From contig NZ_CP110806.1 of assembly GCF_026184235.1 (NCBI RefSeq), forward strand, positions 2,852,001 through 2,916,000: DNA of 64,000 bases, written 5' to 3'. The position numbers and the translations under genes are program-made. This DNA is from Cellulomonas sp. S1-8 (GTDB lineage: Bacteria > Actinomycetota > Actinomycetes > Actinomycetales > Cellulomonadaceae). This document shows positions 1-64,000 of this stretch, in pieces. The notes under the pieces were generated by a model that worked only from the letters and a program-made list of their open reading frames with translations, did no database searches and was not told the DNA's origin. The first letter of the stretch is position 1; each line of letters begins with the position of its first letter.

Positions 1-878
1 TCCCGGATCGTCGCGTCCTTGGTGATCAGCTCGCGCTCGCGACGCCGCAGCTCCGAGACGTCACGGCACAGCAGCACCGCGCCCATGCGCTGGCCGCGGT
101 CCGTCAGCGGGACCGCGCGCAGCGACAGCGCGACGCCCCGGGCCTCGACGTCGACCCGCCACGGCGCGCGGCCCATGAGCACGAGCGGCATCGACTCGTC
201 GACCGTCGCGTTCTGCTCGATGAGGTCCGACGTCACCTCGATCAGCGACCGCCCCACGAGGTCGCCCAGAGCACCGAGGCGGTGGAAGCACGACAGCGCG
301 TTCGGGCTCGCATAGAGCACCTCGCCCTCGCCGTTCATCCGCACGAGCCCGTCGCCCACCCGGGGCGCACCGCGGCGCGGTCCGGTCGGCGCGTCGGGGG
401 CCGGGAACTCGCCGCGGGCGACCATGGCCACCAGGTCGTCGGCGGCCTCGACGTAGTTCAGCTCGAGGCGCGACGGGGTGCGCGCCCCGCCGAGGTTCGT
501 CTGCCGGGCCAGGACGGCGATCGAGCGTCCGCCACGCACGACGGGCACCGCCTCCTCGCGCACGGCGTACGAGCCGAACCAGCGCGGCTCGCGCGAACGC
601 TGCGGAGCCTGCTCCTCGAGGGCCCGGCGCAGCTGGGAGACCTGCCCCTCCGGCGGGCGCGAGCCGACGACGTCGTCGTAGTGCACCGTGGCGCCGGTCG
701 ACGGCCGGCACTGCGCGACCGCGATGAAGTCGCCGTCGGCGGTCGGCAGCCACAGCACCAGGTCCGCGAACGCGAGGTCGGAGACCACCTGCCAGTCCCC
801 GACCAGCAGGTGCAGCCACTCCAGGTCGGGGGCATCGAGCGCCCCGTGACGGGTGACGAGGTCGCTGAGCGTGGACAC
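1..878 (-). CDS. pdtaS: PdtaS-type sensor histidine kinase, N-terminal part (cut by window edge)
   Basis: Cytosolic sensor kinase of the PdtaS/PdtaR two-component system, whose response regulator is an RNA-binding ANTAR antiterminator in mycobacteria. The visible 292 residues hold the N-terminal GAF-like sensor domain (about 1-150, with the family-typical VAQCRP stretch) and a PAS domain (about 170-285, with MNGEGEVLYASPNALS). The HisKA_2 and ATPase domains lie beyond the left edge; the last visible residues, ITKDATIR, match the junction just before the phospho-acceptor His region of the mycobacterial protein. The GTG start is chosen because it gives MSTLSDL, matching the family N-terminus. 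It is divergent from the DUF2505 gene. Family identity is strong. Confidence 0.88.
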   Translation of the reverse strand, partial: MSTLSDLVTRHGALDAPDLEWLHLLVGDWQVVSDLAFADLVLWLPTADGDFIAVAQCRPSTGATVHYDDVVGSRPPEGQVSQLRRALEEQAPQRSREPRWFGSYAVREEAVPVVRGGRSIAVLARQTNLGGARTPSRLELNYVEAADDLVAMVARGEFPAPDAPTGPRRGAPRVGDGLVRMNGEGEVLYASPNALSCFHRLGALGDLVGRSLIEVTSDLIEQNATVDESMPLVLMGRAPWRVDVEARGVALSLRAVPLTDRGQRMGAVLLCRDVSELRRRERELITKDATIR

Positions 879-999
879 AGGCCCAGGGTACGCAGCGGAC
901 GACTACGCTCGGGACGACGGGTCGCCCCGCGGGCGGACCATCCGTCGCAGGTCCGCGCGGCCGCTCGGACCGCAGGTACGCCCGCCCCGGGGGTCCGCA

Positions 1000-1533
1000 G
1001 TGGAGCTGCACGTCACGATCGACCTGCCCACCGACGCACGCGCCGCGGCCCGGCTCCTGGCCGACCCGGACTACGTGCACGCCAAGGTGCGCGCCTCGGG
1101 CGCCGTCGAGCAGCACGTCGACGTGACCGGCTCCGTCGACGACGCGTTCACGGTGACGACGCGGCGCGCGATGCCGACCACGCAGATCCCCGCGCACCTG
1201 CGCGGGTTCGTCGGCGACCGGATCGACGTGCGCCAGGTCGAGGCGTGGGAGGCCCCGGACGCCGACGGCTCGCGCTCCGGCACGGTGGTCGTCGAGATCG
1301 CGGGTGCCCCCGTGCGGGTGACGGGCCGGACCACGCTGGTGGACGTCGGGCCCGGTGCTGCGCGCGTGACCTACGACGGCGAGGTCCGTGCCGCGGTGCC
1401 GTTGTTCGCGGCCGCGGTCGAGGAGGCCGCCGGCGGTGCCGTGCGGGCCGCCCTGCGTGACGAGGAGGCGGTCGCCGCGCGGTGGCTCGCGGGCGTGCGC
1501 GAGGCGGCGGCCGACCCGGAGCCGGAGCCCTGA
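1000..1533 (+). CDS. DUF2505 (SRPBCC-like) protein
   Basis: A 177-residue protein of the actinobacterial DUF2505 family, a START/SRPBCC-like fold of unknown ligand. The pattern is typical: an N-terminal beta strand (VELHVTIDLPTDA), the early ARLLADPDYVHAK helix, then alternating strands and a long C-terminal helix. No signal peptide or membrane segment is seen, so it is probably cytosolic. The open frame continues upstream to another start, but that part overlaps the divergent pdtaS start and has no domain-like composition, so the internal GTG directly before the first strand was chosen. The Shine-Dalgarno is weak. Monocistronic; function unknown. Confidence 0.72.
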   Translation: MELHVTIDLPTDARAAARLLADPDYVHAKVRASGAVEQHVDVTGSVDDAFTVTTRRAMPTTQIPAHLRGFVGDRIDVRQVEAWEAPDADGSRSGTVVVEIAGAPVRVTGRTTLVDVGPGAARVTYDGEVRAAVPLFAAAVEEAAGGAVRAALRDEEAVAARWLAGVREAAADPEPEP

Positions 1534-1693
1534 TGACCGCCACCGACGGGGGACACGGATCACCCGGTCGGCGCACAGGACAAAGTGGGCACGTCGTAAC
1601 AATTGGATAACGTGGGAGGCGTGGGAAATCACGCTGACCTGCGCCGATGGTGCTGTGGGACCGCTACCACCCGGGGGTCGGGGGCCGGCCTCC

Positions 1694-1723
1694 TTGACAC
1701 CCGCCCATGTCCGGGACGAAGGT
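1694..1723 (+). promoter_or_regulatory. Candidate sigma-A-type promoter of the sugar ABC operon
   Basis: TTGACA is followed after 18 bases by GAAGGT, a weak TAnnnT-like -10. The same architecture (TTGACA, N18, CAAGGT) recurs upstream of the small secreted protein at 6550. It lies in the roughly 350-base gap between the DUF2505 gene and the binding-protein gene; besides this element and the operator just downstream, no other feature was recognised in that gap. Inferred by pattern only. Confidence 0.4.
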
Positions 1724-1736
1724 GTCCCGCAGTGCG

Positions 1737-1750
1737 TGGGAACGCTCCCG
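1737..1750. promoter_or_regulatory. CebR-like operator
   Basis: TGGGAACGCTCCCG is an imperfect palindrome differing at two positions from TGGGAGCGCTCCCA, the operator bound by cellobiose-responsive LacI-family regulators (CebR of Streptomyces, CelR of Thermobifida). It sits about 14 bases after the candidate -10, across the likely transcription start, a position suited to repression by the LacI-family regulator encoded downstream at 5350. Confidence 0.65.
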
Positions 1751-1886
1751 CGATGATCGAGGGATCGCATCCACGACGGGGCCCGACAGCCCCAACGCGC
1801 GACGCCCCACCCAGCCGTCACGGCTGCAGGCGACGCACGGACAAGATGTACGGCGACGTAGCCGTCCGACTGACAAGGGAGTCATT

Positions 1887-3191
1887 GTGCGCAAGACCAC
1901 ACGCAAGGCGTGGGCGCTCGCAGCAGGTGTGACGAGCATCGCCCTCGTCGCGACCGCCTGCTCCTCGAGCGACGACGCAGGCGAGGGTGACGAGACCGCG
2001 GACGGCGGGAGCGTCACGCTCACGGTCGCCACCTTCAACGAGTTCGGCTACACCGACGAGATGTTCGACCGCTACGAGGCGGAGAACCCCGGCGTCACGA
2101 TCGAGCAGAAGGTCGCCGCGACCTCGAACGAGGCCCGCGAGAACCTCAACACGCGTCTCGCGGCGGGCTCCGGCACGTCCGACATCGAGGCCATCGAGGT
2201 CGACTGGCTGCCCGAGCTGCTGGCGTACCCGGACTACTTCGAGGACCTGGCGTCCCCCGACGTCGAGGGCCGCTGGCTGGACTGGAAGCAGGCCCAGGCC
2301 ACGACGGCGGACGGCAAGCTCATCGGCTACGGCACGGACATCGGCCCGCAGGGCATCGCCTACCGCGCCGACCTGTTCGAGGCAGCCGGTCTGCCGTCGG
2401 ACCGCGAGGCCGTCGCCGAGCTCTTCGGCGGCGACGCCGCCACGTGGGAGGGCTTCTTCGAGGTCGGCAAGACGTACGCCGCAGCCTCGGGCGGCAAGGC
2501 GTTCTTCGACTCGGCCAGCGCCATCTACCAGGGCATGGTCAACCAGGAGGAGGCGGCCTACGAGGACCCCGAGACCGGTGACGTGATCGCGCTGGACAAC
2601 CCGCGCGTGAAGGAGATGTACGACCAGGTGACGGCCGCCGCGCGGACCGACAACCTGTCGGCGCACTTCGCCCAGTGGAGCGACGACTGGACGAACTCGT
2701 TCCAGACGGACGGCTTCGCCGTCATGCTGGCCCCGGGCTGGATGCTCGGTGTCATCGAGGGCAACGCGGCCGGCGTCACCGGCTGGGACCTGGCCGACGT
2801 CTACCCCGGTGGTGCCGGCAACTGGGGCGGCTCGTTCCTGACCGTCCCCTCGCAGGGTGCCAACACCGAGGCCGCCACCAAGCTGGCCGCGTGGCTGACC
2901 GCCCCCGAGCAGCAGATCGAGGCGTTCACCAACAAGGGCACGTTCCCGAGCCAGGTCGAGGCGCTCGAGTCCGACGAGATCAAGTCGGCGACCAACGAGT
3001 TCTTCAACAACGCCCCGACCGGTGAGATCCTCGCCAACCGCGCGGAGGGCATCGTCGCCCCGTTCAAGGGTCCGCAGTACTTCACGATCCAGGACGCGGT
3101 CGCCAGCGCGCTCAACGAGGTCGACGTCAACGGCGCCGACCCCGCCGCTCAGTGGGACAGCGTCGTGCAGGTCGTCCAGGGTCTCGGCTGA
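1887..3191 (+). CDS. Sugar ABC transporter solute-binding lipoprotein (CebE-like)
   Basis: A 434-residue family-1 extracellular solute-binding protein. It has a basic N-terminus, a hydrophobic segment and a lipobox ending in ATAC with Cys25 as the predicted lipidation site, then an acidic Ser-rich tether and a bilobal binding domain (TVATFNEFGY onward, with WLPELLAYPDYFEDL and a Trp/Tyr-rich ligand face). The GTG start has a good Shine-Dalgarno (AAGGGAG, 5-base spacing); the in-frame extension upstream overlaps the promoter and operator and is rejected. First gene of a transporter operon lacking an ATPase gene, so a shared MsiK-type ATPase elsewhere is likely. A cello-oligosaccharide substrate is inferred from the CebR-like operator, not from ligand residues. 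Confidence 0.85.
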   Translation: MRKTTRKAWALAAGVTSIALVATACSSSDDAGEGDETADGGSVTLTVATFNEFGYTDEMFDRYEAENPGVTIEQKVAATSNEARENLNTRLAAGSGTSDIEAIEVDWLPELLAYPDYFEDLASPDVEGRWLDWKQAQATTADGKLIGYGTDIGPQGIAYRADLFEAAGLPSDREAVAELFGGDAATWEGFFEVGKTYAAASGGKAFFDSASAIYQGMVNQEEAAYEDPETGDVIALDNPRVKEMYDQVTAAARTDNLSAHFAQWSDDWTNSFQTDGFAVMLAPGWMLGVIEGNAAGVTGWDLADVYPGGAGNWGGSFLTVPSQGANTEAATKLAAWLTAPEQQIEAFTNKGTFPSQVEALESDEIKSATNEFFNNAPTGEILANRAEGIVAPFKGPQYFTIQDAVASALNEVDVNGADPAAQWDSVVQVVQGLG

Positions 3192-3208
3192 CCTGACCTG
3201 ACCTGAAC

Positions 3209-3254
3209 GTGCGGGGCCGGGTCGGTGGTGACCGCCACCGACCCGGCCCCGCAC
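3209..3254 (+). terminator. Perfect 20-bp stem-loop between binding protein and permease genes
   Basis: Two perfectly complementary 20-base arms (starting GTGCGGGGCC) are separated by a 6-base loop, directly after the binding-protein stop and just before the first permease. No T-run follows. In sugar ABC operons such intercistronic hairpins usually act as partial terminators or 3'-end stabilisers that keep the binding protein in excess over the permeases. Confidence 0.75.
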
Positions 3255-3284
3255 GCGTCACCCCTGAGCTTCCGGAGGACCCCC

Positions 3285-4289
3285 ATGGCCACCTCGACCA
3301 CGCAGCCGCGCGCCGGGCGCCAGCTGCCCGACTCCCCGCGCGACCCGCGCCGCGTCGGCTTCAGCCAGACGCTGGGCCGCTGGGACGTCAAGGTCTCGCC
3401 CTACCTGTACATCTCCCCCTTCTTCCTGCTGTTCGCGCTCACCGGCCTGTTCCCGCTGGCCTACACGGCGTACGTCTCCGTGCACGACTGGCACCTGCTG
3501 GGCGGCCAGGGTGAGTTCGTCGGCTTCGAGAACTTCGCGTTCGTCTTCCAGGAGCCGAACTTCTGGAAGGGGCTGCGCAACACCTTCAGCATCTTCCTGC
3601 TGTCGACGATCCCCCAGCTCATGGTCGCGATCGTCCTCGCGGCGCTGCTCGACGCGAACCTGCGGGCCAAGACATTCTGGCGCATGGGCGTGCTGGTGCC
3701 CTACGTCATCGCCCCCGTCGCCGTCTCGCTGATCTTCGGCAAGGTCTTCGCCGACCAGTCGGGTCTGGCGAACGCGATGCTCGGCATCATCGGGATCGAC
3801 CCGATCAAGTGGCACGGTGACGTGCTGCCGTCCCACCTCGCCGTCGCGACGATGGTCAACTTCCGGTGGACCGGCTACAACACGCTGATCCTCCTGGCGG
3901 CCATGCAGGCCGTCCCGCGCGACCTGTACGAGGCTGCGGTCATCGACGGGGCGACCCGCCTGCGGCAGTTCCTCTCGATCACGATCCCGCAGATCCGGCC
4001 CACCCTCATCTTCGTGGTCATCACGTCGACCATCGGCGGCCTGCAGATCTTCGACGAGCCGCGCATGTTCGACCAGCTCGGCCAGGGCGGCGGCGACCGG
4101 CAGTGGATGACCGTGACGATGTACATCTACGAGCTCGGCTTCGGCAACTCCAAGAGCTTCGGCCGAGCAGCCGCGGTCGCCTGGGTCCTGTTCCTCATCA
4201 TCCTCGCCGTCGGCATGCTCAACTTCTGGCTCACCCGCCGCATCGCGTCCGAGTCGACACCGACGGCACGAAAGAAGGTCAAGCGATGA
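3285..4289 (+). CDS. Sugar ABC transporter permease (MalF/CebF-like)
   Basis: A 334-residue inner-membrane permease with six predicted membrane helices, the first at YLYISPFFLLFALTGLFPL. The cytoplasmic EAA loop (YEAAVIDGATRLRQFLSITI), which docks the ATPase, is intact. The ATG has a strong Shine-Dalgarno (GGAGGA, 5 bases away); a longer frame upstream runs through the intercistronic hairpin and is rejected. Its stop overlaps the start of the next permease (ATGA), so the two are translationally coupled. It forms the import channel with its partner for the oligosaccharide delivered by the upstream binding protein. Confidence 0.9.
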   Translation: MATSTTQPRAGRQLPDSPRDPRRVGFSQTLGRWDVKVSPYLYISPFFLLFALTGLFPLAYTAYVSVHDWHLLGGQGEFVGFENFAFVFQEPNFWKGLRNTFSIFLLSTIPQLMVAIVLAALLDANLRAKTFWRMGVLVPYVIAPVAVSLIFGKVFADQSGLANAMLGIIGIDPIKWHGDVLPSHLAVATMVNFRWTGYNTLILLAAMQAVPRDLYEAAVIDGATRLRQFLSITIPQIRPTLIFVVITSTIGGLQIFDEPRMFDQLGQGGGDRQWMTVTMYIYELGFGNSKSFGRAAAVAWVLFLIILAVGMLNFWLTRRIASESTPTARKKVKR

Positions 4290-5194
4290 GCGCGCCCTCG
4301 GTCCCCTACATCCGGCAGACCGCCGGTGCCGGCGCCGCCCGGGCGGCCAAGCGCTCGCGCGGACACGGCTCGGAGCGACGCCCGGGCTGGGTGACGTACC
4401 TGCTGCTCACGGCCTCGGTCGCGATCTTCACCCTGCCGATCTACTACGCGTTCCTGCTCGCCAGCTCGGACGCCTCGACGATCGCGCAGAACCCGATCCC
4501 GTCGTTGATCCCGCAGGGGAACTTCTTCGAGAACGTCAACCGGGTGCTGACCTCGGACATCAACTTCTGGAAGGCGCTGACCAACTCGGTCATCGTCGCA
4601 GTCGTCACGTCCGCGTCGGTCGTGCTGTTCTCGACGCTCGCCGGGTTCGCGTTCGCGAAGCTCCGGTTCCGTGGGCGCAACGGGTTGCTGCTGTTCGTCA
4701 TCGCCACGACGGCCGTGCCGACGCAGCTCGGCATCGTCCCGCTGTTCATCGTCATGGCCGAGCTGGGCTGGCTCAGCAAGCTGATCGCGGTCATCGTGCC
4801 CGGTCTGGTCACGGCGTTCGGCGTGTTCTGGATGACGCAGTACCTGGAGTCGGCACTGCCCTACGAGCTGATCGAGGCGGCCCGTGTCGACGGTGCGTCG
4901 ATGATCCGCACGTTCTGGAGCATCGCCCTGCCGGCGGCACGTCCCGCCGCCGTCATGCTCGGGCTGTTCGCCTTCGTCGGATCCTGGACGAACTTCTTCT
5001 GGCCGTTCATCGTCCTCGGCTCGACGAACCCGACGCTGCCCGTGGCGCTGCAGCTCCTGCAGGCGTCCTACTTCAAGGACATGTCGTTGATCATGGCGGG
5101 CGTGGTGCTGTCCGCCATCCCGCTGCTGGTGCTCTTCGTGGTCGCGGGTCGGCAGCTCGTCGCCGGCATCATGGCCGGCGCCGTCAAGGGCTGA
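4286..5194 (+). CDS. Sugar ABC transporter permease (MalG/CebG-like)
   Basis: A 302-residue partner permease. After a basic N-terminal tail of about 35 residues come six membrane helices, and the EAA loop reads YELIEAARVDGASMIRTFWS. The start overlaps the previous stop by four bases. Last gene of the transporter operon, followed by a strong inverted repeat. Together with the other permease it would form the heterodimeric channel; no ATP-binding subunit or beta-glucosidase is encoded next to it, unlike Streptomyces cebEFG-bglC. Confidence 0.9.
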   Translation: MSAPSVPYIRQTAGAGAARAAKRSRGHGSERRPGWVTYLLLTASVAIFTLPIYYAFLLASSDASTIAQNPIPSLIPQGNFFENVNRVLTSDINFWKALTNSVIVAVVTSASVVLFSTLAGFAFAKLRFRGRNGLLLFVIATTAVPTQLGIVPLFIVMAELGWLSKLIAVIVPGLVTAFGVFWMTQYLESALPYELIEAARVDGASMIRTFWSIALPAARPAAVMLGLFAFVGSWTNFFWPFIVLGSTNPTLPVALQLLQASYFKDMSLIMAGVVLSAIPLLVLFVVAGRQLVAGIMAGAVKG

Positions 5195-5208
5195 TCCCGC
5201 TCGACGTG

Positions 5209-5247
5209 CCCTGGTCGGGCGGCCGACACCCGGCCGCCCGACCAGGG
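5209..5247 (+). terminator. Rho-independent-like terminator of the sugar ABC operon
   Basis: Perfect 17-base arms (CCCTGGTCGGGCGGCCG and its complement) enclose a 5-base loop, 15 bases after the last permease stop. There is no T-tract, as is common for terminators in high-GC actinobacteria. Confidence 0.8.
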
Positions 5248-5349
5248 ACGGAGCAGGTCCAGAGGTAGCCTCGCGTCGTGCGGCACCCGGACCATGGCCA
5301 GGAGAACGTCCACGCTGCCCTGGTGCAGCCTCAGAGGGGATGACCAACG

Positions 5350-6390
5350 GTGGTCGAGAACTTCTCCACGCGTGCTGACCTGCTGCGCCCCGCCGCACCC
5401 ACGCTCGAACAGGTGGCCGAGCGCGCCGGGGTGTCGCGTTCGACGGCCTCCCGCGCGATCAACGGGGGTCTGCGCGTCTCCCCCGAGGCCCTGTCCGCCG
5501 TCGAGGCCGCCGTCGCCGATCTCGGGTACACCCCGAACCGCGCCGCACGCTCCCTCGTCACACGCCGCACCGACTCGATCGCCCTCGTCGTGCCCGAGCC
5601 GGACGAGCGGGTCCTGTCCGACCCGTTCTTCGCCGGCACGCTGAACGGGCTCAGCACGTCGTTGGCCGACTCCGACATCCAGGTCGTGCTCGTGATCGCG
5701 CGCCCCGGTGAGAGCGAGCGGACGATCCGCTACCTGCGCAACGGTCACGTCGACGGGGCGATCGTCGTCTCGCACCACCGCGACGACGAGCTCGACCGGG
5801 CGCTGCTCGCGTCCCGCGTGCCCAACGTCTTCGTGGGTCGGCCGTTGTCCGCACCGGACCAGGACGTCCAGTACGTCGACACCGACAACACCGAGGGCGG
5901 GCGCATCGCCACCCAGCACCTCATCGACCGCGGCTGCCGGCGCGTCGCGACGATCGCCGGGCCGCAGGACATGTCGGCGGGCATCGACCGGCTCGCCGGG
6001 TGGCGGCTGGCGATGGAGGCCTCCGGGCTGGACCAGTCGGCGGTCGTGCACGGCGACTTCACGATCACCTCCGGCGCCCACGCCGCGCGGGACCTGATCA
6101 CGCGGTTCCCGGACGTCGACGGCATCTTCATCGCCTCCGACCTCATGGCCACGGGCGCGCTCGGCGTCCTCGCCGAGCTGGGCCGCGACGTCCCGGGTGA
6201 CGTCGCGATCGTCGGCTACGACAACCTCGGGGTCGCGGCGTCGACCACGCCCCCGCTGACGAGCGTCATCCAGCCGGTCGTCGCGATGGCCCGCGCCGCC
6301 GGCGCCCGGCTGCTCGGCCAGCTGCACGGCGCACCCAACAGCGAGCCGCTGATCTTCGCGCCCGAGCTGGTGATTCGCGCCTCCGCGTGA
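5350..6390 (+). CDS. LacI-family transcriptional regulator (CebR/CelR-like)
   Basis: A 346-residue LacI/GalR regulator. The N-terminal helix-turn-helix (about 18-40, TLEQVAERAGVSRSTASRA) and hinge (RAARSLVTRRT) precede a periplasmic-binding-protein-like effector domain ending TTPPLTSVIQP. GTG start. It follows the sugar transporter operon after a terminator and is probably transcribed separately. Given the near-consensus CebR operator upstream of the transporter, the simplest model is repression relieved by cellobiose or a related oligosaccharide. The effector is inferred, not read from the sequence. Confidence 0.88.
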   Translation: MVENFSTRADLLRPAAPTLEQVAERAGVSRSTASRAINGGLRVSPEALSAVEAAVADLGYTPNRAARSLVTRRTDSIALVVPEPDERVLSDPFFAGTLNGLSTSLADSDIQVVLVIARPGESERTIRYLRNGHVDGAIVVSHHRDDELDRALLASRVPNVFVGRPLSAPDQDVQYVDTDNTEGGRIATQHLIDRGCRRVATIAGPQDMSAGIDRLAGWRLAMEASGLDQSAVVHGDFTITSGAHAARDLITRFPDVDGIFIASDLMATGALGVLAELGRDVPGDVAIVGYDNLGVAASTTPPLTSVIQPVVAMARAAGARLLGQLHGAPNSEPLIFAPELVIRASA

Positions 6391-6449
6391 CCCCCGGCTT
6401 CGACGTCTGACCGACGGAAGAACGCACGGTGACCGAGTGCTGACGCGCC

Positions 6450-6479
6450 TTGACACGCCGCGTCCGGTCACGCCAAGGT
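6450..6479 (+). promoter_or_regulatory. Candidate promoter of the small secreted protein gene
   Basis: TTGACA, 18 bases, CAAGGT; same layout as the promoter of the sugar ABC operon. About 70 bases upstream of the start codon. Confidence 0.45.
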
Positions 6480-6549
6480 GGTCGCGGGCGCCGCACAACG
6501 ACGTGCGGCGCCCCCGCCTCGTCCGGGCGGTGCCCCGAGAGGAGCCCCC

Positions 6550-7017
6550 ATGCGTCGCAGCACCATCACCGAGCACGCCGCTGCGCCGCTGAGCCGCCAC
6601 GAGCGCTCCCGCACCGCCCGTCGTCGGCGTACCCGCCGCCGGGTGGGCGCCTTGCTGGCCGTCGTCGTCACGGTCGCGACCGCGCTGCCCGCCGCCGCGG
6701 CGATCGACGACCAGACCCCGGCGGGACCGACGGTCCTGCAGGACACGGACGGCACCGGGACGCTCCCCGGCGGCGGCACCCGACCGCAGGCCACGATCGA
6801 GGACGAGGACGCGTGGTGCTCCTACCTGTCCTCCTCCTACCTGTCATTCCCCTCCCCGTGGTCCGCACGCGTCATCAACTGCCGCGACAGCGACCTGTTC
6901 GTCGCGCCCGTGTACTCCGACGGCGGCCTCGGCATGTGCGTGCTCGTGCCCGCGCGTCACAGCCGGCACCTGGGCGGCAGCATCACCCGATGGGTCACCG
7001 ACATCCGGTACTGCTGA
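6550..7017 (+). CDS. Small secreted four-cysteine protein, unknown function
   Basis: 155 residues. A long arginine-rich n-region (about 18-32) precedes a hydrophobic stretch (VGALLAVVVTVATAL) and an Ala-rich cleavage site near residue 50, typical of an actinobacterial Sec or Tat-like signal peptide (no perfect twin-Arg motif, though poly-Arg is present). The mature part begins with an acidic Gly/Thr-rich linker followed by a compact domain of about 70 residues with four cysteines (90, 111, 130 and the C-terminal residue 155), suggesting two disulfides. The ATG has a Shine-Dalgarno GAGAGGAG. I do not recognise the family. It lies between the LacI regulator and glutamate dehydrogenase but has its own promoter. 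Confidence 0.6.
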   Translation: MRRSTITEHAAAPLSRHERSRTARRRRTRRRVGALLAVVVTVATALPAAAAIDDQTPAGPTVLQDTDGTGTLPGGGTRPQATIEDEDAWCSYLSSSYLSFPSPWSARVINCRDSDLFVAPVYSDGGLGMCVLVPARHSRHLGGSITRWVTDIRYC

Positions 7018-7053
7018 CGGGTGGCGCGGCGTCTGCCGTGCCAGGGTGAGGTC

Positions 7054-8352
7054 ATGGGCGACCACCCTTCCCCCCCGACCACCGCCGGCACGACCAGCCA
7101 CGTCGACGCGTCGTCGGCGCCGCTCGCCACCGCGCAGCAACAGCTGTCGCGCGCGGTCGAGATCCTCGGCTACGACGCCGGCCTGCACGAGGTGCTCGCG
7201 ACCCCGCGGCGCGAGCTGCGGGTCGCCGTCCCGCTGCGCCGCGACGACGGGCGCGTCCAGGTGTTCACCGGGTACCGCGTGCAGCACAACATCTCCCGCG
7301 GTCCTGGCAAGGGCGGGCTGCGCTACGCCCCCGGCGTCGACATCGACGAGGTCCGCGCCCTGGCGATGTGGATGACCTGGAAGTGCGCGGTCGTCGACGT
7401 GCCGTACGGCGGCGCGAAGGGCGGGGTGACGATCGACCCGCACACGCACTCGGCGGCCGAGCTCGAACGCGTGACGCGCCGCTACACCAGCGAGATCATG
7501 CCGATGATCGGGCCCGAGCGGGACATCATGGCGCCCGACATCGGCACGAACGAGCAGACGATGGCCTGGGTCATGGACACCTACTCGGTCAACCGCGGGT
7601 TCACGATCCCCGCGGTCACGACCGGCAAGCCGCTGGCGGTCGGCGGGTCGCTGGGCCGTCCCACGGCGACGTCGCAGGGCGTCGTGCACACGGCGCGCGC
7701 CACGCTGCGCGCCGAGGGTGTCGAGCTGGCCGAGGTCAGCGCGGCCGTGCAGGGCTTCGGCAAGGTCGGGTCGCACGCGGCGCGGCTGCTGCACGACGCC
7801 GGCACCCGCGTCGTGGCGGTCAGCGACGAGCACGGCGGCGTGCGGCGGGACGACGGCCTCGACGTGCCGGCCCTGCTCGAGCACGTCGCCCGCACCGGCG
7901 AGGTCGCGGGGTTCGCGGACGCCGACCCGGTCAGCAACGCGGACCTGCTGGCGCTCGACGTCGACCTGCTGGTGCCCGCGGCCGTCGAGGGGGTCCTCGA
8001 CGGCGAGACCGCGGGACGCGTCAAGGCGCGGTGGGTCGTCGAGGGCGCCAACGGTCCGACCACGAGCGAGGGTGACCGCATCCTCGCGGAGCGCGGCGTC
8101 GTCGTGGTCCCCGACGTCCTGGCCAACGCCGGCGGCGTGGTCGTCAGCTACTTCGAGTGGGTGCAGGCGAACCAGGCGTACTGGTGGACCGAGCAGGAGA
8201 TCGAGGAGCGTCTCGAGCGGCGGATGCTGGCGAGCCACGAGGCCGTCGCCGGCCTGGCGCGGGCGGAGTCGGTGACGCTGCGTGAGGCGGCGATGACGAT
8301 CGGCGTCCGGCGCGTGGCGGAGGCGCACCTGATCCGCGGCCTGTACCCCTGA
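7054..8352 (+). CDS. Glu/Leu/Phe/Val dehydrogenase family protein, probably glutamate dehydrogenase
   Basis: A 432-residue cytosolic enzyme interconverting glutamate and 2-oxoglutarate plus ammonium. Substrate-binding and catalytic lysines are visible at GPGKGGLRYAP (Lys86), MTWK (Lys110) and PYGGAKGG (Lys122, catalytic), followed by the PDIGT segment and a Rossmann NAD(P) domain with GFGKVGS near residue 243. The length fits the hexameric class-II family (about 420-450). ATG is chosen over an upstream GTG because of the GGTGAGG ribosome site 4-5 bases away. Monocistronic. Leucine or other amino-acid specificity cannot be excluded from sequence alone. Confidence 0.9.
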   Translation: MGDHPSPPTTAGTTSHVDASSAPLATAQQQLSRAVEILGYDAGLHEVLATPRRELRVAVPLRRDDGRVQVFTGYRVQHNISRGPGKGGLRYAPGVDIDEVRALAMWMTWKCAVVDVPYGGAKGGVTIDPHTHSAAELERVTRRYTSEIMPMIGPERDIMAPDIGTNEQTMAWVMDTYSVNRGFTIPAVTTGKPLAVGGSLGRPTATSQGVVHTARATLRAEGVELAEVSAAVQGFGKVGSHAARLLHDAGTRVVAVSDEHGGVRRDDGLDVPALLEHVARTGEVAGFADADPVSNADLLALDVDLLVPAAVEGVLDGETAGRVKARWVVEGANGPTTSEGDRILAERGVVVVPDVLANAGGVVVSYFEWVQANQAYWWTEQEIEERLERRMLASHEAVAGLARAESVTLREAAMTIGVRRVAEAHLIRGLYP

Positions 8353-8379
8353 GGGCGCACGCCGCCGGCACGACCCTCG

Positions 8380-8826
8380 TCAGTGCAGCGCGTGGGGGCC
8401 CGCGTCGACCGGGGCCGCATCACCGGAGGCGGGCGCCCGCACCAGCTCGGCCGCTCGACCACCCGGCGTGCGCAGGGTCAACGTGCCGTCCTGCGACGCC
8501 ACGACCCCGCCGTCCTGCAGCAGCCCCAGCACCGCGCGCTCGGTCGTCGTCGCCTCCGGCGGGCCGGCCATGAGCGTCGCGACCACCGGACCGAACGACA
8601 GCGTCGACCCCTCGAGGCGCCAGGTGCCGCGGACCCGGTTGACGCCGGCGTAGCCGAACACCATGCCGTCACCGTCGAAGGTCAGCCACGGCGGTCCCTG
8701 CAGCCCGTCGGCGAGGTCGGTGCCGTCGACGCGCACCACCCGCCACGTCCCGTGCAGCCACGGGGCGTCCGGGACGGCACCCGTGGGGTCGGCGGTGGTC
8801 GGCTCGTCGTGCCCGTCGTCGCGCAT
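8380..8826 (-). CDS. META-domain (HslJ-like) protein
   Basis: A 148-residue protein with a META domain (about 22-125): WLHGTWRVVRVDGTDL, then the FGYAGVNRVRGTW core and GPVVATLMAGPP, matching the HslJ-like fold in which a GxNxxxG-type loop and a TxMAC/P-like segment are conserved. No signal peptide or lipobox is evident, unlike E. coli HslJ, so it may be cytosolic. It is downstream of hemQ on the same strand with a 43-base gap and may be co-transcribed. Precise role unknown. Confidence 0.72.
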   Translation of the reverse strand: MRDDGHDEPTTADPTGAVPDAPWLHGTWRVVRVDGTDLADGLQGPPWLTFDGDGMVFGYAGVNRVRGTWRLEGSTLSFGPVVATLMAGPPEATTTERAVLGLLQDGGVVASQDGTLTLRTPGGRAAELVRAPASGDAAPVDAGPHALH

Positions 8827-8869
8827 GCTCGATGATGGCACCCCCGTGACGGCGCGGGCGACAGGTGCG

Positions 8870-9580
8870 TCAGGCGCGCGGCAGCCGCTGCACCCAGTCG
8901 GCCAGCTCGACGCGCGGGCCCGTGTAGAACGGGACCTCCTCGCGCACGTGCAGCCGGGCCTGCGTGGCGCGCAGGTCGCGCATGAGGTCGACGATGCGGT
9001 GCAGCTCGCCGGCCTCGAACGCCAGGAGCCACTCGTAGTCGCCGAGCGCGAACGACGACACCGTGTTGGCGCGCACGTCGGCGTAGTCCCGCGCCGCCGC
9101 ACCGTGCTCGTGCAGCATGCGGCGACGGTCCTCGTCGGGCAGGACGTACCACTCGTAGGACCGGACGAAGGGGTAGAGGCACAGGTAGTCGCCCGCGGGC
9201 TCCCCCGCCATGAACGCCGGCACGTGCGCCCGGTTGAACTCGGCCGGCCGGTGCAGCCCGACGACCGACCACACGGGGGTCAGGTGCGCGCCCAGGGCGC
9301 TGGCCCGCAGCCGGTGGTAGGCGCCCTGCACCTGCTCGACCGTCTCCGCGTGCCACCACACCATGAGGTCCGCGTCGGCGCGCAGGCCGGCGACGTCGTA
9401 CCAGCCGCGCACGACGAGCCCGTCGTCGGACCCGACCGCGCGCTCCGCGTCGGCGACGACCGCGGCGCGCGCGTCGGCGTCGGCCGGCACGGGGCCGTCG
9501 ACGGCGAAGACGGACCACATCGTGTAGCGGATGGTGGCGTTGAGCGCGGCTGCATCGGGGGCGGTCGGTGGCGTGGTCAC
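8870..9580 (-). CDS. hemQ: Coproheme decarboxylase (HemQ/ChdC, chlorite dismutase family)
   Basis: A 236-residue cytosolic enzyme performing the last step of the coproporphyrin-dependent haem pathway, peroxide-driven decarboxylation of coproheme to haem b. Diagnostic segments are [11 protein letters not shown] at the N-terminus, the [10 protein letters not shown] stretch carrying the catalytic-Tyr region, and LHEHG with the proximal His, in the usual order. A GTG with GACGGAG five bases upstream is preferred to a GTG 23 codons earlier that would overlap hemH. It lies 44 bases after ferrochelatase on the same strand, consistent with a hemH-hemQ operon acting consecutively. Confidence 0.9.
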
Positions 9581-9624
9581 GGGGGCTCCGTCGGCTGGGG
9601 TGGGCAGGTGCGGGGTCGGCACGG

Positions 9625-10821
9625 TCACGAGGCGGGGTCCGTCGAGCACGCGGCCAGGCGCCCGGAGTCCTCACCGGCGCGCATGCGGCAGCAGCCGGGG
9701 GCGCACACCGAACGGAACGCCGGCAGCTCCCCCGTGGTCGCCTGGGCAGGTCGCGGCAGGCCGGCGTCGTCGGCGCGGGCGATCGCGGCGCGCTCCAGCA
9801 GCAGGTCGACCAGGCCGCTGACGAACGCGTCCCGCACGCCGACCGAGTCCGCGCGCACGGCGGTCATGCCCAGCTCCTGCGCCGTCTCCAGCGCCTCGGT
9901 GTCCAGGTCGAACGCCACCTCCATGTGGTCGGAGACGAAGCCGACCGGCGACAGCACGACCGACGTCGTGCCCGCCGCGGCGAGGACGGCGAGGTGGTCG
10001 TTGACGTCGGGCTCGAGCCACGGCTGGCTGGGCGGGCCGGAGCGCGAGCAGAACGCCAGGTCCCACTCGACCGTCCGGCCGAGTCGCTGCGACGCCGCCG
10101 CGGCGACGGTGCGTGCGACGTCGAGGTGCTGCTCGCGGTACGACGCGCCGGCGACGACCGACGCCTCCTCCATCGTGTCCGGGATCGAGTGCGTCACGAA
10201 CACGAGCCGCGGCCAGGCGGCGTCGGCCGCGACACCCGCGTAGGCCTCGACGACGGCGTCGACGTTCGCGCGCACGAAGCCCGGGTGGTTGAAGTAGGAG
10301 CGCACCTTGTCGACGACGAGCGGGTGCGACCCCTCGGGGGCACCGACCTGGCCGGCGAGGTCGCCCAGCGCGGTCCAGAGGTTCTCGCGGTACTGCCGGC
10401 AGCCCGAGTAGGACGAGTACGCGGAGGTGACCAGGGCCACGGCCCGGCGGGCGCCGGCGGCGTACGCCTCGGCCAGCGCGTCGCGCGTGTACGGCTCCCA
10501 GTTGCGGTTGCCCCACACGACGGGGACGTCGAGCCCCCGGCTGCTCAGCTCGGCCTGCACCGCGGCGCGCAGCGCGAGGTTCTGCTCGTTGATGGGGCTG
10601 CGGCCACCGAAGTGGTGGTAGTGCTCGGCGACCTCGGCGAGGCGCGCGTCCGGGATGTTCTTGCCCGCGGTCACGTTGCGCAGGAACGGCAGCACGTCGT
10701 CGGGGCCGTTCGGCCCGCCGAAGGAGAACAGCAGGACGGCGTCGTACGGGTCCAGCCCGGCCGCTCCGGCCAGGGGGACGGCCGTCCGGTCGGTGGCGGG
10801 GGGCGTCGAGGGCGTCGTCAC
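9625..10821 (-). CDS. hemH: Coproporphyrin ferrochelatase
   Basis: A protein of about 398 residues inserting Fe2+ into coproporphyrin III, the step before HemQ. Recognisable blocks are [31 protein letters not shown], the catalytic His in [12 protein letters not shown], and the acidic helix [16 protein letters not shown]-terminal Cys cluster (VCAPGCC) and an internal Cys in [12 protein letters not shown] fit the [2Fe-2S] cluster known in actinobacterial ferrochelatases. The start is uncertain: this GTG, another three codons upstream, or one 26 codons upstream; the N-terminal 20 residues are low-complexity. First gene of a hemH-hemQ pair, divergent from the kinase gene. Confidence 0.9.
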
Positions 10822-11054
10822 GGGAAGCACCGTCCGATCATCCCATCGAGCCCGCCGGCCGCCCGTCGGCGGTGGCGCCGGGCGGCGTGACGTTGTCACG
10901 ACACCGTGTCACCTCGTCGGGATCGGCGTGACCGTTCCGGTGCGCGTGCCGTCACCCGGACGGGTGCCTCCGGGTGCGTGCGGCCCGGCGCCGCTCTACC
11001 GTCGTCCTGGCGCGACACCTGCGCGCCGGAGTCCCAGGAACCGGAGCCCGATCG

Positions 11055-11069
11055 ATGAGCGAGCCGTGA
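11055..11069 (+). other. Five-codon upstream ORF overlapping the kinase start
   Basis: ATG AGC GAG CCG TGA, with a better ribosome site (GGAG, about 8 bases upstream) than the following kinase gene. Its stop overlaps the kinase GTG start (GTGA). It may couple translation of the kinase, or it may reflect a start-site mutation. A TACCGT -10-like hexamer lies at 10997-11002. Confidence 0.35.
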
Positions 11070-11947
11070 CACGTGCCGGTCGGCACGCGGCGCCTGAGCT
11101 GGCGCACCGCTACGTGCTCGGCGAACGGTTGGGCGAGGGCGGCTCGGCCGAGGTCCTGCGGGCCGTCGACACGCGGCTCGACCGGCCCGTCGCCGTCAAG
11201 CTGTTCCGGCTCACCGGTGCGGACGCCGCCCAGGTGCGGCGCTACGCCCAGGAGGCCCGCGTGCTGGCCGACCTGTCCCACCCGTCCCTGGTGGCGCTGC
11301 TCGACGTCGGCGCCGACGTCATGCCCGGCACGGGTCCCGTCGCGTTCCTCGTCATGGAGCTCGTGGAGGGGCGCACCCTGCGCGACCTCGTCGCCGACGG
11401 ACCCCTGGACGCCGTGACGACCGCCGACGTCGGGCACCAGCTCGCGCAGGGTCTGGCGCACGCCCACCGCGCAGGTGTCGTGCACCGCGACGTCAAGCCG
11501 TCGAACGTGCTGGTCGCGGACACGACGCCGACGTCGGGCCGCCGTGACGCCCCGACCCTGCCGGTCGTCCTCGCGGACTTCGGCATCGCTGCCTCCGAGG
11601 CGTCGCTGCAGGCAGCCCGCCCGGACGACCGCGCGACAGCCGGGTACCAGAGCCCCGAGCAGGCGCTGGGTGCGTCGGCCGGGCCCTCGAGCGACGTGTA
11701 CTCCCTCGGTCTCGTGCTGCTCGAGTGCCTCACGGCCCGGCGCGCGTACCCGGGCGACCCGCTGACGGCTTCCCTCGCCCGCCTGCTGCACGGCCCGCAG
11801 ATCGCCGACGACGTCGACCGCGACTTCGCGGTGCTGCTGCGCGCGATGACGGCGTCCGACCCCGCGCAGCGCCCCACGATGGTCGCGGTGTCCGCCGAGC
11901 TGCGAGGGCTGCGTCGCCAGCGCGAGCGGACGCTGCGCGTCTCCTGA
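11066..11947 (+). CDS. Soluble Hanks-type Ser/Thr protein kinase
   Basis: About 293 residues, just the catalytic domain. Visible are the glycine loop (LGEGGSAEV), invariant Lys in VAVKLF, catalytic loop HRDVKPSNV, a DFG motif (ADFGIAAS), SPEQ as the APE-like motif and DVYSLG in subdomain IX. There is no transmembrane segment and no PASTA or other sensor domain, unlike PknB, so it is a small cytosolic kinase. The GTG start overlaps a tiny upstream ORF and has a weak ribosome site of its own; a longer in-frame extension overlaps the hemH promoter and is rejected. Substrate unknown. Confidence 0.82.
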   Translation: MTRAGRHAAPELAHRYVLGERLGEGGSAEVLRAVDTRLDRPVAVKLFRLTGADAAQVRRYAQEARVLADLSHPSLVALLDVGADVMPGTGPVAFLVMELVEGRTLRDLVADGPLDAVTTADVGHQLAQGLAHAHRAGVVHRDVKPSNVLVADTTPTSGRRDAPTLPVVLADFGIAASEASLQAARPDDRATAGYQSPEQALGASAGPSSDVYSLGLVLLECLTARRAYPGDPLTASLARLLHGPQIADDVDRDFAVLLRAMTASDPAQRPTMVAVSAELRGLRRQRERTLRVS

Positions 11948-11960
11948 GCCCACCCTCGGC

Positions 11961-11989
11961 CCCCTGAGCACCCCAGGAGTCGTCAGGGG
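11961..11989. terminator. Weak bidirectional hairpin between convergent genes
   Basis: CCCCTGA and TCAGGGG pair across a 15-base loop between the kinase and the convergent flavodoxin gene; the right arm includes the flavodoxin stop codon. Confidence 0.35.
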
Positions 11990-12507
11990 CGGTGCGCCGC
12001 CAGCGGCACCGTGGCGGGCAGGGAGTCGAGCGCGTCGGCGATCTCGTCGGCCCAGGCCGCGACGGCCCCCATGTCGCGGTGGTCCCCCTCGCGCGCCCGA
12101 CCGCCGGCGATGATGGCGCGCTCGGTGAACGAGAGCACCGAGCGGTCGAGGCGGCCGCGGAAGCTGCGGTGCCCCCGCGCGCCGACGCGGTCGCACAGCG
12201 CCGCGACCTCCAGGGGCGAGTTGGCCGAGTTGGCGGGCTGCGTGGCGAGGCCGGACGAGAACGTCCACACGAGCCGCCCGCGCAGGTCGTCGGCGCACCG
12301 GTCGGCGAGGTCGCGCGCAGCGGGCAGCCAGTGGGCGGTGTACACCGCGGAACCCAGGAGGACCGCGCCGTAGCCCGTCACGCCTGCGACCTCCTCGGGG
12401 GCGCGGAGGTCCACCTCGTGCCCGCGGCCGCGCAACCGGGCCGCCGCCACCTCACCGATCTCCCAGGTGCCCTGGTGGCGCGACGCCACCGCCAGGAGGA
12501 TGCGCAT
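11983..12507 (-). CDS. Flavodoxin-domain protein (HemG/flavodoxin_5-like)
   Basis: A 174-residue FMN-binding flavodoxin-fold protein. The phosphate-binding loop is the N-terminal VASRHQGTWEIGE, a variant of the flavodoxin T/S-x-T-G-x-T loop; GYGAVLLGSAVYTAHW and VWTFSSGLAT fit the second and third FMN-contacting loops. The pattern resembles the flavodoxin-like protoporphyrinogen oxidase HemG family and actinobacterial flavodoxin_5 proteins. A HemG-type function is doubtful because hemQ-dependent organisms normally use HemY. It lies 100 bases downstream of a MarR-type regulator on the same strand, so redox-responsive co-regulation is possible. Confidence 0.75.
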   Translation of the reverse strand: MRILLAVASRHQGTWEIGEVAAARLRGRGHEVDLRAPEEVAGVTGYGAVLLGSAVYTAHWLPAARDLADRCADDLRGRLVWTFSSGLATQPANSANSPLEVAALCDRVGARGHRSFRGRLDRSVLSFTERAIIAGGRAREGDHRDMGAVAAWADEIADALDSLPATVPLAAHRP

Positions 12508-12607
12508 CGTCGCTCCTTCGCCGTCCGTCGCCCGGGCCCGGTGCCCGTCGCTCCCCCATCGTCGCCGAGGGGTCGGCGGATCTCCTGGGCCCGAGGTCCC
12601 CGCCGGG

Positions 12608-13135
12608 TCAGCTGCCAGGCGGCTCGTCGTCGTCGGTCGTCCTGCCTGGTGCCGGCAGGTCCTGCTGGGCGAGGCGCAGCTTGGTGCACAGGTGCTCCAG
12701 CGTGGCGAGCTCGTCGGGGTCGAGCGCGCCGCCCACGAGGGCGTCGATCGAGTGCGCGTGCCGTCGGCCGATCTCGCGCTGGCGGGACGCGCCGAGGTCG
12801 GTCAGGTGCACGGCCCGGCCGCGGCGGTCGCCCTCGACCGGTCCGCGACGCACCAGCCCGTCGGCCTCGAGGCGGTCGACGAGGCGGGACAGGCTGGGCT
12901 GCGTCAGCAGGCTCGACCCGGCGAGCTCGCGCAGCCGCAGGGCGTGCTGCGGCGCGCGGGACAGGGTGTAGAGCACGTCGTACTCGCGCATGCTCGTGCC
13001 GCCCCAGACGTCGTCGCGGGCGAACCTGCGCACGAGCGTGACCTGCGCGCGGAACAGCGCCTCCCACGCGTCGACGGAGGCCCGCACGGCGTGTCCGGCG
13101 GCGACGGGCCCGGGTCCGGTGTCGTCCTCGACCAT
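12608..13135 (-). CDS. MarR-family transcriptional regulator
   Basis: A 175-residue winged-helix regulator. The N-terminal dimerisation helix (AWEALFRAQVTLVRRF) is followed by the recognition helices (LRLRELAGSSLLTQPSLSRLVDRLEADG) and the wing with the conserved acidic/basic pair (EGDRRGRAVHLTDLG), then a C-terminal dimer helix. One Cys near residue 150 could sense redox state but is not at the OhrR position. ATG start. Immediately upstream of the flavodoxin gene, a plausible target. Confidence 0.85.
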   Translation of the reverse strand: MVEDDTGPGPVAAGHAVRASVDAWEALFRAQVTLVRRFARDDVWGGTSMREYDVLYTLSRAPQHALRLRELAGSSLLTQPSLSRLVDRLEADGLVRRGPVEGDRRGRAVHLTDLGASRQREIGRRHAHSIDALVGGALDPDELATLEHLCTKLRLAQQDLPAPGRTTDDDEPPGS

Positions 13136-13358
13136 CAACGGTTCACCCCTTGCGCGGCCCCCGCCGGTCGCCGCATCCTCGTCACCGTCGCACCTCGACG
13201 TCGGGGAGATCATGTCATCACGGACCACCGCGACCGGCGTCCGGTGGCCGCTCCTCGCCGCGCCGAGCACCGTCACCCTGGGCGGCGCCACCTGCACGGC
13301 GGCCCGCGCGGGGCATGAGCGGGGCGTCGCGGGGGCCGCGCCCCGCGGCGTCCTGGCG

Positions 13359-13390
13359 GAGGGTCCGGTGGCACGTGCCACCGGGCCCTC
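13359..13390. repeat. 32-bp near-perfect dyad without loop upstream of the NYN gene
   Basis: Two 16-base arms meet at GCAC/GTGC with one mismatch. It lies ten bases before the -10 element of the NYN gene. It could be an operator for a dimeric regulator or a stem-loop; there is no loop, which favours a protein site. Confidence 0.5.
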
Positions 13391-13399
13391 GGTCACGTC

Positions 13400-13411
13400 T
13401 ACCCTGGGGCG
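13400..13411 (+). promoter_or_regulatory. Leaderless-type -10 (TACCCT) of the NYN gene
   Basis: TACCCT, then six bases, then ATG. With a normal 6-7-base discriminator, transcription would start at or next to the A of the start codon, and no Shine-Dalgarno is present. Confidence 0.5.
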
Positions 13412-13975
13412 ATGACCGAGACGGGCACGACGTACCTCCTGGTGGACGGCGAGAACATCGACGCCACGCTCGGCTCCTCGATCCTGGGCGGACGACCCAC
13501 GCCGGAGCAACGGCCGCGCTGGGAGCGCGTCCTGAGCTTCGCCCAGCAGACGTGGCAGCAGCCGGTGAAGGCGCTGTTCTTCCTCAACGCGTCGAACGGC
13601 ACGCTGCCGATGTCGTTCGTGCAGGCGCTCACCGCGATCGGCTTCGTGCCGATCCCGCTGTCGGGCGAGACGTACGAGAAGGTCGTCGACATCGGCATCA
13701 AGCGCACGCTCGACGCGATCGCGGGCCGCGAGGGCGACGTGCTGCTGGCGAGCCACGACGGCGACTTCGCGCCCGAGGTCGCGACGCTGGTCGACGGCGG
13801 CCGCCGGGTCGGTCTGCTGGCTTTCCGGGAGTTCACGAGCCAGTCGCTGGCCGGCCTGACCGCGCGCGGCCTGCAGACCTTCGACCTCGAGACGGACGTC
13901 GCGGCGTTCAACGTGCAGCTGCCGCGCCTGCGGATCATCCCGCTGGAGGAGTTCGACCCGCTGCGCTACCTCTGA
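13412..13975 (+). CDS. NYN-domain (PIN-like) protein, putative ribonuclease
   Basis: 187 residues forming a single NYN domain, the PIN-like nuclease fold of the LabA/DUF88 group. Acidic active-site residues are visible: Asp12 and Asn15 in LLVDGENID, Asp93 in VVDIGIKRTL, and Asp116/Asp118 in SHDGDFAP. No partner domain (such as LOTUS) follows. It would be a metal-dependent RNase in the cytosol; the target is unknown. The ATG lies six bases after a TACCCT -10 element, suggesting leaderless mRNA. Confidence 0.85.
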   Translation: MTETGTTYLLVDGENIDATLGSSILGGRPTPEQRPRWERVLSFAQQTWQQPVKALFFLNASNGTLPMSFVQALTAIGFVPIPLSGETYEKVVDIGIKRTLDAIAGREGDVLLASHDGDFAPEVATLVDGGRRVGLLAFREFTSQSLAGLTARGLQTFDLETDVAAFNVQLPRLRIIPLEEFDPLRYL

Positions 13976-13980
13976 GACGA

Positions 13981-14014
13981 CGACGGCCGCACCCCGCAGG
14001 GGGCGCGGCCGTCG
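13981..14014. terminator. Bidirectional terminator between convergent genes
   Basis: CGACGGCCGC pairs with GCGGCCGTCG, with an inner CCCC/GGGG pair, six bases after the NYN stop and before the convergent lipoprotein stop. Confidence 0.75.
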
Positions 14015-14039
14015 GTCGGGCGGGGCGGAACGGTCTCCC

Positions 14040-14873
14040 TCAGCCCGCGGCGGGTGTGAAGCCCTGCGTCAGCGCCTCGTCGATCGTCGTCCGCACGTGG
14101 TCGGCGTGGACGCCGTCGGCCGCCATGAACTCGACCCCGTGGGCGGTGCCCGAGACCTGGATGACGATCGAGGTCTTGTCGTTGCGCACGACCAGCGCGC
14201 TGTCGGCAGCCGGCACCTGCGGGTCGTCGGTCGAGGAGAAGACCTGCAGCGGCCCGGTGAACTGGCTCGTCTCGGCGCGGGCGTCGACCTCCCCGTACTG
14301 CGCCGGCGGGCTGAGCGCGACGACGGCGACGGCACCGAGGTCGTCGGCCAGGCCGGCGGCGAGCGTCCCGCCGGCCGACGCGCCGACGAACGCGACGTCC
14401 TTGGCACCGGTCGCGTGGAGCACGTCGAGCGCGGCCTGGAAGCCGACCTCGCCGGACGCGCCCCAGTCGTAGGTCGCGACGAGGTACCCGGCGCCGGCGA
14501 GGCGGACGACCTCGGCGGCCCACTGGCACACGTCGCCGCCGACCTGCGGGGCGAAGAGCACGCCACGCTCGCCCGCTCCGGCCCACGCGACGTTCGTCGC
14601 GGCGGCGGCCTCGCCGACCTGGGCGTAGGCCACACCCTCGGTGAGGCACGCGGGCGGGGGCGCCGAGGCCATCTCGACGGGGGCGCTCTCGAGCATCGTG
14701 GGGCCGGGCGCCTCGGTCTGCTCCGCGGTGGGCGGCGCGGAGGGCGACGGCTCGGTGCCGGTCGAGCACGCGGCGAGCAGCCCGAGCGCGAGGAGGCTCA
14801 CGGCGGTGGCCCGGGCGCGCGGGGCGCGCGGGAGCAGCGGACGGGGGGACGGGGGGACGGGTCGCAGACGCAC
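14040..14873 (-). CDS. Alpha/beta-hydrolase-fold lipoprotein
   Basis: 277 residues. An Arg/Pro-rich n-region and a hydrophobic segment lead to the lipobox LLAAC, so it is anchored outside the membrane. After a Pro/Ser/Glu-rich tether comes a compact alpha/beta-hydrolase core: strand VLFAPQ, then FVGASAGGTLAAG (nucleophile elbow G-x-S-x-G with catalytic Ser), Asp in SSTDDPQVPAADS and His in SGTAHGVEFM, giving a plausible triad. Two further cysteines (CLTEG and VCQWA) may form a disulfide. Substrate unknown; a dienelactone-hydrolase-like or esterase role is possible. Divergent from the HIT gene. Confidence 0.75.
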   Translation of the reverse strand: MRLRPVPPSPRPLLPRAPRARATAVSLLALGLLAACSTGTEPSPSAPPTAEQTEAPGPTMLESAPVEMASAPPPACLTEGVAYAQVGEAAAATNVAWAGAGERGVLFAPQVGGDVCQWAAEVVRLAGAGYLVATYDWGASGEVGFQAALDVLHATGAKDVAFVGASAGGTLAAGLADDLGAVAVVALSPPAQYGEVDARAETSQFTGPLQVFSSTDDPQVPAADSALVVRNDKTSIVIQVSGTAHGVEFMAADGVHADHVRTTIDEALTQGFTPAAG

Positions 14874-14924
14874 ATGCGATTCCTAGGCGGTGGTCGCGGA
14901 TAGGACAAGGCCCGTCCGGTGCGT

Positions 14925-14932
14925 AAACGTTT
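14925..14932. promoter_or_regulatory. AAACGTTT palindrome in a divergent promoter region
   Basis: AAACGTTT within GTGCGTAAACGTTTCGG resembles the central part of many LacI-family operators. It lies between the divergent lipoprotein and HIT genes, about 27 bases upstream of the HIT -10. No cognate regulator is adjacent. Confidence 0.25.
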
Positions 14933-14958
14933 CGGACATCCTGTGAACCACGACGCGC

Positions 14959-14970
14959 TAGCGTGTGGCC
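14959..14970 (+). promoter_or_regulatory. Leaderless-type -10 (TAGCGT) of the HIT gene
   Basis: TAGCGT plus six bases, then ATG. The 15-base string TAGCGTGTGGCCATG is repeated with one change upstream of the DUF4349 gene at 30466. Confidence 0.55.
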
Positions 14971-15417
14971 ATGCCGACGCTGTTCACGCGCATCATCGAC
15001 GGCGGGATCCCCGGCCGCTTCGTCTGGGCCGACGACCTCGCGGTCGTCCTGCTCACCATCGCCCCCATCACCGACGGTCACGCGCTCGTCGTCCCCCGTG
15101 CCGAGGTCGAGCAGCTCACCGACGCCCCCGACGACCTGCTGGCGCACCTCGTGTCCGTCGCCCGCAGCGTCGGGCGCGCCCAGCAGGCCGCGTGGGGAGC
15201 GCCGCGCGCGGCGCTGCTCGTCGCCGGCTTCGAGGTCCCCCACCTCCACCTGCACGTGCTGCCGGCCTGGGACGAGTCGAGCCTCACGTTCGCCCACGCC
15301 CGCCACGACGTCCCGCCCGCCGACCTCGACGCCGCGGCGGAGCGCCTGCGCTCCGCGCTGCGCGACGCCGGGCACGGCGCGCACGTCCCCGCCGACGTGT
15401 CCTCCCCGGCACTGTGA
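14971..15417 (+). CDS. HIT-family hydrolase
   Basis: A 148-residue cytosolic histidine-triad protein. The N-terminal MPTLFTRIIDGGIPGRFVW, the VVPRAEV strand and the triad PHLHLHVLP are typical of the HINT/Fhit-like branch, which hydrolyses nucleoside phosphoramidates or dinucleotides. The ATG is chosen over a GTG two codons upstream because it lies at the expected transcription start of the TAGCGT promoter. About 100 bases upstream of nhaA on the same strand, possibly an operon. Confidence 0.88.
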   Translation: MPTLFTRIIDGGIPGRFVWADDLAVVLLTIAPITDGHALVVPRAEVEQLTDAPDDLLAHLVSVARSVGRAQQAAWGAPRAALLVAGFEVPHLHLHVLPAWDESSLTFAHARHDVPPADLDAAAERLRSALRDAGHGAHVPADVSSPAL

Positions 15418-15514
15418 CCGTGGCGCGCACCGTGCCGCGGACCCCCGGTCCGGACCCGCTCGCCCGGGGACGACGCTGAGCGGCGGCACCGGCCGGCCGA
15501 CCCTGCGGGAGCGG

Positions 15515-16864
15515 ATGCTGCACGGCCGTGACCTGCGGGTGACGACGCTCGCACCCGCGGTCCGCACGTTCCTCGCCACCGAGGCGGGCAGCGCCGTCGT
15601 CCTGCTCGTCGCGACGCTCACGGCACTCGTGTGGGCCAACTCGCCGTGGCGCGACGCCTACACGGCGCTGTGGCACACGCCCGCCGGGATGTTCGTCGGC
15701 GACGTGGGCATCGAGCTGGACCTGCAGCACTGGGTCAACGACTTCGCGATGGCCGTGTTCTTCGCGGTCGTCGGGCTCGAGATCAACCGTGAGGCGACCC
15801 GCGGCGAGCTGCGTGACCCGCGCGCCGTCGCCGTCCCCGCGCTCGGTGCGGTCGGCGGGCTCCTGGTGCCCGTGCTGATCTTCGTCGCGTTCAACGCCGG
15901 CACCGAGGCCGTGCACGGCTGGGGCGTCGTGATGTCGACCGACACGGCCTTCCTCGTCGGCGTCCTCGCGCTGTTCGGCCCGCGCTGCCCCGACCGGCTG
16001 CGCATGTTCCTGCTGACCCTCGCGATCGTCGACGACATCGGCGCCATCATCGCCATGGCGATCTTCTACACCGACGGCGTCGACCTGCGCGCCCTCGCCC
16101 TGGCCGCGGCGCTCGTCGCGGTGCTGCTGGCACTGCGGGTGCGAGGTGTGTGGCGCCTGGCCCCGTACGTCGCCGTCGGGCTCGCCCTGTGGGTCGCCGT
16201 GCTCGCGTCCGGGGTGCACGCGACGATCGCGGGCGTGCTCGTCGGCCTGCTCGTGCCGACGACCATGCCGCACGACCGGCGCCGTGACGCGGTCGCGGTG
16301 CACGCCCGCCGCTTCCTGTCCGAGGGCGGCGCCGCCCACGAGCACGCCGCCGAGGTCGCCGGGCGCGCCGCCGTGCCCACGGGCGACCGGCTGCAGCGCG
16401 TGCTGCACCCGTGGAGCGCGTTCGTCGTCGTGCCGCTCTTCGGGCTCGCCAACGCGGGCGTGCGGCTCGACCCCGCGACGCTCGCCGACGCGTTCTCGTC
16501 CCGGCTGACCGTCGGCATCGCGGTCGCGCTCGTCCTCGGCAACGCGATCGGCGTCACCGGCGCCGCGACGCTCGCGCTGCGCCTGGGGCTGGGGGACCTG
16601 CCCGGCCGGGTGCGCTGGGGTCACCTCATGGGCGGTGCCGTGCTCGCGGGCATCGGGTTCACGATCTCGCTGTTCATCGCCCAGCTCGCGTTCGACGACC
16701 CGGTGCTGCTGGAGCGCGCCAAGATCGGCGTGCTCGCCGGGTCGCTCGTCGCCGCCGTCGCGGGGTCGCTGCTGCTGCGCTGGCTGGGCGAGCGGCTGCC
16801 GCTGTGCACGCCGCCGAGCCTGCCCCCGACGCTGCCGCCGCTGCCGTGGCGCACGGCCGGCTGA
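15515..16864 (+). CDS. nhaA: Na+/H+ antiporter NhaA
   Basis: A membrane antiporter of about 449 residues exchanging internal Na+ for external protons. The NhaA signature is complete: MSTDTAFLVGVLALFG and the paired aspartates in LAIVDDIGAI (ion-binding Asp-Asp), with a C-terminal GGAVLAGIGFTISLFI helix. Eleven to twelve helices are predicted. The start is uncertain: this ATG has GGGAG only a few bases upstream; no better in-frame ATG or GTG is seen after the HIT stop, but the protein may begin about 15 residues earlier at a rare codon. Pro-rich C-terminal tail. Confidence 0.88.
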   Translation: MLHGRDLRVTTLAPAVRTFLATEAGSAVVLLVATLTALVWANSPWRDAYTALWHTPAGMFVGDVGIELDLQHWVNDFAMAVFFAVVGLEINREATRGELRDPRAVAVPALGAVGGLLVPVLIFVAFNAGTEAVHGWGVVMSTDTAFLVGVLALFGPRCPDRLRMFLLTLAIVDDIGAIIAMAIFYTDGVDLRALALAAALVAVLLALRVRGVWRLAPYVAVGLALWVAVLASGVHATIAGVLVGLLVPTTMPHDRRRDAVAVHARRFLSEGGAAHEHAAEVAGRAAVPTGDRLQRVLHPWSAFVVVPLFGLANAGVRLDPATLADAFSSRLTVGIAVALVLGNAIGVTGAATLALRLGLGDLPGRVRWGHLMGGAVLAGIGFTISLFIAQLAFDDPVLLERAKIGVLAGSLVAAVAGSLLLRWLGERLPLCTPPSLPPTLPPLPWRTAG

Positions 16865-16919
16865 CGCGGGCCGTCGCACCACCGGGCCGTCGCGCACCGG
16901 GACCTCACACCGCCGGACC

Positions 16920-17774
16920 TCACACCACCGGGTCGTCGGCTCCCCACGTCGCGAGCCGCAGCGTCCGGGCGTCGGTCGCGACGATCTGCGCCGCGCGCGA
17001 CCGCAGCGACTCGACCGTGTCGACCCCGGCACGCACGAACCGGCCCGACAGGTCGTCCAGGTCCCCGGACGCGAAACCGAGGACCAGCGCCGCGACGTCC
17101 CGCGGCGACGTCCACTCGGTGCGGTCGGCGTGCGCGGGCATCGCGGCGGTCATGTCGGTCGCGACGACGCCGGGCGCCAGGTCGAGCACCCGCAGGCCCG
17201 CGGCGGCGTACTGGCGGTGGAGCTGGGTGGTGAACCGCGCGAGGGCGCCCTTGCTGATCGCGTAGCCCGTGTACGTCGTCAGCGCGCGGTGCCCCGACCC
17301 GGAGTTGACGTTGAGGACGCGCCCGCCGCCGCGCGCGAGCATGCCCGGCAGCACGGCGTGCGTGACGAGCAGCGGACCGCGCACGTTCGTCTCGACGACC
17401 CGCCACACGTCCTCGACGTCGTCGGCCGCGAACGGCACCTCGGCACGCTCGATGACGCCCGCGTTGTTGACGAGCAGCCCGATCCCGCCGTGCTCCGCCA
17501 GGTCGGCCTCGACACGGCGTACCGCGTCGGCCACCGCACCCGCGTCGACCAGGTCGGCCGCCGCGACGGTCGCGGGCGCACCCAGCGCCCTCACCTCGGC
17601 GGCGACCTCGTCGAGGCGCCCCGCGGTCCGGCCGACCAGCCCGAGCGCGTAGCCCTCGCGTGCCAGGGCCAGGGCCAGCTCGCGGCCGATGCCGCGTCCG
17701 GCGCCGGTCACCAGCGCCGTGCGCGGGACCGGCGGCGTCGGGCGGGCGGGCACGTCAGGCGTCGCGTCGGTCAC
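16920..17774 (-). CDS. Short-chain dehydrogenase/reductase
   Basis: A classical SDR of about 284 residues. The NAD(P) loop TGAGRGIG is near the N-terminus, followed by NNAG, a Ser in NVNSGSG and the catalytic YAISKGA (Tyr and Lys). PGVVATDM fits the usual post-catalytic loop. The start is either this GTG (N-terminus TDATPDV) or a GTG six codons upstream. The substrate cannot be assigned. Upstream on the same strand is the DsbA-like gene with a 57-base gap, so co-transcription is possible. Confidence 0.83.
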   Translation of the reverse strand: MTDATPDVPARPTPPVPRTALVTGAGRGIGRELALALAREGYALGLVGRTAGRLDEVAAEVRALGAPATVAAADLVDAGAVADAVRRVEADLAEHGGIGLLVNNAGVIERAEVPFAADDVEDVWRVVETNVRGPLLVTHAVLPGMLARGGGRVLNVNSGSGHRALTTYTGYAISKGALARFTTQLHRQYAAAGLRVLDLAPGVVATDMTAAMPAHADRTEWTSPRDVAALVLGFASGDLDDLSGRFVRAGVDTVESLRSRAAQIVATDARTLRLATWGADDPVV

Positions 17775-17831
17775 CGGCCCATCGTGGCGCACCGTGCACG
17801 CGCACGTCGCGCGGGGTCCGCGCGACGCCGG

Positions 17832-18356
17832 TCACACCGCGTCGACGACCGCGCGCAGCGCCTCGAGCTCGACGCGGCCGCGGTACGGCACGCCGTCGAT
17901 CAGGAGGGTCGGCGTGCCCGGCACGTCCAGCTCGATGCCGCCCTCGTAGTCCGCCTGCACGCCGCGTGCGTAGCGGTCGGCCGCCGCACCGGCGACCTGG
18001 TCGGGGTCGAGCCCCAGCTCACGCGCGTACCCCGCGAGGTCGGCGTCCGTGAGGTCTCCCTGGTGCGCGAACAGCAGCTCCTGCATCGGCCAGAACAGGC
18101 CGTGCGCGCTCGCCGCCTCCGCAGCGAGCGCCGCCGCGAGCGCGTGCGGGTGGACCTGGAAGAGCGGGAAGTGCCGCCACACGAGGCGCACACGCCCGTC
18201 GGACTCCTCGACGAGGCGCCGCAGCACGGGCGCCGCGTCGCGGCAGTACGGGCACTCCAGGTCGCCGTACTCGACGATCGTGACGGGCGCGTCGCGATCG
18301 CCCAGCACGTGACGGTCGGGGTCGGTGCTGACCTCGGCGGGATCGGGGGACGTCAT
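17832..18356 (-). CDS. DsbA-family thiol oxidoreductase (cytosolic)
   Basis: A 174-residue thioredoxin-fold protein. The CPYC active site is at residues 35-38 (EYGDLECPYCRDA), with the inserted helical domain (FWPMQELLFAHQ, LTDADLAGYARELGLD) and the cis-Pro loop in VPGTPTLLIDG. No signal peptide or membrane anchor is present, unlike exported DsbA, so it probably acts in the cytosol, like 2-hydroxychromene isomerase/FrnE-type proteins. ATG start. Between the epimerase and SDR genes on the same strand. Confidence 0.85.
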   Translation of the reverse strand: MTSPDPAEVSTDPDRHVLGDRDAPVTIVEYGDLECPYCRDAAPVLRRLVEESDGRVRLVWRHFPLFQVHPHALAAALAAEAASAHGLFWPMQELLFAHQGDLTDADLAGYARELGLDPDQVAGAAADRYARGVQADYEGGIELDVPGTPTLLIDGVPYRGRVELEALRAVVDAV

Positions 18357-18403
18357 GGCCGACAGCGTGCCGTGATCCGGGCCGGCGCGCACCTGTTCCG
18401 GGC

Positions 18404-19438
18404 TCATCGGCGCCGGGGCCGCAACGGGGGGCTCGCGGTGCCCGCACCGTCCGCGATGCCCTGGACGGCCTCGTGCAGCGCCGCGACGCCCGTGCGCGCG
18501 GGACGCCAGTCGAGCTCGCGCTCGGCGCGGGTGGTGTCGAGCAGCGGCGCGGCCATCGCCATGTCGAGCCACCCCGGCCCCACGGGCACGATCCGTGCGT
18601 GCCACGCGGCGGACAGCGCCGCACGGGCGACGCCGGGGGGCACCTCGCGGAGCCGCGCGCCGGCCACCAGGGCCGCCACGTCGGGCCCGCGCACGACACC
18701 GGGACCGGCGAGGTTGAACGCCCCGCTCACCTGGCGGACGACCGCCTCCCGGAACGCGTCGGCCAGGTCGTCGGCGTGCACCGCCTGCAGCCGCAGCCCG
18801 CGCGGCCACGGCAGCACGGGCGCGTGGCCGTCGAGCAGCCGCGCCGGCACGGCCGGACCCAGGAAGTAGCGGGCCAGCTCGTGGCCCGCGTCCCGCTGGA
18901 AGACCAGCGCGGGCCGCAGGCGGGCCACGACGAGCGACGTGTGCGCGACCGCGCGGTCCAGCAGCGTCTCGACGGCCGCCTTGTCGACGCTGTACGACGA
19001 CGATCGGATGCCGTCCGCCGGCCAGGACTCGTCCCGCAGGTGGTCGCCCGGCGACGGCGCGTACGCCCCGACGGAGGACGCCACGACGAGGTGCGGGACA
19101 CCGGCCCGTGCCGCCGCCCGGACGACGCGGCGCGCGCCCACCACGTTGGTGGCGCGCAGCCGGGCCCGGTCGTGGCTCGGCTGGATGGCCCACGCCAGGT
19201 GCACCACGGCGTCGGCGCCTGCGAACGCCGTCGCGAGCCCGTCGATCACCTCGACGTCCGCGTCGTGCGCGCCGATGTCGCACGTCACCCACGTCGCGGC
19301 GTCGTACGGCGGTGGGGGGCGGTCCCTGGGCGTGCGGCGTGCGACCGCGACCAGCGACGTCACCGTGCTGTCCTGCGCGAGGCGGCGCAGCACCGCGGTG
19401 CCCACGTTGCCGCTGCCGCCCACGACGACGACCCTCAT
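18404..19438 (-). CDS. NAD-dependent epimerase/dehydratase family protein
   Basis: A 344-residue extended-SDR protein. The Rossmann motif is VVVVGGSGNVGTAV, followed by HLAWAIQPSHD, SSVGAYAP and the catalytic SYSVDKAAVE, where a YxxxK-like motif is formed by Ser-Tyr-Ser-Val-Asp-Lys. The C-terminal substrate-binding part contains GAFNLAGPGV. The ATG is chosen for GGGGGACC just upstream; an 86-codon in-frame extension is Arg-rich and non-protein-like. It may act on a nucleotide sugar or be a regulatory NmrA-like protein; substrate not determinable. Confidence 0.8.
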   Translation of the reverse strand: MRVVVVGGSGNVGTAVLRRLAQDSTVTSLVAVARRTPRDRPPPPYDAATWVTCDIGAHDADVEVIDGLATAFAGADAVVHLAWAIQPSHDRARLRATNVVGARRVVRAAARAGVPHLVVASSVGAYAPSPGDHLRDESWPADGIRSSSYSVDKAAVETLLDRAVAHTSLVVARLRPALVFQRDAGHELARYFLGPAVPARLLDGHAPVLPWPRGLRLQAVHADDLADAFREAVVRQVSGAFNLAGPGVVRGPDVAALVAGARLREVPPGVARAALSAAWHARIVPVGPGWLDMAMAAPLLDTTRAERELDWRPARTGVAALHEAVQGIADGAGTASPPLRPRRR

Positions 19439-19712
19439 GCGGTCCCCCGCCCGGCCGTCGGCATCATGCCGCGGGGTCCGGTGCGACCGCAGGCGAGCGG
19501 TCGACCGCGGCCTCCTCGACGAGAGGACGCGCGTGCTCGCGTCCCCGCCACGTCCGTGCCCGCACCCGTCCCACCGTCCCGCCGCTCGTCCCGCCTCTCG
19601 TCGTGCCACCGTCGCACCCCCCTCCCGGGTCCGCATCCGCGCGCCGACCACCCGCGAGCGCGGCCGACGGCGTGGTGGGGACAGGAGATCGGACAAAGTT
19701 CGCGTGGCGGCT

Positions 19713-19737
19713 CAACATCCGGGGCGTGAGCCGCGTC
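19713..19737 (+). promoter_or_regulatory. ECF-sigma-type promoter (CAAC-N17-CGTC) of the amidoligase operon
   Basis: CAAC and CGTC are separated by 17 bases, the layout of ECF-sigma promoters with an AAC-type -35 and CGTC -10. It lies 45 bases upstream of the first gene of an operon that itself encodes an ECF sigma factor, which points to autoregulation. The remaining roughly 270 bases of the gap after the epimerase gene show no other feature. Confidence 0.6.
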
Positions 19738-19782
19738 TTCAGAGGGCAAGCAACGTCACCCCCCCCACCCGGAGGTAGCACC

Positions 19783-20334
19783 ATGAACGCGAACCCCACC
19801 CACACCACCCGCCCGCGGCACCGCCGCCTCGTCGTCGTCGGCGCCGTCGCTGCCGGGCTCTCGATCGCCTGCGCCGGCGGGGCGATGGCCGTCGCACCGC
19901 AGTCCGCGGTGTCGCAGGGCGTCGTCTCCGCGCTGCAGACCGTCGGCATCGAGTGGGAGGGCATGCCCGAGGGCTACACCCCCGAGCAGTACACCGCGTT
20001 CTGGGACGCCGGGTACACGTACGGTGACGCGCAGCACCTCGCCGAGCTGTGGGACGTCGACCTGACCGAGGCCAAGGCGCGCGCCGGGCAGCTGGTCGTC
20101 GACGGGCAGACCCTGCCGATCACCCCCGCCACCTACCCCGACGCCGGCTCCGACCCGTTGTCCGTCGCGATCGACGCGCTGTGGGCCGCCGGGTACACCT
20201 TCGAGGACGTCCAGGAGCTCTCCGCGCTGTGGAGCACCGACGACTTCGAGACCAAGGCACGGGCCGGCCAGGTGCTCCTCGACGGGCAGACGCTGCCCGT
20301 CGAGCCGAGCGGCACCGCCACGTCGGGGTCCTGA
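19783..20334 (+). CDS. Secreted tandem-repeat protein of the amidoligase operon
   Basis: 183 residues. An Arg-rich n-region and hydrophobic segment (about 16-36) form a signal peptide; Cys30 lies inside the hydrophobic core and not in a clear lipobox. The mature protein has an entry segment (VVSALQTVGIEWEGMPEGY) and two repeats 60 residues apart (about 73-113 and 133-173), each reading roughly W-x-A-G-Y, LW, E-x-KARAGQ, DGQTLPV. The same entry segment and repeats occur in the membrane protein encoded at the operon end. Excellent Shine-Dalgarno (GGAGG). No family recognised. It could be the ligand of that membrane protein or a substrate of the neighbouring amidoligase. Confidence 0.75.
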   Translation: MNANPTHTTRPRHRRLVVVGAVAAGLSIACAGGAMAVAPQSAVSQGVVSALQTVGIEWEGMPEGYTPEQYTAFWDAGYTYGDAQHLAELWDVDLTEAKARAGQLVVDGQTLPITPATYPDAGSDPLSVAIDALWAAGYTFEDVQELSALWSTDDFETKARAGQVLLDGQTLPVEPSGTATSGS

Positions 20335-20338
20335 GCCC

Positions 20339-21484
20339 ATGGCGTCCGGCATGCTGGACCACCGCGCCCGCGAGGAGACGACCATCGACACGGACGGCCT
20401 GACGCTGCGCACCGGCGTCGAGATCGAGCTGCTAGCACCCGTCGGGTCCGACCGGCAGGCGCTCGCGGACGTCCTCGCCGCCCGCTCCGGCGGCAGGGTG
20501 CGACGGTCCTTCCACACCGACAGCGAACCGTCGGCCGTGCCGGGCGTCGGTGTCTTCCGACACCTGTCCCCCGCGTTCGACGTCGTCGACGGGCAGGGGC
20601 GTCCCCTCGCCCGGCTCGTCGACGACGTCACCATCGAGGCGGACCTCGCCCCGGTGCCCGGCAGGCGTGACCTGCCCGGGCACCGGGGGTGGTACCGCGT
20701 GCTGTGCGACGACGCGCGCCTGCTGCGGCTCGTCGAGCGGCACGCCGACCCCGACGCGTCCCTCGCGGACGTGCTGCGGCCCGTCGCCGACCTGTTCGGG
20801 GTCGCGGTCGACGTGCTCCCCGGCGCCGCACGCGTCAACGACGCGGCGGGCGCGAGCATCGCTGTGGCGATGCCCCTGCCGCCGGGCCGCGAGCGCCCGT
20901 GCGAGATCGTCACGCCGCCGCTGGAGCACGCGCACGTCCGCACGTTGGAGGCCCTGCTCGCCCCCGCACGCGACCTCGGGTTCACCGTGCCGCAGGAGGC
21001 CGCCGTGCACCTGCACGTCGACGGCGGCCCGTACCGGGCACCCGCACCCTTCGCCAACCTCGTCCGGCTGTTCGCGCACTGGCGCGAGCCGCTGTGGGCG
21101 GCGCTGGGCACCAACCCGGCCTGCCGCCGGCTCGCCCCGCTGCCGGACGCGCTCCTCGACCTCGTCGAGCGGGACCACGCCGGCACGGCCGAGGGCTGGG
21201 CGCGCCTGCAGCAGGACGCCCGCACGATCGGGCTCACGAAGTACGCCGACGTGAACCTCACGCAGCTCGTCGCCCGGCGCCCCGTGCGCGACACGGTGGA
21301 GGTGCGGATCCTGCCCGGCTCGATCGACGGGCACGACGTGGTCCGCCGCGCCCGGCTCGTCGAGCAGCTGCTGCTGCGCTGCCGGGAGCCGCGGCCGCTG
21401 CCCCTGCCGGGTGCGGACGCCGCCCACGACCCGCGGGCGGCGCTGTCCGCGCTCGCCGCCGACCGCCAGGAGGCCACCCGATGA
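20339..21484 (+). CDS. Putative amidoligase enzyme
   Basis: 381 residues resembling the amidoligase family, which has the glutamate-cysteine-ligase/glutamine-synthetase fold and is predicted to form amide bonds between carboxylates and amines on peptides or cell-wall material. Ordered motifs are G-V-E-I-E-L (26-31), CEIVTPPL (188-195), AVHLHVDGG (222-230), KYADVNL (301-307) and EVRILPGSID (321-330); the acidic first motif, paired His and late Glu/Arg fit metal-ATP and substrate sites. No signal peptide, so cytosolic. It starts 4 bases after the secreted repeat gene and its end overlaps the sigma gene (ATGA). An alternative ATG lies four codons in. The substrate is unknown. Confidence 0.7.
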   Translation: MASGMLDHRAREETTIDTDGLTLRTGVEIELLAPVGSDRQALADVLAARSGGRVRRSFHTDSEPSAVPGVGVFRHLSPAFDVVDGQGRPLARLVDDVTIEADLAPVPGRRDLPGHRGWYRVLCDDARLLRLVERHADPDASLADVLRPVADLFGVAVDVLPGAARVNDAAGASIAVAMPLPPGRERPCEIVTPPLEHAHVRTLEALLAPARDLGFTVPQEAAVHLHVDGGPYRAPAPFANLVRLFAHWREPLWAALGTNPACRRLAPLPDALLDLVERDHAGTAEGWARLQQDARTIGLTKYADVNLTQLVARRPVRDTVEVRILPGSIDGHDVVRRARLVEQLLLRCREPRPLPLPGADAAHDPRAALSALAADRQEATR

Positions 21485-22077
21485 GCGTCTGGACCCAGAC
21501 GTCGCGCCCGGACAGCGCCGCGATCCCGGTGGTACGTCCCCTGCACGCCGTCACCGGACCGTCGCCGGCCGAGGACGGTGCCACGCACCACCTCGACGAC
21601 GTCGTGCGCGCGCACCTGCCCGGGCTGCTGCGCTACGCGACCGTGCTGACGGGCGACGGCCACACCGCCGCCGACCTGGTGCAGGAGGTCCTGCTGCGCG
21701 CCCACGTGCGCTGGACCCGCATCAGCCTCATGGACCGACCCGACCTGTACCTGCGCCGGATGGTCACCAACGAGCACCTGTCGTGGCGCCGCCGGTGGCA
21801 CGTGCGCACCGTGCACCCCTCGACGGAGGAGGTGCTCGCGGCGCACGCGGACCCGACGCGCGACCACGCCCACCGCGTCGTCGAGGACGACGCCATGTGG
21901 GAACGCCTGGCGGCGCTCCCGCCGCGGCAACGCACCGTCCTCGTCCTGCGCTACTACGAGGGCCTCGCCGACCTGGAGATCGCCCAGGTGCTGGGCACCT
22001 CCGCCGCCACCGTCCGCTCCCACGCATCCCGCGCGCTCGCCACGCTGCGGGTCGCCGACCTCACCACGGAGTCCTGA
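21481..22077 (+). CDS. ECF sigma factor (SigE-family type)
   Basis: 198 residues with region sigma-2 (about 45-110: LLRYATVLTGDGHTAADLVQEV, then LYLRRMVTNEHLSWRRR) and sigma-4 (about 145-195: LAALPPRQRTVLVLRYYEGL, helix-turn-helix around VLGTSAATVRSHASRAL). A 35-residue N-terminal extension precedes region 2. The layout matches the actinobacterial SigE-family ECF group. It overlaps the amidoligase stop and its own stop overlaps the next start (TGATGA region), so all three are translationally coupled. It probably recognises the CAAC-N17-CGTC promoter of its own operon. Confidence 0.88.
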   Translation: MSVWTQTSRPDSAAIPVVRPLHAVTGPSPAEDGATHHLDDVVRAHLPGLLRYATVLTGDGHTAADLVQEVLLRAHVRWTRISLMDRPDLYLRRMVTNEHLSWRRRWHVRTVHPSTEEVLAAHADPTRDHAHRVVEDDAMWERLAALPPRQRTVLVLRYYEGLADLEIAQVLGTSAATVRSHASRALATLRVADLTTES

Positions 22078-22823
22078 TGAACGAGCACCTGCGAGCCGTC
22101 CCCGGCTCCCCCGGCGACGACGCCGGCACCCACCGACCCACCGACGGCGCGCCCCCCGGGCCGCCCCCCGACCTCATGGTCGAGCGGATCGCCCGGTCGC
22201 TGCGCACCCGCGACGCGCTGCAGCCCGACCCTGCGGTCGTCGCCGCGCGCCTCGAGGCGCAGCTGGCGTCCCGGGCGGCGGCCCACCGCACCCCCGTGCG
22301 CCTCATGACGAGCCGTGGGGCGCGGATCGCCGCCGCGGGGATCGTCACCTCGACGCTCGCCGTCGGCGGCGCCGGTGCAGCCGCGGCCGCGAACCCGTAC
22401 TCCCCGATGGCGCGCACGGTCGAGAACGTCGTCCAGGCCGTGGGGATCGAGTGGAGCGCCATGCCGGACGGCTACACCCGCGAGCAGTACGAGGCGTTCT
22501 GGGGCGCGGGGTTCGAGACCGAGGACATCAACGCGCTCGCGGAGCTGTGGGGCACGGACACGACGGAGACGAAGGCGCGTGCCGGGCAGATGCTGCTCGA
22601 CGGCGACGTGGTGCCGGTCGCGCCCGGCTCGATGACGACGGACGTGACCGCGGACCAGATCGCCGCGCTGTGGGCCGCCGGCTACGTCTGGGACGACGCG
22701 CTCGCGCTGGCCGACCTCTGGGACGTCGACGTCTCCGAGGCGAAGGCGCGCGCGGCGGTGGCGTTCGCCGCGGGGCAGGCGCTGCCCGTCGCGCCGTCCG
22801 GCGAGGTGGGCGGCGAGGGCTGA
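22077..22823 (+). CDS. Membrane protein with candidate anti-sigma region and repeat ectodomain
   Basis: 248 residues. A Pro/Gly-rich and then helical N-terminal part (about 1-80, MVERIARSLRTRDALQPD), a single hydrophobic segment (about 84-106) and a C-terminal part outside the membrane. Its position right after the ECF gene and its topology suggest an anti-sigma factor, although no zinc-binding HxxxCxxC anti-sigma motif is present. The ectodomain carries the entry segment (VENVVQAVGIEWSAMPDGY) and two repeats (about 141-181 and 197-238) homologous to those of the secreted protein of the same operon. The anti-sigma role is inferred from context. Confidence 0.68.
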   Translation: MNEHLRAVPGSPGDDAGTHRPTDGAPPGPPPDLMVERIARSLRTRDALQPDPAVVAARLEAQLASRAAAHRTPVRLMTSRGARIAAAGIVTSTLAVGGAGAAAAANPYSPMARTVENVVQAVGIEWSAMPDGYTREQYEAFWGAGFETEDINALAELWGTDTTETKARAGQMLLDGDVVPVAPGSMTTDVTADQIAALWAAGYVWDDALALADLWDVDVSEAKARAAVAFAAGQALPVAPSGEVGGEG

Positions 22824-22830
22824 GCGAGCC

Positions 22831-23364
22831 TCAGGCCGGCTCGTCGGCCATCCGGGCCAGCGTCGTCACGGTGCGCCAGTTGCGCGCCGTGCCGACCGGG
22901 CCCGGCTGCCGGGCGAGCCGCGCGGCCAGCGGGCTGCGGCCCATGCCGTGCGGCAGGAACAGGTACACCTCGCGGCCCGCTGCGGCGAGGTCCTCCGGAG
23001 GGGTGACGTCGACGTCCGGGAGCCGGGCCGTCTCCCTGCCGGGGAGGAAGACGACGTGGTGGTGCGTCGGGTCGTCGTCGCGGTCGAGGAACGGGTTGCC
23101 GGCGACGACGGCGTGCAGCTCGTCGCGCGTGCGGACGATCACGTCGGGTCCGACCGCGAACGCGGCGGCGCACGCTGCCCGCAGGGTCGCGGCGACCTCG
23201 TCGGTGTCCGTGGCGTCCGTCGTCAGCAGCACGTTGCCGCTGTTGACGTACGTCCGGACGTCGCCGTAGCCGGCGTCGGCGACGACGCGGCGCAGGTCGA
23301 CCATCGGCACCTTCGTGGCACCGCCCACGTTCACGCCGCGCAGCAGCGCCACCATGACGGTCAT
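22831..23364 (-). CDS. DUF1697 domain protein
   Basis: A 177-residue cytosolic protein of the DUF1697 family. Family hallmarks are the N-terminal ALLRGVNVGG, YVNSGNVLL around residues 39-47, and the C-terminal ARNWRTVTTLARM. The biochemical role of the family is unknown. An alternative start three codons in gives MVALLRG. It is convergent with the membrane protein of the amidoligase operon, separated by only 7 bases, and 32 bases downstream of the ogt gene on the same strand. Confidence 0.85.
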   Translation of the reverse strand: MTVMVALLRGVNVGGATKVPMVDLRRVVADAGYGDVRTYVNSGNVLLTTDATDTDEVAATLRAACAAAFAVGPDVIVRTRDELHAVVAGNPFLDRDDDPTHHHVVFLPGRETARLPDVDVTPPEDLAAAGREVYLFLPHGMGRSPLAARLARQPGPVGTARNWRTVTTLARMADEPA

Positions 23365-23396
23365 CGTCGGTCCTCCCCGTCGGTCGTGGTCACCGG

Positions 23397-23915
23397 TCAG
23401 AACAGCGTGCCCGCGCCGGAGGCGACGCGCGCCTCCAGGGCCAGCAGCTCGCGCTTGCGCTCGACGCCGCCCGAGAAGCCGATGAGCGTGCCGTCCGCGC
23501 CGATGACCCGGTGGCAGGGCACGACGATCGGCAGGTGGTTGGCGCCGTTCGCCGCGCCGACCGCGCGGGCGGTGGTGCGCGGGTCGAACCCGAGGACCGT
23601 CGCCAGCGCGCCGTACGTCGTCGTCGTGCCGTACGGGACGGTGCGCAGCCCCTCCCACACACGCTGCCGGAACGCGCTGCCGCGGTAGCGCAGCGGCAGG
23701 TCGAAGTCGCGCCGCTCACCGGCGAGGTACGACTCGAGCTGCCGGACCGCCTCGCTCAGGACGGGATCGTCCGCCGGGTCGGCACGCACCCCGAGGTCCC
23801 GGGTCGCGGGCGACCCGTCGGCGAGCGGGAACCGGACGTCCGTCACCGCGCCGTCGGCCACACCGACCGTCACCGCACCGAACGGTGCCTGCACCACCGC
23901 GTACGTCGTCGCCAC
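23397..23915 (-). CDS. ogt: Methylated-DNA-protein cysteine S-methyltransferase
   Basis: A suicide DNA repair protein of about 172 residues that transfers alkyl groups from O6-alkylguanine to its active-site Cys. PCHRVIG is the acceptor motif, preceded by the DNA-binding helix-turn-helix (TTTYGALATVLG, TARAVGAANGAN) and an N-terminal RNase H-like domain. No AdaA-like regulatory domain, so it is an Ogt/MGMT-type enzyme. A GTG start preceded by GGGAGG is preferred; an upstream GTG would add 11 residues. Probably co-transcribed with DUF1697. Confidence 0.9.
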   Translation of the reverse strand: MATTYAVVQAPFGAVTVGVADGAVTDVRFPLADGSPATRDLGVRADPADDPVLSEAVRQLESYLAGERRDFDLPLRYRGSAFRQRVWEGLRTVPYGTTTTYGALATVLGFDPRTTARAVGAANGANHLPIVVPCHRVIGADGTLIGFSGGVERKRELLALEARVASGAGTLF

Positions 23916-24005
23916 GTGCCCATCCTCCCGCCGCCCACCGACACGCACCGCGCGCGTCCACCGGTGGGTAGACGCGCGCGGCGACGCCGACGTGAGGTCG
24001 AGCGG

Positions 24006-25826
24006 TCAGTTGGGTGCGTGCACGGCGTGCGACGGGTCCGACCCGTGGTCGCGGGTGGCGCCACGGACGTACAACGACGACGACGTGCTGCCCGAGAAGT
24101 GCTGCGCGATCGAGCCCGCGAACGGCGTGGTCGAGGCGTTGGCGCCCAGGGCGTCGGTGTAGAGCGTCGTCGGGCCCGACGTGCGCACGGAGTACGTGCC
24201 GGGCCGCATCTGGCGGATGGTCCCGCGGAACGGCGAGGCGACGTCGTCCCACGCGACCTGCTGACCGGTGCGCTGGGTGGTGCGGCGCGCCATGTCGCAG
24301 AACGCCCCCGCGACGCCCGAGTAGCAGACGTCGACCGTGCGGGCCAGGCGGCTCGGCCTGGTCGCGTCGTGGTAGCGGCTCGGGTTGAGCACGTAGAACA
24401 GCGGGGAGAGCTGGAAGGTGACCTGCGGCGTGGACAGCCGCACGTCGGAGAACCAGAACTCGTGCAGCTTGAACGAGTCGAACGCCGCACCGCCCGCGAT
24501 CGCGTCGATGCAGGACGCGTCGGTCAGGAGGCGACCGAGCGACCGCGTGTCCGACGGGGAGGTCGCCGGGGTCGCGGTCCCGACCTGCGTGAACGAGCGG
24601 CCCAGCGGGCCGGGGCAGTCGGTGCTGCCGAAGCCGCCCGGGCGGCCCAGCGCGATCATGGCGCTGTAGCGGACCTGGGAGGTCGTCGTGCCCTGCGTGC
24701 AGTCGGCGTTGAACAGCAGCTCGTGCAGGTTGTTGGTGAACGCGTCCGGCGAGTGCGTGCCCTGGTGGAACTTCAGCAGCACGTCGCAGGTGGCGATCGT
24801 CGTGCCCGCCGGGGCGTCGACGGCGGTCCCGGTGTCGCCCTGGATCACCGCGACGTCGTCGGCCGCGAAGACCTTGTGCCCGACGTGGTCCTCGTGCCGG
24901 TGGCCGGTGGCGTCCGTGCTGCGGGCCAGCACCTCGCTGGTGTAGGCGAACGCCGGCCACCCGGTCTGCGCGAGCAGGACCGACGTGCGGGGGTCGTCGC
25001 CGTGCTCGTGGCCGAACGTGCAGCCGCTCGCGTCACGTGCCGGGTGCCACGTCGGGTACACCGTGCCGTCGGGCCCGTAGGTCCAGTAGTGGGCGTGCAC
25101 CTCGACCGAGCACTCGCCGGCCCGGGGCTGGTAGCCCGACGCCGACGCGGACTGCAGCGCCTGGTACGCACGGCTGAGCGTGGCGCCGGCCGGCGGGAGC
25201 GCGCTGCCCCAGCCCGGGGCGGTCGGCGGCTGCGGCGGGAGCGGGTCCGTCGGCGCCGGGGTGGTGGGCGTCGGCGCCGGGGTGGTGGGGGCCGGGGTGG
25301 TGGGGGCCGGGGTGGTCGGAGCGGGGGTGGTCGGAGCCGGGGTGGTGGGGGCCGGGGTGGTCGGCGCGGGCGGCGTCGGGGTCGCCGTCGCGCCGAGCGT
25401 GCAGGTGGTGCCGTTGAACGTGATGCTCGTCGGCGCGGGGTTGGCGGTGGTCCACGTGCCGCTGAGCGAGACGACGGCGGTCCGGCCGGTGCCGAGCGCG
25501 CTGTTGTACCGCGTACCGGCGACGGTGACGCGGGTGCCGTCCTGCGCCGCGACGCCGTTGTAGGCGCGGACGACGCGCTGGCCGGACGCCGCGGTCCACG
25601 CGAGCGTCCACGAGCGCACGGGGTCACCGGTGTTGGTGACGGCGACGTTCGCCATGAAGGCGCCGGGCCACTGGGCCGTGACGGTGTAGGACGCCCGGCA
25701 CGAGGCAGCGGCCTGCGCGCCTGTGGCGGTGATCAGGCCCGTCGCGGCCGTGGCGGTGAGGGTGGCGAGCGCGGTGAGGGTGGCGACGACGCGACGACGC
25801 GTCCGTCTGCCGAGTGGCGTGGACAT
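24006..25826 (-). CDS. Secreted CBM2 protein with unassigned His-rich C-terminal domain
   Basis: 606 residues. A signal peptide (1-40) is followed by a family-2 carbohydrate-binding module (about 43-142) bracketed by Cys43 and Cys142, with Trp53, Trp73, Trp77 and Trp125 on the expected cellulose-binding face. A linker of repeated PTTPA units (about 150-200) leads to a domain of about 390 residues that I cannot assign to a glycoside hydrolase, lyase or AA10 family. Its start holds VEVHAHYWTYGPDG, FGHEHGDD (277-283) and, later, TGHRHEDHVGHKVF; the density of paired His suggests metal binding. Eight or more Cys suggest disulfides. The ATG is preceded by AGGGGAG. Probably acts on plant cell-wall polysaccharide. 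Confidence 0.75.
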   Translation of the reverse strand: MSTPLGRRTRRRVVATLTALATLTATAATGLITATGAQAAASCRASYTVTAQWPGAFMANVAVTNTGDPVRSWTLAWTAASGQRVVRAYNGVAAQDGTRVTVAGTRYNSALGTGRTAVVSLSGTWTTANPAPTSITFNGTTCTLGATATPTPPAPTTPAPTTPAPTTPAPTTPAPTTPAPTTPAPTPTTPAPTDPLPPQPPTAPGWGSALPPAGATLSRAYQALQSASASGYQPRAGECSVEVHAHYWTYGPDGTVYPTWHPARDASGCTFGHEHGDDPRTSVLLAQTGWPAFAYTSEVLARSTDATGHRHEDHVGHKVFAADDVAVIQGDTGTAVDAPAGTTIATCDVLLKFHQGTHSPDAFTNNLHELLFNADCTQGTTTSQVRYSAMIALGRPGGFGSTDCPGPLGRSFTQVGTATPATSPSDTRSLGRLLTDASCIDAIAGGAAFDSFKLHEFWFSDVRLSTPQVTFQLSPLFYVLNPSRYHDATRPSRLARTVDVCYSGVAGAFCDMARRTTQRTGQQVAWDDVASPFRGTIRQMRPGTYSVRTSGPTTLYTDALGANASTTPFAGSIAQHFSGSTSSSLYVRGATRDHGSDPSHAVHAPN

Positions 25827-26198
25827 GTGGTGCTCCCCTGGGTCCGGTGCTGGACCGGCGGGTGCGCTGCGCGCGCCCACCGACTCGTCACTCCCAGGCT
25901 CTCCCCTGCTGCAGCAACTCGTACAAAAACGGTAACCCCGAGGATTCGGACCGGGAACACTCCGTCACCCGTATGCCGAGGTGAGAATCGGCGTGTTCGG
26001 ACGGGCAATGTCATCGCATGTCCGCATATCGCGGGACACGGGCCTGACCTGCTGTGACGGGCGTCAGAATTGGTTGTCGGTGCTCGTCCGCCCGACTTTC
26101 GACCGCACTTTCCCCAAAGACACGTGAGTGACGACTTGCCACCATTGTCGCGATTCTTCGTGCGATCGTCGCGGACCGGCCCCGGCATGACGCCGCGT
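25827..26198. other. Intergenic region, less GC-rich, upstream of the CBM2 gene
   Basis: About 370 bases between the CBM2 gene and the ABC permease gene. It is visibly richer in A/T than its surroundings, especially around 25915-26160. It must contain the CBM2 promoter on the minus strand, but no convincing -35/-10 pair and no CebR-like operator was found. The short ORFs here have no codon bias. Confidence 0.5.
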
Positions 26199-26229
26199 GG
26201 CCGGACCACCGCTGCCCGGTGGTCCGGCC
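26199..26229 (-). terminator. Terminator of the ABC exporter operon
   Basis: GGCCGGACCACCG pairs perfectly with CGGTGGTCCGGCC around a 5-base loop, about 30 bases after the permease stop. Confidence 0.78.
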
Positions 26230-26260
26230 GCGCGCAACCACGGCGCTCAGCGCGTCGAGC

Positions 26261-27075
26261 TCAGCGCGTCGAGCTCAGGATCGCGCGCACCCCCACGACC
26301 AGTCCCGCCACCGCGGTGAGCCCGGCCGCGGCGACGCCCCAGACGACGGACGACGAGGTCAGGTCGCCGGCGAAGAGCGCGCGCTCGGCGTCGACGACCC
26401 ACCGCAGCGGGTTGACGGTGGACGCGACCTGCATCCAGCGCGGGCCGGCCTCCAGCGGCAGCAGCAGACCGGACAGGATCATCAGGGGGAACAGCACGGT
26501 CTGCTGGACGGCCCAGAACATCCACTGCTGGTCCCGCACCGCGAGCGCGAGCGCGTAGCTGAACGCGCCGAGGCCGACGCCGAGCACGGCGAGCAGCGCG
26601 AGGCCCAGCACGACGCCCACCGGGTCGGGCCGCAGCCCGAACGGCAGCATGACCAGCACGACGAGCAGCGCCTGCGCGACCAGCGGGACGACCTCCTTCA
26701 GGGCGCGTCCGACGATCTGCGACGACCGGGACAACGGCGTCACGAGCATGCGCTCGTACGAGCCGGAGATCATCTCCTCCTGCAGGTTGGAGCCGGTCGT
26801 CGACGTGCCGAACAGCGTCGTCATGACCAGCACCGAGGGCACGAACCACAGCCAGACGTCGGCGCTCGGCAGGCCCGCGCCGACGGACCCGACGAGCAGC
26901 GGGCCGAACAGCGCGAGGAACACCAGGGGCTGGATCAGCCCGAACACGACCGAGAACGGCTCGCGGACCACGGGCCGCAGCTCGCGGACGAGCACGAGGG
27001 CCACGTCGGACCACCAGGATCGGCGGGGGTCGGCCGTCGTGGGGACGGTGGGGGTGGTGGTGAGCGTCGCGGCGG

Positions 27076-27079
<4 letters not shown>
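26261..27079 (-). CDS. ABC-2 type exporter permease (DrrB-like)
   Basis: A 272-residue membrane protein with six predicted helices. The cytoplasmic amphipathic start (SWWSDVALVLVRELRPVVRE) and the ABC2_membrane core (YERMLVTPLSRSS, LFPLMILSGLLLPLE, VNPLRWVVDAERALF) match DrrB-type permeases. ATG overlaps the end of the ATPase gene (ATGA), so they are coupled. The last codons lie in a short tandem duplication (GCGTCGAGCTCA twice). Likely exports a drug, lipid or other hydrophobic compound; substrate unknown. Confidence 0.88.
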
Positions 27080-28095
<1,016 letters not shown>

Positions 28096-28191
28096 GGGAC
28101 TCCCCTGGGTGGTGCGCTGCGGAGCGGGACGGGACCATCGTGGAGGTGGTAGCGGTCAGCTTCTGTCCGCCACCGGTGCCACAGTGGAGGC

Positions 28192-29169
28192 ATGTCGTCG
28201 CCGTCGTCCCGCCTGCTGTCGCTCCTGTCGCTGCTGCAGTCCCGCCGCGACTGGCCCGGTGACGTGCTCGCCGGCCGGCTCGGCGTGAGCGCGCGGACGG
28301 TGCGGCGCGACGTCGACCGGCTGCGCGACCTGGGGTACCCCGTGCACGCCACGAAGGGCCCGGACGGCGGGTACCGGCTGACGTCCGGCAGCCGGATGCC
28401 GCCGCTGCTGCTCGACGACGAGCAGGTCGTCGCGCTCTCGCTCGCGCTGCAGACCGGCGGCACCGGGGTGGACGGCGTCGACGAGGCGGCGCTCCGCGCG
28501 CTGACGACGCTGCGGCAGGTCATGCCGACGCGGCTGCGTGCCGCGTCGGACGCGCTCGCCGTCACGGTCGTGCGGCGCACCGAGGGCGGGGTCACGGTCG
28601 ACCCGGAGGTGCTCCTGGCCGTCGGCACCGCCGTGCGGGCGCGGGAGGTGCTGCGCTTCGACTACGCCGGCGGGAGCGGACCGCTGCTCGGCGAGGGGGA
28701 CTCCGCCTTCCGCCCCCCGCGCCGCGCCGAGCCCCACCACCTGGTGACGTGGGGCGGCCGGTGGTACCTCGTCGCGTACGACCTGGACCGCGACGACTGG
28801 CGGACGTTCCGCGTCGACCGCATGACCCCGCGCACACCGACCGGTCCCCGGGTGCCCGAGCGCAAGGTGCCGGGCGGTGACGTCGAGGCGTTCGTCGCCG
28901 GGCGCCTCGGCACCCGGCCGGTCGGCGCGTGCCGCGGCACGGCGGTGCTCGACATGCCCGCGGCGGACGTCGCCCGGTGGGCGGGCCACGACGCGCTCGT
29001 GGAGGCCGTCGGACCGGGCCGGGCCCGGATCGTCACGGGCGCGTGGTCGTGGGACGCGCTGGCGGCGGTCCTGGGGATGTTCGCCGTGCCGTTCGACGTC
29101 GAGGGTCCCGACGAGCTGGTCGCGGCGTGCGGCCGTCTGGCGGCGCGGTACGCGCGGGCGTCGGGGTAG
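28192..29169 (+). CDS. HTH/WYL-domain transcriptional regulator (YafY-like)
   Basis: 325 residues. An N-terminal HTH_11 domain (1-60: LQSRRDWPGDVLAGRLGVSA, with TVRRDVDRLRDLG as recognition helix) is followed by a WYL domain, here with GGRWYLVAYDLDRDDWRTFRVDR, and a WCX C-terminal domain. WYL regulators bind ligands or nucleic acids and often repress divergent genes. Divergent from the DrrAB-like exporter with 96 bases between, so the exporter is its probable target. Confidence 0.88.
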   Translation: MSSPSSRLLSLLSLLQSRRDWPGDVLAGRLGVSARTVRRDVDRLRDLGYPVHATKGPDGGYRLTSGSRMPPLLLDDEQVVALSLALQTGGTGVDGVDEAALRALTTLRQVMPTRLRAASDALAVTVVRRTEGGVTVDPEVLLAVGTAVRAREVLRFDYAGGSGPLLGEGDSAFRPPRRAEPHHLVTWGGRWYLVAYDLDRDDWRTFRVDRMTPRTPTGPRVPERKVPGGDVEAFVAGRLGTRPVGACRGTAVLDMPAADVARWAGHDALVEAVGPGRARIVTGAWSWDALAAVLGMFAVPFDVEGPDELVAACGRLAARYARASG

Positions 29170-29179
29170 CACCCGATAC

Positions 29180-29220
29180 GCACCGGTCCCGCCCCCGGAC
29201 GTGGAGGCGGGACCCGGTGC
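29180..29220 (+). terminator. Terminator after the WYL regulator gene
   Basis: GCACCGGTCCCGCC pairs with GGCGGGACCCGGTGC (one bulged C) across 12 bases. The rest of the roughly 310-base gap to the next gene contains several small GC-rich inverted repeats and the promoter of the glycosylase gene, but no recognised RNA. Confidence 0.68.
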
Positions 29221-29470
29221 AAGAGCCGTCTCGCCGGCACGAGGCGTGGCAGGCTCCCGTGGCCCCGAGGGGCCGGTCCGGCTCTCGCCGGACCTGGTGC
29301 TGTGCGGACGTGACATGAGGTCGGACCCGCGGGTGGCCGGTCGCGTCTCAGCCACGATCGGCTACTGCCCCCGAGCATGTCACTGTGATGTGACCGGCGC
29401 ATCTCGAACATGCGACCAGTTCGCTACCAGCCCTTTGCCGTGGACCGCCGACGGTGTCGGACCGCCGGGC

Positions 29471-29482
29471 TACCGTGACGCG
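29471..29482 (+). promoter_or_regulatory. Leaderless-type -10 (TACCGT) of the glycosylase gene
   Basis: TACCGT, six bases, GTG. Same spacing as other leaderless candidates in the window. Confidence 0.5.
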
Positions 29483-30415
29483 GTGCGCGCCCACCTCGAC
29501 CCCGTCCCGGCCCTCGCGTCCCTGGCGGCGCGCGCGGTCCCCGGCGTCGAGGTCGTCGACGTCGCGGCCGGCACGGTGCGCCGCCTCGTCGACCTCGGCA
29601 CGGGCCCGGTCCCCGTGACGGCGCACGTCACGACCCAGGGCGTGCAGGTCCGGCCCGACCCGGCGTCCGGCGTCGGGGTGGTCGACCCGCCCTCCCCCGA
29701 GGCACTCGACCGGCTCGCCGCGCGCTGGTTCGGCCTCGACGACGACCTCGCCGCCGTGCACGACGCGCTGCAGGCCGACGCGGTCCTCGGCCCCCTGCTC
29801 GCCGCGCGCCCCCACCTGCGGGTGCCCGGCCACCCCGACGGCTTCGAGGCCGCCGTGCAGGCGGTGCTCACGCAGCAGGTGTCGCTGCACGCCGGACGCA
29901 CCACCGGCGGCCGCCTCGCCGCGGCCCACGGTCGTCCGCACGCGTCCGGCCTGCTCGCCTTCCCCCGCCCGCAGGACGTGGCGGCCGTCGACCCCGTCGC
30001 GCTGCAGGCCGTGCTGCGGGTGCCGCACGCCCGGGCGCGGGCCGTGCACGCGCTCGCCGTGGCGTGCGCCGAGGGGCTCGACCTCGCGCCGGGTGGGCCC
30101 GTCGACGACGTCCGGGCGGCGCTGCTCGCGCTCCCCGGCATCGGCCCGTGGACGGCGGACGTCGTCGCGCTGCGCGCGCTGGGCGACCGGGACGCCTTCC
30201 CGTCGGGCGACCTGGTGCTGCGACGCGCGCTGGGCGTGCCGCACGCCCGTGACGTCGCCACCGCGGGCCGTGCGTGGGCGCCGTGGCGCGCCTTCGCGAC
30301 GACGCACCTGTGGTCGTCGGTCGCCTACCGGGACGCCACGCCCCTCCCCCGTGGTCGGGCTGCCCCGCTGGGCCATCCGGGTGCGCCGGACGTCGGGGAG
30401 GACGCGATCCGGTGA
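29483..30415 (+). CDS. AlkA-like DNA-3-methyladenine glycosylase
   Basis: A base-excision glycosylase of about 310 residues. The N-terminal AlkA_N-like beta part (VEVVDVAAGTVRRLVDLG) is followed by the HhH-GPD domain: EAAVQAVLTQQVSLHA, the hairpin LPGIGPWTADVVALRAL and the catalytic Asp in FPSGDLVLRRAL. No N-terminal Ada domain is present. It removes alkylated bases such as 3-methyladenine. The GTG at the leaderless position is chosen; a frame of about 60 more codons upstream runs through the promoter. Confidence 0.85.
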   Translation: MRAHLDPVPALASLAARAVPGVEVVDVAAGTVRRLVDLGTGPVPVTAHVTTQGVQVRPDPASGVGVVDPPSPEALDRLAARWFGLDDDLAAVHDALQADAVLGPLLAARPHLRVPGHPDGFEAAVQAVLTQQVSLHAGRTTGGRLAAAHGRPHASGLLAFPRPQDVAAVDPVALQAVLRVPHARARAVHALAVACAEGLDLAPGGPVDDVRAALLALPGIGPWTADVVALRALGDRDAFPSGDLVLRRALGVPHARDVATAGRAWAPWRAFATTHLWSSVAYRDATPLPRGRAAPLGHPGAPDVGEDAIR

Positions 30416-30465
30416 CGAGCGGGTCACGATCACGCCGATCCCGCCCGCGGTGGGCGGGGGGTCCC

Positions 30466-30477
30466 TAGCGTGCGGCC
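30466..30477 (+). promoter_or_regulatory. Leaderless-type -10 (TAGCGT) of the DUF4349 gene
   Basis: TAGCGT plus six bases, then ATG; the 15-base block differs at a single position from that of the HIT gene. Confidence 0.55.
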
Positions 30478-31473
30478 ATGACGACGCGCACCCGCACCCT
30501 CGTGGCCACCCTCGCCGTGCTCGCCGCGCTGACGGGCTGCAGCTCGGGCGACAGCGGCTCCATGTCGGCCGACGAGGCCGCGGACCAGCCCGCCGGCATC
30601 GCCGCCGAGGACCTCGGCGGGGCGGTCGACGGCGCGGCCGAGGGGTCCGACGTCGCCGACGCTGCCGAGGACGGGACGGCGGCCACGGCGCAGCAGGTCG
30701 TCCAGACGGCGCGCGTCACCATGGTCGCGGAGGACCCGGTCGCCACGGCGCAGGACGTCGTCCGGCTGGTCGCGCGGCTCGACGGGCGCGTCGACGCCCG
30801 GTACGAGCGCTCGGGCACGGACGAGGACGACCCGGGCAGCGCGACGCTCACGGTGCGCGTCCCGTCGAGCGCGATGGCGTCGCTCCCCGACGACCTCGGC
30901 GAGCTGGGCGAGGTCCGGGAGTTCCAGGTCGCGACGGAGGACGTCACCAACGCCGCGCAGGACCTGGACGCGCGCATCGCGGCCACCGAGCTGTCGGTCG
31001 CACGCATGGCGGACCTGCTGGGCAGGGCGACGACGAACAGCGAGATCATCGAGGCGGAGAGCGCACTGACCGAGCGGCAGGCGAACCTGGAGCGCCTGCG
31101 CTCGCAGCGGTCGCGGCTGGCGGACCGGGTCGCTCTGTCCACGGTCGACATCGAGGTCTTCGCACCGGAGCGCGCGCCGGAGCCCGTCGTCGAGGAGGGC
31201 CCGGCGACGTTCCTCGACGGGCTGGAGACCGGGTGGACCGCCTTCGTGGCGACCGTCCGCGGCGTGCTCGTCGTCGTCGGCGTGCTGCTGCCGTGGCTCG
31301 TCCTGGCCGCGCTGGTCGGCGCCGGGGTGCTGTGGTGGCGCCGCCGGGCGGCCCGGAGGGCGACGCCCGTCGACCCCGCGGCCACGGCCCCCGGCGCCCC
31401 CGTGCGCCCCGGACCCACGCCCCCCGGGGCCAGCCCGACCCCCCCGTCGGGCGGGGCCGCCGGCCCCCGCTGA
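30478..31473 (+). CDS. DUF4349 lipoprotein/membrane protein
   Basis: 331 residues. The signal ends in a lipobox (AALTGC). After an acidic linker comes the DUF4349 domain (about 75-240), with VVQTARVTMVAEDP, VRVPSS and a long coiled-coil region (LSVARMADLLGRATTNSEIIEAESAL and on) flanked by VDIEVF. A membrane helix (about 262-290) and an Arg-rich, Pro-rich cytosolic tail follow. So it is lipid-anchored at one end and membrane-spanning at the other. Function unknown; family members often accompany envelope stress genes. Confidence 0.8.
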   Translation: MTTRTRTLVATLAVLAALTGCSSGDSGSMSADEAADQPAGIAAEDLGGAVDGAAEGSDVADAAEDGTAATAQQVVQTARVTMVAEDPVATAQDVVRLVARLDGRVDARYERSGTDEDDPGSATLTVRVPSSAMASLPDDLGELGEVREFQVATEDVTNAAQDLDARIAATELSVARMADLLGRATTNSEIIEAESALTERQANLERLRSQRSRLADRVALSTVDIEVFAPERAPEPVVEEGPATFLDGLETGWTAFVATVRGVLVVVGVLLPWLVLAALVGAGVLWWRRRAARRATPVDPAATAPGAPVRPGPTPPGASPTPPSGGAAGPR

Positions 31474-31625
31474 GGCGCGGGGAGGTCCGAAAGTCCCGTC
31501 AGCGGGACGTCCGGCGGTCGTAATCTCCTGGTAAAGAGCAGACCGGCCGCGCCGCGTCCCGGACTGCTCGCCGGGTGGCGCCTCGACGGCTGACCGCGCC
31601 CGGTCCCCCGAGGCGAGGAGCTGCG

Positions 31626-33536
31626 ATGAGCGTCACCGTGACCGGTCCCCTGGCGGACGTGTCCCTCGCACCCGAGGTGCGCACCGCCCTCGAGGCCTGC
31701 CCGCGCCTGGTGATCCCCGCGACGCGCGAGGAGCTGTACCAGCTGGCGCTCGGCCCCGACGGCGGACCCACCTTCACCGTCGCGTACGACGTGGACGGGA
31801 CGCCCGTCACCGAGGCGACCGTGACCCGGTGCCGCAACGGCGTCGCCGTGAACTACCCCGAGGACTACATGCGCCGGCGCGACCCGGACTGCATGCGCAT
31901 CGCCGACGACCTGCCGACCGACAAGCCGCGCTACCGCGACATCTTCGACGCGGAGTTCGACCCCACGCGCACGCAGACCCTCGAGTGGCTCGCCACGCAG
32001 GAGCTCGTCGTGGTGCCGTTCAAGGCCGGCGGGCCGCAGTTCGGCTACCCGTCGCTCGCGATCATCCCGCTGAACAGCGCGTTCTTCGCGCTCACGCTGG
32101 TCGACCTGCAGGGCTGGGTGACGTTCGACGAGATCGGCCCGTACACGCCGCGCTCGATCCTGTACGTCGCGCCGCCGTTCCGCCACACGCACTTCGAGGG
32201 CCGCCAGGTCGTCGTCCACAACCGCTCGCAGGAGCTGCACGAGGTGTGGGCCTACAACCTGTACCCGGGTCCGAGCGCCAAGAAGGGCGTCTTCTCGGTG
32301 CTGCTCGACATCGGCGAGCAGGAGGGCTGGCTGACCGCGCACGCGTCCAGCGTCCGCGTCACGACGCCGTACGAGAACGAGACCGTGATCATGCACGAGG
32401 GTGCGTCGGGCGGCGGCAAGTCCGAGATGTGCCAGGAGATCCGCCGCGAGGACGACGGGCGCATCCTCGTCGGCACCAACGTCGTGCGCAACGAGCCGTA
32501 CCACATCACCCTCGGCGAGACCTCCGCGCTGGCCCCCGTGACGGACGACATGACGCTGTGCCACCCGTCGGTGCAGAAGGGCAACGGCCGGCTCGTCGTC
32601 GCCGACGCCGAGGCCGGCTGGTTCGTGCGCGTCGACGGCATGACGAGCTACGGCGAGGACCCCGCGTTCGAGCGGGCAGTGATCCAGCCGCAGGAGCACC
32701 TGCTGTTCCTGTCGATCGACGGCGTGCCCGACGCGACGGCGCTGCCGTGGGAGCACACGCTCGACTCGAACGGCAAGCGATGCCCCAACCCGCGCGTCGT
32801 CATCCCGCGGTCGTTCATCAAGAACGTCATCAACGAGCCCAAGGAGGTCGACGTCCGCACGTTCGGCGTGCGCATGCCGCTGTGCACGCGGGAGGCCCCC
32901 AGCTACGGGATCATGGGGATGATGCACCTCATCCCGCCGTCGCTGGCGTGGGTGTGGCGTCTGATCGCCCCGCGCGGGGACAAGAACCCGTCGATCGGTG
33001 AGAGCAGGGACGTCAAGAAGGCGCTGCGGCACGGCGGCATGGTCGCCGAGGGCGTCGGGTCGTACTGGCCGTTCTCGACGGGCACCAAGGTGGCCGCGGC
33101 GAACCTGCTGCTGCGTCAGATCGTCGAGAACGACCGCACCCGGTACGTGCTCGTGCCCAACCAGCACATCGGCGCGTACAAGGTCGGCTTCTCCGCCGAG
33201 TGGCTGACGCGCGAGTACCTGGCGCGGCGCGGCGGCGGGCGCATCCAGCCGGAGCAGCTGACGCCCGCGCGGTGCTCCCTGTTCGGCTACCGGCCCAAGG
33301 ACGTCAAGGTGGACGGGCAGCAGATCCGCCCGACGCTGCTGCAGCCGGAGTACCAGTCGCAGGTCGGGATCGAGGCGTACGACGCGGGAGCGAAGATCCT
33401 CACGGACTTCTTCCGCGCCGAGCTCGAGCAGTTCCTCACCGACGACCTGGACCCGCTCGGGCGGCAGATCATCGAGGTCGTCCTGCGCGGCGGCGGCGTC
33501 GAGGAGTACGAGGCGCTCACGCCGATGTACGTCTGA
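31626..33536 (+). CDS. DUF4914 protein, PEP-carboxykinase-like fold
   Basis: 636 residues with the pattern of the DUF4914 family, which resembles the PEPCK/HPr-kinase P-loop fold. IPATREELYQLALGPDGG opens the domain, and a P-loop-like motif GASGGGKS occupies residues 259-266, with downstream GTNVVRNEPYHIT and HIGAYKVGF. No membrane segment or signal. Shine-Dalgarno GAGGAG precedes the ATG. Substrate and reaction are unknown; it is not a canonical GTP- or ATP-dependent PEPCK. Monocistronic, followed by a terminator. Confidence 0.7.
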   Translation: MSVTVTGPLADVSLAPEVRTALEACPRLVIPATREELYQLALGPDGGPTFTVAYDVDGTPVTEATVTRCRNGVAVNYPEDYMRRRDPDCMRIADDLPTDKPRYRDIFDAEFDPTRTQTLEWLATQELVVVPFKAGGPQFGYPSLAIIPLNSAFFALTLVDLQGWVTFDEIGPYTPRSILYVAPPFRHTHFEGRQVVVHNRSQELHEVWAYNLYPGPSAKKGVFSVLLDIGEQEGWLTAHASSVRVTTPYENETVIMHEGASGGGKSEMCQEIRREDDGRILVGTNVVRNEPYHITLGETSALAPVTDDMTLCHPSVQKGNGRLVVADAEAGWFVRVDGMTSYGEDPAFERAVIQPQEHLLFLSIDGVPDATALPWEHTLDSNGKRCPNPRVVIPRSFIKNVINEPKEVDVRTFGVRMPLCTREAPSYGIMGMMHLIPPSLAWVWRLIAPRGDKNPSIGESRDVKKALRHGGMVAEGVGSYWPFSTGTKVAAANLLLRQIVENDRTRYVLVPNQHIGAYKVGFSAEWLTREYLARRGGGRIQPEQLTPARCSLFGYRPKDVKVDGQQIRPTLLQPEYQSQVGIEAYDAGAKILTDFFRAELEQFLTDDLDPLGRQIIEVVLRGGGVEEYEALTPMYV

Positions 33537-33549
33537 CGCGACGGCACCG

Positions 33550-33580
33550 GGGCCGCACCCTGCTCGTGGGGGTGCGGCCC
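33550..33580 (+). terminator. Terminator after the DUF4914 gene
   Basis: GGGCCGCACCC pairs with GGGTGCGGCCC around a 9-base loop. Confidence 0.78.
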
Positions 33581-33662
33581 TGTGTCGCGCGGACCACCGG
33601 CGTGCCACGATGCCCAGGACGCCACGCCACTGCCACCCGCTGCCACCCGCACGGAGGGACGC

Positions 33663-36368
33663 ATGACGAGCACGGCTCCCGACCTCACCGACGACCGCCC
33701 CCACGCCGAGGACCCCACCGCGGTCCTCGACCGCCTCGGCACGACCGCCGACGGGCTGACGTCCGACGAGGCCGCGGTCCGGCTGGAGGCCGTCGGGCCC
33801 AACCGGCTGGCGACACCGCCGCGCCCGCACGTCGTCCTGCGCTTCCTGGGGCACTTCGACGACGTGCTCATCTACATCCTGCTGGCCGCGGCCGTGCTCA
33901 AGGCGTTCCTGGGCGACTGGGTCGACTTCACCGTCATCCTCGTCGTCGCGCTGGTGAACGCGCTCGTCGGCTTCCTGCAGGAGGGGCAGGCCGAGCGCGC
34001 GCTGGACGGCATCCGCACCATGCTGTCGCTGACGGCCACCGCGCGGCGCGACGGGCAGTGGGCGGACCTCGACGCCGCGACCCTCGTGCCCGGCGACGTC
34101 GTGCGGGTGCGCCCGGGCGACAAGGTGCCCGCGGACGTCCGGCTCGTGGCCTCGACGAACCTGCAGGTCGACGAGTCCGCGCTGACGGGCGAGTCCGTGC
34201 CCGCGAGCAAGGGCGTCGAGGCCGTCGGCGCCGACGCGGGCGTCGGGGACCGCTCGAGCATGCTGTTCTCCGGCACGATCGTCGCGGCGGGCACCGGCCT
34301 GGGCGTCGTGACGACGACGGGTGCGCGGACGGAGATCGGGCGGATCCAGTCGCTCATCGCCGACGTCGACCACCTCGACACCCCGTTGAAGCAGCAGCTC
34401 GGCCGCCTGGGCACGCTGCTCTCGCGCGGGATCCTCGTCATGGCGTTCGTGATGCTCGTCGTCGGGCGCGTCCTGCACGACTTCGCGCTGCCGGACCTGC
34501 TGTCGGCGGCCATCGGGTTCGCCGTCGCCGCCGTGCCGGAGGGCCTGCCTGCGCTCGTGACGATCACGCTCGCGCTCGGCGTGCAGCAGATGGCCCGGCA
34601 GCACGCGATCACCCGCAAGCTGCCGTCGGTCGAGGCGCTCGGGTCGGTCACCACCATCTGCTCGGACAAGACCGGCACGCTGACGAAGAACGAGATGACG
34701 GCCCGCACCGTCGTCACCGCCGAGCACGTCTACGGCGTCGAGGGCCTGGGCTACGAGCCGACCGGCGGCGTGACCCTCGACGGGTCCGCCGCCGCACCCG
34801 CGGACCACGGCGACCTCGACGCGCTGCTGCGTGCCGGCGCGATCTGCAACGACGCCCTGGTCGTCGCGGACGACGCGGGCCGCTGGGGCGTCGTCGGGCC
34901 GCCCACCGAGGGCGCGCTGGTCACGCTCGCGCTCAAGGCCGACGTCGACACCTCCGCGGTGCACCGCGTCGCGGACGTGCCGTTCGAGTCGGCCAACAAG
35001 CTGTCGGCCACCCTGGACCGCCTGCCCGACGGTGCGCTGCGCGTGCACGTCGTCGGCGCCCCGGACCGGCTCCTGGACCGCTCGACGACGCAGCGCGACG
35101 CCACCGGCGCCCCTGTCCCGCTGGACCGCGCGCACTGGGAGCGCACGATCGACGAGCTCGGCGGGCAGGGGCTGCGCGTGCTCGCCGCGGCCGAGCGGCC
35201 CGCCGCACCCGGGACGGCCCACCTCGCGCTGGGGGACGTCGACACGGGCCTGACGTTCCTGGGGCTCGTCGGGATCGTCGACCCGCCGCGCCCCGAGGTC
35301 GTCGCCGCCATCGCCGACTGCCACCGCGCGGGCATCGCCGTGAAGATGATCACGGGCGACCACGCCGGCACGGCCGTCGCCATCGCCCGCGAGCTCGGCA
35401 TCGTGCCCCCGGGGCAGGAGGTCCGGGCGCTCACGGGCGCCGAGCTCGAGGCGATGACCCAGGAGGAGCTGCGCGGCTGCGTGCGGGACGTCGACGTGTA
35501 CGCCCGCGCGAGCCCCGAGCACAAGATCCGCATCGTGCGTGCCCTGCAGTCGCACGGCGAGGTCGTCGCGATGACCGGCGACGGCGTCAACGACGCGCCG
35601 GCGCTGACCCGCGCGGACATCGGCATCGCCATGGGCATCAAGGGCACCGAGGCCACCAAGGAGGCCGCCGAGATCGTCCTGGCGGACGACAACTTCGCGA
35701 CCATCGAGCGGGCCGTGGAGGAGGGGCGCCGGATCTACGACAACATCCGCAAGTCGGTGGTGTTCCTGCTGCCCACCAACGGCGCGCAGTCCCTCGTCAT
35801 CCTCGTCGCCGTGCTGTTCGGCCTCGCGCTGCCGCTGAGCCCCGTGCAGATCCTGTGGGTCAACCTCGTCACCGCCGTCACCCTGTCGCTGGCGCTGGCG
35901 TACGAGCCCGCCGAGCCCGGGATCATGGACCGCCCGCCGCGCTCACCGAAGGAGCCGGTGCTGTCGCGGCCCTCGCTCGTGGTCGTCGTGTGGGCGTCCC
36001 TGCTCATCGGCGGCGCGACCCTGGGCGTCTACCTGCTGGAGCGGGGGTTCGGCGAGGGCGACGGCGTCGCGCGGACGTCCGCGGTCGCCATGCTGGTCCT
36101 CGGCCAGATGGCGTTCCTGTTCTCCTGCCGGTTCCTCGGGTCGTCGAGCCTCACGTGGCGGGTGCTGGTGGGCAACCCCGTCGTGTGGATCGCCGTCGGC
36201 TCGCTGCTGGTCCTGCAGCTCGTGTTCACGTACGCGCCGTTCATGAACGCGTGGTTCGAGTCCGCGCCGATCGGGCCGCGGGACTGGGGGCTGGCGTTCG
36301 TCCTGGCGATCGTCGTCTTCCTGCTGTGCGAGCTGGGCAAGGTCGTCGCGCGGCGCGTGACCGCCTGA
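33663..36368 (+). CDS. P2-type cation-transporting ATPase (Ca2+/Mg2+-like)
   Basis: A 901-residue P-type ATPase. The N-terminal cation ATPase domain, actuator loop (LTGES), phosphorylation motif DKTGTLT (Asp335), hinge [11 protein letters not shown] and ten predicted helices with the C-terminal cation_ATPase_C domain are all present. Ion-binding helix 4 reads [14 protein letters not shown], typical of P2A/P2B Ca2+ and Na+ pumps, not of heavy-metal P1B pumps; no N-terminal heavy-metal domains are seen. The ATG follows GGAGGG. Ca2+ or Mg2+ is the most likely ion but cannot be fixed. Confidence 0.92.
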
Positions 36369-36387
36369 GGGGACCCGGATCAGGCGG
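36361..36387. terminator. Terminator overlapping the P-type ATPase stop
   Basis: CCGCCTGA and TCAGGCGG form a perfect 8-bp stem that includes the stop codon; it lies between convergent genes. Confidence 0.5.
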
Positions 36388-36405
36388 GGGCGTCGTCCAG
36401 CACCG

Positions 36406-36705
36406 TCACGCGGGGGTGCGTTCCGGCGGGACGAACCAGCTGACCGACCGCGCGACGTCGCCCGCCCGCAGCCACGTGTGCCGCTCCGAGCGCGGGTCCG
36501 CGTCGTGCTCGCGCCACGCCACCATCACGTGCGTGCGCGTCCAGCGGATCGCCCGTGCCGCGCGCCACTCCTCGCCGCCGTCCGACCACACCAGCCGCAC
36601 GACGACCGCGACGTCCCCCTGCGGGCGCGTCGGGATGCCGTCGGGCACCTCGCTGTTGGCGACGTCGCGCGCCGGAGGTCGGGGCGGGAGCGCGCGGTCG
36701 GACAT
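36406..36705 (-). CDS. Small conserved protein under LexA control (possible SOS gene)
   Basis: 99 residues, hydrophilic and Arg/Trp-rich, with no membrane segment or signal. Central VAVVVRLVWSDGGEEW and RAIRWTRTHVMVAW look like antiparallel strands of a small beta-rich domain; the end reads DVARSVSWFVPP. It resembles short actinobacterial proteins of the DUF6504 type, often found with translesion polymerase genes, but I am not certain. The ATG lies six bases after a TACGCT -10 and next to a perfect LexA box, so expression is probably DNA-damage inducible. A GTG start inside the LexA box was rejected. Confidence 0.6.
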   Translation of the reverse strand: MSDRALPPRPPARDVANSEVPDGIPTRPQGDVAVVVRLVWSDGGEEWRAARAIRWTRTHVMVAWREHDADPRSERHTWLRAGDVARSVSWFVPPERTPA

Positions 36706-36711
36706 GGTGCG

Positions 36712-36734
36712 AGCGTAATCGAACACCTGTTCGA
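36712..36734 (-). promoter_or_regulatory. LexA (SOS) box with leaderless-type -10
   Basis: TCGAACACCTGTTCGA (36719-36734) is a perfect match to the Gram-positive SOS operator CGAAC-N4-GTTCG. On the minus strand it directly precedes TACGCT (36712-36717) and a start codon six bases further, so LexA would cover the -10/-35 spacer. Confidence 0.82.
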
Positions 36735-36792
36735 TCGAACCGCCGCACGCGAAGAATCACCCGCCAGGGCCCGGTGTCACGGCAACGCGTGA

Positions 36793-36823
36793 AGCGTTCG
36801 GGACACCCGGTGACCCGAACGCT
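36793..36823 (-). terminator. Terminator of the AraC-VOC operon
   Basis: AGCGTTCGGG pairs with CCCGAACGCT around an 11-base loop, 11 bases after the VOC stop. Confidence 0.72.
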
Positions 36824-36833
36824 CCCCGCCGGG

Positions 36834-37244
36834 TCACGGGAGCTGGTTGATGCGCACCATGTTGCCCGCCGGGTCGCGGAACGCGCAGTCGCGGGTGCCG
36901 TACGGCTGGTCCATCGGCTCCTGGACGACCTCGGCGCCGGCCGCCTGCACCGTGTCGAACACGGCGTCGACGTCCGACGTCGCCAGGACGACCGACGCGT
37001 ACGAGCCCTTCGCCATGAGCTCGGCGATCGTGCGCCGCTCGTCGTCGGTGATGCCCGGGTCCGCGGCCGGCGGGTGCAGGACGATCGACGTCTGCGGCTG
37101 CGCCGGCGGCCCGACGGTGATCCAGCGCATGTCGCCGTAGCCGACGTCGTTGCGCACCTCGAAGTCGAGGACGTCGCGGTAGAACGCCAGCGACGCCTCG
37201 GGGTCATCGGTCGGGAGGAACGTGTAGTGGATGAGAAGGTCCAT
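36834..37244 (-). CDS. VOC (glyoxalase/bleomycin-resistance) family protein
   Basis: A 136-residue protein with two beta-alpha-beta-beta-beta modules. DDPEASLAFYRDVLDFEVR begins the first module; VDAVFDTVQAAGAEVVQEPMDQPYG and RDCAFRDPAGNMVRINQ complete the second. Metal-binding positions are not all obvious, so enzymatic activity is uncertain. It follows the AraC-type regulator with a 10-base gap, a common gene pair. A TAGCGT seven bases upstream of the ATG could give an additional leaderless transcript. Confidence 0.82.
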   Translation of the reverse strand: MDLLIHYTFLPTDDPEASLAFYRDVLDFEVRNDVGYGDMRWITVGPPAQPQTSIVLHPPAADPGITDDERRTIAELMAKGSYASVVLATSDVDAVFDTVQAAGAEVVQEPMDQPYGTRDCAFRDPAGNMVRINQLP

Positions 37245-37257
37245 GCCCCCCACGCTA
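37245..37257 (-). promoter_or_regulatory. Possible internal promoter using the araC stop codon
   Basis: TAGCGT, seven bases, ATG; the TAG is also the stop codon of the AraC-type gene. Confidence 0.35.
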
Positions 37258-37704
37258 GGAGGGCCGGACCTCGCGGTGCTTCTCGGATCCTGACCGGTTG
37301 CGCTGCGGCCGCATCACCTGCTTGGCCACGCAGCTCGGGATGCCCGCACCGTCGCCCGCCGCGATCCGGCGGTACTCCGACGGCGAGATGCCGACGAGCT
37401 CGGAGAACCGCGTGCTGAACGTCCCCAGCGACGAGCACCCGACCGCGAAGCAGACCTCGGTGACCGACAGGTCGCCGCGCCGCAGCAACGTCATGGCCCG
37501 CTCGATGCGCCGCGTCATGAGGTACGCGTACGGCGACTCCCCGAAGGCGGCACGGAACTGCCGGCTCAGGTGCCCGGCGGACATGTGCGCGCCGCGCGCG
37601 AGCGCCTCGACGTCGAGCGGCTGCGCGTAGTCGCGGTCGATGCGGTCGCGCACGGTCCGCATCGACCGCAGCTCGCGCAGGCGCGCGTCGACGTCGGTGA
37701 TCAT
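37255..37704 (-). CDS. AraC-family regulator (short, C-terminal HTH only)
   Basis: 149 residues forming little more than the two AraC helix-turn-helix motifs: VEALARGAHMSAGHLSRQF and VTEVCFAVGCSSLGTFSTRF, followed by ISPSEYRRI. There is no N-terminal cupin sensor domain, unlike full AraC proteins, but such short forms are common next to VOC genes. The last 30 residues (with a Cys and basic stretch) are extra. It probably regulates its own operon with the VOC gene. Confidence 0.82.
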   Translation of the reverse strand: MITDVDARLRELRSMRTVRDRIDRDYAQPLDVEALARGAHMSAGHLSRQFRAAFGESPYAYLMTRRIERAMTLLRRGDLSVTEVCFAVGCSSLGTFSTRFSELVGISPSEYRRIAAGDGAGIPSCVAKQVMRPQRNRSGSEKHREVRPS

Positions 37705-37844
37705 GGGCACAGCCTGCCTCCCGCACGGCGCGGGTGACCAGTGCCACCTACGATCGACGGCACCGAGGGAACCGGGAGCGGGCGCCGCACGTTCCTCCCC
37801 CGTCCCCCGCCTGCCCGCACCACCGAGACGATCGGAGAGCCCCG

Positions 37845-37925
37845 ATGGACCCCGACAGTCCTGGGCACAGTCCCGTGCCCCACCCCTGCCGCGCGCGTGC
37901 GACGCGACCGGAGGTGGGGCTCTGA
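37845..37925 (+). CDS. Proline-rich 26-residue leader ORF before the CNNM gene
   Basis: Encodes MDPDSPGHSPVPHPCRARAT and six more residues (five prolines in the first 14). It has a strong ribosome site (CGGAGAG, about 5 bases upstream) and its stop overlaps the start of the CNNM transporter gene (TGATG). Size, Pro-richness and position recall the leader peptides of Mg2+ transporter genes in enterobacteria (MgtL, CorL), where translation of Pro codons controls downstream expression. Function here is inferred; it may simply be a coupled uORF. Confidence 0.45.
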   Translation: MDPDSPGHSPVPHPCRARATRPEVGL

Positions 37926-39331
37926 TGTGGGTCCTCACCCTCCTGCTGGGTGTGCTGGTCGTCCTGGCGATCACCGCCGCGACCGCGTACTTCGTCGCGC
38001 AGGAGTTCGGGTACATGTCCGTCGACCGCTCGCGTCTGGCGGCGCGCGCCGAGTCCGGTGACGAGGGTGCGCGCAAGGCGCTGGGCGTCACGCGCCGCAC
38101 GTCGTTCATGCTGTCCGGCGCGCAGCTCGGCATCACCGTCACCGGCCTGCTGGTCGGGTACGTCGCCGAGCCGCTGATCGGCGAGTCCCTGGGCGAGGCC
38201 CTCGGCATGGTCGACGTGCCGACGGGCGTCGGCATCGCCGTCGGCACGGTGCTCGCGCTGCTGTTCTCCACGCTCGTGCAGATGCTGTTCGGCGAGCTCT
38301 TCCCCAAGAACCTGGCCATCGCGCGGCCGGAGGCCACGGCGGTGCGGCTCGCGACGTCGACCGTCTGGTACCTGCGGGCGTTCGGCTGGCTCATCCGCGT
38401 CTTCGACGCCGCGTCGAACGCGCTGCTCAAGGTGCTGGGGATCGAGCCCGTGCACGACGTCGAGCACTCCGCGACGGCGCGCGACCTCGAGCACATCGTG
38501 GCCGGCTCCCCCGACCTGCCGCGGGACCTGTCCGTGCTGCTGGACCGGATCCTGGACTTCCCGCAGCGCGACGTCGAGCACGCCATGGTGCCGCGCTCGC
38601 GCGTCGACACCGTGAGCCCGGGCACGACCGTCACGCGGCTGCGTGAGCTCATGTCCGACGGCCACTCCCGCTACCCGGTCCTCGACGCGGAGAGCGTCAC
38701 CGGCGTCGTGCACCTGCCCGACGTGCTGCGGTGCACCGACCCGGCCGCGACCGCGGCGGGCCTGCAGCGCCCGGCCGCGCTCGTGCCGGAGTCGATGCCG
38801 CTGCCCGACGCGGTCCGGCTCCTGCTCGGGTCGCAGAACCAGCTCGCCGTCGTCATCGACGAGTACGGCGGGTTCGCCGGTGCCCTGTCCCTCGAGGACG
38901 CCGCCGAGGAGCTGGTCGGGGAGATCCACGACGAGCACGACCCGATGGACACGGCCGACGCGACGCTGCAGGACGACGGCTCGTGGGTCGTCGCGGGCGA
39001 CGTGCACATCGACGAGGTCGAGCGGGCCCTGGGCGTCGACCTGCCGCGCGACGACTACGAGACCATCGCGGGTCTCACGATCGACGCGCACGGCGCCCTG
39101 CCCCCGCAGGGCACGGTCGTCGAGGTCCCGCTGCCCGCCGACCCGGCGCACCTGGCCGACGCCGAGGCGCCGCCGGACCTGGTGCTACGCATCGAGGTGC
39201 TCGAGGTCGACCGGCACGTGCCCGCGCGCGTCCGGCTGAGCGTCGCCCCGGCACCGCCGCCCGGTGACGGTGACGACACCCGGGCGCACGACGCCGACGA
39301 CAGCCACGACGACGAGGAGGCGGACCGATGA
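37925..39331 (+). CDS. CNNM/CorC-type membrane protein with CBS and CorC domains
   Basis: A 468-residue hemolysin-C/CNNM family protein. The DUF21/CNNM membrane domain (about 1-190, helices at MWVLTLLLGVLVVLAITA, LLVGYVAEPL and LLFSTLVQMLFGELFPKNLA) is followed by a CBS pair (about 215-335) and a C-terminal CorC_HlyC domain (about 345-440), then an Asp/His-rich tail. Family members act in Mg2+ or Co2+ efflux. The Shine-Dalgarno GGAGGTGG lies within the end of the leader ORF. Coupled to the next gene by ATGA. Confidence 0.88.
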   Translation: MWVLTLLLGVLVVLAITAATAYFVAQEFGYMSVDRSRLAARAESGDEGARKALGVTRRTSFMLSGAQLGITVTGLLVGYVAEPLIGESLGEALGMVDVPTGVGIAVGTVLALLFSTLVQMLFGELFPKNLAIARPEATAVRLATSTVWYLRAFGWLIRVFDAASNALLKVLGIEPVHDVEHSATARDLEHIVAGSPDLPRDLSVLLDRILDFPQRDVEHAMVPRSRVDTVSPGTTVTRLRELMSDGHSRYPVLDAESVTGVVHLPDVLRCTDPAATAAGLQRPAALVPESMPLPDAVRLLLGSQNQLAVVIDEYGGFAGALSLEDAAEELVGEIHDEHDPMDTADATLQDDGSWVVAGDVHIDEVERALGVDLPRDDYETIAGLTIDAHGALPPQGTVVEVPLPADPAHLADAEAPPDLVLRIEVLEVDRHVPARVRLSVAPAPPPGDGDDTRAHDADDSHDDEEADR

Positions 39332-40341
39332 GCAACCCCGGGGTCCTGGTGGCCGTGACGGCCGTGATCATCGCGCTGTCCGCGTTTTTCGTCGCCGTCG
39401 AGTTCGCGATGCTCGCCGCCCGCCGGCACCGGTTCGAGGACCTGGCGGCCACGAGCCGCAACGCCCGCGCGGCGCTGCGCAGCTCGCACGAGCTGACGGT
39501 CCTGCTCGCCGGTGCGCAGCTCGGCATCACCGCCTGCACGCTGGCGCTCGGTGCGCTCACCAAACCGGCCGTGCACCACTGGCTGACGCCGGTCTTCGAG
39601 TCCTGGGGCCTGCCGGCCATCGCGGTTGACGTCGCCGGGTTCGTGCTCGCGCTGATCATCGTGACGTTCCTGCACCTCGTGATCGGGGAGATGGCCCCGA
39701 AGTCGTGGGCCATCGCGCACCCCGAGACGTCCGCGCTGCTGCTCGCGGTGCCCATGCGCGCGTTCATGTGGGCGACCCGGCCCGTCCTGCGGGTCCTCAA
39801 CGAGATGGCCAACGCGATGCTGCGGCGCCTGGGCGTCGAGCCGGTCGACGAGATGTCCGCCGGCACCGACCCCGCGTCCCTGCGCCACCTGCTGGAGCAC
39901 TCGGCGAACGTGGGGGCGCTCGACGCCGCGTTCTCGGCGCAGCTCTCGCAGGCCCTCGAGCTGCAGCGGATGACCGTCGAGGACCTGGCGCACCCCGCGT
40001 CGGTGCCCGTCACGGTGCCGACGGACGCGACCGTCGCCGACGTGCAGCGCGCGTCCCTCGACAGCGGCCACCTGCGCATCCTCGTCGGCGACGGCCGGGT
40101 CACGGGGGTCGTGCACGTCCGCGACACGCTGACGAGCGCGCCCGACGACCCGGCGGCGCCGTTCGTCCGGCCGGTGTACGAGCTGGCGGCGGGCACGCGC
40201 GTCGCCACCGCGTTCGCCGGGATGCGCGAGGGTCGGCACCATCTGGCCGTCGTCACGGGCGGTGAGCGCACGCTCGTCGTGACGTTGGCGGACGTCGTCG
40301 AGCGGCTGCTGCCGCAGGCCACGCGCGCCGCCACGGTCTGA
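39328..40341 (+). CDS. CNNM-type membrane protein without CorC domain
   Basis: A 337-residue paralogue of the preceding gene. It has the DUF21 membrane domain (helices at VTAVIIALSAFFVAVEFAML, AVDVAGFVLALIIVTFLHLVIGEMAPK) and a CBS pair (about 215-330), but ends before a CorC_HlyC domain. Heterodimerisation with the upstream protein is plausible because such tandem pairs are conserved in actinobacteria. Start overlaps the upstream stop by four bases. Confidence 0.88.
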   Translation: MSNPGVLVAVTAVIIALSAFFVAVEFAMLAARRHRFEDLAATSRNARAALRSSHELTVLLAGAQLGITACTLALGALTKPAVHHWLTPVFESWGLPAIAVDVAGFVLALIIVTFLHLVIGEMAPKSWAIAHPETSALLLAVPMRAFMWATRPVLRVLNEMANAMLRRLGVEPVDEMSAGTDPASLRHLLEHSANVGALDAAFSAQLSQALELQRMTVEDLAHPASVPVTVPTDATVADVQRASLDSGHLRILVGDGRVTGVVHVRDTLTSAPDDPAAPFVRPVYELAAGTRVATAFAGMREGRHHLAVVTGGERTLVVTLADVVERLLPQATRAATV

Positions 40342-40348
40342 CGCGCCC

Positions 40349-40391
40349 GGGCGTGCGGGCCCGTCCCTACCGGACGGCTGCCCGCACGCCC
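40349..40391. terminator. Bidirectional terminator, partly within gltD coding sequence
   Basis: GGGCGTGCGGGC pairs perfectly with GCCCGCACGCCC, and CCGTCC/GGACGG pair inside. It lies 8 bases after the CNNM stop and overlaps the last codons of convergent gltD. Confidence 0.75.
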
Positions 40392-41854
40392 AGGGACGCG
40401 CTCCCCGCGCGCACCGGCGCCGGCAGCTCGCTGGCACCCATGAGGTACGCGTCGACGCTCGCCGCCGCGGCGCGCCCCTCGGCGATCGCCCACACCACCA
40501 GCGACTGCCCCCGGCCCGCGTCGCCCGCGACGAACACGCCCGGCACGTCGGTCGCGAAGTCGTCGGCGCGAGCGACCGCGCCCCGCGCCGTGCGGGTCAC
40601 GCCGAGGCCGTCGAGCAGCGGCCCCGGCTCGACGCCCGTGAACCCCAGCGCGAGCAGCACGAGCCCCGCGGGCAGCTCACGTCGCGTCCCGGGGACGGGG
40701 CGGAACCGGCCGTCGACGGTCTCGACGTCCTCCACCTCGACCGCGCGCACCGCGCCGGCGCCGTCGTCGAGGAGCTGCACGGAGCTCGTCGCCCAGACCC
40801 GTGCGCCGCCCTCGTCGTGGGCGCTCGACGTGCGCAGCACCCGCGGGTACGTCGGCCAGGGCTGGTCCGCGGGACGCAGCTCCGGCGGGCTCGGCAGGAT
40901 CTCGAGCTGCGTGACCGAGCGGGCGCCCTGCCGCAGCGCGGTCCCCAGGCAGTCGGCGCCGGTGTCGCCGCCGCCGACCACCACGACGTCGAGGCCGGTC
41001 GCCAGGACCTGCCCCGGCACGTCGTCACCGACGGCGACCCGGTTGCCCTGCGGCAGGTACGTCATCGCCTGCACGACGCCCCGCAGGTCGTGGCCCGGCA
41101 CGGGCAGGTCGCGCGGGACGGTCGACCCGGTGGCGACCACGACCGCGTCGTAGCGCGCGAGCAGCTGCTCGCCCGTGACGTCGACACCCACGTCGACACC
41201 CGTGCGGAACCGTGTGCCCTCGGCGCGCATCTGCTCCAGGCGCCGGTCGATCACGGACATCTCGAGCTTGAACTCGGGGATGCCGTAACGCAGCAGGCCG
41301 CCCGGGCGGTCGGCCCGCTCGAGGACGACGACCGTGTGCCCGGCGCGCGTGAGCTGCTGCGCGCACGCCAGGCCCGCCGGCCCGGACCCGACGACCGCGA
41401 CCGTGCGCCCCGACAGCCGACCCGGGACGTGCGGCGTCAGCAGGCCGCGCGCGAACCCCTCCTCGGCCACGGCCACCTCGACGTGGCGGATCGTCAGCGG
41501 CTCGTCGTTGATCCCCAGGACGCACGCGGCCTCGCACGGCGCCGGGCAGATGCGCCCGGTGACCTCGGGGAAGTTGTTGGTGGCGTGCAGCCGGTCGTAC
41601 GCGTCGACCCACTGGTCCCGCCACGCGAGGTCCTGCCAGGCGGGCATCTCGTTGCCCAGCGGGCACGCGACGTGGCAGAACGGGATGCCGCAGTCCATGC
41701 AGCGTCCCGCCTGGCGGCGCACCAGCGCGACGTCGTCGGGGTGGGCCGCGCGGTGCGCGTGGACCTCACGCCAGTCGAGCAGGCGCACGGCGACCGGCCG
41801 GTCGGCGGGCAGCTCGCGGTGCCGCGTCGTCAGGAAGCCTCGGGGGTCGGCCAC
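40367..41854 (-). CDS. gltD: Glutamate synthase small subunit
   Basis: A 495-residue GOGAT beta subunit that passes NAD(P)H electrons to the large subunit, which makes glutamate from glutamine and 2-oxoglutarate. Two Cys clusters for [4Fe-4S] (Cys52, 55, 60, 64 and Cys103, 107, 111), FAD loop VVGSGPAG (155-161), NADPH loop VVGGGDTG and C-terminal GDAGRGQSLVVWAI are all intact. GTG start with CCGGAG upstream. No gltB is adjacent on either side, so the gene is separated from its usual partner or serves another dehydrogenase. A TAGCGT -10-like element lies about 70 bases upstream. Confidence 0.93.
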   Translation of the reverse strand: MADPRGFLTTRHRELPADRPVAVRLLDWREVHAHRAAHPDDVALVRRQAGRCMDCGIPFCHVACPLGNEMPAWQDLAWRDQWVDAYDRLHATNNFPEVTGRICPAPCEAACVLGINDEPLTIRHVEVAVAEEGFARGLLTPHVPGRLSGRTVAVVGSGPAGLACAQQLTRAGHTVVVLERADRPGGLLRYGIPEFKLEMSVIDRRLEQMRAEGTRFRTGVDVGVDVTGEQLLARYDAVVVATGSTVPRDLPVPGHDLRGVVQAMTYLPQGNRVAVGDDVPGQVLATGLDVVVVGGGDTGADCLGTALRQGARSVTQLEILPSPPELRPADQPWPTYPRVLRTSSAHDEGGARVWATSSVQLLDDGAGAVRAVEVEDVETVDGRFRPVPGTRRELPAGLVLLALGFTGVEPGPLLDGLGVTRTARGAVARADDFATDVPGVFVAGDAGRGQSLVVWAIAEGRAAAASVDAYLMGASELPAPVRAGSASLGVRAAVR

Positions 41855-41979
41855 GGTCGCTCCGGGTGGACGAAGGGTCCCTGGGCCGCCGCGGACACGC
41901 GACGTCGGGGGTCGGCGCCCACGCTAGGACGCGTGCGGGGGCCCCCGAGGGGCCCGAGGTCCCGGGTGCTCGGCCGGGT

Positions 41980-42110
41980 CTGCGTCGACGTCGGTCGCGA
42001 CGTCGGTCGTCGCGGGCGACGACGGGGCGACGGGGCGACCTGGCGACGACGGGACGACGACGGGGCGACGACCGGGCGACGGCGACGGCGCGCCCGTCGG
42101 GTGAAATGAC
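41980..42110. repeat. Low-complexity GACG/GGCGAC-rich stretch
   Basis: Irregular repetition of CGTCGGTCGCGACG and GGCGACGACGG-like blocks between divergent gltD and GDPD genes. No gene or operator is recognised in this part. Confidence 0.55.
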
Positions 42111-42206
42111 CGCTGCTCGGCTCGTGCGGTGCGTGCGCCGGGCGAGAGTGGTCGTGTGCGCGCGGGCCGGGACGTCGACGACGGTCCCGGACGCGAGCCC
42201 GCACCC

Positions 42207-42986
42207 GTGGCGAGGCCGCGCCACCCGTACTTCGACGACCCGAGCGGGGTCGTCGCGCTCGCGCACCGCGGCTTCGCGCTCGACGGGCGGGAGAACTCGC
42301 TGACGGCGTTCGGTGCCGCCGTCGACCTCGGGTTCCGGTACGTCGAGACCGACGCCCACGCCACGTCGGACCACGTCGCGGTGGCCCTGCACGACGAGAC
42401 CCTCGACCGGACGACGGACGCCGAGGGCCTGGTGTCCGAGCTGCCGTGGTCCGTGGTGAGGCGGGCGCTCATCGGTGGCGTCGACCCGGTGCCGCGGCTG
42501 GAGGACGTGCTGGGGACGTGGCCCCACCTGCGCGTCAACATCGACGTCAAGAGCGAGCACGCGATCGTGCCCGTCGCCGACGCGATCGAGCGCACCGCCG
42601 CGCACGACCGCGTCTGCGTGACGTCGTTCTCGGCTGCCCGCCGCCGCGAGACGCTGGCCCGTCTGAGCCTGCCCGTGGCCACGTCGGCCGCGACGGGCGA
42701 GGTCGTGCGGTTCCTCGCCGCGCGGCACCTGCGCTCGGCGCGGCTCGCCGCCCGGGCGCTGCGCCACGTCGACGCCCTGCAGGTCCCGGTCGCCGACGGG
42801 CGGGTGCGGGTGGTCGACGCCGCCTCGGTCGCGGCCGCGCACGCCGTGGGCCGGCACGTGCACGTGTGGACGATCAACGACCCGGCCGAGATGCACCGCC
42901 TCCTCGACCTGGGCGTCGACGGCCTGGTCACGGACCGCGCCGACCTCCTCCGCGACGTCCTGCGCTCCCGCCACCTCTGGCCCTGA
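42207..42986 (+). CDS. Glycerophosphodiester phosphodiesterase family protein
   Basis: A cytosolic GDPD TIM-barrel protein of about 259 residues hydrolysing glycerophosphodiesters to glycerol-3-phosphate and an alcohol. Catalytic signature: ALAHRGFALDGRENS (His-Arg and Glu), VETDAHAT (Glu and Asp) and HDETLDRTT; NIDVKSE and HVWTIND complete the site. The start is uncertain: GTG codons 17 and 26 triplets further upstream are also in frame, but the conserved HPYFDDP segment lies seven residues after this one. No strong ribosome site is seen. Confidence 0.82.
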   Translation: MARPRHPYFDDPSGVVALAHRGFALDGRENSLTAFGAAVDLGFRYVETDAHATSDHVAVALHDETLDRTTDAEGLVSELPWSVVRRALIGGVDPVPRLEDVLGTWPHLRVNIDVKSEHAIVPVADAIERTAAHDRVCVTSFSAARRRETLARLSLPVATSAATGEVVRFLAARHLRSARLAARALRHVDALQVPVADGRVRVVDAASVAAAHAVGRHVHVWTINDPAEMHRLLDLGVDGLVTDRADLLRDVLRSRHLWP

Positions 42987-42998
42987 CCCCACCCGCCG

Positions 42999-43028
42999 TC
43001 TCGCGAGAGGTCGATCCAGCCCCACCCC
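42999..43028 (-). repeat. Copy of the GCTGGAT-CTCTCGCG dispersed repeat
   Basis: On the minus strand this reads GGGGCTGGATCGACCTCTCG and further, matching the units around ybdD (52193-52537) at GCTGGAT, CTCTCGCG and the flanking G-runs. Just downstream of the GDPD stop. Confidence 0.5.
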
Positions 43029-43084
43029 GACCGGAACACCGGTCGCGTTCCGAGCCGCCATGCGGTGAGTCGGGTTCCGCTCGG
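43027..43084. repeat. 58-bp palindromic repeat, copy 1
   Basis: Outer arms CCGACCGGAAC and GTTCCGCTCGG (one mismatch), an inner GACCGG-AACA-CCGGTC and a central CCGCCATGCGG. A second copy with 50 of 58 identical bases starts 93 bases later. Confidence 0.7.
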
Positions 43085-43119
43085 CGGCGGCAAGGGACGG
43101 CGGGTGGACGACGGGGTCG

Positions 43120-43177
43120 CCGACCGGAACACCGGTCCCCGTCCGGGCCGCCATGCGGTGAGCGAGGTTCCGGTCGG
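43120..43177. repeat. 58-bp palindromic repeat, copy 2
   Basis: Outer arms CCGACCGGAAC and GTTCCGGTCGG are perfectly complementary, so this copy can fold fully; the inner palindrome and central CCGCCATGCGG are kept. Lies in the recC promoter region. Confidence 0.7.
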
Positions 43178-43221
43178 CGAGACCGGTGGACGACGGGGCG
43201 TCCCGTGTCGGTGCGGTTCGC

Positions 43222-43234
43222 TAGCGTGCGTGCG
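43222..43234 (+). promoter_or_regulatory. Leaderless-type -10 (TAGCGT) of recC
   Basis: TAGCGT, seven bases, GTG; no Shine-Dalgarno before the recC start. Confidence 0.5.
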
Positions 43235-46200
43235 GTGACGTCGGTGGGGTACGGACGGTCCGGCGCTCGTGCGTCGGCGGGCCGGTTGCGCGTCCACACC
43301 TCCGAGCGCGCCGACGTGCTCGTCGACGCGCTGGCCGACCTGCTCGCCGACGTGCCCGCGGGCACCGACCCGTTCGCCCGTGAGGTCGTCGCGGTGCCGA
43401 CGCGCGGCGTCGAGCGGTGGGTGGCGCAGCGGCTCGCGCACCGGCTGGGTGCGGGTCCCGGTGGTGAGGCGGGGGTCTGCGCCCACATCGACCTCGAGCC
43501 GCCCGCGCGCCTGGTCCGCGACGCGGTCGCGGCGGCCACGGGCACGTCGCGCGACGACGACCCGTGGGAGCCGGGACGCCTCGTGTGGCACGTGCTGCGC
43601 GCGGTCGACGACGCCGTCGCGACCGGGGCGTCGTGGGCCGCGCCGCTCGCCCGGCACGTCACCGACGAGCCCGGCGCGCGCGACGACGTGCGCGCGGGGC
43701 GTCGGCTGCGGCTCGCGCAACGGCTCGCGGGGGCGTTCACGGCGTACGCGGCGCAGCGGCCGTCGCTCGTCGTCGCGTGGGCGGCCGGTCGCGACGACGA
43801 CGGCGCAGGCGCACCCCTGCCGGCCGACCTGGTGTGGCAGGCACCGCTGTGGCGCGCGGTGCGGGCCACGCTCGACGTGCCGAGCCCCGCGGAGCTGCTG
43901 GCCGACGCCGTGCGCGTGCTGCGGACCGACCCGGACCGGGTGGACCTGCCCGCGCGGCTGTCGGTGCTCGGCCCGACACGGCTGCCGCGCGCCCACGTCG
44001 ACGTGCTCGTCGCACTGGCGGCGCACCGCGACGTGCACGTCTGGCTGCCGCACCCGTCGCGGGCCCTGTGGGAGCGCGCGGGCCTGGCGGGTGCGGTCGG
44101 CGACGTGGCACCGCGGCGGCGCGCGGTCCCGACGGTCGCGGTGCACCCGCTGCTCGCGTCGGCGGCGCGCGACGCGACCGAGCTCGGGCTGCGGCTCGTC
44201 GCGACGGGCGCCGACGTCACCCACCACCCGGCCCCCGCGCCGCCGCCGACGGTCCTCGGTGCGCTGCAGGCGGCGTTGCGCGCGGACGCGCGGCCCACCA
44301 CACGCGCGGTCGCCACGACCGACGACCGCAGCGTGCAGGTGCACGCGTGCCACGGCCGGGGGCGTCAGGTCGAGGTGCTGCGGGAGGCGGTGCTCGGCCT
44401 GCTGGCCGACGACCCGTCGCTGCAGCCGCGCGACGTCGTCGTGCTGTGCCCGGACGTCGAGGCGTTCGCGCCGCTGGTCGTCGCCGCGTTCGGCGCCGCG
44501 TCGACGCCGGGTGAGCCGGACGACGCGGGCGCGTCCGGCCCCCGCACCGCCGTCCACCCGGGCCGGACGCTGCGCGTGCGCGTGGCCGACCGCGCCCCTG
44601 CGCGCACCAACCCGCTGCTGCGCGTGCTGTCCGAGCTGCTGGCGCTCGCGGGGTCGCGCGTCACGGCGTCGGGCGTCGTCGACCTCGCGGGGCTGCCCGC
44701 GGTGCGTCGGCGCTACGGGTTCGACGACGCCGCGATGGAGCGGCTGCGCGCGTGGGCGCTGGAGTCGGGCGTGCGGTGGGGCGAGGACCAGGCACGGCGC
44801 GCGCGGTACGGGCTGGGCGCGGTCGCGCAGGGGACGTGGCGCACGGCGACCGACCGCCTGCTGCTGGGCGTCGCGATGGCCGAGGAGGACCACCGGTTCG
44901 TCGGGTCGGCGCTGCCGCTGGACGACGTGGACAGCACGGACGTCGACCTCGCGGGCCGGTTCGCCGAGCTGGTCGACCGGCTCACGGCGCTGCTGGGCGA
45001 GCTGGACGGGGCGCGTCCGGCGGGTGCGTGGTTCGACGCGCTCGACCGCGCGCTGGTGCTGCTGACGGCGGCCGACCCGACGGACGCGTGGCAGGAGGTC
45101 GGGGCGCGTGCGGTGCTCACGGACGCGCGCGCGTCGGCGACGGGCACGGACGTGCTGCTGCGGCTGCCGGACGTGGTCGCGCTGCTCGAGCCGCGCCTCG
45201 CGGGCCGTCCGACGCGCGCGGGCTTCCGCACCGGCGCACTGACGGTGTGCTCGCTGGAGCCGATGCGCGCGGTGCCGCACCGCGTGGTCTGCCTGCTCGG
45301 CCTCGACGACGGCGCGTTCCCCCGGACGGGCGCCCCGGACGGCGACGACGTGCTGGCCCGCGACCCGCTGGTCGGCGAGCGCGACCGCCGCTCGGAGGAC
45401 CGCCAGCTGTTCCTCGACGCGGTCACGGCGGCGGGCGACCACCTGGTCGTCGTGCACAGCGGCGCCGACGAGCGCACGGGCGCGCCCCGGCCGCCCGCGG
45501 TGCCGGTGGGTGAGCTGCTGGACGCGGTCGACGAGGCCGTCGAGCTGCCCGGCGGACGCACGGCCCGCGAGGCGCTCGTGGTGCACCACCCGCTGCAGAC
45601 CGTCGACGAGCGCAACTTCACGCCCGGTGCGCTGGGGCGGCCCGGGCCGTTCAGCTTCGACGACGTGGACCGGCGGGCCGCGGCCGTCGCGCGCGGCCCG
45701 CGTCACCCGCGTCCACCGCTGCTCACCGCACCCCTGCCGCCGCTGGACGAGCCGGTGGTGGACCTCGACGACCTGGTCTCCGCGCTCGAGCACCCGGTCC
45801 GTGCGTTCGTGCGCCGCCGCCTCGGCGTCGTCGTCCCGGGCGAGGTCGAGGACCTGGACGACCGGCTGCCGCTCACGCTCGCCCCGCTGGACGGCTGGGC
45901 GACGGGCGACCGGTTGCTCGGTGCGGTCCTCGACGGGGTCGACCTGCAGCGGGCCGCGTCGGCCGAGCGCCGGCGCGGCAAGGTTCCGCCCGGCAACCTC
46001 GGCGGTGCGGCGCTCGCCGACGTCGCGACGCGGGTGGGGGCCGTCGCGGACGCCGCGGGCCCGGTGCTGGGCTCCCCCGCGACGACGGTCGACGTCACGG
46101 TGCCGCTGCCGGGCGGGCGCACGCTGACCGGGACCGTGCCCGGGGTGCACGGCGACGTGCTGGTCCGCGCGGTGTACGCGCGGCTGAGCGCCAAGCACCG

Positions 46201-46687
46201 GCTGCGCGCGTGGGTGCGGCTGCTGGCGCTGGTGGCGAGCCCGGGAGCCCTCACCGTGCGGGGGGCCGCCACGGTGGGACGCGGCCCGGGCACCCGGCCG
46301 ACGGCGGCGACGTCGTGGCTCGCGCCGCCGTCGCCGGACGACGCGCGCCGGCTGCTCGCCGACCTCGTCGCGGTGCGGGACCGCGCGCTGTGCGCCCCGC
46401 TCCCCCTGCCCGTCGCCGCTGCCGGGACGTACGCGCAGCGCCGCCACGGGCACGACGACCCGGCAGGCGCGCTCGCGGACGCCGAGCACGCGCTGCGCGA
46501 CCGCTTCGAGCACACCGACGAGTACCACGTGCTGGCGTGGGGCGACGGGTTCACGCTGACGGCCGTCGCGGGCGACCCGACCCCGGGCGACCGCGCCGCC
46601 TGGCCCGACGAGCCGACCCAGCTGGGCGCGCTCGCCCGCACGGTGTGGGACGCCCTGCTGACGCACGAGGGCCGGGGGCCGGCATGA
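43235..46687 (+). CDS. recC: RecBCD exonuclease V, gamma subunit (RecC)
   Basis: A 1150-residue scaffold and Chi-recognition subunit of RecBCD, which processes double-strand breaks. The N-terminal RLRVHTSERADVLVDALADLL and VAVPTRGVERWVAQRLAHRL match the start of RecC; the inactive helicase-like core includes VQVHACHGRGRQVEVLREAVL, and PMRAVPHRVVCLLGLDDGAFPR is the conserved RecC C-terminal-half motif. First gene of recC-recB-recD, overlapping recB by four bases. The GTG start is at the leaderless position after TAGCGT. Confidence 0.92.
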   Translation: MTSVGYGRSGARASAGRLRVHTSERADVLVDALADLLADVPAGTDPFAREVVAVPTRGVERWVAQRLAHRLGAGPGGEAGVCAHIDLEPPARLVRDAVAAATGTSRDDDPWEPGRLVWHVLRAVDDAVATGASWAAPLARHVTDEPGARDDVRAGRRLRLAQRLAGAFTAYAAQRPSLVVAWAAGRDDDGAGAPLPADLVWQAPLWRAVRATLDVPSPAELLADAVRVLRTDPDRVDLPARLSVLGPTRLPRAHVDVLVALAAHRDVHVWLPHPSRALWERAGLAGAVGDVAPRRRAVPTVAVHPLLASAARDATELGLRLVATGADVTHHPAPAPPPTVLGALQAALRADARPTTRAVATTDDRSVQVHACHGRGRQVEVLREAVLGLLADDPSLQPRDVVVLCPDVEAFAPLVVAAFGAASTPGEPDDAGASGPRTAVHPGRTLRVRVADRAPARTNPLLRVLSELLALAGSRVTASGVVDLAGLPAVRRRYGFDDAAMERLRAWALESGVRWGEDQARRARYGLGAVAQGTWRTATDRLLLGVAMAEEDHRFVGSALPLDDVDSTDVDLAGRFAELVDRLTALLGELDGARPAGAWFDALDRALVLLTAADPTDAWQEVGARAVLTDARASATGTDVLLRLPDVVALLEPRLAGRPTRAGFRTGALTVCSLEPMRAVPHRVVCLLGLDDGAFPRTGAPDGDDVLARDPLVGERDRRSEDRQLFLDAVTAAGDHLVVVHSGADERTGAPRPPAVPVGELLDAVDEAVELPGGRTAREALVVHHPLQTVDERNFTPGALGRPGPFSFDDVDRRAAAVARGPRHPRPPLLTAPLPPLDEPVVDLDDLVSALEHPVRAFVRRRLGVVVPGEVEDLDDRLPLTLAPLDGWATGDRLLGAVLDGVDLQRAASAERRRGKVPPGNLGGAALADVATRVGAVADAAGPVLGSPATTVDVTVPLPGGRTLTGTVPGVHGDVLVRAVYARLSAKHRLRAWVRLLALVASPGALTVRGAATVGRGPGTRPTAATSWLAPPSPDDARRLLADLVAVRDRALCAPLPLPVAAAGTYAQRRHGHDDPAGALADAEHALRDRFEHTDEYHVLAWGDGFTLTAVAGDPTPGDRAAWPDEPTQLGALARTVWDALLTHEGRGPA

Positions 46688-49600
46688 GCGCGTCGACCGG
46701 CCCGACGAGCCCCGGGAGCCCGACGAGCCCGATCAGCCCCGCGGTGTTCGACGTGTGCGGCCCGCTGCCCACGGGCACCACGGTGCTGGAGGCCAGCGCG
46801 GGCACGGGCAAGACGTTCACCATCGCGGCGCTCGCCACGCGGTACGTCGCCGAGGGACGCGCACGCCTGCCGGAGCTGCTGCTCGTGACGTTCGGCCGCA
46901 TGGCGACGAGCGAGCTGCGGGACCGGGTGCGCGCGCGGCTCGTCGCGACCGAGCGTGCGTTGCGCGACCCCGTGGCCCGGACCAGCGACGACGTGCTCGT
47001 GCGGCACCTCGCGGACGTCGACGACACCGAGCTGGCGCGCCGCCGCGACCGGCTGACGGTGGCGCTGTCGGAGGTGGACGCCGCAACGATCACGACGACG
47101 CACGGCTTCTGCCAGCAGATGCTCCGCGCGCTGGGCACGACCACCGGCGGGGGCGTCGTCGAGCCCGGGGCGACGCTGCTGCCCGACGTCGCGGGCCTGG
47201 AGGCGGAGGTCGTCGACGACCTGTACCTCGCCGCGTACGCGGGTACCGACGCGCCCGTGCTCACGGTGGCCGACGCCCGCGAGGTCGCGCGCGCCGCCGT
47301 CAGCGACCACGCCGCCGCGCTCGCGCCCGACGACGCCCCGGCCGGGACCCCGCCGGACCACCGCTACCGCCTGGCGGGTGCCGCCCGGCGCGAGATGGTG
47401 CGGCGCCGACGGGCCGCGCACCTGCTCGACTACGACGACCTGCTGACCCTGCTGCACGCGGCCCTGACCGACCCCACCACCGGTGCCGCGGCGGCCGCGC
47501 GCGTGCGTGCCCCGTACGCGGTGGTCATGGTCGACGAGTTCCAGGACACCGACCAGGTGCAGTGGCAGATCCTGCGCGCGGCGTTCCACGGGCACCGCAC
47601 GCTCGTCCTCATCGGCGACCCCAAGCAGGCGATCTACGCGTTCCGCGGCGCCGACGTCCACACGTACCTCGAGGCGCGGGACGTCGCGTCGACGTCGACG
47701 CTGGGCCGCAGCTGGCGCGCCGACCCGCCGGTGCTCGACGGGCTCGCCCACCTCCTGGGCGGTGCGGCCCTGGGCGACCCGCGGATCGTGGTGCACCCGG
47801 TGCAGGCCGCGCGGACCGGCCGCCGGCTGGACGGCGGCGCGCCCGTGGTCGTGCGGCGCGTGACCCGCCAGGCGCTCGGCGCGGGCAGCGCGGCCCCGCG
47901 GGTCGACACGGTGCGTGCGCTGGTGCACCGGGACGTCGCGGCGCAGGTGGTCCGCACGCTGCGCGAGTGCCGGCTGCGCGACGGCGAGGAGTGGCGGCCC
48001 GTCCTGCCCGGTGACGTCGCGGTGCTGGCGCGGCGCAACGCCGACGCGCTGGCGGTCCGCGAGGCGCTGGCCGCGGCCGGGGTGCCCGCCGTGGTGTCGG
48101 GGCTGTCGAGCGTGTTCGCGACGTCGGCCGCGCGCGACTGGCTGGTGCTGCTGAGCGCGCTCGCGTCGACCGGCGACCCGGCACGCGTCGCGGCGGCGGC
48201 GCTCACGCCGTTCGTCGGCTGGGACGCCGCAGGCCTCGCCGGTGCAGCCGACCCCGAGCGGGAGGACCTGGCGGACCTGCTGCGCGGCTGGTCGCACGTC
48301 CTGGCAGGTCAGGGGGTCGCGGCGCTGCTGCAGGCGACGGCCGCGGCCGGGCTGCACGAGCGGCTCGCGTCCCGGGTGGACGGCGAGCGCACCCTCACGG
48401 ACGTGCGTCACGTGGGCGAGGTGCTGCACGCGGCGGCGCGCGACGCCGGGCTGGGTGCCGCCGCCCTGACGGAGTGGCTGCGCGCCCGCATCGACGAGGC
48501 CGCCGGTGACTACGCCGAGGAGCGCAGCCGCCGCCTCGAGACCGACGCCGCGGCCGTGCAGGTCGTCACGGTGCACGCCGCGAAGGGCCTGGAGTTCCCG
48601 GTCGTGATGGTCCCGTTCGCGTGGGACCGGTTCGTGCCCCGCACGCCCACCGTGCTGCGGTACCACGACGACGACGGCACGCGCCGCCTGCACGTCGGCG
48701 GGCCGGGCAGCCCCGGGTACGACGCGGCGCGCGCGCGCCACCAGGCCGAGGAGGCCGGCGAGGACCTTCGCCTGGCGTACGTTGCGCTCACGCGTGCGAG
48801 CAGCCAGGTCGTCGTGTGGTGGGCGCCGAGCACGGTGTCCGCGTCGGGGGCCGTGGGGCGCCTGGTGCTCGGTGCGCGCGACGCGCAGGGCCTGCCACCG
48901 GACACGGTGCCCGTGCCGCGCGACGACCAGGCCGCCGCGGGGCTCGACGCGCTCGCGGCGCGGTCGGGGAGCACCGTCGTCCACGAGGCGGTGGACGTCC
49001 CGCCGCCGGCCGTCCGGTGGGAGCGGCCGCGCGGCGAGGAGGTGCCGCTCGAGGTCGCGCACCTGCGGCGTGCGGTCGACACGACGTGGCGGCGCACGTC
49101 GTACTCGGGGCTGACGGCCGCCGCGCACGACGCGGGACCGGCGGGGCCCGGGGCGCCGGACCGGACGGGGGTCGCGGACGAGCCCGAGGACCCGGGGATC
49201 CAGGACGAGGCGGACGGCCCGGTGCCGGTGCCGCTGCCCGACGCGGGCCACGGCGACGCACCCGGTCCGGGACTCCTCGAGCACGGCCGCCTCGACCCCG
49301 CCCTCGTCGCCGCGCTCCGCGCGCTGCCCTCGCCGCTCGCGGACCTGCCGGGGGGCACGGCGTTCGGCACGCTCGTGCACCACGTCCTGGAGGGCGTCGA
49401 CACGTCCGCCGTCGACCTCGCCGCGGAGCTGCGCGCGCGCTGCGCCGAGGCGGCCGGGCACGGGCCCGGCCTGGGCGTGGACCCGGGCGTGCTCGCGGGC
49501 GCGCTGCTACCTGCGATGCACACGCCGGGCGGTCCGCTGCTGGGCGGGCGGACGCTCGCGCAGATCCCCCCGCGCGACCGCCTCGCCGAGCTCGACCTGG

Positions 49601-50181
49601 AGCTGCCGCTCGCCGGCGGCGACCTCGACCCCGCCGGGCGGCGCCCGGCGACGCTCGGGCACGTCGCCGACCTGCTGCGCACGCACCTGCCGCCCGACGA
49701 CCCGTTCGCCGCGTACGCGGACCGGCTCACGGCCCTGCACGACGACGCGGCCACGCGCCCGGGGGCGCTGCGCGGGTACCTCACGGGCAGCATCGACGCG
49801 GTGCTGCGCGCCGACGTCGACGGGGACACGCGGTACGTCGTCGTCGACTACAAGACCAACCGCCTGGGCCCGCCCGACGAGCCGCTGACGGCGTGGCACT
49901 ACCGCCCGGCGGCGATGCGCGCCGCGATGCTCGATGCGCACTACCCACTGCAGCTGCTGCTGTACACGGTCGCGCTGCACCGCTTCCTGCGGTGGCGGCT
50001 GCCGGGGTACGACCCGCAGCGGCACCTGGGCGGCGGGGCGTACCTGTTCGTGCGGGGCATGTGCGGGCCGGCGACGCCCGTGGTCGACGGGTCGCCCTGC
50101 GGGGTCGTGTCGTGGCGGCCGCCGCCGGCGCTGGTCGTGGCGCTGTCGGCGCTGCTCGACGGCCGGGGATCGGGACGATGA
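46684..50181 (+). CDS. recB: RecBCD exonuclease V, beta subunit (RecB)
   Basis: A 1165-residue 3'-5' superfamily-1 helicase and nuclease. Walker A EASAGTGKT (about 36-44), motif II VDEFQDTD, GDPKQAIYAFRG, VTVHAAKGLEFPV and LAYVALTRA are the ordered UvrD-type motifs. The C-terminal nuclease has GSIDAVLRAD and VVVDYKTN (about 1035-1060) with the metal-binding Asp-Asp-Lys set. So both activities look intact. Overlaps recC and recD by ATGA, indicating stoichiometric translation. Confidence 0.94.
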   Translation: MSASTGPTSPGSPTSPISPAVFDVCGPLPTGTTVLEASAGTGKTFTIAALATRYVAEGRARLPELLLVTFGRMATSELRDRVRARLVATERALRDPVARTSDDVLVRHLADVDDTELARRRDRLTVALSEVDAATITTTHGFCQQMLRALGTTTGGGVVEPGATLLPDVAGLEAEVVDDLYLAAYAGTDAPVLTVADAREVARAAVSDHAAALAPDDAPAGTPPDHRYRLAGAARREMVRRRRAAHLLDYDDLLTLLHAALTDPTTGAAAAARVRAPYAVVMVDEFQDTDQVQWQILRAAFHGHRTLVLIGDPKQAIYAFRGADVHTYLEARDVASTSTLGRSWRADPPVLDGLAHLLGGAALGDPRIVVHPVQAARTGRRLDGGAPVVVRRVTRQALGAGSAAPRVDTVRALVHRDVAAQVVRTLRECRLRDGEEWRPVLPGDVAVLARRNADALAVREALAAAGVPAVVSGLSSVFATSAARDWLVLLSALASTGDPARVAAAALTPFVGWDAAGLAGAADPEREDLADLLRGWSHVLAGQGVAALLQATAAAGLHERLASRVDGERTLTDVRHVGEVLHAAARDAGLGAAALTEWLRARIDEAAGDYAEERSRRLETDAAAVQVVTVHAAKGLEFPVVMVPFAWDRFVPRTPTVLRYHDDDGTRRLHVGGPGSPGYDAARARHQAEEAGEDLRLAYVALTRASSQVVVWWAPSTVSASGAVGRLVLGARDAQGLPPDTVPVPRDDQAAAGLDALAARSGSTVVHEAVDVPPPAVRWERPRGEEVPLEVAHLRRAVDTTWRRTSYSGLTAAAHDAGPAGPGAPDRTGVADEPEDPGIQDEADGPVPVPLPDAGHGDAPGPGLLEHGRLDPALVAALRALPSPLADLPGGTAFGTLVHHVLEGVDTSAVDLAAELRARCAEAAGHGPGLGVDPGVLAGALLPAMHTPGGPLLGGRTLAQIPPRDRLAELDLELPLAGGDLDPAGRRPATLGHVADLLRTHLPPDDPFAAYADRLTALHDDAATRPGALRGYLTGSIDAVLRADVDGDTRYVVVDYKTNRLGPPDEPLTAWHYRPAAMRAAMLDAHYPLQLLLYTVALHRFLRWRLPGYDPQRHLGGGAYLFVRGMCGPATPVVDGSPCGVVSWRPPPALVVALSALLDGRGSGR

Positions 50182-52181
50182 GCGCGCCCGCGCTGCCCGG
50201 GGCGCAGGCCGACCCGGGTGACCCGCGTCGTCCCTGGCGCGCGGGGGCGCTGCTGTCGGTGTTCGCCGCCGCGGGCGTCCTGACGTCGGCCGACGTGCGT
50301 GTCGCCGAGCGGCTGGGCCTGCTGACCGGTGAGGACGACCCGACCGTGCACCTGGCCGCTGCGCTGGCCGTGCGCGCGGTCCGGTCGGGGTCGGTGTGCG
50401 TCGACCTGGCCGACGCGCCGACGCTCACGGCGGAGGGCTCCCCCGACGACCCCGACGCACCGGTGCCCGACGTGCCGCTGCCGTGGCCGGACCTCGACGC
50501 GTGGACCGCCGCCGTGCGCGGCAGCGCGCTCGTCGCCGACGGCGTCGACGGGCCTGCGGACCGGCCGGTGCGCTGGGTCGACGGGCGCGTGTACCTCGAC
50601 CGCTACTGGCGGGACGAGCAGGTGGTGCGCCGGGACGTCGACGAGCGGCTCGCGTCGCTGCTCGACGTCGACGACGCGGCCGTGGGCGCCGCGGTGCAGG
50701 CCCGGTTCCCCCGGCCGCAGGACGCCCGGCAGCGGCTCGCCACGGCGACGGCGGCCCTGTCCCGGCTGACGGTGCTCACAGGTGGTCCGGGCACGGGCAA
50801 GACGACGACGGTCGCGCGGCTGGTGGCGGTGCTGCGCGACGTCGCCGGGCCGGGCCTGCGGGTCGCGCTCGCCGCGCCGACGGGCAAGGCGGCCGCGCGC
50901 CTGCAGGAGGCGGTGAACGCCGAGCTCGACCGCATGGCCCGCGACGCGGGCGACGTTGCGGCGGCCGCACCGCTGACGGCGTCGACCGTGCACCGCCTGC
51001 TGGGCTGGCGGCCGTCGAGCACGCGGTTCGCGCACGACCGCACGCACCGGCTGCCGCACGACGTCGTCGTCCTCGACGAGGCGTCGATGGTGTCGCTGCC
51101 GCTGCTCGCGCGCGTGCTCGACGCCCTGCGCCCCGACGCGCGGCTGGTGCTCGTCGGCGACCCGGACCAGCTCGCATCGGTCGAGGTGGGTGCGGTGCTG
51201 GGCGACCTCGTCGCACGCCCGGTGCGCGACGGGTCGCTGCCGGGGCGCCTGGCGGGGCTGCTGCCGGGGGACGTCCCGGGTGGTGACGGGCCGGGTGGCG
51301 ACGGGCCTGGTGGTGACGGGCCTGGTGGTGACGGGCCGGTTGGCGACGGGCCGGTTGCTCACGGGCGTGGTGCCGACCCTGCGGCGGACGACGCCCGTGA
51401 CCGCGCCGCCCTGCACGGCGGCGTCGTGCGGCTCGTCGTGCCCCACCGGTTCGGTCACGACCTCGGCGAGCTCGCCGACGCGGTGCGCCGCGGCGACGCC
51501 GACACCGCGCTGACCCTGCTGCGCGCAGGCGGCGCGCACGTGTCCCTCGTCGAGCCCGCCGGGCCCACGCCGACGGACGACGAGGTCCCCGGGCTGCGAC
51601 TCGACATCGCCGCGACGGGCGCGCTGATCGCGGCGTCCGCGCGCGCCGGGGACGCCGCCGGCGCCCTCGAGGCGCTCGGCACGCACCGCCTGCTGCTCGC
51701 CCACCGGCGCGGTCCCGCGGGTGTGGCCCGGTGGGCGGCGCTGGCGCAGCGCTGGGTCGAGGACGCGACGCTCGACCGCGAGCACAGCCCCTGGGCGATC
51801 GGCCGTCCGCTGCTCGTCACGACCAACGACCGCACCACGGGCCTCTCGAACGGCGACACGGGCGTCATCGTGTCCGACGGCGCCGGCGGCGTGGTCGCGG
51901 CATTCGGCGAACCGCGCGCCCCGCGGCTCGTCCGCCCCCACCGCCTGCCCGCCGTCGAGCCGGTGCACGCCATGACGGTGCACCGCGCGCAGGGCAGCCA
52001 GTTCGCGCTGGTATCCGTCGTCCTGCCTCCCGCGTCGTCCCCGCTGCTGACCCGCGAGCTGCTGTACACCGCGGTCACGCGCGCCCGGGAGCACGTCCGC
52101 GTCGTCGGCTCCGCGGACGCCGTCCGCGTCGCCGTCGAGCGCCCGGTCCGACGAGCCAGCGGCCTGCGCTTCGAACGCTGA
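50178..52181 (+). CDS. recD: RecBCD exonuclease V, alpha subunit (RecD)
   Basis: A 667-residue 5'-3' helicase. Walker A GGPGTGKT (202-209), VLDEASMVSLPLLARVLDAL (motif II), GDPDQLASVEVG and the C-terminal MTVHRAQGSQF and LLYTAVTRAREHV are present. An unusual insertion (residues 368-392) consists of five GGDGP-like pentapeptides, between motif III and the PHRFG segment, probably a surface loop. Last gene of the recCBD operon; followed by dispersed repeats, no clear terminator. Confidence 0.93.
   Translation: MSAPALPGAQADPGDPRRPWRAGALLSVFAAAGVLTSADVRVAERLGLLTGEDDPTVHLAAALAVRAVRSGSVCVDLADAPTLTAEGSPDDPDAPVPDVPLPWPDLDAWTAAVRGSALVADGVDGPADRPVRWVDGRVYLDRYWRDEQVVRRDVDERLASLLDVDDAAVGAAVQARFPRPQDARQRLATATAALSRLTVLTGGPGTGKTTTVARLVAVLRDVAGPGLRVALAAPTGKAAARLQEAVNAELDRMARDAGDVAAAAPLTASTVHRLLGWRPSSTRFAHDRTHRLPHDVVVLDEASMVSLPLLARVLDALRPDARLVLVGDPDQLASVEVGAVLGDLVARPVRDGSLPGRLAGLLPGDVPGGDGPGGDGPGGDGPGGDGPVGDGPVAHGRGADPAADDARDRAALHGGVVRLVVPHRFGHDLGELADAVRRGDADTALTLLRAGGAHVSLVEPAGPTPTDDEVPGLRLDIAATGALIAASARAGDAAGALEALGTHRLLLAHRRGPAGVARWAALAQRWVEDATLDREHSPWAIGRPLLVTTNDRTTGLSNGDTGVIVSDGAGGVVAAFGEPRAPRLVRPHRLPAVEPVHAMTVHRAQGSQFALVSVVLPPASSPLLTRELLYTAVTRAREHVRVVGSADAVRVAVERPVRRASGLRFER
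51279..51353 (+). repeat. 15-bp tandem repeat inside recD
   Basis: Five in-frame copies of GGTGGTGACGGGCCT-like units encoding GGDGP (last one VGDGP). Slippage would change length by whole pentapeptides. Confidence 0.85.
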
Positions 52182-52192
52182 CCAGCACCGAA

Positions 52193-52287
52193 GCTGGATT
52201 GCTCTCTCGCGCCAGGGGATGGAGCCGGATTGCTCTCTCGCGGGTAGGGGATGGAGCTGGATTGCTCTCTCGCGGGTAGGGGCAGAC
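52193..52287 (+). repeat. Three tandem copies of the GCTGGATTGCTCTCTCGCGGG repeat
   Basis: Units start at 52193, 52224 and 52256 (31- and 32-base periods), each GC[T/C]GGATTGCTCTCTCGCG followed by a short G-rich tail. Located between the convergent recD and ybdD stops. Confidence 0.85.
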
Positions 52288-52298
52288 GGGGTGGGGCG

Positions 52299-52472
52299 TC
52301 AGCAGCAGCGGTCGTGGGCCATGGACTCGCGGGCGTCGTCTCGCGCGCGCCACCACTGCGCGCGCGTCAGCGGGGGGTGGTCCGGGTGCGCGCGGGCGTG
52401 CGCGGCGACGTCCCGGTCGTACGCGGCCTCGCCCGTCAGCTCCCGCACGTACCACCGCACCCCCCGCCCCAC
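52299..52472 (-). CDS. ybdD: YbdD/YjiX-family small protein (DUF466)
   Basis: 57 residues of the YbdD/YjiX family, small partners of CstA-type pyruvate/peptide transporters. Landmarks are VRWYVRELTGEAAYDRDVAA, the helix LTRAQWWRARDDAR and the C-terminal RCC. It lies 94 bases downstream of cstA on the same strand, as in many genomes. The start is uncertain: this GTG or one four codons later; the region before it is a repeat element that replaces any clear ribosome site. Confidence 0.78.
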   Translation of the reverse strand: MGRGVRWYVRELTGEAAYDRDVAAHARAHPDHPPLTRAQWWRARDDARESMAHDRCC

Positions 52473-52537
52473 CCGCGAGAGGGCGGTCCAACCCGCACGC
52501 CCCACCCCCGAAGCCCGCGAGAGAGCACTCCAGCCCC
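52472..52537 (-). repeat. Two inverted copies of the GCTGGATTGCTCTCTCGCGGG repeat
   Basis: Copies at about 52472-52492 (diverged) and 52514-52537 (close: GGAGTGCTCTCTCGCGGG on the minus strand) in the cstA-ybdD gap, oriented opposite to the array on the other side of ybdD. Confidence 0.7.
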
Positions 52538-52566
52538 GCTCGGGCACCGCTCCCGGTGCGCTCACG

Positions 52567-54933
52567 TCAGTGCTTCCCACCAGCGAGCAGGTGCGGGTCG
52601 CCGACCACCGCGTACTCCGCCTCGACCTTGCGCTCCAGCGGGTGCGCACCCAGGCCCGACGGCGCGTAGAAGTGCGACGGCACGTGCGGGTCCTCGCTGT
52701 CCCCGACGTCCTTGCCCTGCGCGGCGCCGGCCCGCAGCGCCGTCACGACCGACATGAGGGCGGCCGCCATGAGCAGCGCGACGAGCACGACGAACGCGAT
52801 GGACAGCGTCCCCTGGATCGCGCTGTTGCGGACCGTGGCGGTGGCGTCCGCGAGCGCCTGCCCGCTGAGCTCCCCACCGGCGATCTTGTCCTTCGTCGCC
52901 TGGTGCAGCGCCCAGTACCCGACGGCCAGGTCGCTGGAGAAGATCTTCTGGTAGGACGCCGCAAAGGTCGTCGCGGTGTCGAACGCGAGCGGCAGCAGCG
53001 GGATCCACGCCCACTTCACGTAGCCCTTCTTCACGACCATCACGGTGACGATGGTGAGCGCGCACGCGGCGATGAGCTGGTTCGCGATGCCGAACAGCGG
53101 GAACAGGGTGCGGATGCCGCCGTTGGGGTCGGTCACGCCCATGAGCAGCAGCGAGCCCCACGCAGCGACGACGACGCCCGTCGTCAGCCAGGACCCGAGC
53201 CGCCAGCTGGGGTCGCGGAACCTGGGCAGGGCATTGCCGATCGCGTCGCCGAGCTGGAAGCGCGCGACGCGCGTCACGGCGTCGACGGCGGACAGGATGA
53301 ACAGCGCCTCGAACATGATCGCGAAGTGGTACCAGAACGACATCATCGCCTTGCCGCCGACGACGTTGTGCATGATGTTCGCCATCCCGACCGCGAGCGT
53401 CGGGGCGCCTCCGGTGCGGGAGACGACGGAGGGTTCGCCCACGTCCGTCGCGACGGCCTCGAGCGCGGCCGCGCCGGTGAGCGTGACGTCCTCGCCGTCG
53501 ACGACGGTGTCCCACGTGATCTCGGGCTGGTTGCCCGCGGGGTCGGAGACGCGCAGGTTGCCGATGGCGGCCTCGGCGTTCTCCTCGGGTGACGCGTCGG
53601 GCGAGAACTGCTCGCCCGCGGTCGACTGGATCGCGGCGGGCGACATGTTCATCGAGAAGTACACGCCCTGGTTGAGCGACACCGCGGCGGCCAGCGCCAT
53701 GACGGCGACGAACGACTCCATGAGCATGCCGCCGTACCCGATCATGCGGGTCTGCGACTCCTTCTGGATCATCTTGGGCGTCGTCCCGGACGCGACCATG
53801 GCGTGCATCCCGGACAGCGCGCCGCACGCGATGGTGATGAACAGGAACGGGAACAGCGCACCGGCGAACACGGGGCCCTCGGTGTTGAACGCGAACTCGG
53901 TGACGTCGGGCATCTGCGCGATCGGCCGGACGACGACGATGCCGACGGCGAGCACGACGATCGTGCCGACCTTCATGAACGTCGACAGGTAGTCCCGGGG
54001 CGTCAGCAGCAGCCAGACGGGCAGCACGGCGGCGAGGAACCCGTAGATCACCATCCACACGACGAGCGACGTCGGGGCGAGGTGGAAGAACTCGCCCCAC
54101 GACGACTCCGCGACCCACCGTCCGCCGATGATGGCGGCGAGGAGCGCGGCGAACCCGATGAGCGACACCTCGGTGACCCGCCCCGGCCGCAGGAACCGCA
54201 GGTACAGGCCCATGAGCAGCGCGATCGGGATGGTGCAACCGACCGAGAACACGCCCCACGGGGACTCCGCGAGCGCGTTCACGCAGACCAGCGCGAGCAC
54301 CGCCAGCACGATCATCAGCATGACGAACACGACGACGATGGCGACGGTGCCGCCGAACCGCCCGATCTCGTCGCGGGCCATCTGCCCCAGGGAGCGGCCC
54401 CCGCGGCGCATCGAGTAGAACAGCACCAGCATGTCCTGGACGCCGCCCGCGACGACGACGCCGAGGATGATCCACAGCGTCCCGGGCAGGTAGCCCATCT
54501 GCGCCGCGAGCACGGGCCCGACCAGCGGGCCGGCGCCGGCGATGGCCGCGAAGTGGTGCCCGTACAGCACGCGTCGGTCCGTGGGGTCGAAGTCCCGGCC
54601 GTTGTTGACGCGCTCGGCCGGGGTCGCCCGGGTGTCGTCGGGACGCATGATGCGCCGCTGGACGTACAGCGCGTAGAACCGGTACGCGATCGTGTACGTC
54701 GCCACGGCGGTGACCACGAACCAGATGGTGTTGACGCGCTCCCCGCGGACGATCGCCAGCATCGTCCAGCCGACCGCCCCGACCAGGGAGATCGCCACCC
54801 ACAGCGCGACCTTCGCTGGGGTCCACCGCGGTCTCTCGACGACGCCCACGGGCACCCCGCGGTCGTCGCGCAGGACCGCGGCCTGCTCGTCGGGCGTGTA
54901 CTCGGGCAGCTGCGCGTCGCGCGTGGTGGTCAT
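52567..54933 (-). CDS. cstA: CstA carbon-starvation family transporter
   Basis: A 788-residue membrane protein with more than a dozen predicted helices, importing pyruvate and/or peptides in E. coli homologues. Typical segments are RVLYGHHFAAIAGAGPLVGP, LAAQMGYLPGTLWIILG, the helix with FITIACGALSGMHAMVASGT and FPLFGIANQLIAACAL. A loop of about 90 residues (460-550) rich in acidic residues is extra-membrane. ATG start after an in-frame extension of 29 codons that lacks membrane character. Upstream partner of ybdD; divergent from the SRPBCC pseudogene. Confidence 0.92.
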   Translation of the reverse strand: MTTTRDAQLPEYTPDEQAAVLRDDRGVPVGVVERPRWTPAKVALWVAISLVGAVGWTMLAIVRGERVNTIWFVVTAVATYTIAYRFYALYVQRRIMRPDDTRATPAERVNNGRDFDPTDRRVLYGHHFAAIAGAGPLVGPVLAAQMGYLPGTLWIILGVVVAGGVQDMLVLFYSMRRGGRSLGQMARDEIGRFGGTVAIVVVFVMLMIVLAVLALVCVNALAESPWGVFSVGCTIPIALLMGLYLRFLRPGRVTEVSLIGFAALLAAIIGGRWVAESSWGEFFHLAPTSLVVWMVIYGFLAAVLPVWLLLTPRDYLSTFMKVGTIVVLAVGIVVVRPIAQMPDVTEFAFNTEGPVFAGALFPFLFITIACGALSGMHAMVASGTTPKMIQKESQTRMIGYGGMLMESFVAVMALAAAVSLNQGVYFSMNMSPAAIQSTAGEQFSPDASPEENAEAAIGNLRVSDPAGNQPEITWDTVVDGEDVTLTGAAALEAVATDVGEPSVVSRTGGAPTLAVGMANIMHNVVGGKAMMSFWYHFAIMFEALFILSAVDAVTRVARFQLGDAIGNALPRFRDPSWRLGSWLTTGVVVAAWGSLLLMGVTDPNGGIRTLFPLFGIANQLIAACALTIVTVMVVKKGYVKWAWIPLLPLAFDTATTFAASYQKIFSSDLAVGYWALHQATKDKIAGGELSGQALADATATVRNSAIQGTLSIAFVVLVALLMAAALMSVVTALRAGAAQGKDVGDSEDPHVPSHFYAPSGLGAHPLERKVEAEYAVVGDPHLLAGGKH

Positions 54934-55143
54934 GTCGGCTCCGTCGATGACGCGGGACGCTCCGCGTCGGTCCCCCCGACGGCCCCGTCCTCCCATCATG
55001 GCCTCGACGGGGTCACCCACGAGGTGACTCGTCGCACGGCGTGTCGTGACCTCGCGACCGGGACGTCCTCGTCACGCCCGGCTCGGGAGGCGAGGCCGCG
55101 GACGCCGACCCATGCTGGAGCCTCCGAACGAAGAGGAGTCGAC

Positions 55144-55881
55144 ATGACGACCGAGGTCGAGAAGTCCGTCCTGGTGAACGTGCCGGTGTCCGTGGCCTAC
55201 AACCAGTGGACGCAGTTCGAGGAGTTCCCCCACTTCATGGGCGGGGTCAAGAAGGTCGAGCAGCTCAGCGACGACCGGCTGCACTAGGTCGCCGAGATCT
55301 TCGGCGTCAAGCGGCAGTGGGACGCGCAGATCGTGGAGCAGGTCGTGGACCAGAAGGTCGCGTGGGCGGCCACCGAGGGCGCCACGAACGCCGGGGCCGT
55401 GCGGTTCGAGGACGTCGGCGGCGGGCAGACGCACGTGCACCTCAGCCTGGCGTACGAGCCCGAGGGCCTCGTCGAGAAGGCCGGCGACGCGCTGCACATC
55501 GTCGAGAAGCAGGCCGAGGGCGACCTCGAGCGCTTCAAGGCGTTCATCGAGGCCGAGGGCTACGCGACCGACGCCTGGCGCGGGTCGATCAACGAGGGCG
55601 TCGGCGTCGCCCCGGGGGTCGAGGACGCCGCCGCGACGCGCGGTGACTCCGGCTGGGCCGGGGTGTCCGGTGCGGTGCTCGCCGCGGGCGCCGTCGCGGC
55701 CGGTGCCGCGGTCGCCGGTGCGGCAGCGGCGAAGACGTCGCCGGGCGACGACACCGTCGAGGTCGTGGAGACGGTCCCCGTGACGCCGGTCGAGCCGGTC
55801 GTCCCGCTCGTGGACGAGACGGTGATCGTCGACGACACCGTCCGCCGCGACGAGCCGGGAGCCGGCGCGCCGGTGTTCTGA
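55144..55881 (+). pseudogene. SRPBCC/polyketide-cyclase-like gene interrupted by an amber codon
   Basis: Reads as one SRPBCC-domain protein (TTEVEKSVLVNVPVSVAYNQ at the start, then EFPHFMGGVKKVEQL) but codon 48 is TAG. In homologues this position is normally Trp (LHW followed by a Glu-Ile strand), so a TGG-to-TAG change is likely. The frame then continues cleanly (VAEIFGVKRQWDAQIVEQV) through the rest of the fold, an Ala/Gly-rich helix (about 175-200) and a Val/Thr/Pro tail. Downstream reading could start at an internal codon, but would lack the first strands. It could be a real nonsense mutation, a sequencing error or readthrough. Confidence 0.78.
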
Positions 55882-55904
55882 CCGGCCCGGGCACGCATCG
55901 ACCG

Positions 55905-55934
55905 CGCCCCGGTCACCGTGCGGTGGCCGGGGCG
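55905..55934. terminator. Terminator between convergent decayed genes
   Basis: CGCCCCGGTCACC pairs with GGTGGCCGGGGCG (one wobble) around a 4-base loop. Confidence 0.65.
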
Positions 55935-56003
55935 TCGTGCACCCTGGCACGGTCAGGCCCGGCGAGGCAGCACAGAGCGCGGGTCCCGGGCGTACGCAGC
56001 GGA

Positions 56004-56568
56004 CTACCTCAGCCGGAACGCGACGCTGCTGACCAGGATGACGAGCACCGGCACCACCGTCAGCGTCGACCGCCGGGCCGGGGACACGCGTACCCGACCG
56101 TCGGTGACGTCCGTGCTCGCGAGCCAGGGAAGGCAGGCATTCCAGGTACTCCCTGGAATGCCGCACACGGCTTGACCCCAGCCTGGACGCGTCGCAGTTC
56201 GACGTCTGCAGGGCCGTCACCGCGAGACACCGCCCGCCCCGCAGGTGCAGCCGTAGGCCGATCATCCCGATGGAGACCCCGACGAGCGCCTGCCCACCGA
56301 CCTCTTGCGTCCGCAGCAGGTTCCGCACCACGACGGAGCCGGGACGTACGTCGAGGCACGCACGCCCGCTCTGTCCCGCCAGGAGCACCACGGCGACGCC
56401 GAGCGTGGTCATGAACACGACGGAGAGTGTGTCGCTGTCCCGAACGGAGTTGGCGGCGACGGCTAGCGTCGCCATCACCAGCTCCGAGACGAGGTAGAAG
56501 GCGCGCGCGGGTTCGCTCGCGCGCCACCTCGCAAGCACCGATCCGGTCACAGGCGTCTCGGATGCCAT
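56004..56568 (-). pseudogene. PH-like membrane protein gene with a frameshift
   Basis: The first frame gives MASETPVTGSVLARW, two membrane helices (about 22-40 and 47-65) and a small PH-like domain (LDVRPGSVVVRNLL to AVTALQTSN). After about 56200 that frame loses protein character and stays open for hundreds of codons, while another frame reads WGQAVCGIPGSTW, then TDVTDGRVRVSPARRSTL, and ends in a membrane-like VPVLVILVSSVAFRLR followed by a stop. The combined length is about 188 codons plus one base, so one indel separates the two halves. Similar to actinobacterial PH-domain membrane proteins. Confidence 0.55.
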
Positions 56569-56604
56569 GACGTCGGAGCGTATCGACGACGCCGAGGCCA
56601 GGCC

Positions 56605-56670
56605 CGCCTCGGCCGCCTGACACCCATCGACTACGAGACCATCAACACCCCTCAGGTCGCACTCGCCGCC
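56605..56670 (+). mobile_element. IS3-like transposase 3'-end remnant
   Basis: Reads RLGRLTPIDYETINTPQVAL, then Ala-Ala, matching the C-terminus of IS3-family OrfB transposases (a G-x-LTP-x-[DE]-[YF]-E motif followed by Ala-rich end). Only about 22 codons remain; neither an inverted repeat nor the rest of the transposase is found. Confidence 0.5.
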
Positions 56671-56882
56671 TGGGACCCGCTGTCACCTAAACGTGCAGCA
56701 GACCCGAACGTCTCAGCGTGGACGGCCTGCGCCTCGACCAGGTCCCGCCACCCGGGTGCGCGCTGCTGCTGCACCAACGGCAACCGCGCAGGCCGCTGAT
56801 ACGCCGCAGGCAACCGCGCCAACAATTCCGGAGCCAGCCGCCGCTGGGCGGGCATCGAACCGTACATCGAGGCAACAATCAC
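56652..56882 (-). CDS. Small ORF next to the IS3 remnant, doubtful
   Basis: 76 codons, opening MIVASMYGSMPAQRRLAPEL, with plausible codon use but no recognised domain and partial overlap with the IS3 remnant. It may be another fragment of a mobile or toxin-tip module. Confidence 0.22.
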   Translation of the reverse strand: MIVASMYGSMPAQRRLAPELLARLPAAYQRPARLPLVQQQRAPGWRDLVEAQAVHAETFGSAARLGDSGSQAASAT

Positions 56883-56950
56883 TCAACCCGGGGACGATGG
56901 CTAAAGCACCACGAAACTTCCGGCATTCCGGCAGCGGTTGAGAACGCGGA

Positions 56951-57367
56951 CTAATTGGAGACCTGCTCCTCCCACGCGGCGTCGAGATGTAGTCTGGACG
57001 CTGCAATCTGGGCATCGGTCAGATGGAGCCCTATCCAGTCAGCATCGTGGATCTGCAGGAGGAGAGCCTCCGGTCCCGACAATCCTATCTCGACCCCAGC
57101 GGAGTAGGGTGCAAACGTGACTAGGTTCTTCAACGCCCGCGTGTTTTCGGGATCGACGCGGACACTCGCTCCCCCACTCGCCTGACGCGAGTGAGCGAGT
57201 TCGCGCATTGCAACCTCGGCCTGCTCGTCGATTTCACAGATTCTGTACGCGTCGATCTCCAGGTAACGGGGAGCGAGCGAGGTGATGATGCGCTCAATTA
57301 TCACCCTTGTCTTCTCGACTCCTAACTCGTCGATTTGGGCAGTCCAACGCGGCCCCGAGCGGCTCAT
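56951..57367 (-). CDS. Candidate immunity protein for the Rhs tip
   Basis: 138 residues, acidic, no signal or membrane segment. It has visibly lower GC than its surroundings, a typical sign of an exchanged toxin-immunity module. The ORF begins 14 bases after the stop of the Rhs tip and ends at VSN. Sequence landmarks are ERIITSLAPRYLEIDAYRI and the Leu-rich SGPEALLLQIHDADWIGLHL. I recognise no family; the immunity role rests on position and composition. Confidence 0.5.
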   Translation of the reverse strand: MSRSGPRWTAQIDELGVEKTRVIIERIITSLAPRYLEIDAYRICEIDEQAEVAMRELAHSRQASGGASVRVDPENTRALKNLVTFAPYSAGVEIGLSGPEALLLQIHDADWIGLHLTDAQIAASRLHLDAAWEEQVSN

Positions 57368-57381
57368 AGTCACCTCTCTGA

Positions 57382-57774
57382 CTACGACAGGGGGTAGGCC
57401 CTGCCGGGCACACCCATCGGAAAGAGTTGGTCGACAGTCATTCCGGGAACCATCGAAACAAGCGCGCCACCGACAAATGTTACTGCACCGGTCGCACTTC
57501 CAAGGAGACTCCTTCCAGCGTAGCCATAGTAGCGCTTCAAACCCTCCCGGACACCTAGATGCTCCTTTGTGCCTGCAGGATTGTAGTGCCATCTGTTTCG
57601 ACTGTCCCACTCAATCCGATTCTCATGGCCAGATCGACCACCCCAGTGCAATCCTGGAAAACCATCCCGCGTTGCACCATACACTTTGAATCGATAGACG
57701 CCATTGGGGATTGGTATGTTGCGCCTCGTGTAACGAAAACGCTGCCAGGGGTTTTCCCTGTCGATGCTTTCCCA
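57382..57774 (-). pseudogene. Rhs C-terminal toxin-like tip, out of frame with the core
   Basis: An open frame of 130 codons with strong protein character: [20 protein letters not shown], then [36 protein letters not shown] and a hydrophobic GSATGAVTFVGGALVSMV near the end. It begins exactly where the Rhs core reaches its conserved [10 protein letters not shown] boundary, but in the -1 frame. Low GC relative to the core, as expected for variable tips. The toxin type is unknown; several His/Asp/Trp could form a nuclease site, but no motif is certain. No start codon with a ribosome site is seen, so it is probably silent unless a frameshift joins it to the core. Confidence 0.6.
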
Positions 57775-59141
57775 TTGAGATCGAAGGAGTTTATTGGGTC
57801 GGTCGGGTACACGTACGCGTTGTCGACCCCGCCCTCCACCGGGTCGATGGACAAGAACCTCCCCAGCCCGGCCAGGTACACCCGGGCGCCCATCTCGATC
57901 GCGGCGAGCTCCCCTGCGTGTTCGTAGAGCTTCTGATGCTGCCCGACCCAGGCGTTGTCCGCCTCGCCGGGCAGGTTGTCCGCGACCGCGTCATCCGCAC
58001 CGGCGGTGCCGATCAGCCCGGTGACCGGGTCGACGGGCTGACCGAACGGGTCGTACCAGACCAACACCCCCGTGCGCGCACCGCCGGCGTCCGCGGTGGC
58101 GATCACGTCCCCGTGGATGTTCGGGTACGACCACACCGCCACCCCCGCCACTGGCAGGTTCACCACCACCCCACCGGGCAGGGTCAGCACCCGCGCCGTC
58201 ACCGCACCGGCACCATCGAGCACCAGATCCGGGGAGTCCCCCACGCCGGAGAACCCGTACCGCACCACCGAGGTCTGCCCGCCCACGGTCTGCGTGCGCT
58301 GCACGATCCGATCCGAGGCATCCCGCCCGTAGACCACCTGCGCCCCACCAGCATCCGCACTCGACACATGCCGATCCGCCTGGTCGTACCCGAACGACTG
58401 CCCCGCCAACGCCGTCGTGTTCCCCGACGCGTCATACACGATCGACCCACCCGCAACCGTCCGCGACACCGGAGAAGCACCCACCGGCGGGTCCGTCACC
58501 GTCGTCGACGTCAACCGATCCGCATGATCGAAGCACGACTCCACCGTCGTGACCGCACCCCCATCGACCACATCCCGCGACTGCGTCCGGTTCCCGTTCG
58601 CCCCCGCCCGCGCACTCGCACCACACCCACCGGTCGAGGCGAACGAGTACGACAGGTCATGGCGCGGGATCACCGCACGCACCAACCGCCCCGCCCCGTC
58701 GTACCAGTACGACGACGACCCCGAGACCGACCCCTCCGACACCGTGGCCGAGAGCACGCGACCCGACCGCGACCGCACCACCCGATCCGATACCGGACCC
58801 GATCCCACGAACGACCACACCAGCTCGGACAACGCACCCACGGGATCCCGCGTCACCTGCACGCTCGTCCCGTTACCGGCCGCACCCGCACCCGCCGGGT
58901 ACGCCACCCCGACCAGATCGCCACCCGGCCCGTACTGCGGGACCGCAACGACCTTCCCGCCATCCAGCAGCCGCACGGCACGCCCGTCAGCGTCGTACTC
59001 CACGCTGCTGTCGAACGCCGTCGCCCCCACAGTCGTCCGTGACGCACCCGGACGACCCGCCGCGTCGTACGTGGTCGTCGTGACCACACCCCACACGTCG
59101 GTGTACGACACGACCCGACCCAACAGGTCGACCTTCGTCAC
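57766..59141 (-). pseudogene. 5'-truncated Rhs/YD-repeat core
   Basis: About 459 codons of YD-repeat protein: repeated motifs such as [55 protein letters not shown] and [15 protein letters not shown], then the Rhs-core end [18 protein letters not shown] and [17 protein letters not shown] functional Rhs has over 1000 residues with an N-terminal export region; here the frame starts abruptly behind the stop of the large secreted protein, and only a GTG at the right end offers a start. Its end runs into a foreign frame, so both ends are broken. Confidence 0.75.
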
Positions 59142-59178
59142 TGTCGTTCCCGATCGTGGGCCTACAGCGCGGAGGCCC

Positions 59179-62100
59179 TCATCCAGCCGGTGCACACGCG
59201 GAGTACGCGTCCGCGACGGACCGGATCGTCGAGTAGATGTCCCACGCCTGCAGGCCGACGCCCGCGACCGTGGCGGCGTCACGCAGGGCGGGGATGTCGA
59301 TCGCTTCCTGTGCTGCGAGCGCCCCGTCGGCGACGTCGCGTGCCAGGTCCTCGGCGCCTGGGTTGATCGGGAACGTCGAGCTCTGCAGGGCCAGGTCCCG
59401 CGCCGCGGCAAGGCACGTGAAGGCTGCCTGAACGGTCGCGCACGCGTCTGCGTACAGCTCGGGGTCGGTGGAGCACGACTGCTCGTACCCGGACACGCCG
59501 TCTCGGAAGCCGTCCTGCGCCTCACCGAGGCGTACCGACGGTGTCGGCGAGACCCCGTCGCAGCCGCCGATCCACTGGTTCGAGACGTTCACCGCCGCCC
59601 CGACCCAGGGCCAGACGATGCCGGAGCCGCACATGTACTGCTGCGGCCACTGGGCGAACACGCCGTCCGCAGGCATGCCGGGGAACGGACCGTCCGGGCT
59701 GCCCCAGTCGATGTCGCGGGCGTCGACGTAGCAGTGGGCGGTCTCCCACTCGCAGCTCATGATCAGCCGCACGCCGGGGCGGGGGTTGACGAAGTCGCCC
59801 CGGACGATCGCGCTGCCTTTCCACTGGCGCAGCAGGATCGGGATGTCGGTGTAGGTGCCGTCGACCGCGACCTGCCCGTCGGTCTGCACGATCACACCTT
59901 TGCCGCCGCCCGGTGGCAGCGGGTCGAATCGATCCCCCGACCTACCGGTCGCGTCCGTGATGGCGACGTCGTCCAGCTCGAGCGAACCGGACGTCCAGAT
60001 GCCGGTGAGGTGCTCGAGGGAGACGCCGGCCATCGTCACCGAACCCGTGCGGTTGACGTCCATGCCCCACCGCTTCTGCGGGTCGCTCGGGTCATCCGAC
60101 GTGATGACCGACCCGGCGGCGACGTCGAGATGCCCGTTGACGACGAGGTCCCAACCCACCCGGAGGGTGGTTCCTGCGGCGACGCGTGCTGTGGCACCGG
60201 CCCGGACGACCAACGACCGGAGAGAGAACGCGGATGTCGGTGCTGCGCCGTCGTTCGGCAGCGGAAGTGTCAGAGACGTCGCGCTGACGACCTTGTCGTA
60301 CACGACGGAGGTGCCTTCGGCCGTGACGTTGCCCGTCAGGGAGTCGTCGTCGAGTACGACGCTCGACAGGATGACCGACTCGCCGGGCGCGGTCATCGTG
60401 TTGTCCCGCATGCGCAGAGGTGCAGCGGGCAGATCGGCTCGATCGGAGCACCCGTCGGAGATGATCACGAACTCGTCGAAGGTGTTGCCGTCGATCGTGG
60501 CCTGCCGGCACGCCGCTACCTCGTGAGGGTCCGGGGCGACGTTGAAAGACAGGTTGGTGAACCCGTGCACGACGTTGTCCCGAGCGACCACGTCCCCCGT
60601 CCAGTCGTCCGAGGTCAGCGCACCGTACTGCCCGGTGTCCGTCAGCACGGTGCGTTCCACTGTCACGCTGCGCTGCACCTGCACGCAGGCGTTCTCCGCC
60701 TGTGCATCCTGCATGTACCCGTTCATCCTGACGGAGGGCATCTCGGAGTCCACCACGACCGCGGTGCCGCACTTGACGGCCAGTGCCGCGGCGCTGTGGA
60801 CGTGACGCATCTCGAGGGACGCGTCCACGGGCTTGTCCAGCGCGATCCCCAACGAGCCCCGTGACATGACCTCGATGGGGGCTGCGCTGGTCCCGACCAT
60901 GCTGAGGTGGCCGGCGACGGAGAGCGTCGTGCCGATCAGCTCGACGCGCACCCCGGGGCCGACCGTCACGGTGGCTGTGGCCGCGATCGTGGGGGCGCTC
61001 TGATCGGCTGCAGGGCAGACCCGCACGACGTCCGTCGTCGCCGACGTCCACGCGGTGTCGTCCAGCACGTCCGCGTGCACGACGGTCACGCGCGTCCCTC
61101 CTGCCGGTGCTGGACCACAGGTGGCGGTCGCGGAGGCGCTGAGCGTGCTGACCGGGTCAATCCCCTCGCGTGAGCCGGTGACCTGGACGGAGATGCGTCG
61201 GCCGATGTCCGCAGCCTGGACGAAGTACGTGCTGCCCGACCAGTGAGGGATGGGCTGCCCGTCGCGGAGCCACAGGTACTCGAACGACGCGGCCGGCACC
61301 CACGTCCCTGGGGTGGCGGTCAACCGGGCCCCGTACTCGAACACTCCCGAGATCACGGGGGTGCCGTTCGTCGTGGACGCGGAGGCTGCCACGGTGACGC
61401 CGGCACTCGTCCTGCTGGCGGTGGCGTAGCCCTGCTTCGTGCCGGTGACCTTGACCGTGACGGTCTTGCCCTGGTGCGCCGTGGTCGGGACGAACGTGAC
61501 CTCGGTGGCCCCGGGCACGGCAGAGCCGGCGACGGACCACTGGTAGGTGAAGGCCGTGCCGCTGGTCCACGTGCCCGGGTGGGCCGTCAGGGTCAGTCCG
61601 ACCCTGGCCGTGCCCGAGATCGTCGGCGTCGCCGCGGTCAGCGTGCGCGGTGAGGCGGCCACCGTGGCCTTCGCTGCGGTCAGCGTGTTCGCCGCGGCGA
61701 CCGGCACGGTGGCCCGGGACGTCGTGGCCGCCGTCGTGTAGCCGGCCTTCGTGCCGGTGACCGTGACCGTGACGGTCTTGCCCCGGTGCGCCGAGGTCGG
61801 GACGAACGTGAGGTTCGTGGCACCCGACACCGCGGCACCGGCGACGGACCACTGGTAGGTGAAGGCCGTGCCGCTGGTCCACGTGCCCGGGTGGGCCGTC
61901 AGGGTGAGCCCGACCTTGGCCGTGCCCGCGATCGTCGGCGTCGCCGTGACGAGCGTCCCGGCGGTGCCGTTCGCGGCGGCCTGCGACGTTCTCGACGTAG
62001 ACGTGGAGCCCTCGCCCGCCGAGATCGTCGTGGCGGCCGACAGCTCGGCGGTGCTCCCGGGCCGGGCCGACGTGCCGCCGTCGTAGGGCTCGAGTCCCGA

Positions 62101-62277
62101 ACCGGCGGGAGGCAGCACGCTGTCCACGCGCGTCACGTGGTCGACACCCCCGTGAGCGACCCCCGCTCCGGCGACCAGGACGGCGATCCCGATCAGAGCC
62201 GCCACCGTCGTCCGCACCCGACCCGGTCCACGGTGAGCCCGAGCGAGAGTCCCCGCCGGCGGCCGAGTCGATGTCAT
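59179..62277 (-). CDS. Large secreted protein with Ig-like repeats and beta-helix-like region
   Basis: 1032 residues. A signal peptide (hydrophobic [20 protein letters not shown]) is followed by a Ser/Thr-rich segment and three Ig-like modules of the bacterial surface type (about 112-215, 216-305, 305-380), each with an [12 protein letters not shown] strand, TYQWSV and VTVTGTK segment; the first two are nearly identical. Next comes a region of about 420 residues with many short beta strands and turns ([28 protein letters not shown]), suggesting a parallel beta-helix. The Cys-containing C-terminal 150 residues are partly helical. ATG start; an upstream start adds 22 residues. It ends about 40 bases before the Rhs core and may once have formed a secretion or surface-display unit with it. 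Confidence 0.72.
61525..61948 (-). repeat. Near-identical 312-bp-period direct repeat in the Ig-like modules
   Basis: A block of about 110 bases at 61525-61636 recurs at 61837-61948 with few changes, encoding the same Ig-module core. The period equals 104 codons. Recent duplication or gene conversion. Confidence 0.8.
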
Positions 62278-62470
62278 TGACGCTCCTCGTGTCCCCGGAT
62301 CGACGGCCTGCTTGGCGCGGACCCCGAAGAAGCGACGCACCACCCTCGGTCACCGAAACGTACTGCAGCGAGCACCGCCCCGAGCTGACGACCTTGCCGC
62401 CTGCTCGAACTTCACTCGGATGCGTGAGGCAACCAGTTCACGGCCTGCGCGATGGAGGGAACACGCGACC

Positions 62471-63418
62471 TCACACCATCCCGTCCCGCCGACGCACGCT
62501 CCCCGGTGCCCGTCCCGTCTCGCGCGTGAACGCCCGGCTGAACGCGGCGGCCGACTCGTACCCGGCGGCGGTCGCGGCCTGCGCGACCCCGTCCCCCTGC
62601 GCGAGCCGGTCGGCGGCGACGTGCATGCGCCACGCGGCGACGTACCGCATCGCGGGCACGCCGACGACCTCGGTGAACCGCGCCGAGAACGCCGAGCGGG
62701 ACATCGCGGCCTCGCGGGCGAGCCCGGCGACGGTCCACGGGTGCGCGGGGTCGCGGTGCACGGCCGCGAGCGCCGCGCCCACGTACGGGTCACGCAGCCC
62801 GCCGATCCACCCGGTGACCGGCTCCTGCGCGTCGAGCCACGCGCGGACGGCCTGGATGACGAGGACGTCGGCGAGGCGGGTCAGCACGGCCTCGCCGCCG
62901 GGGCGCACGTGGGTGAGCTCGGCGGCCATGAGCTCGAGGGTGCGCCCCACCCACGGCGCGGACGACTCCGGCACGTGGACGACGGCGGGCAGCAGGTCGA
63001 GCAGGGGCCGCGCGGCGGGCCCGTCGACGCTCAGGACGCCGCACACCAGGCCGGAGCGAGGGCCGTCGCCGTCGTGCCGCAGGATCGAGTAGCTCTCGGT
63101 GACGTACTCCTGCGGCAGGTGGTCGACGCGTCCGAGCGAGGGGGCGTCGAGGTCGCTGGCCAGGACGTGGCCGCGGCCGTGCGGCACGAGCGCGAGGTCG
63201 CCCGCGTGCAGGTGCACCGGGTCTGCGCCGGGCACGGCGACCCAGCACTCGCCCTGCGTGACGACGTGGAACGTGAGGCAGTCGCCGAACGCGGGCATGT
63301 CGACGGCCCAGTCGCCGGCGGCGTCCGTGCGGCAGTAGAAGACCCCGGCGACGCGCAGGCGGTGCAGCGCCTCGCCGACCAGGTCGGGGGCGGGACGGGG
63401 CGGGGCGACGACGCTCAC
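62471..63418 (-). CDS. AraC-family regulator with cupin sensor domain
   Basis: 315 residues. The N-terminal AraC_binding_2/cupin_6 domain (about 1-190: RLRVAGVFYCRTDAAGDW, HAGDLALVPHGRGH) is followed by the DNA-binding domain with two HTH motifs (VAGLAREAAMSRSAFSARF and VAQAATAAGYESAAAFSRAF). The GTG start has GGAGGG just upstream; a longer frame is not protein-like. Divergent from the NAD(P)-binding gene at 63561, a pair commonly seen together, so it probably regulates it. Confidence 0.88.
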   Translation of the reverse strand: MSVVAPPRPAPDLVGEALHRLRVAGVFYCRTDAAGDWAVDMPAFGDCLTFHVVTQGECWVAVPGADPVHLHAGDLALVPHGRGHVLASDLDAPSLGRVDHLPQEYVTESYSILRHDGDGPRSGLVCGVLSVDGPAARPLLDLLPAVVHVPESSAPWVGRTLELMAAELTHVRPGGEAVLTRLADVLVIQAVRAWLDAQEPVTGWIGGLRDPYVGAALAAVHRDPAHPWTVAGLAREAAMSRSAFSARFTEVVGVPAMRYVAAWRMHVAADRLAQGDGVAQAATAAGYESAAAFSRAFTRETGRAPGSVRRRDGMV

Positions 63419-63560
63419 GGGCCCTCCGGTGTCGGGACGATCTGCGCTGGACGATCGGTCATGCCACGGCGACGCTTGAGCATAGACCGTCCAGGCTCTC
63501 GCTGGTTCGCTGGGCACAGCGGAGGTCGCAGGGACCTCCGGCAGTCCCTGGGAGGTCACC

Positions 63561-64000
63561 ATGCAGGTCCTCGTCGTCGGAGCCACCGGAGGGTCCGGGC
63601 GCGCCGCGGTCGCCGCGCTCGTCGCACGCGGCCACGCCGTCACCGCACTGTCGCGCCACGCGTCGATGCTCACCGCGCCGGGGGTGCGCGGCGTCGACGG
63701 CGACGCGACAGACGCCGCCACCGTCGACGCGCTCGTCGCCGGTCACGACGCCGTCGTCGTCACGCTCGGGATCAGCGAGAACCCGGTGCGCGTGCGGCTG
63801 CGCGGTCCGTCGGCCACGGCGCTCGACGTCCGCTCGCGCGGCACCCGCACCGTCGTCGACGCGATGCGCCGCCACGGGGTGCGCCGGCTCGTCGTCCAGA
63901 CGTCGTACGGCGTCGGGGCGACCCGGCCGCTGCTGCCGGCCGCGACGCGCGTCGTGTTCGCGCTGCTGCTCGCCCCGCAGATCGCCGACACGGACCGGCA
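63561..64000 (+). CDS. NAD(P)-binding (NmrA/SDR-like) protein, 5' part
   Basis: The first 146 residues of an atypical SDR with the Rossmann motif VVGATGGSGRAAV, VDGDATDAATVDALVAGHD, and VVQTSYGVGATR. It runs off the right edge. The ATG is preceded by GGGAGG. Such proteins bind NAD(P)H and act as reductases or redox sensors. Divergently transcribed from the AraC-type regulator. Confidence 0.85.
   Translation, partial: MQVLVVGATGGSGRAAVAALVARGHAVTALSRHASMLTAPGVRGVDGDATDAATVDALVAGHDAVVVTLGISENPVRVRLRGPSATALDVRSRGTRTVVDAMRRHGVRRLVVQTSYGVGATRPLLPAATRVVFALLLAPQIADTDR

Follow-up and report, generated by a model that had tools for sequence, protein, structure and literature searches.

Results

Organization of the four-gene operon

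We have analysed a four-gene block of Cellulomonas sp. S1-8 that lies in a 64,000-nucleotide stretch of contig NZ_CP110806.1 (positions 2,852,001 to 2,916,000; the window), to which all coordinates refer except those prefixed G000:C1, which are contig positions. The block encodes, in order, a secreted two-repeat protein (REP1), an Amidoligase_2 protein (AMID), an ECF sigma factor and a membrane protein with a repeat-bearing ectodomain (Table 1). The genes lie where the original prediction had placed them, and the tight junctions it described are real: a 4-base gap between REP1 and AMID (20335-20338), an ATGA overlap between AMID and ECF (21481-21484) and a 1-base overlap between ECF and the membrane protein gene at position 22077. 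A second complete copy of the four-gene set is present in the same genome at about G000:C1:3904541-3907683. The ectodomain repeats, previously proposed to be those of REP1, are homologous to them, with profile matches and 46.6% identity over 163 aa, a length which includes the membrane segment.

Table 1. Features of the operon, in window coordinates.
Feature	Position	Strand	Basis
Predicted ECF promoter	19711-19738	+	Pattern match (= G000:C1:2871711-2871738)
REP1, secreted two-repeat protein, 183 aa	19783-20334	+	Helical structure model; repeat profile matches
REP1 repeat unit 1	19978-20127	+	Profile E 3.6e-24; itself 1 of the model's 24 rows
REP1 repeat unit 2	20167-20307	+	Profile E 2.2e-21; itself also a model row
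AMID, Amidoligase_2, 381 aa; no signal peptide seen by eye	20339-21484	+	PF12224 profile
ECF sigma factor, SigE family, 198 aa	21481-22077	+	TIGR02983; Sigma70_r2 and r4_2
Candidate anti-sigma membrane protein	22077-22823	+	Hydropathy, repeat profile, cytoplasmic-domain model
Membrane protein ectodomain repeats	22476-22625 and 22647-22796	+	Repeat profile

AMID is a predicted carboxylate-amine ligase

In a Pfam profile search AMID scored 67.8 bits against PF12224 (Amidoligase_2; curated cut-off 22), the sole Pfam family matched at E up to 1, a result which upholds its earlier identification as an amidoligase and places it inside that superfamily. The AMID structure model has the GS/GCS-like fold of Amidoligase_2, its best structural matches being glutamate-cysteine ligase, YbdK, Dop and glutamine synthetase, and AMID keeps the invariant residues of its alignment, which are acidic ones, E28 and E30 among them, together with His, Asn, Arg and Lys. 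Judged by profile, predicted fold and alignment, AMID is a relative of the GS/GCS-fold carboxylate-amine ligases with a predicted amide-forming activity. Its assignment as an ATP-grasp ligase of the graspetide/RiPP kind was considered and is contradicted by the Amidoligase_2-only Pfam match and the GS/GCS fold. Iyer et al. are said to have predicted glutamine-synthetase-like amidoligases by comparative genomics in 2009. AMID is like these Amidoligase_2 proteins in scoring over the profile cut-off and in its GS/GCS-type fold but stands apart through a repeat protein that accompanies it almost without exception and, in many loci, a sigma/anti-sigma switch. A literature search, confined to papers available without subscription, returned no described substrate for this Amidoligase_2 group.

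REP1 and the repeat

REP1 begins with a signal peptide, placed by eye at approximately codons 1-36, and reaches the cut-off of no Pfam or NCBIfam family. Nor does its repeat of roughly 50 residues reach any Pfam cut-off. The predicted structure of the repeat consists of three short helices, with block means mostly above 90 pLDDT and a whole-model mean of 80.7. Conservation was counted after exclusion of units with 10 or more gaps. Among 168 distinct units (L001-L065, L102 and L110), W27 and K35 are present in 100%, P49 in 98%, G39 in 95% and D19 in 93%, while in 121 other units W27, G39 and P49 are present in 100%, K35 in 89% and D19 in 71%. K35 is absent in 13 of 290 units, all from Frigoribacterium and Agreia loci. 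The obvious Asp-Lys pair is not supported by joint loss, as an acidic residue at column 19 is kept in 10 of the 13 K35-less units versus 262 of the remaining 277, and other acidic columns associate with Lys more strongly than column 19 does. We count this lack of support against an account in which the repeats are modified.

Conservation of the REP-AMID pair

The original prediction, whose interpretation is supported in part, treated the four genes as the unit. AMID is matched at E up to 0.001 in 26 of 98 genomes (own included), giving 29 matches, and 21 of the 29 stretches (own two copies included) show the full REP-AMID-ECF-membrane REP order, which exceeds chance; in one of these, L009, the upstream repeat gene is split across two frames. 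Four of the remaining eight (L011, L018, L027, L028) are cut by contig ends, and two show REP-AMID alone, namely L026, which belongs to another family, and L031, the second of two copies in G008. L010 (G052) has AMID-ECF-membrane REP without the upstream repeat gene and stands beside a complete copy, and in L007 (G003) the repeat gene and the first 18 AMID codons lie ∼7 kb upstream (L143), with an ECF frame that lacks its usual stop. REP-AMID only was also found in the stretches examined of G484 and G485 (L156, L157), the latter being the source of the L063 contig (Cellulomonas fimi HM71).

A contig scan of named genomes with the AMID alignment gave 161 confirmed relatives, of which the best 80, representing 79 loci, were analysed. 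In 77 of these 79 loci, which span several actinobacterial families, AMID is immediately preceded by a repeat gene of the same orientation; the two misses are L045, whose contig begins within AMID, and L034, which is the same place as L010. The sigma factor gene follows AMID in 32 loci (architecture one, REP-AMID-ECF-membrane REP), and the predicted four-gene order recurs in Cellulomonas, Promicromonospora, Sanguibacter, Actinotalea and Myceligenerans. In 27 loci, from Actinoplanes and its kin, one Acidothermaceae genome and three Kineococcus, it lies ahead of the repeat gene (architecture two, ECF-membrane REP-AMID). It is not seen in the other 20 (architecture three, secreted REP-AMID with ECF not in view), three of which (L036, L041, L052) are cut just after AMID, leaving 17 that are not, among them L068, L074 and L076 with <2 kb upstream. 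Thus, the operon is conserved, but its conserved core is REP-AMID, with the sigma module attached in two ways or unseen. On a tree of 79 AMID rows (76 named loci plus L003, L030 and L031) the three architectures require 3 label changes versus a shuffled mean of 36.1, the side carrying architecture one being weakly supported (68/55).

Co-occurrence is also seen at the genome level. Among 81 genomes of the genus (own included) AMID is present in 30 and repeats in 31, all 30 AMID genomes falling within those 31, and neither is present in 50 (Fisher p 2e-21, kinship ignored). The exception, G486, keeps one repeat gene and its promoter and lacks AMID genome-wide, with no tblastn match to AMID or ECF in the 10 kb examined. 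Of 394 genomes sampled across the class (own included), 5 contain AMID; repeats were detected in these 5 and in G243, where the repeat match is weak (E 1.5e-4) and a second model has no match in the stretch examined. Combined, these genomic surveys provide strong evidence for an AMID-repeat partnership, AMID being, by this measure, almost inseparable from the three-helix repeat. The patchy presence of AMID in the genus (30 of 81) would also be expected of a mobile or hitchhiking block without any biochemical link between its genes. We consider this very improbable, as REP-AMID adjacency holds in 77 of 79 loci while gene order varies among architectures, and as the promoter motif and the N-terminal domain of the membrane protein follow ECF, as described below.

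The sigma factor, its membrane partner and the promoter

The sigma factor matches TIGR02983 with 144.7 bits (cut-off 141.55) and both sigma regions 2 and 4 in Pfam; the second-copy sigma factor at G000:C1:3906419 scores 134.7 bits, just below the TIGR02983 cut-off. The membrane protein has a cytoplasmic N-terminus (∼22077-22319), one membrane span predicted by hydropathy (∼22320-22388) and the two-repeat ectodomain, and exceeds the cut-off of no Pfam or NCBIfam family. We compared cytoplasmic segments using a model without the membrane span, since a span-bearing model also matched signal peptides. With rows that include near-copies and some wrong frames, and E-values relative to 160 short sequences, the Cellulomonas-type model detected 15 of 27 Actinoplanes-type partners at E <1e-3 and 26 of 27 at E up to 1, versus 0 and 6 of 78 secreted repeat frames, respectively. 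The reverse, Actinoplanes-type, model detected 27 of 55 Cellulomonas-type partners at E <1e-3 and 39 at E up to 1, versus 0 and 5 of the 78 secreted frames. hhalign of the two cytoplasmic segments gave a probability of 73 and E 3e-5. In its own genome 34 places match TIGR02983 at E up to 0.001, 2 of them over the cut-off; at all 11 other places that were checked the start of the next frame precedes the end of the sigma stop codon by 4-17 bases, and in 8 of the 11 its most hydrophobic stretch lies at approximately residue 44-48. The membrane protein thus displays the features of ECF-linked membrane anti-sigma factors, namely a shared cytoplasmic domain, a membrane span and a gene adjoining that of the sigma factor. 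The repeat protein encoded beside ECF is, by these sequence features, marked by an anti-sigma-like cytoplasmic domain and is a candidate anti-sigma factor, and the proposed sigma/anti-sigma pairing is supported by the TIGR02983 match, the shared cytoplasmic domain and the overlapping next frames at other SigE-like genes.

The ECF-type promoter anticipated ahead of the block was found, and its motif is conserved in relatives. It consists of a -35-like CTCAACATC, N12 and a -10-like CGCGTCT, 44 bases ahead of the REP1 start. A loosened motif, [TC][CGA][CA]ACA-N12-17-CGT[CT], which was relaxed after viewing these regions and is therefore not a blind test, is present in all 39 of the distinct regions examined ahead of architecture-one operons. 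A called signal peptide was required for this set, from which L026, L028, L031, L063, L038 and the extra L037 gene were left out beforehand, and some of its members are without ECF merely through a contig end. The motif occurs around the ECF start in 19 of 27 loci of architecture two, 5 of the 19 matches ending 11-30 bases past the aligned first codon, where the start is unsure, and in 0 of 19 regions of architecture three, a set which includes L028, cut by a contig end. Shuffled controls averaged 1.41 of 39, with a maximum of 5, and 0.62 of 27, with a maximum of 3. Of 13 further repeat genes, two carry the motif, namely the one left in G486 and the one displaced from its operon in G003, and none was found at the L147 repeat gene. 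At the sequence level, the promoter motif tracks ECF presence.

Similarity of secreted and membrane repeats

If the divergence of secreted from membrane repeats predates speciation, pairs from one locus are expected to be no more alike than foreign pairs. In a set of 34 loci, each of the four unit combinations shows a slight excess of similarity for own over foreign pairs, ranging from unit 1 with unit 1 (0.623 versus 0.584, p 5e-5) to the weakest combination (0.500 versus 0.482, p 0.004), and the top-ranking pair is the own one in only 2 to 5 loci. Between the two membrane protein units there is no within-locus excess (0.482 versus 0.483), while between those of REP1 there is (0.555 versus 0.524). 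The REP1-membrane protein excess holds within the Cellulomonas group (24 loci; 0.572 versus 0.546) and is absent in Promicromonospora plus Myceligenerans (7 loci; 0.523 versus 0.519, p 0.19). This hints that the secreted and membrane repeats co-vary; the predicted competition of the secreted protein with the ectodomain is not thereby established.

Discussion

The operon may encode a two-part protein-modification system, a repeat protein with an amidoligase dedicated to it, that is coupled to a sigma/anti-sigma switch of its own. Cytoplasmic AMID would couple ATP consumption to amide-bond formation at the C-terminus or at side chains of repeat proteins, its targets possibly including REP1, the membrane protein and the additional repeat proteins that these genomes encode, and the modified proteins would then be exported. 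The anti-sigma ectodomain may sense how much secreted repeat protein is present, how it is assembled or whether it is modified, or else a shared target, and release of the sigma factor would turn up the operon. Towards this account as a whole, that AMID modifies repeat proteins before export and that an autoregulating sigma/anti-sigma pair senses the repeat protein or its state, we lean slightly. In its favour we count the repeat gene next to AMID, the co-occurrence of the two across genomes, the survey of neighbouring genes given below, the further repeat proteins of AMID-positive genomes, the invariant residues and structural matches of AMID, the cytoplasmic domain common to both ECF-linked architectures and the promoter motif. 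A more specific form, in which exported repeats are linked by AMID through an amide or isopeptide bond, either internally or to one another, with AMID acting in trans on several repeat proteins per genome, and in which the repeat-bearing anti-sigma factor reports the secreted pool through its own modification or binding state, is offered tentatively and with more doubt than belief. We count against the account the G486 and L010 loci, the 12 of 27 Actinoplanes-type partners that miss E <1e-3 with the cytoplasmic model and the 8 of 27 ECF-first loci without the motif. RR is present in 38 of 59 signal peptides, such that a twin-arginine motif is not general, which sits uneasily with export of a cross-linked fold and is likewise counted against it.

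In 42 chosen loci, considering frames of at least 90 aa within the stretches examined, the clusters present in at least 4 genus labels are AMID, REP, ECF, overlapping frames and one 4-locus dehydrogenase-like cluster, which sits at varying places. AMID might make a small amide metabolite that the repeats bind outside the cell, the secreted protein serving as carrier or buffer and the membrane protein as receptor in an autoinduction loop. Its fold is common to metabolite ligases such as glutamate-cysteine ligase, and ligand binding would suit the presence of one repeat in both secreted protein and sensor and accounts equally well for AMID-repeat co-occurrence, but no exporter or precursor-biosynthesis cluster recurs beside the core in at least 4 genus labels of the 42 loci, and 17 of the 79 named loci, none of them cut just after AMID, have REP-AMID with ECF not in view; we regard this as rather unlikely. 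Modification of another polymer, for instance a cell-wall or capsule peptide whose product the repeats recognise as wall-binding modules while the sensor reads the envelope, appears decidedly unlikely to us, as it leaves the repeat gene directly upstream in 77 of 79 loci unexplained and no wall or capsule cluster occurs in at least 4 genus labels of the same loci, even though secreted repeats are found together with an envelope sensor. The existence elsewhere of a repeat-like protein that carries a mannan-binding domain (P0207) agrees with such a polymer and is counted against modification of the repeat proteins.

Several known systems resemble the modification and switch proposed here. In contrast to pupylation (PafA/Dop), the partner of AMID is a secreted multi-helix repeat protein, and no proteasome-like cluster was found in at least 4 genus labels of the 42 loci, the 90-aa frame limit being above Pup size. 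As in SigE-like ECF factors with a single-pass membrane partner, there is a TIGR02983 match and an overlapping partner frame, but the ectodomain is a new repeat common to the secreted protein of the operon. In Clostridium thermocellum SigI/RsgI, the anti-sigma ectodomain is related to domains of sigma-controlled secreted proteins. The candidate anti-sigma factor likewise shares its ectodomain with the secreted protein of the operon, while the sigma class of SigI differs from ECF; we know of no amidoligase in that system. Compared with graspetides and other RiPP systems with an ATP-dependent ligase, the gene pair is alike in joining a ribosomal precursor with a predicted amide-forming ligase and unlike in the GS/GCS fold of AMID versus ATP-grasp and in a folded repeat protein with a signal peptide versus a short leader-core peptide.

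The pairing of a predicted amide-bond enzyme with a hitherto unnamed secreted repeat protein in soil actinobacteria points to a little-explored modification of secreted proteins and, if the more specific form of the account is true, to an extracellular protein system that is cross-linked by amide bonds, monitors itself and has a sigma factor dedicated to it. Since the repeat reaches no Pfam cut-off, a family spread across many actinobacteria gains a probable partner enzyme, and the sigma/anti-sigma pair gains a testable input. The near-strict partnership with a simple repeat offers a ready assay, in which the two genes are co-expressed and mass is measured. Further secreted repeat proteins are encoded in several AMID-positive genomes, mostly unlinked to the operon (for example at G000:C1:4440507-4440842), and in L037 and L153 the extra repeat gene stands after the membrane protein gene.

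Operon copies and SigE-family genes within the genome

All four operon genes, encoding the secreted two-repeat protein, the amidoligase, the ECF sigma factor and the membrane repeat protein, are present again at a second locus (L136) of the same genome, the amidoligase of this copy being 72% identical to that of the window. A promoter-like match with one mismatch from the pattern also occurs there. The SigE-family sigma model (TIGR02983) matched 34 places on the contig (L182-L211), two of which scored above the model cut-off of 141.55 bits. At 8 of the 11 places checked, the match is followed by a single-pass membrane protein of the same layout, with different ectodomains.

Coordinates of features outside the window
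Feature	Locus	Position in locus	Position in genome
Second four-gene operon copy	L136 (G000:C1:3898000-3914000)	about 6542-9684	
Promoter-like match, second copy	L136		3904541
Frames sharing the split repeat gene	L009 (G039)	2562-3239	
Secreted two-repeat subfamily member	L135	5274-5861	

Variant and disrupted loci

Microbacteriaceae loci L067-L071, L079, L081, L088, L104 and L105 encode the amidoligase and secreted proteins with three repeats, and no ECF gene is in view at any of them. The otherwise conserved lysine of the repeat is lost from 13 units across eight of these ten loci. In genome G003 (L007, L143), the remainder of the amidoligase gene lies ∼7 kb from the repeat gene and the first 18 amidoligase codons, and the ECF frame (L007) continues past the place of the usual stop. 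The upstream repeat gene of L009 is split between two frames, reflecting either a frame break or a sequencing error.

Further repeat proteins

Additional secreted two-repeat proteins form a subfamily (L135, L144-L151 and L153) from which the ECF promoter motif is absent; most members terminate in PSGTPxS or similar. Repeat proteins P0144, P0147, P0148 and P0173 resemble DUF6971 (PF22318) at a level below threshold, and this family may be a distant relative of the repeat. P0207, of 359 residues, combines repeat-like units with a C-terminal MVL mannan-binding domain.
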